IMG/VR virus record: IMGVR_UViG_3300042402_000047
Location: 1-21,634 of that record
DNA: 21,634 bases
Strand: one strand, 5' to 3'
Origin: a virus
Part shown: in pieces, positions 1 through 21,634 of the stretch
Layout: every line of letters starts with the position of its first letter
How positions within the stretch are numbered: the stretch's first letter is position 1
The notes under the pieces: model-generated
What the model was told of the DNA's origin: nothing
Databases searched by the model: none
What the model saw: the letters and a program-made list of their open reading frames with translations, nothing else
Made by a program: the position numbers and the translations under genes

Positions 1-122
1 AAGTTTGAATCTTTGAGAAATCTACGGAATGTTCGTCTTTGCCTAGGAGTAAGTGATTCAGCGTACTGCAACGCCATGGTTGCTAATTGTAGTGCTTGAT
101 TGAGATATTTTTGAGTTGCCAT
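1..122 (-). CDS. Unidentified small protein, truncated by the left edge
   Basis: An open frame starts with ATG at 122-120 and runs off the left edge without a stop, giving 40 residues (MATQKYLNQALQLATMAL..., ending ...FLKDSN). The start is supported by AAGG six bases upstream. The visible part is probably helical: an amphipathic N-terminal stretch followed by a basic segment with RQRR and RR. I do not recognise the family. It follows a 200-base gap with a terminator-like hairpin and palindromes, so it probably begins a separate transcription unit. Its reality rests on the open frame, the ribosome site and the same direction as all other genes. Confidence 0.55.
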   Translation of the reverse strand, partial: MATQKYLNQALQLATMALQYAESLTPRQRRTFRRFLKDSN

Positions 123-153
123 AATGAGCCTTGGTATTTGCCTGCTGATAATA

Positions 154-194
154 TTTATCACGAGATAAAAATAACGTGATAAAAGTGATATCAC
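154..194. promoter_or_regulatory. Cluster of inverted repeats, possible operator
   Basis: TTTATCACG at 154-162 is an exact reverse complement of CGTGATAAA at 175-183, with a 12-base spacer. Two bases further on lies the perfect palindrome GTGATATCAC (185-194). GTGATA therefore occurs twice in direct orientation, and its complement TATCAC twice. This arrangement suits a dimeric DNA-binding protein or an RNA hairpin. The box GATAAATA (minus strand, 158-151) overlaps the left arm, so protein binding here could affect a promoter for the gene at 122. The function is inferred. Confidence 0.4.
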
Positions 195-225
195 AAAAGG
201 CGAAACGCCCAATGGCTGGACGTTT
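195..225 (-). terminator. Candidate rho-independent terminator after the 162-residue gene
   Basis: On the minus strand AAACGTCC (225-218) can pair with GGGCGTTT (210-203), one pair being G-U, across a 7-base loop. A second, mutually exclusive hairpin GGCG-TTT-CGCC (209-199) is followed at once by TTTT (198-195). The U-run is short and the second stem has only four pairs, so termination may be weak. It lies about 100 bases after the stop at 323, where the transcription unit would be expected to end. Confidence 0.4.
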
Positions 226-322
226 CTAACAGAGCGGTTTCTCAATGGCAATAGAAAAACTCTTTGGTATGACAGCAAGCCCATATCCAGGTAGAATAAC
301 GGAATTGTCTCTGCTGATGTAT

Positions 323-811
323 TTATTTGTCTAGGGTAGAATCTTGAGATAATGTGATTTTTTTAGCAGATTTGCTTTCTAACCAAAGCAGTTTGGCATG
401 CTGGGAAAACACGTGAGCAGCTCTGGCCACGCTCACTGAGAATTTGCCAGTCACAGGATCACGATAGAGATTGCATTCCACACAGCGTTCTTTGCGATAG
501 GGCATTTCATTTCTACCAGCAGCACAGAACTTGACTTCAGTGCGTCTGCCTTGTTCACATACTTGGCCACAGTCACCGCAGGTCACCGCTTGTATTTTGA
601 CTTTGGTGATTTCTGGAGCATATGTGGGATTCACTCCATTGAATATTTCTAAGAATATTTTGTTGTGTTCTTCTTGATACAGGTCTTCACTTGTGGGGCG
701 ACCTTTGCCGCGAGCTTTTTGTTTGGCTTGTTCAACTTGCCATTCTTTAAGTTTGGGCACACGCCATTCTGCTACTTCTGATAGTTTTTGTTTGAATACT
801 TCATCGTCCAT
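323..811 (-). CDS. Cysteine-rich, probably zinc-binding protein of unknown function
   Basis: A 162-residue protein if read from ATG at 811; GTG at 814 is an equally possible start, and neither has a good ribosome site. The N-terminal half is charged and helical and contains a basic KARGKGRP segment near residue 33. The second half has Cys at about 78, 81, 85, 96, 110 and 113, arranged as CGDC...C...C...CVEC, followed by YRDPVTGKF. Two CxxC knuckles 30 residues apart suggest a zinc ribbon. The gene follows the membrane protein at 1013-819 by a few bases and is the last of the fibre/lysis block, before a probable terminator. I do not recognise a named family; DNA binding or virion assembly is only a guess. 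Confidence 0.75.
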   Translation of the reverse strand: MDDEVFKQKLSEVAEWRVPKLKEWQVEQAKQKARGKGRPTSEDLYQEEHNKIFLEIFNGVNPTYAPEITKVKIQAVTCGDCGQVCEQGRRTEVKFCAAGRNEMPYRKERCVECNLYRDPVTGKFSVSVARAAHVFSQHAKLLWLESKSAKKITLSQDSTLDK

Positions 812-818
812 CACATAC

Positions 819-1013
819 TTATAAGGTGTCTTTGAACATGCTGACTAAAAGTGGCACAAATGTGGCACCACATAGAATAATTAGAATGGCCCAAATTCTG
901 TTGTCAATCTTGTCTACCTTGCTTTCAACGCGGTCAATGTCTTCAGCCATGTGAGCCAAGTGATTGTTTTTGATTATTTCAATCTCTTTGGCCAGTTCTT
1001 TGAGCGTGCTCAT
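819..1013 (-). CDS. Small membrane protein, holin/XhlA-like
   Basis: A 64-residue protein with a heptad-patterned charged helix (residues 1-38, ...RVESKVDKIDNR) followed by one hydrophobic segment (40-59, starting IWAILIILCG) and a short KDTL tail. This coiled-coil plus C-terminal membrane anchor matches the layout of XhlA-type haemolysin/holin accessory proteins, and genes of this type often sit after phage fibre genes. Its ATG overlaps the stop of the preceding gene as TAATG, implying translational coupling. A role in membrane lesion formation at lysis is an inference from size, topology and position. No endolysin is visible next to it, so it could also be a spanin-like or superinfection protein. 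Confidence 0.75.
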   Translation of the reverse strand: MSTLKELAKEIEIIKNNHLAHMAEDIDRVESKVDKIDNRIWAILIILCGATFVPLLVSMFKDTL

Positions 1014-1339
1014 TATGCTGAACGCCTTTCAACTTTGACTCTAAATGTGCGTCTGTCAATCAAACCATTGGCAGTGGTAATCTGCACACTCACTGAATAG
1101 ACCTTGCCCTCTTGACCTTCTTTAAGTTCCACATAGGTGGTAGTTGATGTACGTCCTTGTGAATGAATGGCCAAGGGATCTGGATCATTGGCACGAGCTG
1201 TGATGACATAAGTGCTGGCAGTAATAGTGTCTCCTGTGGGCAACCAATCACTCCAGTCAAATGTGTAAATTAATTGTGCATTGGTGTCCTTGCGTGTGGT
1301 TAGACCCTGTATGCTTTGTTCAAATCCTGAAATAGCCAT
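1013..1339 (-). CDS. Fibre-tail adaptor-like protein
   Basis: A 108-residue, mostly beta protein without membrane segments. It has the pattern of small phage proteins annotated as fibre-tail adaptors (the mycobacteriophage gp77 type): a YTFDWSDWLPTGDTIT segment at 25-40, then VITAR, and a C-terminal TANGLIDRRTFRVKV strand (89-103), as in an Ig-like sandwich. The start has a clear AGGAG six bases upstream. The gene lies directly after the 964-residue fibre, which fits a part that joins a fibre to the tail. The family assignment is from memory of the motif pattern; the exact role is inferred. Confidence 0.7.
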   Translation of the reverse strand: MAISGFEQSIQGLTTRKDTNAQLIYTFDWSDWLPTGDTITASTYVITARANDPDPLAIHSQGRTSTTTYVELKEGQEGKVYSVSVQITTANGLIDRRTFRVKVERRSA

Positions 1340-1348
1340 ATGCTTCTC

Positions 1349-4243
1349 CTAAATTGTATAATAACGAGTCTCTTCTCTGATACGATGTATGCGAGTCTCG
1401 CCTTTGATAACATACACTCTTGTTTCACCAGGAATAACATAAACAATGTTATCCAATCTTATTTCACGTGCTACTACCACAAACTGCATGGCTGACGCAA
1501 TGTTTGCCGCTCCACCAACACGACGACCAGCATTGGCAGTAAATGTGCTTGAGGCTGTTAGAGCAGAACTTAGACTAATGATTTTGCCAAGTGCCCCTGT
1601 TAACTGACTAATAGTAGTTATATTCGCACTAACATTACGTATTCTGCTGGCAACTGCTGTTAATGTCACTGCTGTGGCCAATAATGCTTGCAATCCTGAT
1701 ATTTCTGCAGCCACTGACAACTGTGATGCCACTGTGGCAAACGCCGCTGATGCTGTGGTAACTCTTTGAGCATCTGCTGTAATAGCTGTGCTACTGTTAA
1801 CAGCAGATGCAGTATCACGTGTTCTTGCAACTACGGCATTCACAGTGCTGACTGCAGATATGCTTACCACAGCACTAACTGTTTTGTTAATGTTAGCGGT
1901 AACTGATGCAGTGTTAAACAGTGTGGATTCTATCTTGCCAAGATTGTTGCCCGCAGCAATAAGCTGAGTATTAGATGCCACTGTAATTACAGTGCTTCTT
2001 AATCTCTTTGCATCTGTACTGATGGTAAATGCACTGCTGATAGTGGCAGAGACTATTTTTGCACTAACTCCAACAGCACTAACTGTGGCCTGTGTAGTTA
2101 AGGCAGAATCCAGTTGTTTGATTTTTAACGCGGTGGCTTGTAGACTGCTTGACGCAGAAACTGCACTCACAGCACTGCCAATCTTGTTCACTAACGCATT
2201 GATTACAAATTCACTGAGGTCATCTACCAACAATCCACGAATACGTATGGCCGCCGTTAATTGACTGCCCAATGCGGTAATATCTGCAGTAAATGGTCTT
2301 GTTCTATTTGCAGTGGCTGTTAACTCACAGCTGGCTGCAAGGTTTGATACAGCACTGGCTGTTTTGACCACAGTGGTGCTGATACTACTTACAGAAGTGA
2401 CACTGGCGGCAGCAATGCGTAATTTATCTACATTGACAACAATGGTGCTGTTGGCAAACGCCACAAGGTCAGCGCCTTCAATGTGACTGATAGTGGCCTG
2501 TAATGAACTGCTGACAACCAATGCACTAGATGCACGTACTGGACCAGTAAGTTGTGCGGAGGCTGTAAATTGAGATAACAGACTGGCTTGACCAACGTGT
2601 TGCACATTGATGTCATCAACACCGTTGCTTTCCCAATGATATAAAAATTGTGTGGTTAAAGGATCATTAACTCGTGCAGTAGTAGGCACTGAAATTGTAG
2701 TAGAACTAGGATTATGTCCATATGTAGTGCCATAAGACAAACTAGATTCATCTAAAAACAAATTATCACGGGCAATTTGTGTGATTACAGGTGTTTCACT
2801 AAAACCATAAGAATCCCATCCAGCTGTGGCAGTAAATATGCCAACTCTGGCCCCATCAACATAGAAACTTAAAGCACTTGAGTTTTTAACCACAGTTAAA
2901 TGATGCCAAGCACCTACAGACACCGCAGAACTGGTTACTCCGTATAACGTAGTTCTTACACCGCTGGTATGATTATACACCTGCATACGCACTGTGCGAT
3001 TACTGTTAACTCTAAGTTCAAGAAATAAACTGCCTGCTGTATCTAAAATACTGGCTTGAGTAACTGTTGATGCAGTAGGATAGATATAACTTTCATAGAC
3101 CCAATCTTGTCCAGGTGGGGGTGGAAACAACAACACCTGAGCAGGAGATAAAGAAAGAGCACTACCTTGCAGACTGGCTGTGCCATATTTGGCTGTAGAA
3201 GTAAATGGTCCAGAATTACCTAATGTGCGAGGTCTTTGACTGCCTGCATATCTGCTAACTAACATAATACTAAATGCGGTCAGTGCAGAAGCTGCCAATG
3301 TGGTTCTGCCAACATTGGCAGTTATCACAGCAGTGCTCTGCATTTGTGCTGAGAACACACCTGAGAATGATGCTGAACAGGTCAAGGCTGCAACGCCAGT
3401 GCCAGTTAGATGAGCATCACGGATTTTTCTTACTGTGGCTGAGATAGAACACACCGCAGACAACGCAGCCTGTAAGGATCTTATTTTGATTGCTGTGACT
3501 GAGAGACTAGAGCTTGTGCTTTGATCAGATTCTAGATTTCTCACACGTTGAGCCACAGTGCTTATGTCTGCTTGAGCAGATACTGAACTAGATAGTTGTT
3601 TAACTACACCTGTTGCTGCCGTAAAAGAAAACGCAGCCTGCGTCTGTAAATTGACATCACGGCTGCGTAGTCCTGCAATTATGGCAGAGAATATAGCGTC
3701 AACATCTGCATCGCCATTTCGTTTGACCACAAAGTCCGTGGCAACATTGAACACACTGCTCAATGCAATATTAGTATCACGGATTCTTCTTACTTGAACA
3801 CTGATAGCCGCATTGCCAAATGCAAACAAGTTGATGTCAGTGATTAATCTAGCCTGAGCAGTTTGTTGGAACACAGAAGCAAAAGCCGCTGTGGCACTTC
3901 TTGTTCTTGTGGCTTGACAAGAAACTGTGACCTTTGCTGATCTAGGTTCTATGTAGCCATTGACAAAATATCCAGGCTCAAAATAGTCTTGCAGTGAAGC
4001 GTTGCCATTGATAATTTTACTTGCTGTGGCAGTAAATGTGGTCTTTATAGAATTGTTGTGGTAGTATGTACCATCAATATAGTTGCCTAGGTAATATTCA
4101 CCTGTGACTACACGTCCACCCCTAATTTTATCAATATCACATTCTAAGAATGCTCTTGAAACATTAGGTTCAGTGTAGTCCCCATTGAAATACCCTGGTT
4201 CAAAGTAATTCTGGGGACCGCTTGAAAAGTCTTTAATGGCCAC
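1349..4243 (-). CDS. Large fibre protein with 20-residue repeats and an internal LamG domain
   Basis: A 964-residue structural protein. Residues 13-26 and 87-100 carry two copies of a YFEPGYF-type motif. From about 71 to 330, and again from about 555 to 925, the chain is built of repeats close to 20 residues, each with an alternating strand ending in a K/R-I-R-like turn (ISATVRKIRD, LSVTAIKIRS, LTAVASRIRN). Between them, about 345-540, is a LamG/concanavalin-like fold with WHHLTVVKNSSALSFYVDG. The last 40 residues contain four ETR or EIR units (GETRVYVIKGETRIHRI). The repeats suggest a beta-rich shaft and the LamG domain a sugar-binding head, giving a receptor-binding fibre. The start is GTG with AAGGAAT upstream; no ATG fits. 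Composition is dominated by Ala, Ser, Thr and Val. Carbohydrate binding is inferred. Confidence 0.85.
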   Translation of the reverse strand: MAIKDFSSGPQNYFEPGYFNGDYTEPNVSRAFLECDIDKIRGGRVVTGEYYLGNYIDGTYYHNNSIKTTFTATASKIINGNASLQDYFEPGYFVNGYIEPRSAKVTVSCQATRTRSATAAFASVFQQTAQARLITDINLFAFGNAAISVQVRRIRDTNIALSSVFNVATDFVVKRNGDADVDAIFSAIIAGLRSRDVNLQTQAAFSFTAATGVVKQLSSSVSAQADISTVAQRVRNLESDQSTSSSLSVTAIKIRSLQAALSAVCSISATVRKIRDAHLTGTGVAALTCSASFSGVFSAQMQSTAVITANVGRTTLAASALTAFSIMLVSRYAGSQRPRTLGNSGPFTSTAKYGTASLQGSALSLSPAQVLLFPPPPGQDWVYESYIYPTASTVTQASILDTAGSLFLELRVNSNRTVRMQVYNHTSGVRTTLYGVTSSAVSVGAWHHLTVVKNSSALSFYVDGARVGIFTATAGWDSYGFSETPVITQIARDNLFLDESSLSYGTTYGHNPSSTTISVPTTARVNDPLTTQFLYHWESNGVDDINVQHVGQASLLSQFTASAQLTGPVRASSALVVSSSLQATISHIEGADLVAFANSTIVVNVDKLRIAAASVTSVSSISTTVVKTASAVSNLAASCELTATANRTRPFTADITALGSQLTAAIRIRGLLVDDLSEFVINALVNKIGSAVSAVSASSSLQATALKIKQLDSALTTQATVSAVGVSAKIVSATISSAFTISTDAKRLRSTVITVASNTQLIAAGNNLGKIESTLFNTASVTANINKTVSAVVSISAVSTVNAVVARTRDTASAVNSSTAITADAQRVTTASAAFATVASQLSVAAEISGLQALLATAVTLTAVASRIRNVSANITTISQLTGALGKIISLSSALTASSTFTANAGRRVGGAANIASAMQFVVVAREIRLDNIVYVIPGETRVYVIKGETRIHRIREETRYYTI

Positions 4244-4253
4244 AGTTTATTCC

Positions 4254-4967
4254 TTAGGCTGTATCATCTAAAAATACTGTAGAATTATTAGTTCCGTCTG
4301 CGTGTATTAACAATTTGGTGTTAGCATCGTTGACAAATGCGGCAGCAGGTGGCGTAAAATTAGCGGTGTATCGTGCGATATTTGAAATACGAAGTTCATC
4401 AAGGTATCCATTTAGACTTAAAGTGTTGTCTTCACGATTACCTATATACAAAGCACTCTGACTGCTTAGAGTTGCCCCAAGTGTAGCAGAAGTCCCACCT
4501 GAAACTCCGTTGACATATATTGTTAATGTATTTGAATTTCTTACCAATGCAATGTGATTCCAGGTGCCTGTTGTGATATATTGTGAACTTGTAATTTGCG
4601 GATCAGTTGGATCAGCAAGTGTGTTGTTAAGATATACGTGAGGGAAGATGTTGGCACCAGTTCTTCTTATTTCAATGCGACAACCATCATCGTGATAGAA
4701 CACTGCGTGTCTGTCACCTGCGGCAATTGCAGTTGTGTTTACAAAAAATTCATATGTAAAAGCCCCTGTGCCAAAATTAAAAGGATTACCAGTATTTGAA
4801 ACATCCAGTCTATCACCAGCACCATCAAACAATGCTGATGCACTACCAAACTTTGATTGTGCTGTAGATATCTTGGCATTGCCAACTGCAGTAATGGTGA
4901 TAGCGGTTCTAGGTGGGGCCGCTACTGCATAGGTAGCACCAACCATTGATGATAGAAAGCCACTCAT
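4254..4967 (-). CDS. LamG/concanavalin A-like lectin-fold virion protein
   Basis: A 237-residue protein that is almost entirely one LamG-type (LamG_3) jelly-roll domain: FDGAGDRLDV near residue 49, FTYEFFV, WNHIALVRNSNTLTIYVNG in the middle, YIGNRED, then YLDELRISNIARYTANFTPP and KLLIHADGTN at the end. Such domains bind glycans or mediate oligomer contacts. The frame is open 19 codons further upstream, but ATG at 4967 is preferred because it overlaps the stop of the preceding fibre gene as TAATG and makes the protein begin MSGFLSSMVG. It lies between two fibre genes and is probably a tail-fibre tip or decoration. A second LamG domain lies in the next gene. Confidence 0.85.
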   Translation of the reverse strand: MSGFLSSMVGATYAVAAPPRTAITITAVGNAKISTAQSKFGSASALFDGAGDRLDVSNTGNPFNFGTGAFTYEFFVNTTAIAAGDRHAVFYHDDGCRIEIRRTGANIFPHVYLNNTLADPTDPQITSSQYITTGTWNHIALVRNSNTLTIYVNGVSGGTSATLGATLSSQSALYIGNREDNTLSLNGYLDELRISNIARYTANFTPPAAAFVNDANTKLLIHADGTNNSTVFLDDTA

Positions 4968-6898
4968 TATGATACATTCCCAGTTATGATACAGCGTGTT
5001 CCACTTAGAAACAGGATGTTGCAAACACCTCTAGTGGCCAAACTCACTGTGGCCTTGTCAGTGTCAGTGCCGCCAATGTAAGCATCTGAAATAGTGCAGG
5101 TAATGGTAATGGCTGCGGTGTGATTGTTTACAACCACAACCACATCACCTTCTGCAAATGTAGAGTTAGGTATGGTGATTGAACCACCACTTGTCACTTG
5201 CACATACTTGCCCACATCACCTGTGGTCAATGAATATGAACTTGTTTTAGTGCCTACTGCTGGTAAATCACGATAACCAATTGGGTTTGTGCCATCTACT
5301 GTGCAGTTTGTCAGTGTGCCTGAACTTGGTGTGCCTAATGCACCACCTGATGTTAATGGAGCAGTTCCGTTTGATGCGGCTGTGATACGACCTTGTGCAT
5401 CTACTGTGATGCTGGCATAGGTATAGGCAGCAGGTGTAACTGCTGTATCAGCAATGGCTATTGCACCAGTTGATGAATTGTAAGAAATACCTGTTGAACC
5501 ACTAAGTGCTGAACGAGCATTTGAATCTGCATATTGCGTGATAGTTGTGGCAATAGAACCACTGGTAATTGTGATACCAGTGCCTGCTGTAAATGCCGCA
5601 CGGTAGTCAGTGGTTCCTGGACCTGTGTAGGTAATAACACCAGTTGATGAATTGTAACTTGCTGAACCATCGCCACCTGCATCTGTTACTGATATGGCTG
5701 CTCTAGCACTTGCGTCATTGTATTGTGTAATAGTAGAACTAATGGCACCAGTTGATGAATTATATGATATACCAGTTGATGCACTTAAGGCACCGCGGGC
5801 TCTTGCGTCAGTGTAGTAAAGATTGGTTGCACCTTCTGTAACTGCATCTGTGCTTCCTGGACTTGCTGAAATTTCAACATAGGCTGAACCACTCCAACGA
5901 TAGATCTTGTTGTTGTCTAGTGTCACATAGATCTTTGAGGTTTCACCTGTGGCTGGTAATGCAGCCTGGTTAGCGGCTTCAACAACATCATCAACATAAC
6001 TTGGCAATTGTGCTGAAGCAACCTTACCGCCTGCGTCTAGGCCAGCGTAGCCATTGGCTTGATTTTTTGCAGAAGTTACTTCAAGGCCACTGAAACTTGG
6101 GCCTGTATAGGTAAACACACCTGTGGTATTGTTGTAGGCAAAACTTCCTTCGCCACCTGCGTCTGTAGCACTGACAGCACCTCTTGCGGCTGCGTCAGTG
6201 TATTGAGTGATTGTAGTGGCTACTACACCATCTGTTATGGTAATACCAGTGCCACCACTAAAGTGAGCACGAGCCTCAGCTGCTGAAGGTCCTGTATAGG
6301 TAATAACACCTGTTGATGAATTATAACCTAATGAACCATCACCGCCTGCGTCTGTAACACTGACAGCACCTCTTGCATTAGTGTCTGTATATTGTGTAAT
6401 TGTTGAACTAATTGCACCAGTTGTTGAATTGTATGAAATACCTGTTGATCCACTTAGGTGAGCACGAACTTCTGTGGCACTTGGACCTGTGTAGGTAATA
6501 ACACCTGTTGATGAATTATAACCTAATGAACCATCACCGCCTGCATCAGTTACTGATATTGATGTGCGGGCATCGCTTTGTGTAAAATCAGCACTGCCGT
6601 TTGAAGCGGCTGTGATACGACCTTGTGCATCAACAGTAACACTGGCTTTGGTATATGAACCTGCTGTGACTGCGGTGTTGTCTAGATTAAGTGTGACTGT
6701 GTCAGTGGTCATCACTGAGCTTAGTCCTGTGCCGCCTGCAACGGTTAAGGTGTCATTGAGATCCAAGGCTTGTGTGGTGCCTGAATCACCTGCCACTGAT
6801 ATTGTGGCATTTTGTAGGTTTGTGAAATTGGCGTCACCTTCGCCAAAGGTTAATTCACTGCCCTTTCCTATTCTTGTGACGATTATTGGCTTAGCCAT
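4967..6898 (-). CDS. Repeat-containing tail fibre protein
   Basis: A 643-residue fibre. The N-terminus (1-110) is probably the attachment part. Residues about 112-270 and 370-480 are repeated units built on SVTDAGGDGSLGYNSSTG, VITYTGPS and STITQYTD(A/T)NARGAVS. Residues 279-345 form a distinct unit (GYAGLDAGGKVASAQLPSYVDD...KIYRWSGSAYVEIS) common in phage fibres. The C-terminal about 95 residues (VGKYVQVTSGGSITIP...ATRGVCNILFLSG...ITGNVS) resemble the trimeric fibre tips of aquatic T4-like phages. VTVDAQGRITAASNG occurs near 88 and ITVDAQGRITAASNG near 498. AAGGAGAG precedes the ATG. It is the first gene after a strong terminator, so it may depend on read-through or an unrecognised promoter. 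Host-receptor binding is inferred. Confidence 0.88.
   Translation of the reverse strand: MAKPIIVTRIGKGSELTFGEGDANFTNLQNATISVAGDSGTTQALDLNDTLTVAGGTGLSSVMTTDTVTLNLDNTAVTAGSYTKASVTVDAQGRITAASNGSADFTQSDARTSISVTDAGGDGSLGYNSSTGVITYTGPSATEVRAHLSGSTGISYNSTTGAISSTITQYTDTNARGAVSVTDAGGDGSLGYNSSTGVITYTGPSAAEARAHFSGGTGITITDGVVATTITQYTDAAARGAVSATDAGGEGSFAYNNTTGVFTYTGPSFSGLEVTSAKNQANGYAGLDAGGKVASAQLPSYVDDVVEAANQAALPATGETSKIYVTLDNNKIYRWSGSAYVEISASPGSTDAVTEGATNLYYTDARARGALSASTGISYNSSTGAISSTITQYNDASARAAISVTDAGGDGSASYNSSTGVITYTGPGTTDYRAAFTAGTGITITSGSIATTITQYADSNARSALSGSTGISYNSSTGAIAIADTAVTPAAYTYASITVDAQGRITAASNGTAPLTSGGALGTPSSGTLTNCTVDGTNPIGYRDLPAVGTKTSSYSLTTGDVGKYVQVTSGGSITIPNSTFAEGDVVVVVNNHTAAITITCTISDAYIGGTDTDKATVSLATRGVCNILFLSGTRCIITGNVS
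6297..6349 (-). repeat. 53-base direct repeat in the fibre gene, copy 2
   Basis: This segment is identical over 53 bases to 6492-6544. The copies are 195 bases (65 codons) apart and in frame. They encode the GSLGYNSSTGVIT part of the fibre repeat. Identity at the third codon positions shows a recent duplication or gene conversion. Confidence 0.9.
6492..6544 (-). repeat. 53-base direct repeat in the fibre gene, copy 1
   Basis: Identical to 6297-6349 over 53 bases, with a mismatch just outside each end. A further diverged copy is visible near 5630-5680. Recombination between the two identical copies would remove or add exactly 65 codons without a frameshift. Confidence 0.9.
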
Positions 6899-6917
6899 TG
6901 AAACTCTCCTTGTAAGT

Positions 6918-6949
6918 AAAAAGAGGGTGCTAGACCACTAACACCCTCT
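6918..6949 (-). terminator. Strong rho-independent terminator
   Basis: On the minus strand AGAGGGTGTTAG (6949-6938) pairs with CTAGCACCCTCT (6933-6922) around a TGGT loop. This is 12 pairs with one G-U, followed by a U-run (6921-6918). It starts about 10 bases after the stop of the 141-residue gene and ends before the ribosome site of the 643-residue fibre gene. It should end most transcripts started at the box at 7457-7464. Confidence 0.85.
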
Positions 6950-6958
6950 ACGAGCCTA

Positions 6959-7384
6959 TTAGGCTAAAGATACTGTTAAGTTACCAGAACTTACTTGGAA
7001 AGTGTCGCCAGATTCTATCAGCTTGGAAGTTGTAACTGCACCGTAGAACAGGACATTGCCAGCACCTGCTGTGCCACCGTCCATGATAGCGATGTGTGTG
7101 ACTGTGCCCCAGGTTGCAGTAGCGGCATCAAATGTCACTGTTGCGTTGGTTGCACTTGAACCACTTGAAGCGGCTGCGAATGTCACTGCCTTACGAGCAT
7201 ATGCTGTGCCTGATGTGCCTATTTCATCAGTCAATGTGCCTGCTTCTAGGTTAGCTGCGGCGTTGGTGCTGGTGTTTGTGAACAGAGCCAAGTACAGAGT
7301 AGATGGTGCTGTGTATGGTGCTGTGGAATAACGTAGAACGTGATCTAATACTTTGTTTTCTAAAAAATTTGATGCTGCGGACAT
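6959..7384 (-). CDS. Small virion protein, Gp80-like tail-fibre family
   Basis: A 141-residue beta-rich protein beginning MSAASNFLENKVLDHVLR, then STLYLALFTNTST, YARKAVTFAAASSGSSATNA, ATWGTVTHIAIMDGG and ending FQVSSGNLTVSLA. This order (ENxLLDHVLR / YLALFT / YARxAVTFAA / WGTVTHxxI / GDTFxxxxGxLTVxL) recurs in small phage structural proteins annotated as Gp80 or putative tail-fibre proteins. The start has AAAGGAG about 9 bases upstream. The gene forms its own unit, with a TATAAATA box and a structured leader in front and a strong terminator behind. This suggests a protein needed in many copies or at a set time. Its place in the virion is not certain; a decoration protein is an alternative. 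Confidence 0.75.
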   Translation of the reverse strand: MSAASNFLENKVLDHVLRYSTAPYTAPSTLYLALFTNTSTNAAANLEAGTLTDEIGTSGTAYARKAVTFAAASSGSSATNATVTFDAATATWGTVTHIAIMDGGTAGAGNVLFYGAVTTSKLIESGDTFQVSSGNLTVSLA

Positions 7385-7400
7385 GAGGGTCTCCTTTGTG

Positions 7401-7435
7401 ATATGTTGTCTATGCAGACAACATATGGTTGTCTG
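7401..7435 (-). promoter_or_regulatory. Leader with two mutually exclusive hairpins
   Basis: Three arms of the same word occur in the 5' leader of the 141-residue gene. In RNA order, arm A (CAGACAAC, 7435-7428) can pair with arm B (GTTGTCTG, 7422-7415) over 8 pairs with a 5-base loop. Arm B extended (ATATGTTGTCT, 7426-7416) can instead pair with arm C (AGACAACATAT, 7411-7401) over 11 pairs with a 4-base loop. The two folds cannot coexist. Arm C ends a few bases before the AAAGGAG ribosome site, so the B:C fold lies next to it. A regulatory role is inferred. Confidence 0.55.
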
Positions 7436-7454
7436 TTGGGAGCACTGCTCCCAA
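7436..7454. repeat. Perfect inverted repeat at the predicted transcription start
   Basis: TTGGGAGC (7436-7443) and GCTCCCAA (7447-7454) are exact complements around ACT. No U-run follows on either strand, so this is not an ordinary terminator. It begins two bases from the TATAAATA box at 7457-7464 and would cover the expected start of transcription, which is where an operator could block initiation. Confidence 0.6.
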
Positions 7455-7456
7455 TG

Positions 7457-7464
7457 TATTTATA
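7457..7464 (-). promoter_or_regulatory. TATAAATA box, T4-late-promoter-like
   Basis: The minus strand reads TATAAATA, the exact consensus of T4-type late promoters, 72 bases before the start codon at 7384 and in the gap after the previous gene. T4 late promoters need only this element, read by gp55 with the sliding clamp. No gp55 homologue is in the window, so a sigma70-type -10 is an alternative; I see no convincing -35. Confidence 0.5.
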
Positions 7465-7502
7465 TGAAACCTCAAAAATCACTGAAAAAAGCAGATAAAA
7501 GA

Positions 7503-9392
7503 TTAATAATATCCAAATATGGCTGCTCTGGTTCCTGTGATGGCAGAGTTTGGAGCCACGGTGTTAAAGGAAGTGATTGGTTCTAACAGTGTTCCGCCTA
7601 GTGTTGCTACTGTGCTTATTGATCTAGTTGATGTCACAGTGATAGAACTTGGATTGCCTTGTGAAACGCTTAGTGTCAACGGCACATTGGCAGTAGGCTC
7701 GCCTGCAAAAGGCACAGGCATAAATGCACTCTGAAGCACACTTATGGATTTCAATTGTCCTGTGGTTCCATCATATGTGCCGCTCCAAACCACAGGAGTT
7801 GAAATATATTGTCTAACCACATCTGGCGGTGGTGGCGGTGGAACTTCTGGGGCTGTTTCATTGTCTAATACTGTAATACTGGTTGATACCGTGGTGCCAG
7901 TTGCACAAGGGTTGGCACTTGAAGTACCAAATGTTATGGTCAGGGCCTGTGTGCCTTGATAAACTCCATCATCTGTGGTTGAGATAGTTAAGGTTGCTGT
8001 GCCACTGCTGGTAGTAACTGTGCCAGTTAGTGCAGGACTTGATACCTTGCCTGTGGCACTTCCTGATATCACATAAGGAATAACAGCATTGAGAGCTGCA
8101 CCAGTTGCGGTCAATGTCACTGTTGAACTACCGCCTTCTGTGATGCTGGCATTATTTCTTGTTGCTGAAACAAGTCCTGAGTCTGAACTATCATAAATTT
8201 GTACCGTGGTAGATAAGCCGCCTATGGTCACTGTGGCAGTTTCAATACCTGTGCCGCTGCCTTCTGCTGTGGCATCATTGGTAGCAGTAAATGTCAAAGC
8301 GCCCACACCATTTGTGACCAATACATTACCAGTTAGTGGTATGTTGATATCACCTGCGGATATACCAGTTATGGTGTATGCATAATTTAGTGGGGGTATG
8401 TCAAACAAACAACTTGAACAAGTGTGCCCAACTGTGATGGTTTTTGAGGCACCTTCACAGAGCGTGCCACCTGCGCTTATGGTTTGAAGTGCTGGTTTTT
8501 TGGCACCAGCTAATATTTTGTCTAATTCTTCAGCAGAAGCGTCAGCGGGTTTGGTCTGTCTTGAATAAATGGGATTGCCATTGGCATCAGTGCCTATTTG
8601 ATTACGTCCAAACAATTTGTTCAGCAAGTTATTGGCAATGCCTAATCCCACATTGGCAGCAATCATTCTACCAATGCTGCCAGCCACACCAGCATCATCT
8701 AACTCTTTGATTACATCATTCTGCTGTCGTAGTAAGATGCCTGTTTTTTTGCTTCTTTCTTTGAACACCAAACCAGCGGTACTGTAGACATCTGCGCTGT
8801 ATTCCATGCCAGTGATGTTGATGCCAATGACATCATCATCTACTTCTTCTATTTTGGTAACACGAAATACCTTTGAAGTAAATCCATACATGGCAGCAGT
8901 GACATCAATGAGATCTCCTGCCTTTAGGCCAAGACTGGTATAGTCCGTGGTAAATTGAATTATTTTGTTTAGACGTTTTTGTTTAAGTTCTATGCCAGCA
9001 ATGTATTGAGCCTGTACAGGATCATTGATCAAGTCACTTTGCATCTGTAAAGGATTTTCAATTTCGTTAGGCAGTCTGTCGCCTGATGGTATCACAACTT
9101 CTACAAAATCAGTTTGATCTCTTAGACTTTTGTGTGGAAATTCAAAAGTAGCACTGTTGTATAGTTCGTTGACACCAGTCTCACTAACTGTGATGTTACC
9201 AATGATGTTTGAATCACTGTAACTTTTGATACTAGAACCAGTGGTGTTTATGACCACTGACCATTTGCCTTGGCTGATGTCAAAGGTCAAGAATGCACCG
9301 CAGGCATTGCAGATATCATTGAGATTCTGCAACACAGTTTTATCTGTGCTGATCACACCGTTGATTTTTAAAGGAGCATAAAGTGTTGGCAT
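7503..9392 (-). CDS. Tail-tip hub protein, C-terminal part of a J-like protein, with Calx-beta domain
   Basis: A 629-residue protein. Residues 8-200 match the middle of lambda-J-like hub proteins: INGVISTDKTVLQNLNDICN, GKWSVVINTTG, LYNSATFEFPHK, a segment with IELKQKRLNKIIQFTTDYT, then GLKAGDLIDVT and MEYSADVYS. A hydrophobic GMIA-rich stretch follows (about 237-262). From 300 there are Ig-like strands with Cys 312, 325 and 328, then a probable Calx-beta domain (about 405-512, ASITEGGSSTVTLTATG...LTISTTDDGVYQG), a run of six prolines (518-523) and a beta tail. The usual J N-terminal part is missing; it appears to be the gene at 12526-11744. AGGAT lies about 9 bases before the ATG. The protein probably closes the tail tip and contacts the host or the fibres. 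Confidence 0.82.
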   Translation of the reverse strand: MPTLYAPLKINGVISTDKTVLQNLNDICNACGAFLTFDISQGKWSVVINTTGSSIKSYSDSNIIGNITVSETGVNELYNSATFEFPHKSLRDQTDFVEVVIPSGDRLPNEIENPLQMQSDLINDPVQAQYIAGIELKQKRLNKIIQFTTDYTSLGLKAGDLIDVTAAMYGFTSKVFRVTKIEEVDDDVIGINITGMEYSADVYSTAGLVFKERSKKTGILLRQQNDVIKELDDAGVAGSIGRMIAANVGLGIANNLLNKLFGRNQIGTDANGNPIYSRQTKPADASAEELDKILAGAKKPALQTISAGGTLCEGASKTITVGHTCSSCLFDIPPLNYAYTITGISAGDINIPLTGNVLVTNGVGALTFTATNDATAEGSGTGIETATVTIGGLSTTVQIYDSSDSGLVSATRNNASITEGGSSTVTLTATGAALNAVIPYVISGSATGKVSSPALTGTVTTSSGTATLTISTTDDGVYQGTQALTITFGTSSANPCATGTTVSTSITVLDNETAPEVPPPPPPDVVRQYISTPVVWSGTYDGTTGQLKSISVLQSAFMPVPFAGEPTANVPLTLSVSQGNPSSITVTSTRSISTVATLGGTLLEPITSFNTVAPNSAITGTRAAIFGYY

Positions 9393-9404
9393 ATTTTTTT
9401 AATC

Positions 9405-11747
9405 CTATCTTTGGTAAGCTACAATAACAATTCTGCCTTGGCTGCCAGCACCGCCTGCTCTGCCGCCGCCGCCGCCTGCTCCGTAGACGTTGGCATTACC
9501 TGGACTACCGTCTTGACCATTTAAGTCACCCACAATACCGCCTCCACCATAACCATTTTGTGCTGATCTTGAATTGCCATTGCCTTGACCCCCACGCCCT
9601 AGATTGAACAGTTGTATTGCCCCACCTCCTCCACTGTAGGGCACACTAAACGTGTGAGACACTGCTGCACCACCTACACCATTAGGACTTCCTAGACCTA
9701 CACCACCTGCGCCACCTCCGCCGCCTCCGCGTGATGAGCCACCAGTGCCTGTAAATGAGCCTGCGCCAGCATTGCCATTACCACTGGTTCCTCCCACCTG
9801 CGGCATATTCCCAGTGGAAGTATTGTAAATTGAAGTTGCTCCCAAACCACCAGCAGCAGATAATCCTGCAAAAGTTGTTGCTGTGCCATTTTTTCCTGAA
9901 TAAACTTCAGTCTTTTGTGAATTAGGAACCTCGTCATATGGTATAAATGTGCCACCTGCTCCACCTGAGCCAACTACAGCAGTATAAGTTTGATTAATCC
10001 ATTGTTGATTAACAGCAGTGGTCACTGCGGCGCCGCCGCCGCCTGCACCATTAAAGGCTCCGCCGCCACCACCACCACCTACTAACACAATTTCATACTG
10101 TGAATACAACAACAACTCAGGAGTTGGTGTATATGTCTGACTGGCAAGAATATTAATAAGCACTGTGGCAAATGAATTAGCTGCGCCTATCAATGCCACG
10201 GTCTGAGAAACTTGTTGCACACCATTCTTGAACTGTGTGTAAGTGAATGTGGTGTTGCCACTGAAATTCACAGTGGGGTAAAATTTCACACTGCTGAATC
10301 TATCATTGATAAATGTTTTTGTGCCAGTGATACTTAATGGATTTGATCCTCCACTGTCAACGACTGGGCTGAGACTGGTTGAGTAACTGAAGATGCCGTT
10401 GTTGCAACTAAACACCACTGTGTATGAGGGATTCGTAGCATCATTGTCGCTGATTTGAGGTGTAGTGGTTGCAAAAATAGAGTTGCTGGCATTGGCCAAG
10501 AAATTGCGATTCACATTCATATTAACAATTTCAGTGTCAGTGCTACCTATGCTCACAACCTGCACCTTGGTGGCCGTGTCTGCTCTTGGCGTACTGCAGG
10601 CATATGACAGAGTAAAATTGCTGGCAAAATCCACACCTGGAGTTATTGTGATCAATGACAGTCTTGCATTGATTTCTGAGCGTGACCCAGTGATGGTTAA
10701 CACCTTTGTGGAATTGTTAAATGACACTGTGCCACCTGAACCTGTGACTGCGATAGTGCTGATAGCACTTGTGGTGCTGGGTGTGATGGTATAACCATAT
10801 GTGCCAGTGCCATCAAAACCCACGTCATTGATAACAGGTGCGCCTGTGAGCAAAAACGCAGTGTCTTCATTGTAGTATATCTGAACCTGTGTGACTGCGG
10901 CTAATATGGCCAAACCTGCTGATATCAAAGTTTGACTGCGCGAATCAGTGACTCCATTTAGATTGTTAGTAACACTATAGGTCAAGGCAAAATCTACTGC
11001 CACAGCGTTTGCATCAATTCTTAGACCATTTATGCGACTGTTGACCTGTGTTCTGGTTCCTGAGATAGTAATAACTTTGGTAGATGCATTCACTGAGAAT
11101 GATCCACCTGTGCCAGTGGTTGTAAATGTGTTTATGCTGAGTATAGTATTTGGAGTTATAGTCACTGTGAAAATAACGCCTGGATAGGCAGCATCAAGAT
11201 TACCTAATAGTGGTGCACCTGTGATAGCACTAACATCACTGAGAGCATAGACAAACTGTGTAGGCGCTGTAAGCAACAACACGGCATTCACAGTGACTGC
11301 TGTGGTCCACGAACGACTCTGTCCACCGTCTAAGGCGCTGACATATGATATAGTTGAAGTATAGGTCCATGCACCTACAAAATCATCTGCAAAATCAATT
11401 GTAGGTGATTTGATAAGATCCCAAGTGGCTTTGTCTGTAAAGCCTGTAATCACATAGACTCTTGGCGCAGTTTCAGTCACAGTGACACCAGCTGGCACAC
11501 TGGCATATGACAAACTGGCTGAGGCCAATCCAGACAGATCAATTTGATAACTTGGTGTGCTGTTGGCGGCATTTAATATTTCTATAATATCAATGCCTAT
11601 GCTGCCTGTGACTGTGAAACCTCTGTCCACGCTCTGTGTTTGATTTACTGCATTTGGTCTGTCAAATAAGACATTGGCCAATCTAACATCAGTAAAAGGC
11701 AATGAAAATCCGTTGACAAATCCATTTAATTCTGTTAGGCTGTTCAT
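9405..11747 (-). CDS. Adhesin-like tail protein: cadherin-like repeats and glycine-rich domain
   Basis: A 780-residue protein with two parts. Residues about 50-522 hold four repeats of roughly 110 residues. Each ends in a pattern like VLTITGSRSEINARLSLITI, a DF motif and SYACS, as in cadherin-like repeats of large adhesins (copies near 97, 225, 348 and 470). From 551 the chain turns strongly glycine-rich (LVGGGGGGGAFNGAGGGG...) and ends GGAGSQGRIVIVAYQR, as in glycine-rich adhesin tips of phage fibres that pack polyglycine II helices. Receptor binding is likely. The ATG overlaps the stop of the upstream hub gene as ATGA, and the downstream hub gene follows by 12 bases, so this gene separates the two halves of a J-like protein. 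Confidence 0.8.
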   Translation of the reverse strand: MNSLTELNGFVNGFSLPFTDVRLANVLFDRPNAVNQTQSVDRGFTVTGSIGIDIIEILNAANSTPSYQIDLSGLASASLSYASVPAGVTVTETAPRVYVITGFTDKATWDLIKSPTIDFADDFVGAWTYTSTISYVSALDGGQSRSWTTAVTVNAVLLLTAPTQFVYALSDVSAITGAPLLGNLDAAYPGVIFTVTITPNTILSINTFTTTGTGGSFSVNASTKVITISGTRTQVNSRINGLRIDANAVAVDFALTYSVTNNLNGVTDSRSQTLISAGLAILAAVTQVQIYYNEDTAFLLTGAPVINDVGFDGTGTYGYTITPSTTSAISTIAVTGSGGTVSFNNSTKVLTITGSRSEINARLSLITITPGVDFASNFTLSYACSTPRADTATKVQVVSIGSTDTEIVNMNVNRNFLANASNSIFATTTPQISDNDATNPSYTVVFSCNNGIFSYSTSLSPVVDSGGSNPLSITGTKTFINDRFSSVKFYPTVNFSGNTTFTYTQFKNGVQQVSQTVALIGAANSFATVLINILASQTYTPTPELLLYSQYEIVLVGGGGGGGAFNGAGGGGAAVTTAVNQQWINQTYTAVVGSGGAGGTFIPYDEVPNSQKTEVYSGKNGTATTFAGLSAAGGLGATSIYNTSTGNMPQVGGTSGNGNAGAGSFTGTGGSSRGGGGGGAGGVGLGSPNGVGGAAVSHTFSVPYSGGGGAIQLFNLGRGGQGNGNSRSAQNGYGGGGIVGDLNGQDGSPGNANVYGAGGGGGRAGGAGSQGRIVIVAYQR

Positions 11748-12526
11748 GCGCTGTAAATCTCCTGATCTGTTAGTCCCGCACCATATCGTGTGGATTTCAT
11801 GTAGTCATTTAGCACATCACCAGGTAGAGTCATAGAATTAGTTAGTTTAAATTCTAATTCACCAAGACTGGTGATGTTTTTTTCTTTGTTGTATTCAACA
11901 ACCACAATGGCAAACACTGTGCTGGTCATGGTGTGATTGGCTGTCCATCCAGGGAACACACTATAAGCATATCCCAAAGAACCATTAGCATATCCTACAG
12001 GCACTACAGGTGAACTACCGCCATTGTTGAAACAGTAGATGCGTATGAGTCCATTCATAGTGTTGTCTGTGTTGCCGTCCTCATCAGTGGTGCTTAGAAC
12101 TGTGAGCCCGTCATTGTTGAATTGAACTTCGTTGCTGTTCAAATAGATCTTGTCAAATGTAATCACACTGTCTGCGCTGTCTGAAAGTTTGATGCCTGTT
12201 TTCTCACAGATGGTTATGCAGTAGGTCATGGTCTTGTTGTCATTGCTCATCACAGCATCTGTGATAATGCCTTTGAGATAGCCAGTGCCATAGACCACAG
12301 GTATGCTGTGATTGGTGTCTGGACTCATCTGTTCACGAACTGATTTATCTGGTTGTGAAGTCTGCGATGCCTGAGGCAAACTACTTTTCTTGTTAACACT
12401 GTTGCTGACTTGATTAACAAGAAATCCTAATGCCGCAGTCTTGGCTATGCTGGATGCAATATTTGAACTGCTGACGCTGTTGTATATCTTGGAACCAAAG
12501 TCAACCACATCATCTAAGAAACTCAT
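11744..12526 (-). CDS. Tail-tip hub protein, N-terminal part of a J-like protein
   Basis: A 260-residue protein. After a weakly hydrophobic, low-complexity N-terminus (to about 65) come features of the start of lambda-J-like hub proteins: SIPVVYGTGYLKGIITDAV (about 74-92), the TYCITICEKTG strand, and near the end a segment with ITSLGELEFKLTNS, DVLNDYMKSTRYGAGLTDQEI. In J-like proteins the RYGxGL motif leads directly into the part that here begins the gene at 9392, but this frame stops eight residues after GAGL. The ATGA overlaps at both ends show coupled translation with its neighbours. It probably sits at the distal tail ring. An I/K-type assembly role is a less likely alternative. Confidence 0.75.
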   Translation of the reverse strand: MSFLDDVVDFGSKIYNSVSSSNIASSIAKTAALGFLVNQVSNSVNKKSSLPQASQTSQPDKSVREQMSPDTNHSIPVVYGTGYLKGIITDAVMSNDNKTMTYCITICEKTGIKLSDSADSVITFDKIYLNSNEVQFNNDGLTVLSTTDEDGNTDNTMNGLIRIYCFNNGGSSPVVPVGYANGSLGYAYSVFPGWTANHTMTSTVFAIVVVEYNKEKNITSLGELEFKLTNSMTLPGDVLNDYMKSTRYGAGLTDQEIYSA

Positions 12527-13107
12527 AGTTTGGCTCCAAAGTCAAAGAAACTGTTTTCTAGTGCGGACACGCGATCCATGCTGACATCTGTAGGAAAGAA
12601 CTTCTTGTGGCTTTCACTGTTGGTTTTTCTACTGGCTATTTTGTTTTCTAACACATCAACATTGCTGGCACAGCTAAACACCACTGTGTTGGAACTGATT
12701 CTGTTGTCAATGTCGTAGTCTTCTTCATAGCCAATGTTGTTGATGTAACCACTGAATCTTATGATAGGATTGCCAGCAAGACTGCTTAAGAAAGTGTCGT
12801 TAGTGGCATTGTATAAACCTCTAAGTATGACCACAGGACTGCCTTTGATATTTGCAGCCAGTATGTCAGTGATACTTGAGTTTGGCACACCACTGATGCT
12901 GATGGTGAGGTCCTGACCACTGCTGCGGATTTCACTGTTGCTGCCGCTGACTGCTAATAGTTTACCAAGTCCAGTGTAGGTGCTGCCGTCAATGGTTGTG
13001 GCTGTAATCCTATCACTGAACAATAATACTGTGCTGTCTGATAAAGTAATCTTTACAAACAGGTGTGTCTGTATGGCATAGGTGCTGTTGAGATCAAGCA
13101 CTGCCAT
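12523..13107 (-). CDS. Distal tail / baseplate-hub protein, DUF2163-like
   Basis: A 194-residue protein beginning MAVLDLNSTYAIQTHLFVKI. It is beta-rich, with LFSDRITATTIDGSTYTGLG, SGQDLTISISGVPNSS and VVILRGLYN, then a segment ending in VVFSCASNVDVLENKIASR. It closes with HKKFFPTDVSMDRVSALEN, a pattern typical of phage tail proteins between the tape measure and the hub. The frame extends 22 codons upstream, but ATG at 13107 is chosen because it overlaps the stop of the previous gene as TAATG and has AGAGGTG upstream. It ends in an ATGA overlap with the hub gene. The exact ring or hub role is inferred from order. Confidence 0.75.
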   Translation of the reverse strand: MAVLDLNSTYAIQTHLFVKITLSDSTVLLFSDRITATTIDGSTYTGLGKLLAVSGSNSEIRSSGQDLTISISGVPNSSITDILAANIKGSPVVILRGLYNATNDTFLSSLAGNPIIRFSGYINNIGYEEDYDIDNRISSNTVVFSCASNVDVLENKIASRKTNSESHKKFFPTDVSMDRVSALENSFFDFGAKL

Positions 13108-13487
13108 TACAACACCTCTTGAAACACAAAAGCACCGCTCCAACTGACTTGGTTGCGAGCAAAAATAACCCACTCAGGAAATTGTATGCAGCGAACGGTA
13201 TAACTTTCATCACTGGCTGGTGCTACATTACCATAATACCAAGGAAACTTGGCATATGGTATGGAAATTGTTGCAGTGGTTATTCTATCTAGTGCTTCTG
13301 CTGCCACGATATCAGTACGTATGTCACTCCAGTAGATACCATCTGGAACTTTGATTTCAAATCGTTTAGGCTGTGTGCCACGACTCACAGTTCGCACAAT
13401 GCCGTCACGTGCTGTGGTGCTGGCAACCATGCGTTTGCGATTTATGCTTAGACTTTCTGATCTGTTTACGATCCATTGAAAACTCAT
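13107..13487 (-). CDS. Minor tail protein after the tape measure
   Basis: A 126-residue protein (MSFQWIVNRSESLSINRKRM...). It combines beta strands with VSRGTQPKRFEIKVPDGI, IDRITTATISIP-like strands, SIPYAKFPWYYG and a C-terminal ARNQVSWSGAFVFQEVL. Small proteins of this size and position, directly after the tape measure, are usually distal-tail or minor tail proteins that start the tail-tip assembly (lambda M/L-like position). AAGGAG lies eight bases upstream of the ATG. The next gene starts in its stop codon (TAATG). The function is assigned mainly by synteny. Confidence 0.7.
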   Translation of the reverse strand: MSFQWIVNRSESLSINRKRMVASTTARDGIVRTVSRGTQPKRFEIKVPDGIYWSDIRTDIVAAEALDRITTATISIPYAKFPWYYGNVAPASDESYTVRCIQFPEWVIFARNQVSWSGAFVFQEVL

Positions 13488-13490
13488 GTA

Positions 13491-16073
13491 TTATCTCCTT
13501 GCTGGCACAGTTTTGCCACCTTGCATTGCTACTGCGTGTATGAAGCTGGGGTCTCTGGCAATCATTTGTTTGAAGCTCATGGCATCCACAGCAGATATAT
13601 TGTAAGTGACATTGCTGCCACTGGTTAGTCCACTGTTGGGAACCATGCTGCCTGCTGAGTTTGGAACAAACAATTCTGGACCTCTCTCACCAACAATGTA
13701 AGGACGACGATCACTAACTGGACCGCCTGCTGCTAATATGCCTGGGATGATACTACCACCAAACAAGCCGCCTCCGCCACCTTTGACTTGGTTGCCTGAC
13801 ATGGTAAACAGGTTGGCCATGGTCTGGCGAATCTGACTGCGCAGTAAATCTTCTAGCATTGAATTTACAAACTCTTTAAATTCAAACTTACCAGTCTTGG
13901 CAAACTTCACAATCATGTCTTCCATGCCCTGTGTGGCTTTGCGGAACACGTTTTCTACATTCTTGGCAGCATTGGTAGCATCATCAACATATTCATTCAG
14001 TGCTTTCTTAAGACCAGTTAGACCATTACGGCTGGCTTCATAACTTTCAGTTTCTGCTTGTTTAAGTTCTTCAATGCCTTTTCTTGCTGTTTCATAATAG
14101 GCCTTGCGTTGATTCTCATCTAGCTCTTTGCCAGTGCGAACTTCTTCTGCTTGTATCTGTGCTTCAGCGGCATCTCTGGCAGCTTTCTCAATGTCAGCAT
14201 ACTTCTTTGAAATGCCGCTGAGAGTGGCTGTGCTCATTTCATGCTGAATGTCTCTGATTTTCTTTTGTAGATCAAACTGTGACCTTAGGCTAAACTGCAA
14301 GAGATTATATTTTTCTGTGGTAACATTCAATTCATCTTGAGCTGCTTTGGTTTCTTCAATGCCTTGTCTTGCGGCTTTATAATAGTTTGCCTGTTCAGCT
14401 GGATCTAATTTTTCACCACGACGCACTTCTTCTGCTTGTATTTTTGCTTTGGCAGCTTCAATTGCCGCTAACTCTATTTCAGCATAGCCTTTGGCCTGTA
14501 GTGGCAACAACATCAAGGCACTTTGTTTTGCTAAATCATTGGCTTTGTTTTGTAAATCAATTAATGATTCATTAGCAAACAATCTCAACTGTTCTACATT
14601 TAAAGCGACATTGTTATTTTTAATTGCTTCAGCACTGCGTTTGGCATCTGCTTGAGCTATTTCATTTATCTTTTTAATCTGTTGGTCATACAAAGAACCA
14701 AGTCCTGCTCGTTGTTCTTCTGCACTAAGTTTAGATTTTGCATCTGTAAGTTTGTCTACTTCTTCAGCGGCTCTTTGTAATATCTCTTGCTGTGATTTCT
14801 GACTATCTTTGAATTCTTTTGATTTGCCTATCAAGCTGGTTTCTAGATTTAAGTTTTCTATGATTTTCTTGTTTGCGTCTTTGAAAGCATCACTGGTTGC
14901 ATTGATAGTTATTCGTTGTTTTGCAAACGCATCTGTGACATCTCTAATTACTGTAGGTTTATTTTTTAAGGCGTCTTGTTGTTTTTTTAATTCTTCACTC
15001 TGCTTGCGCATCTCCTCGCCTTGCTGTTGAAGTTGTTTGGTTATCTCAGGACTACCACCACGACCTGCACCCGCAGCAGATTTGTTGAATTTTAAAAATT
15101 CAGGCAACACTGCACCTATGGCACTGGCAGCACCTTTGACATATTCAACAAATTTTTCTACAGGATCAAAATCAAATGCAAATTTTATTGCTTCATTAAG
15201 TGCGGCAAGTAGAGTAATAATCCTAATAGGCCATATAACAAATTTTAGAATTGCCGCTGTGGCAGTTGCAATAATAGGAGCAAGAGAAGCAAATGCGGCT
15301 CCAAGTGCTGTTAACCCTGCAGACACTTTGCTAATTATAAACAGACCTGCAAGCACTTGTATGAATCTACCCAAGGTGTCAATGAACTCCTGTAGTTTCT
15401 CAGGATTGAATGCGTTGATAAAATCAACCACTGGAGCAATTGTTTGCAGTAATGATAATTTTACAGCACCAAGTGCCTTGTCTAGATTACCTTGCAATTC
15501 TGCGGCTTTTTGTATGCTTTCTGCATATTTGGCACTGGTTTCTGTGGCATTTGTATAGGCTGCACTAAGTCCATCAAGACCTATACCACGGAACTCTTTG
15601 CCAAGCAGTTGTTGTTTTAGTAATACCTGTTCGCTCTTGTCTGTGAGAGATTCTAATCCCTCAATGGTCTTGGCTAATAAATCTTGTTCACTTAATGTTC
15701 TTAAATCCTGAAGACTTACGCCTACTCTAGCAAACGCATCTTGCAATCCTGCATTACCACTGGCAGCATCACCTATAGAACCAGTTAGTTTTAGTATTGC
15801 TTTGTTTGCAATCTCGCTGTTGCCACCAAATGCGTCTAGTGCTTTTCCAAATCCTACAATATTCTTAATTGCTATGCCAGTGACATCTGACAGATCTTGA
15901 ATTCCGTCAGCATATAGAATCACACTTTTTACAGCACTGCCTAACGCCAATCCTGCAACAACATTTTTTAGGCTACCAAACACAGTATTCAATCCACTGA
16001 CTTTGGTCTGCAGATTATTAAGAGCTTGAATGCCTTGATTGGTGTTTACATTAATATCATAATTTATAGCCAT
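13491..16073 (-). CDS. Tape measure protein
   Basis: An 860-residue protein that sets tail length and is threaded through the tail tube. The N-terminus (1-220) is helical. Residues about 235-300 are strongly hydrophobic (LAGLFIISKVSAGLTALG, ATAAILKFVIWPIRIITLL), like the membrane-active segments of tape measures. Residues 340-690 are charged coiled coils with KQQ/EEL runs. Residues 713-745 (GMEDMIVKFAKTGKFEFKEF...) resemble lambda tape-measure C-terminal regions. The end holds LAAGGPVSDRRPYIVGERGP and LFVPNSAG, a very common tape-measure tail motif. At the usual 0.15 nm per residue it predicts a tail near 130 nm. A segment of about 48 residues occurs twice (530-577 and 625-672). The ribosome site is weak; the gene starts three bases after the previous stop. 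Confidence 0.93.
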   Translation of the reverse strand: MAINYDINVNTNQGIQALNNLQTKVSGLNTVFGSLKNVVAGLALGSAVKSVILYADGIQDLSDVTGIAIKNIVGFGKALDAFGGNSEIANKAILKLTGSIGDAASGNAGLQDAFARVGVSLQDLRTLSEQDLLAKTIEGLESLTDKSEQVLLKQQLLGKEFRGIGLDGLSAAYTNATETSAKYAESIQKAAELQGNLDKALGAVKLSLLQTIAPVVDFINAFNPEKLQEFIDTLGRFIQVLAGLFIISKVSAGLTALGAAFASLAPIIATATAAILKFVIWPIRIITLLAALNEAIKFAFDFDPVEKFVEYVKGAASAIGAVLPEFLKFNKSAAGAGRGGSPEITKQLQQQGEEMRKQSEELKKQQDALKNKPTVIRDVTDAFAKQRITINATSDAFKDANKKIIENLNLETSLIGKSKEFKDSQKSQQEILQRAAEEVDKLTDAKSKLSAEEQRAGLGSLYDQQIKKINEIAQADAKRSAEAIKNNNVALNVEQLRLFANESLIDLQNKANDLAKQSALMLLPLQAKGYAEIELAAIEAAKAKIQAEEVRRGEKLDPAEQANYYKAARQGIEETKAAQDELNVTTEKYNLLQFSLRSQFDLQKKIRDIQHEMSTATLSGISKKYADIEKAARDAAEAQIQAEEVRTGKELDENQRKAYYETARKGIEELKQAETESYEASRNGLTGLKKALNEYVDDATNAAKNVENVFRKATQGMEDMIVKFAKTGKFEFKEFVNSMLEDLLRSQIRQTMANLFTMSGNQVKGGGGGLFGGSIIPGILAAGGPVSDRRPYIVGERGPELFVPNSAGSMVPNSGLTSGSNVTYNISAVDAMSFKQMIARDPSFIHAVAMQGGKTVPARR

Positions 16074-16076
16074 GAT

Positions 16077-16367
16077 TTATTTTCCAAAGATTTGTTTGGC
16101 GCGGTTTCTCACCCATTTCTCAAATGGTCTTGTCATACCACTAGGTGCTTGTTTACTGTATCCTTCATCAAGTTTCTGAGCATATGGATAGTTTAACTGT
16201 ATAGTCTGACCAGCCAGTTGAGTATTTCTGCGGGCGTTGCCTGAATCAATAGGAGTTAATGAAACCAGTTGTTGTTCAGCATCTTTGGGATAACTGGCTA
16301 ACTTTTTTCGCTGTCCTTTAAGAACCGCAGTAAGTTTATCATCTATTGTTATATCTACTGCAATCAT
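16077..16367 (-). CDS. HK97 gp10-like neck/tail-completion protein
   Basis: A 96-residue protein beginning MIAVDITIDDKLTAVLKGQR. It carries the family pattern TPIDSGNARRNT, then TIQLNYPYAQKLDEGYSKQA and a final MTRPFEKWVRNRAKQ, which is characteristic of HK97 gp10-like head-tail proteins. AAGGAG lies five bases before ATG at 16367. The in-frame GTG at 16373 is too close to that site to be the start. In most siphophages the gene sits between connector and tail terminator; here it is between the chaperones and the tape measure, so a tail role is possible. The AAGGAG lies inside the last codons of the upstream gene. Confidence 0.8.
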   Translation of the reverse strand: MIAVDITIDDKLTAVLKGQRKKLASYPKDAEQQLVSLTPIDSGNARRNTQLAGQTIQLNYPYAQKLDEGYSKQAPSGMTRPFEKWVRNRAKQIFGK

Positions 16368-16369
16368 AA

Positions 16370-16636
16370 TCACTCCTTATTGAAAGTCTTGGCCTCATCA
16401 AACATTTTTTGTAGTTGATCAGTACTGTAGGTTTTATCTAACTTACTGACCTTGCCGTCTGCTTGATCTTGCTTGTGTCTAAAATATCTTGCTGACAAAT
16501 CCAACACATATAAATCAAATGTTGTTGCTCTGCTTAGGGCCTCGCTGGGCAACAAACCATATTCCTTGGCGAGATTGTTGAGAGTCAGCATCAAACTGGT
16601 GTCTGTGCTGTCCCATTCAACGTCTTGCCCTATCAC
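16370..16636 (-). CDS. Tail assembly chaperone, T-like part made by -1 frameshift
   Basis: An 88-codon frame (VIGQDVEWDSTDTSLMLTLN...) with LAKEYGLLPSEALSRATTFD and LYVLDLSARYF, typical of the downstream half of phage tail chaperone pairs (lambda T, HK97 gp15 position). The only possible start at its head is GTG at 16636-16634, inside the overlap with the preceding gene, with no ribosome site at a useful distance. The frame is -1 relative to the upstream gene, and a slippery GGGAAAG lies exactly at the junction. It is therefore most likely made only as the extension of the upstream protein, giving a product of about 186 residues that binds the tape measure. Confidence 0.85.
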   Translation of the reverse strand: MIGQDVEWDSTDTSLMLTLNNLAKEYGLLPSEALSRATTFDLYVLDLSARYFRHKQDQADGKVSKLDKTYSTDQLQKMFDEAKTFNKE

Positions 16637-16929
16637 TTTCCCAGAGTTTCAACTACCTTGGCAATGACTTTGATCAAAAGACTGCTGGGCAACATATTAT
16701 CATCTTTGATAATTTCTTTGCCTTCTTCATCTAAGATCAATGTCTTGACCAATGTGATCATTTCTACAAGATTCTGCTGATCTGCATTGGCTAATCGCAT
16801 AAAGATATCAAGTGGCTGGCGGTCCCAGGAATAAAATTCAACTGGTTCGCCGTATTCCTTGACAGTGTCTTCGTCGTCAAGAGAGAATACTATGAGTTTG
16901 GGTTTGGCTGCAATTTGGGAAAGTTTCAT
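16633..16929 (-). CDS. Tail assembly chaperone, G-like
   Basis: A 98-residue protein with KEYGEPVEFYSWDRQPLDIF near residue 24, ILDEEGKEIIKDDNMLPSSL and a closing VIAKVVETLGK. These are usual features of siphophage tail assembly chaperones of the lambda G / HK97 gp14 type, located just ahead of the tape measure. AAAGGA lies about six bases before the ATG, in the last codons of the small gene upstream. The last codons, CTG GGA AAG then TGA, form the slippery site. Most ribosomes should stop and a minority shift into the T-like frame. Confidence 0.88.
   Translation of the reverse strand: MKLSQIAAKPKLIVFSLDDEDTVKEYGEPVEFYSWDRQPLDIFMRLANADQQNLVEMITLVKTLILDEEGKEIIKDDNMLPSSLLIKVIAKVVETLGK
16636..16642 (-). 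other. Programmed -1 ribosomal frameshift site GGGAAAG
   Basis: On the minus strand GGGAAAG is read in the G-like frame as G GGA AAG, followed directly by TGA. It fits the X XXY YYZ rule and is the same heptamer used by lambda G/GT. Slipping back one base gives GTG ATA GGG, which enters the T-like frame without a stop. Confidence 0.9.
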
Positions 16930-16932
16930 CTG

Positions 16933-17106
16933 TTAATCCTTTTGTCTGTTAATCATTGTGTGTGCCATTACCAAGAGAAACTTGATACGGCTTTGTGCTT
17001 TGGATAAATCTGCCTGAGCACACTTTACTTCATTTGTGGCCTTGGCAATCTCTGCTATGAGGCTTTCAAGCAGTTCTTTATCACTCTTTGTATCTAATAC
17101 ATCCAT
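16933..17106 (-). CDS. Small coiled-coil protein before the tail chaperones
   Basis: A 57-residue protein, MDVLDTKSDKELLESLIAEI through ...MAHTMINRQKD, starting at ATG 17106 and ending TAA at 16935-16933. It is one long heptad-patterned helix up to about residue 43, followed by a short hydrophobic patch (IKFLLVMAHTM). AAGG lies about ten bases upstream. The chaperone gene starts three bases after its stop, with that gene's ribosome site inside this gene's last codons, which supports real, coupled translation. It is the first gene after the terminator behind the major tail protein. I know no family for it; a small assembly factor is a guess. Confidence 0.75.
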   Translation of the reverse strand: MDVLDTKSDKELLESLIAEIAKATNEVKCAQADLSKAQSRIKFLLVMAHTMINRQKD

Positions 17107-17141
17107 AAATCTTTTACCTTTGTATTTAGTTGGTAATAAAA

Positions 17142-17167
17142 GAAAGGGGGTTTTTACGCCCCCTTTC
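17142..17167 (-). terminator. Strong rho-independent terminator after the major tail protein
   Basis: On the minus strand GAAAGGGGG (17167-17159) pairs perfectly with CCCCCTTTC (17150-17142) over a CGTAAAAA loop and is followed by a T-rich CTTTTATT-like tail. A smaller hairpin, CTATC-GTAA-GATAG (17184-17171), lies just before it. Terminators behind major capsid or tail genes are usual where one product is needed in excess. Confidence 0.85.
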
Positions 17168-17202
17168 AGTCTATCTTACGATAGTTCGCTCCCAGGTATT
17201 GC

Positions 17203-17721
17203 TTAGGAAGTAGCAACCAAGTATTCGCCTGTCACTGTGATAGTGATAGGTGATACCCATACAGGTGCATCTGCTGATACTGTTGGTGCAAGACCAGTGA
17301 TAAAGCCTTGTCCTTTCAGTACTCTATCTGTAGATGAATTTTCACGCATCTTCAGTGTAAAGCAGATTGGTGTTTTGTTGCGGCTTAGACCTAATAGGCC
17401 TTGTTCTGCAACTGTACCTGATTGAGCAGCGTTGAGAGTGGTGCCAAAGAAAGAAGCATCATCAACCACAATGTTCATGCTTAATGAATTTGTAGAAGTT
17501 GTTGCTACCTGTTGTTTAGCACTGCTGTCTAGTTGACTCCAAGTAAAAATATCGTTGGCTGCGTTAACAGTCACGTCTTGGATTGCAGGCACAGCTAATG
17601 CACTTGCGCCTAAAGCAATTGCTGTCACAGGCGCTGAGCCTGTTATTGTAGAACTGGCAGTTGTGTCAATTGATAGAACAATTTGACTTGTTGTGCCTGG
17701 TCCTGGATTAATATATGCCAT
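17203..17721 (-). CDS. Major tail tube protein
   Basis: A 172-residue beta-rich protein, MAYINPGPGTTSQIVLSIDT..., with an insertion-like loop (NDIFTWSQLDSSAKQQVATT), LSMNIVVDDASFFG, an AAQSGTVAEQGLLGLSRNKT segment, then ICFTLKMRENSS, LKGQGFITGLAPT and the closing WVSPITITVTGEYLVATS. Length, fold type and the place between tail terminator and tail chaperones fit the tube subunit that forms the tail hexamers. AAGGAG lies eight bases before the ATG. A strong terminator follows, consistent with a protein needed in hundreds of copies. I did not recognise a closer family by sequence. Confidence 0.82.
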   Translation of the reverse strand: MAYINPGPGTTSQIVLSIDTTASSTITGSAPVTAIALGASALAVPAIQDVTVNAANDIFTWSQLDSSAKQQVATTSTNSLSMNIVVDDASFFGTTLNAAQSGTVAEQGLLGLSRNKTPICFTLKMRENSSTDRVLKGQGFITGLAPTVSADAPVWVSPITITVTGEYLVATS

Positions 17722-17732
17722 GGTGTGGCTCC

Positions 17733-18128
17733 TTATGTTAGTTTAATGTATCGCAATTCTATTTCTGTGATGAGTTTGTCTGTGTCAAAACTGGTGCTGA
17801 CATCTACTTCTCTACTGGTGAAACCACTGGTAGTAGGTAGAATGTCTTTGGCAGTTCTAATCAGTTCAACAACATCATCATAGTTTGGTGGTATGGTTTT
17901 GGCATCATTGGCAAAATACACAACCACAGTGATAGTATCTCTAGTGATATTAACACCACTCAAAGTTCGTATCAGACTCTCTGAAGTAGATTGATCCACA
18001 TCTACATAGATCTTTTTCAAGTTCTTTATGTATAGTGGCACACCGCTTTCACTGAAAGGCAATTCACTGCTAACAATGAAACTGCCTAGACTCAGGGTCT
18101 GCAAGTAATCAATTACTGAAGCTCTCAT
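17733..18128 (-). CDS. Tail terminator / tail completion protein
   Basis: A 131-residue protein: MRASVIDYLQTLSLGSFIVS, GVPLYIKNLKKIYVDVDQST, NITRDTITVVVYFANDAKTI, YDDVVELIRTAKDIL, and an ending ITEIELRYIKLT. A short alpha/beta protein of this size with DTITVVVYF and a final E-x-E/L-R-Y strand, placed between the connector and the tube protein, fits lambda gpU-type tail terminators, which cap the tube and bind the head. Its ATG overlaps the upstream stop as ATGA. The assignment combines fold pattern and synteny. Confidence 0.72.
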   Translation of the reverse strand: MRASVIDYLQTLSLGSFIVSSELPFSESGVPLYIKNLKKIYVDVDQSTSESLIRTLSGVNITRDTITVVVYFANDAKTIPPNYDDVVELIRTAKDILPTTSGFTSREVDVSTSFDTDKLITEIELRYIKLT

Positions 18129-18634
18129 CTAACTCTCTTTAAGTTAAACTGGCCTGGTGACTTTTCTGAACTTGCGATTGTGCCGCTGTTATCAAAGTCA
18201 TACCAATCACCAGCTGTGATTAATTCACCAAACAAACTTTCTGCTCGTTGTGTGTAGTAGGCCATCTTCTGGCGTTCTGCACTGTCTTGATTACCAAAAT
18301 CCGCTATTGATGGAAGGATATATTCTGCCAATGCAGTGAACACACATAGGTCTGTGAAATCACTTTCACGTGCTATGATTCTATCTGGATCCAAAGCTGG
18401 GACGTCTGCCACGGTATTATATACTATGGATGCGTCACGCTTGATGTAATAACTTCTCCACCAAGCACTGGCTCGCAATTTAGATAAAATGCGATCCGTG
18501 GCTCTGATCAATTGTAGTTCAATTGCATCGTCAGAAAGGCCTTCATTAGCTTCAAACAGTCGTTGATCTTTATTCACGACGTCTTGAAACTCCGCAAAAC
18601 TAATCACTGTTGATGATTCTATTACGAAGGCCAT
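18125..18634 (-). CDS. Head-tail connector (adaptor) protein
   Basis: A 169-residue, mainly helical protein: FAEFQDVVNKDQRLFEANEG, IELQLIRATDRILSKLRASA, WWRSYYIKRD, then CVFTALAEYILPSIADFG, AYYTQRAESLFGELI and GDWYDFDNSG. Helical proteins of this size immediately after the capsid gene are ring-forming connectors of the HK97 gp6 type that sit under the portal. AAAGGGG precedes the ATG by about eight bases. No separate head-closure gene follows, so this protein or the next may do that job. Confidence 0.75.
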   Translation of the reverse strand: MAFVIESSTVISFAEFQDVVNKDQRLFEANEGLSDDAIELQLIRATDRILSKLRASAWWRSYYIKRDASIVYNTVADVPALDPDRIIARESDFTDLCVFTALAEYILPSIADFGNQDSAERQKMAYYTQRAESLFGELITAGDWYDFDNSGTIASSEKSPGQFNLKRVR

Positions 18635-18645
18635 GTTATTCCCCT

Positions 18646-19503
18646 TTACTCAATGCTGGAATCAAATATGCCGCATACGCCAGCAGCATCATACAATTCA
18701 CCAACACCGTAGATTGCGGAACCAACTAGGTCAAAGCCACGCTTGGTTGCTTCGCGCTGTGATTCAATCTTGATGTCTTGCATCATTGCTAGACCAAATG
18801 CATCTTTGTGCATAATCAAGTTAGCATAGTCACCAGTTGCATTGCTAGAAGCAGTTGACTGAGCAATCAAGCTAGACTGATAAACAGGCACGCCACCTAG
18901 CATACCCATGAAGCCGTTACGCAATGCGTCATTACCAACCATTGACGCAGGAGCGGCAAAAGTAGATGTTAAAACGCTGGCAACATCATAAGCCACATTA
19001 GGGTGTAGAACGATAGCACAGTCATTGGCTGTGTCGTAACCTTGGCTACGCAATTTAGCAATAGCTTGGAAAAGCAATGCTGGAGTAGCCGCTGTGGAAA
19101 CACCACCAACAGTTACTGATAGGCCGTTAGCCAATGCCAACAAGTCTGCGTCCATCTTGCGAGCGATTGCTTCGCCAAACAAACGACCAATGTCGCTGAT
19201 TACATTAGAACTAGAAGCCATGATAGCCAAGTCACTGATCTGTGCAGTTAGACCAACTTCTGATACAGTTAGTGTAGCACCATCTGTAGAGATTGCTGTG
19301 AATGAGGGTGCAGTACCTTCAGTCAATGCAGCCGCTGTCTGCTTGGGATAGATAGGAACTGTAACAGTCTTACCTTGTCCTGCTGCCAATGTGTAGTTGC
19401 GAACAAGTCCACGCATGATAGACTTCTCGCTGGCCACGAATAATGCTTCTGCAACGATACTTGGCAATAGGTCGTTGAGGGTTGTTGTGTTAGTAATAGT
19501 CAT
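18646..19503 (-). CDS. Major capsid protein, HK97 fold
   Basis: A 285-residue capsid subunit. It has an E-loop region near 42-75 (GQGKTVTVPIYPKQTAAALTE), the spine helix DIGRLFGEAIARKMDADLLA (about 103-122), central strands with CAIVLHPNVAYDVASVL (about 162-178), GMLGGVPVYQSSLI (about 199-212), LIMHKDAFGLAM and a C-terminal GVGELYDAAGVCGIF. There is no long N-terminal delta domain; scaffolding is supplied by the separate gene upstream. AAAGGAG seven bases before the ATG is among the best ribosome sites here. The order portal, scaffold, capsid, connector is canonical. The family is clear; close relatives cannot be named from sequence alone. Confidence 0.92.
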   Translation of the reverse strand: MTITNTTTLNDLLPSIVAEALFVASEKSIMRGLVRNYTLAAGQGKTVTVPIYPKQTAAALTEGTAPSFTAISTDGATLTVSEVGLTAQISDLAIMASSSNVISDIGRLFGEAIARKMDADLLALANGLSVTVGGVSTAATPALLFQAIAKLRSQGYDTANDCAIVLHPNVAYDVASVLTSTFAAPASMVGNDALRNGFMGMLGGVPVYQSSLIAQSTASSNATGDYANLIMHKDAFGLAMMQDIKIESQREATKRGFDLVGSAIYGVGELYDAAGVCGIFDSSIE

Positions 19504-19523
19504 TTAAGACTCCTTTAGTTAAG

Positions 19524-20207
19524 TTAGGAAAGACCCTGTGTCTTTCTATGTTCTCTATACAAGGCACGATGTTCTGGATTGTTCATATCTAATTTAGACA
19601 CGTCTAATGGAGCATTGCCCTTGTTTACAATATTGCTTTTGGAATTTGTAGTTGTAGGGTTAGCAAGTTTGAAATGCGGATTGGAATCTAAGAATTCTCG
19701 CACTAGGTCCTCAACGCCAAGGCCTTCACCTTTGTCATTGTAACGGACACTCCCCTTTGCATCTACTACTTCTACATCACCATTATCATTAAGTCTTACA
19801 TTTGTTGAGAGTAGAGCCTTAACCTGTTCAGCATTTACCGCATTATATTTGGCAGCGGCTGATAGAATAGGCACATTCACTTTGTATTCTTTAATGACAC
19901 TATCTCTCTTAGAGATTTCAGCATCTTTTTTAGCGGCTAATTCTTGTAGTGTCTTTTCAAACTCCCCACGCTTGATTGCTTCTGCTTGCTGTTTCTTGGC
20001 AGCTTCTTCACGAAGTTGTCTAAGTTCAACAGGGTCGCCTAAGTCTTCATAGGGCTTCAAGAGTTTCTTTTCCAACGACCCTTTCATACGGGCCATCATG
20101 TTGTCTACTTCTTGCTGACTATAAGTTTTTGTCGCTTGTGCCTGATTTTCAGTTTGTTCAGTTGCCGCATCAGTTGCGTTGTCTGTTACCAATGTATTAT
20201 CTGACAT
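19524..20207 (-). CDS. Capsid scaffolding protein
   Basis: A 227-residue highly charged protein with an acidic, disordered start (MSDNTLVTDN, rich in T, D, E, Q), a long predicted coiled coil from about 30 to 108 (QQEVDNMMARMKGSLEKKLL; LRQLREEAAKKQQAEAIKRG), a middle segment with VDAKGSVRYNDKG, VREFLDSNPHFK, and a basic C-terminus ending EHRALYREHRKTQGLS. This is the standard layout of phage scaffolds, and it directly precedes the capsid gene. No protease motif is visible. AAGGAGG lies nine bases upstream of the ATG, and a TATAAATA box lies 32 bases before it, so this gene may start a late transcript. Confidence 0.88.
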   Translation of the reverse strand: MSDNTLVTDNATDAATEQTENQAQATKTYSQQEVDNMMARMKGSLEKKLLKPYEDLGDPVELRQLREEAAKKQQAEAIKRGEFEKTLQELAAKKDAEISKRDSVIKEYKVNVPILSAAAKYNAVNAEQVKALLSTNVRLNDNGDVEVVDAKGSVRYNDKGEGLGVEDLVREFLDSNPHFKLANPTTTNSKSNIVNKGNAPLDVSKLDMNNPEHRALYREHRKTQGLS

Positions 20208-20239
20208 TGTGCATCGCCTCCTTGGAGTGTTTAATATGT

Positions 20240-20247
20240 TATTTATA
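20240..20247 (-). promoter_or_regulatory. TATAAATA box, T4-late-promoter-like
   Basis: The minus strand reads TATAAATA at 20247-20240, in the 71-base gap before the scaffold gene, 32 bases from its start. It matches the complete T4-type late promoter consensus. The same octamer occurs before the gene at 7384. A leader of about 26 bases with AAGGAGG would follow. Alternatives are a sigma70 -10 element or chance in AT-rich DNA. Confidence 0.5.
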
Positions 20248-20278
20248 GCATCTCACAGTAAAATGCTGTGTTATGTAG

Positions 20279-20632
20279 TTATTCCACGTCTAACTGTGAT
20301 CTCAATTTTGTGAGCGTAGATCTATCCTGCTGAATCAACACACTCACAGGAGTGGCGTATTCACCATATCCAGGATATGAAAACAGCCACTCACAGTCTA
20401 GATCCTGTGTGTCTAGTTCTGTGGCCATGGCTTCAATAATGCTGTCAGGATAGTCCATGACATACATCCTAGCAGAATACTCACCAAGCCCTGCGATAGG
20501 CTTGCCTGGAACCCAATCAACTATGTCAATTAGGTCACGTTTGTATGCTGCCAGGCTCCAAGGACATTCTCGTTGAATGCTCTCAAAGTATTCTAGCCAA
20601 TTAACGTTTTGGTGGCTTCTTGCCTCGTCCAC
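20279..20632 (-). CDS. Unidentified 117-residue protein
   Basis: An acidic protein (VDEARSHQNVNWLEYFESIQ...), rich in aromatic residues (WLEYF, CPWSLAAY, DWVPGKP, EWLFSYPGYGEY), with a conserved-looking core DIVDWVPGKPIAGLGEYSAR and a C-terminal helix. The start is GTG at 20632, inside the last codons of the HNH gene (32-base overlap in another frame); AGAGG lies only two bases before it, which is too close for a good site. No ATG occurs before residue 60, so either the GTG is used or translation continues from the HNH gene by reinitiation or frameshift. I recognise no family. Composition and the lack of stops argue that it is real. Confidence 0.65.
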   Translation of the reverse strand: MDEARSHQNVNWLEYFESIQRECPWSLAAYKRDLIDIVDWVPGKPIAGLGEYSARMYVMDYPDSIIEAMATELDTQDLDCEWLFSYPGYGEYATPVSVLIQQDRSTLTKLRSQLDVE

Positions 20633-20975
20633 GGCCTCTGCCCATTGCTTTTTTCATCATCGCTCTCTCCTCTATGGTTTTATGTGTGGGATGTCTGACC
20701 TCAGTGTGTGATGTTGTTATATACTCTATGAGATTTTGTGCAAACACTTTTAGTCTTTGAGGTGTCATCCTTGATCTTGCGGTGTTGTTTTCTATCTTGC
20801 CTAACATTGAATTACAGCCCCTATGGAGCACTTGCCTTAATAAGCCTGATTTGTGATCATGATCCAACACAGCTTCTGTGGGTTCAATAGTATCACCACA
20901 TAACGCACAGATATGATCCTGTGTTACTAACTGTTTTATTCTCCAGTCACGGATCTCACTGTGCTTGAGTTTCAA
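20601..20975 (-). CDS. HNH endonuclease, endonuclease VII family
   Basis: A 124-residue nuclease. CALC (Cys 23 and 26) is a zinc knuckle, DHDH (38-41) is the catalytic beta-beta-alpha metal core, and LHRGCNSMLGKIENN (50-64) is the second half, with Cys 54 and Asn 55. This spacing is that of recombination endonuclease VII (T4 gp49). One zinc ligand of the usual second CxxC appears to be His 51, so the site would be Cys3His. The C-terminus is basic (GRGRGRGKKPPKR), probably for DNA contact. The start is TTG in a TTGA overlap with the portal stop, with GAGGA at a normal distance. HNH nucleases beside portal/terminase genes often assist DNA packaging (HK97 gp74); a homing role is an alternative. 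Confidence 0.88.
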   Translation of the reverse strand: MKLKHSEIRDWRIKQLVTQDHICALCGDTIEPTEAVLDHDHKSGLLRQVLHRGCNSMLGKIENNTARSRMTPQRLKVFAQNLIEYITTSHTEVRHPTHKTIEERAMMKKAMGRGRGRGKKPPKR

Positions 20976-21634
20976 ACTACTTCCTCTTCTTCATATGGCT
21001 CCCACTTGGCACACCAATAGACTGCACGAACTGGAGCATCAAACTTGGTGCAATACATCTCACCTGGCTTGTAGTATTCACAGTTGGCACAATTTTGTCC
21101 TTGTGGGACTTCTGGATTTGATGCTGGTTGATAGGCTGCAGGCAGATTAGCATTGATCTCTTCACCATCTGGGTATGTTCTACCTGGCTGTGGATTAGGA
21201 TCTATGAATGGTAAATCGCTTTTGTCTTCACCCATCCACTCTAGGATATGCTCATCAATCTTGCGTAATACTGCAGGATCAGTGGCGGTGTTCTTGGCTA
21301 ATGCCAACTGTTGGATCTCACTGCTGGTATCACGTATGTTGAAGCTACCTGGATATTCAATGCTTCCCATCCATTGTTGACCTTGATATCTAAACCACAG
21401 ATCCCACATTTGTTCTTCTGCTAATTCTAGGTTATCAGCCTTCTCACTGAGTCTAGCGTTAAGTAGCTGAAACTCTGTCTCCATGGCAATGCCACTCATT
21501 GTGCGGCTTTCTGTGGCACGAACCGCACCAGTGTTGGCCATCTTGTCTATGCTGGCAATGGTGTGATTGATAGACTCATATATTGAACTGATAGAAGCAC
21601 CACCAAACTCTAGTAGATATGGCTTCAAGCCTGG
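20972..21634 (-). CDS. Portal protein, C-terminal part, with Fe-S-like cysteine tail
   Basis: The frame is open at the right edge; the visible 220 residues are the end of the portal. PGLKPYLLEFGGASISSI, the segment GAVRATESRTMSGIAMETEF and LEEQMWDLWFRYQG-like helices match DUF4055-type portals, which form the dodecameric channel for DNA at one capsid vertex. After helix LRKIDEHILEWM comes a proline-rich linker and a separate tail with four cysteines: C-x2-C-x9-C-x12-C-x2-W (CANC at 21091-21080, the last Cys at 21013). The pattern resembles the C-terminal cluster-binding part of high-potential iron-sulfur proteins. It ends EEEEVV. TTG at 21628 is not the start, since the frame continues upstream. 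Confidence 0.82.
   Translation of the reverse strand, partial: PGLKPYLLEFGGASISSIYESINHTIASIDKMANTGAVRATESRTMSGIAMETEFQLLNARLSEKADNLELAEEQMWDLWFRYQGQQWMGSIEYPGSFNIRDTSSEIQQLALAKNTATDPAVLRKIDEHILEWMGEDKSDLPFIDPNPQPGRTYPDGEEINANLPAAYQPASNPEVPQGQNCANCEYYKPGEMYCTKFDAPVRAVYWCAKWEPYEEEEVV

Follow-up and report, generated by a model that had tools for sequence, protein, structure and literature searches.

The locus considered here raises the question of why a gene resembling that of a phage tail-tip hub is cut into separate reading frames with an adhesin-like gene between them, and whether the pieces still belong to one hub. The window, by which we mean the whole stretch of DNA analysed, is an IMG/VR virus contig of 21,634 bases in which chains A, B and C are encoded by consecutive tail genes, all located on the minus strand. 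Chain A (11744..12526, 260 amino acids) corresponds to the N-terminal part of a hub of the gpJ/pb3 type and ends 14 residues after the start of its RYGAGL motif, while chain C (7503..9392, 629 amino acids) harbours the motifs NGVISTD and GKW within its first 45 residues. The fibre- or adhesin-like chain B (9405..11747, 780 amino acids), homologues of which occur in 75 distinct loci, lies between the hub halves. These three reading frames and the position of the motifs near the end of A and at the start of C had been put forward in a preliminary description of this DNA, and inspection of the sequence and its translations confirms them, together with an ATGA in which the stop codon of A overlaps the start codon of B (11744..11747) and a gap of 12 nucleotides between B and C. 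A GGAG resembling a ribosome binding site is present upstream of the B start within the coding sequence of A (11759..11762), and an AGGA which may serve the same purpose for C overlaps the B stop codon (9403..9406). As the same gene order is seen in many independent metagenomes, it does not result from an assembly error.

Upstream of A the window encodes a tape-measure protein (Pfam Tape_meas_lam_C), a protein of 126 amino acids and, directly adjacent to A, a protein of 216 amino acids (12523..13173, minus strand), a gene order typical of siphophage tails. The 216-residue protein, assigned to PHROG 2048 ("tail protein"), shares 28% identity with gp17 of phage P19250A (5e-23) and also resembles a pelagiphage protein, "minor tail protein L" of HTVC202P (28%, 1e-11); it may be a hub partner of the HDI/gpL type. 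The capsid protein of the window is nearest to those of the HTVC111P group of pelagiphages (about 49%).

Residues 52-257 of A match, in a tblastn comparison, the "host specificity protein J" of Methylophilaceae phage P19250A (P19250A_0019, gp19) with an E value of 5e-27, and residues 8-203 of C match the same protein with an E value of 9e-17 as well as proteins of pelagiphages and tail tip proteins of T5-like phages. Since the regions matched by A and C follow each other within this single gene, they are not chance matches. The stretch of P19250A gp19 which extends from RYGAAI to the NG domain is RYGAAIPVENIDTTSLTALNTYSNQTITYTLYSGGTSTMKRFEFNGTLDTAQ, and the corresponding junctions of the window are RYGAGLTDQEIYSA at the end of A, MNSLTELNGFVNGFSLPFTD at the start of B and MPTLYAPLKINGVISTDK at the start of C. 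Furthermore, a profile built from single-chain relatives aligns to residues 361-718 of T5 pb3 (E value of 1.7e-23) without interruption across both cuts, which map to pb3 positions of about 480-490 and about 512-520, positions beyond RYGAGL and deep within the gpJ-like chain. As judged from these homologies, A and C are consecutive parts of one gpJ/pb3-type hub.

The fold of this hub was assessed on the single-chain relative L052 rather than on the separate chains of the window. Its AlphaFold2 model (pLDDT 82, pTM 0.81) retrieves T5 pb3 (5e-24, TM score of 0.67 normalised by query) and lambda gpJ (1e-20) in a Foldseek search, besides the hubs of DT57C, T1, Chi, JBD30 and RcGTA. Projected onto this model, the cut between A and B falls just before a helix formed by residues 258-266, and the cut between B and C coincides with the tip of a hairpin comprising residues 270-282, which in L052, a closely related single chain, is present in its uncut form (TSFDDLNTYADTGVDYDDQGTGTQTLADRYQINGLLDTA). 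The supposition that the hub is broken near a simple domain boundary does thus not hold: it is interrupted before one helix and once more at the tip of the β-hairpin which follows. The adhesin leaves the hub at this hairpin tip, and C opens with the second hairpin strand, which together with the NGVISTD...GKW region and the remaining hub core makes up its first 210 residues (8763..9392, minus strand, supported by tblastn and the C profile).

The segment which is missing between A and C is found at the beginning of B, whose first approximately 20 residues (MNSLTELNGFVNGFSLPFTD; 11688..11747, minus strand) match it (P19250A: TTSLTALNTYSNQTITYT) and would provide the helix and the first hairpin strand. 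B is hence not purely an insert, as its N-terminus looks, on sequence grounds, like the middle segment of the hub. When a profile was derived from the middle segment of single-chain hubs only, its best match within the B protein was located at the N-terminus (residues 1-45) in 57 out of 60 whole B proteins, and 30 of these 57 gave an E value below 0.01. The B protein of the window itself scores weakly against this profile (0.2 bits), so that its case rests on its close relatives. Throughout 63 complete loci encoding A, B and C, mean pairwise identity amounts to 45.5% in A, 51.8% in the hub part of C and 45.8% in B residues 1-20, but to merely 31.4% in B residues 21-200 and 28.4% beyond residue 200. 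Accordingly, the first 20 residues of B evolve at the rate of the hub, the remainder of the protein like an adhesin. Within the same segment, leucine and asparagine of an LN pair are each conserved in 62 of 63 diverse B proteins, as is the arginine following a TD (62/63). Of the earlier proposal of a hub made up of two chains, the assignment of A and C to one hub is borne out by single-chain homologues spanning both, while the number of pieces has to be revised: the hub is encoded in three of them, namely A, the 20-residue segment which opens B and the first approximately 210 residues of C.

We consider it rather probable that these genes encode a multi-chain version of the trimeric siphophage hub to which B, an exchangeable receptor-binding cassette, is anchored via its hub-derived N-terminus. 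A different, in our view unlikely, explanation would be that A and C rebuild the hub by themselves, B being held in place via its stalk or a further protein and its hub-like N-terminus representing a structurally idle leftover of the insertion. The proposed anchor comprises only about 20 residues, is variable in places, is poorly predicted on its own and, in the window, matches the profile weakly, all of which would suit such a leftover. An idle segment, however, would hardly be expected to retain its pattern at hub-like rates in 63 diverse B proteins whose following 180 residues are much more variable, and if the B segment were left aside, the hub would lack a helix and a strand which are present in every relative with a single chain and in every relative cut without an insert.

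To place this arrangement among its relatives, we collected 262 loci from scans of viral contigs and from phage records, which upon removal of identical hub sequences left 174 loci with both hub parts. They fall into three states: 85 encode the hub as a single chain, 75 resemble the window (A/B/C), and 14 are cut at the same position with no insert (henceforth A/C). The cut falls at one and the same hub residue in all 89 split loci, and B, where present, always begins there. A profile of A finds its counterpart in every split and single-chain relative. The distance between A and C ranges from 1.4 to 3.6 kb in A/B/C loci and amounts to about 90 nucleotides between the matches in A/C loci, with no locus between 95 and 1422 nucleotides. 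In A/C loci, the second gene reads from the helix through the intact hairpin into the NG domain (L062: MKSLKELNTFSAQSLAYDDQGTGAQTLADRYQINGLLDTAQ). The preliminary description had named as its counter-case homologues of A which never continue into the NGVISTD domain; in the 85 single-chain loci, and likewise in P19250A, the A homologue does continue into the NGV(I)STD domain. Equally, the empty site it had predicted is found in two forms, as intact single-chain hubs such as L052 and as the 14 A/C loci. The existence of the latter indicates that the split alone is tolerated, and B is consequently not needed to explain it. A profile of the B body (residues 19-240) detects its counterpart in 56 of 59 split loci but in none of the single-chain hubs or neighbouring reading frames of the loci from the first two search rounds. 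No relative was found in scans of genome contigs, which therefore yield no host assignment from prophages. In a related single-chain hub, that of Kolga EXVC016S (L002, 5869-10038), about 300 extra residues precede a YGCG motif and mark another insertion point.

The location of B within an otherwise conserved gene and the existence of empty sites could also be taken to indicate a mobile or self-splicing element, such as an intein, an intron or a homing cassette, by which the hub would be restored at the RNA or protein level. We regard this as highly improbable, given that B has its own start and stop codon, fibre domains and a glycine-rich C-terminus, that a Pfam search reveals no splicing or endonuclease domain in it, that C possesses its own ATG and a Shine-Dalgarno-like motif in 73 of 73 A/B/C loci, and that A/C loci keep the cut without any insert.

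The junctions between the genes bear on how the chains are synthesised. Among 87 relatives, ATGA is the commonest junction, present in 46 of 73 loci at the A/B border and in 7 of 14 A/C loci; GTGA, TAATG and a GTG or ATG at -8 are further junctions among these relatives. In nearly all loci B starts at position -4 (ATGA/GTGA), -1 (TAATG) or -8 relative to the end of A. A Shine-Dalgarno-like motif is situated upstream of the B start in 82 of the 87. As each gene has a start codon and an RBS-like motif of its own, separate synthesis of the pieces, by what would be coupled initiation, is most likely. One might instead suspect a ribosomal frameshift at the A/B overlap giving rise to an A-B fusion, in which the N-terminal hub part and the fibre form one chain and C alone is separate, since 75 of the 87 loci have B in frame -1 with respect to A. 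We deem this very improbable: in the remaining 12 loci B lies in the +1 frame, a slippery heptamer is found in the 48 nucleotides before the A stop codon in none of the 75 loci with a -1 frame, Shine-Dalgarno-like motifs precede B at the frequency given above, and ATGA and TAATG are simply common coupled junctions.

A split and an insert within a gene are typical hallmarks of decay, and A or C might accordingly be the decaying remnant of a broken hub gene in a phage that is defective or uses another hub. This, too, is hardly credible in view of 75 distinct loci with intact frames. Compared with relatives at 69-71% identity, for which synonymous change is near saturation, pN amounts to 0.21-0.23 in A and to 0.14-0.18 in the hub part of C. 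Both hub parts are under strong purifying selection. A second hub reading frame is absent from every locus, and each of 17 split contigs of 21-33 kb contains exactly one hub match. The arrangement is conserved and does not represent a decaying gene, in agreement with the earlier suggestion that both parts are kept functional, as they are subject to strong selection and constitute the only hub in their contigs. The programmed -1 frameshift, the self-splicing element and the pseudogene were set aside as readings of the locus on account of the evidence from heptamers, frames, Pfam, selection and hub counts.

Beyond its N-terminal segment, B consists of repeated β-rich domains which may form a stalk (residues ~60-530; 10158..11570, minus strand), homologous among B proteins and modelled by AlphaFold2 with low to moderate confidence, and of a glycine-rich tip (residues 549-778; 9414..10103, minus strand) which matches Gly_rich_2 (PF21722) with 33.7 bits at a cut-off of 24.3. 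The AlphaFold2 model of B alone is poor (pLDDT 53, pTM 0.32), and the low prediction confidence of residues 1-59 alone is compatible with a segment that needs its partner in order to fold, though it may just as well be without meaning. The tips of B proteins are diverse, with Gly_rich_2, laminin-G-like, FG-GAP-like and Lcl_C-like domains recognised by Pfam, and the PHROG matches of B (phrog_2295, 863 and 9239) carry no usable function. Comparison of the window with the related locus L007 reveals 98% identity in A, 95% in B residues 1-20 and 97% in the hub part of C, yet only 36% in B residues 531-780, from which it follows that the tip was replaced while the hub remained almost the same. Domain type and this rapid exchange of the tip are the two indications that B may bind a host receptor. 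The C-terminal extension of C (residues 211-629; 7503..8762, minus strand) is, by comparison of lengths, shorter than in single-chain relatives: the median number of residues after the C hub domain is 392 in A/B/C, 700 in single-chain and 760 in A/C loci. The extension is thus about 300 residues shorter in the presence of B (Mann-Whitney p = 6e-17 versus single-chain and 4e-5 versus A/C loci). This length pattern fits, without proving it, a receptor-binding role which moves between the C-terminal extension and B.

Following the reading of a multi-chain hub with B anchored to it, A, the N-terminal helix and strand of B, and C would fold into one subunit of a hub which closes the tail tube. B would be held in the tail tip by its hub piece, with the repeated domains and the tip projecting from a surface hairpin as a receptor-binding fibre. 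As only the N-terminus of B would be committed to the hub, the outer end could be exchanged without touching the latter. Relatives which lack B probably bind their receptor through the C-terminal extension of the hub chain, which is longer in them. We infer from genomic evidence that the chains assemble in trans, that each virion bears three fibres and that B binds a receptor. Opening of the tube is accompanied by a rotation of the hdII-hdIII block in T5 and lambda (PMC10038345, PMC11101478). More tentatively, and with a chance which we would put slightly below even, the helix and strand of B may be obligatory in each hub subunit, so that exactly three fibres per virion would be locked at a moving domain, receptor binding could pull on the gate, and tips would be exchanged between the halves of the hub gene while the hub itself stays the same.

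The baseplate hub protein pb3 of T5 (PDB 7ZHJ) and its DT57C homologue share the hub fold, and profile homology is contiguous across both cuts; pb3, however, is one chain which has its fibre domains at the C-terminus and no gene inside. Gp19 of P19250A (KX815270), the closest cultured relative, contains the homologues of A, the middle segment and C in this order but as a single chain of 1100 amino acids which lacks the insert. Multi-gene hubs are known from lambda (gpL/gpI/gpJ) and RcGTA (gp13-gp15), where the cut lies in the HDII-insertion and other genes are situated between the pieces (PMC10721106, PMC13243795). In these systems a hub subunit is composed of several polypeptides with other genes between the pieces, and the same would hold for the present phages, whose hub subunit is encoded by more than one gene. 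Yet, the cut in lambda and RcGTA separates HDI (gpL) from gpJ, whereas in the phages studied here the gpJ-like chain is itself cut again, and what lies between its pieces is, unlike in lambda and RcGTA, a fibre gene which carries a hub segment. The present hub would hence work like a multi-gene hub but does not correspond to the lambda arrangement, since it is not cut in the HDII-insertion N-terminal to gpJ. Gp25 of Alishewanella phage LSH1 has been described as a siphoviral hub with glycine-rich antireceptor ("brush") domains (PMC13243795), but these are fused to the C-terminus of a single hub chain and do not reside on a separate protein encoded in the middle of the hub. The C-terminal domain of the window's B passes the family cut-off of the Gly_rich_2 tail-fibre tips; this likeness is, however, limited to the tip of one subset, as other B proteins end in different or unrecognised domains. 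A literature search for hubs split around a fibre gene or for gene fission in tail hubs yielded only the lambda and RcGTA cases. What is new is where the hub is cut, that this cut recurs both with an insert and without one, and that a fibre gene opens with the missing hub segment.

In trees calculated from A and C, split and unsplit hubs are intermixed inside one well-supported clade. A tree of 124 rows requires seven changes among the three states, and for a careful tree of 61 rows the AU test rejects the grouping of all split hubs into one clade (p = 0.006). With a single-chain outgroup, the A/B/C form looks early, and the A/C form, like many of the single chains, looks derived. These trees are compatible both with a gain that was later lost and with repeated gains, and recombination within the hub would produce the appearance of either.

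The conserved siphophage hub thus tolerates an interruption of its core at one constant position, which a large uncultivated phage group, represented by the 89 distinct split loci, uses to carry a gene likely to be involved in host recognition. Should the anchor work as proposed, it would provide exchangeable fibres with a natural plug-in site and offer a route to how receptor binding opens the tail. A tblastn search of B against 50,697 phage records gave no match, and in these records those few hub-part relatives whose hub gene was examined encode a single chain, for which reason annotation pipelines probably list the pieces as unrelated hypothetical proteins.

Several further features of the neighbourhood are worth recording. 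Near the siphophage-type hub, the window encodes on the minus strand homologues of two podophage GP4 proteins, the fibre protein gp80 (6959-7384; PF23140, 1.5e-33) and the fibre-tail adaptor gp77 (1013-1339; PF23148, 3.4e-20). Two more proteins resembling laminin-G/ConA-type lectins are encoded downstream (1349-4243 and 4254-5024, minus strand), and the phage may thus carry several adhesins besides B. A protein of 643 amino acids (4967-6898, minus strand) contains repeated DAGGDGSLGYNSSTGVITYTGPS units, and its relatives measure 333-542 amino acids, so that the number of repeats may vary between closely related phages. In one sub-lineage, but not in the window, a reading frame of 103 amino acids (L013:541-852, also in L012, L014 and L017; phrog_16521 of unknown function, 7e-21) separates the tape-measure gene from the tail gene that follows. 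Ultimately, the N-terminus of the tape-measure protein differs between L005/L006 (872 amino acids, MAGDLRYSITTDV) and the window (860 amino acids, MAINYDINVNTNQ), while the tail genes on either side hardly differ, a pattern suggestive of recombination within the tape-measure gene.
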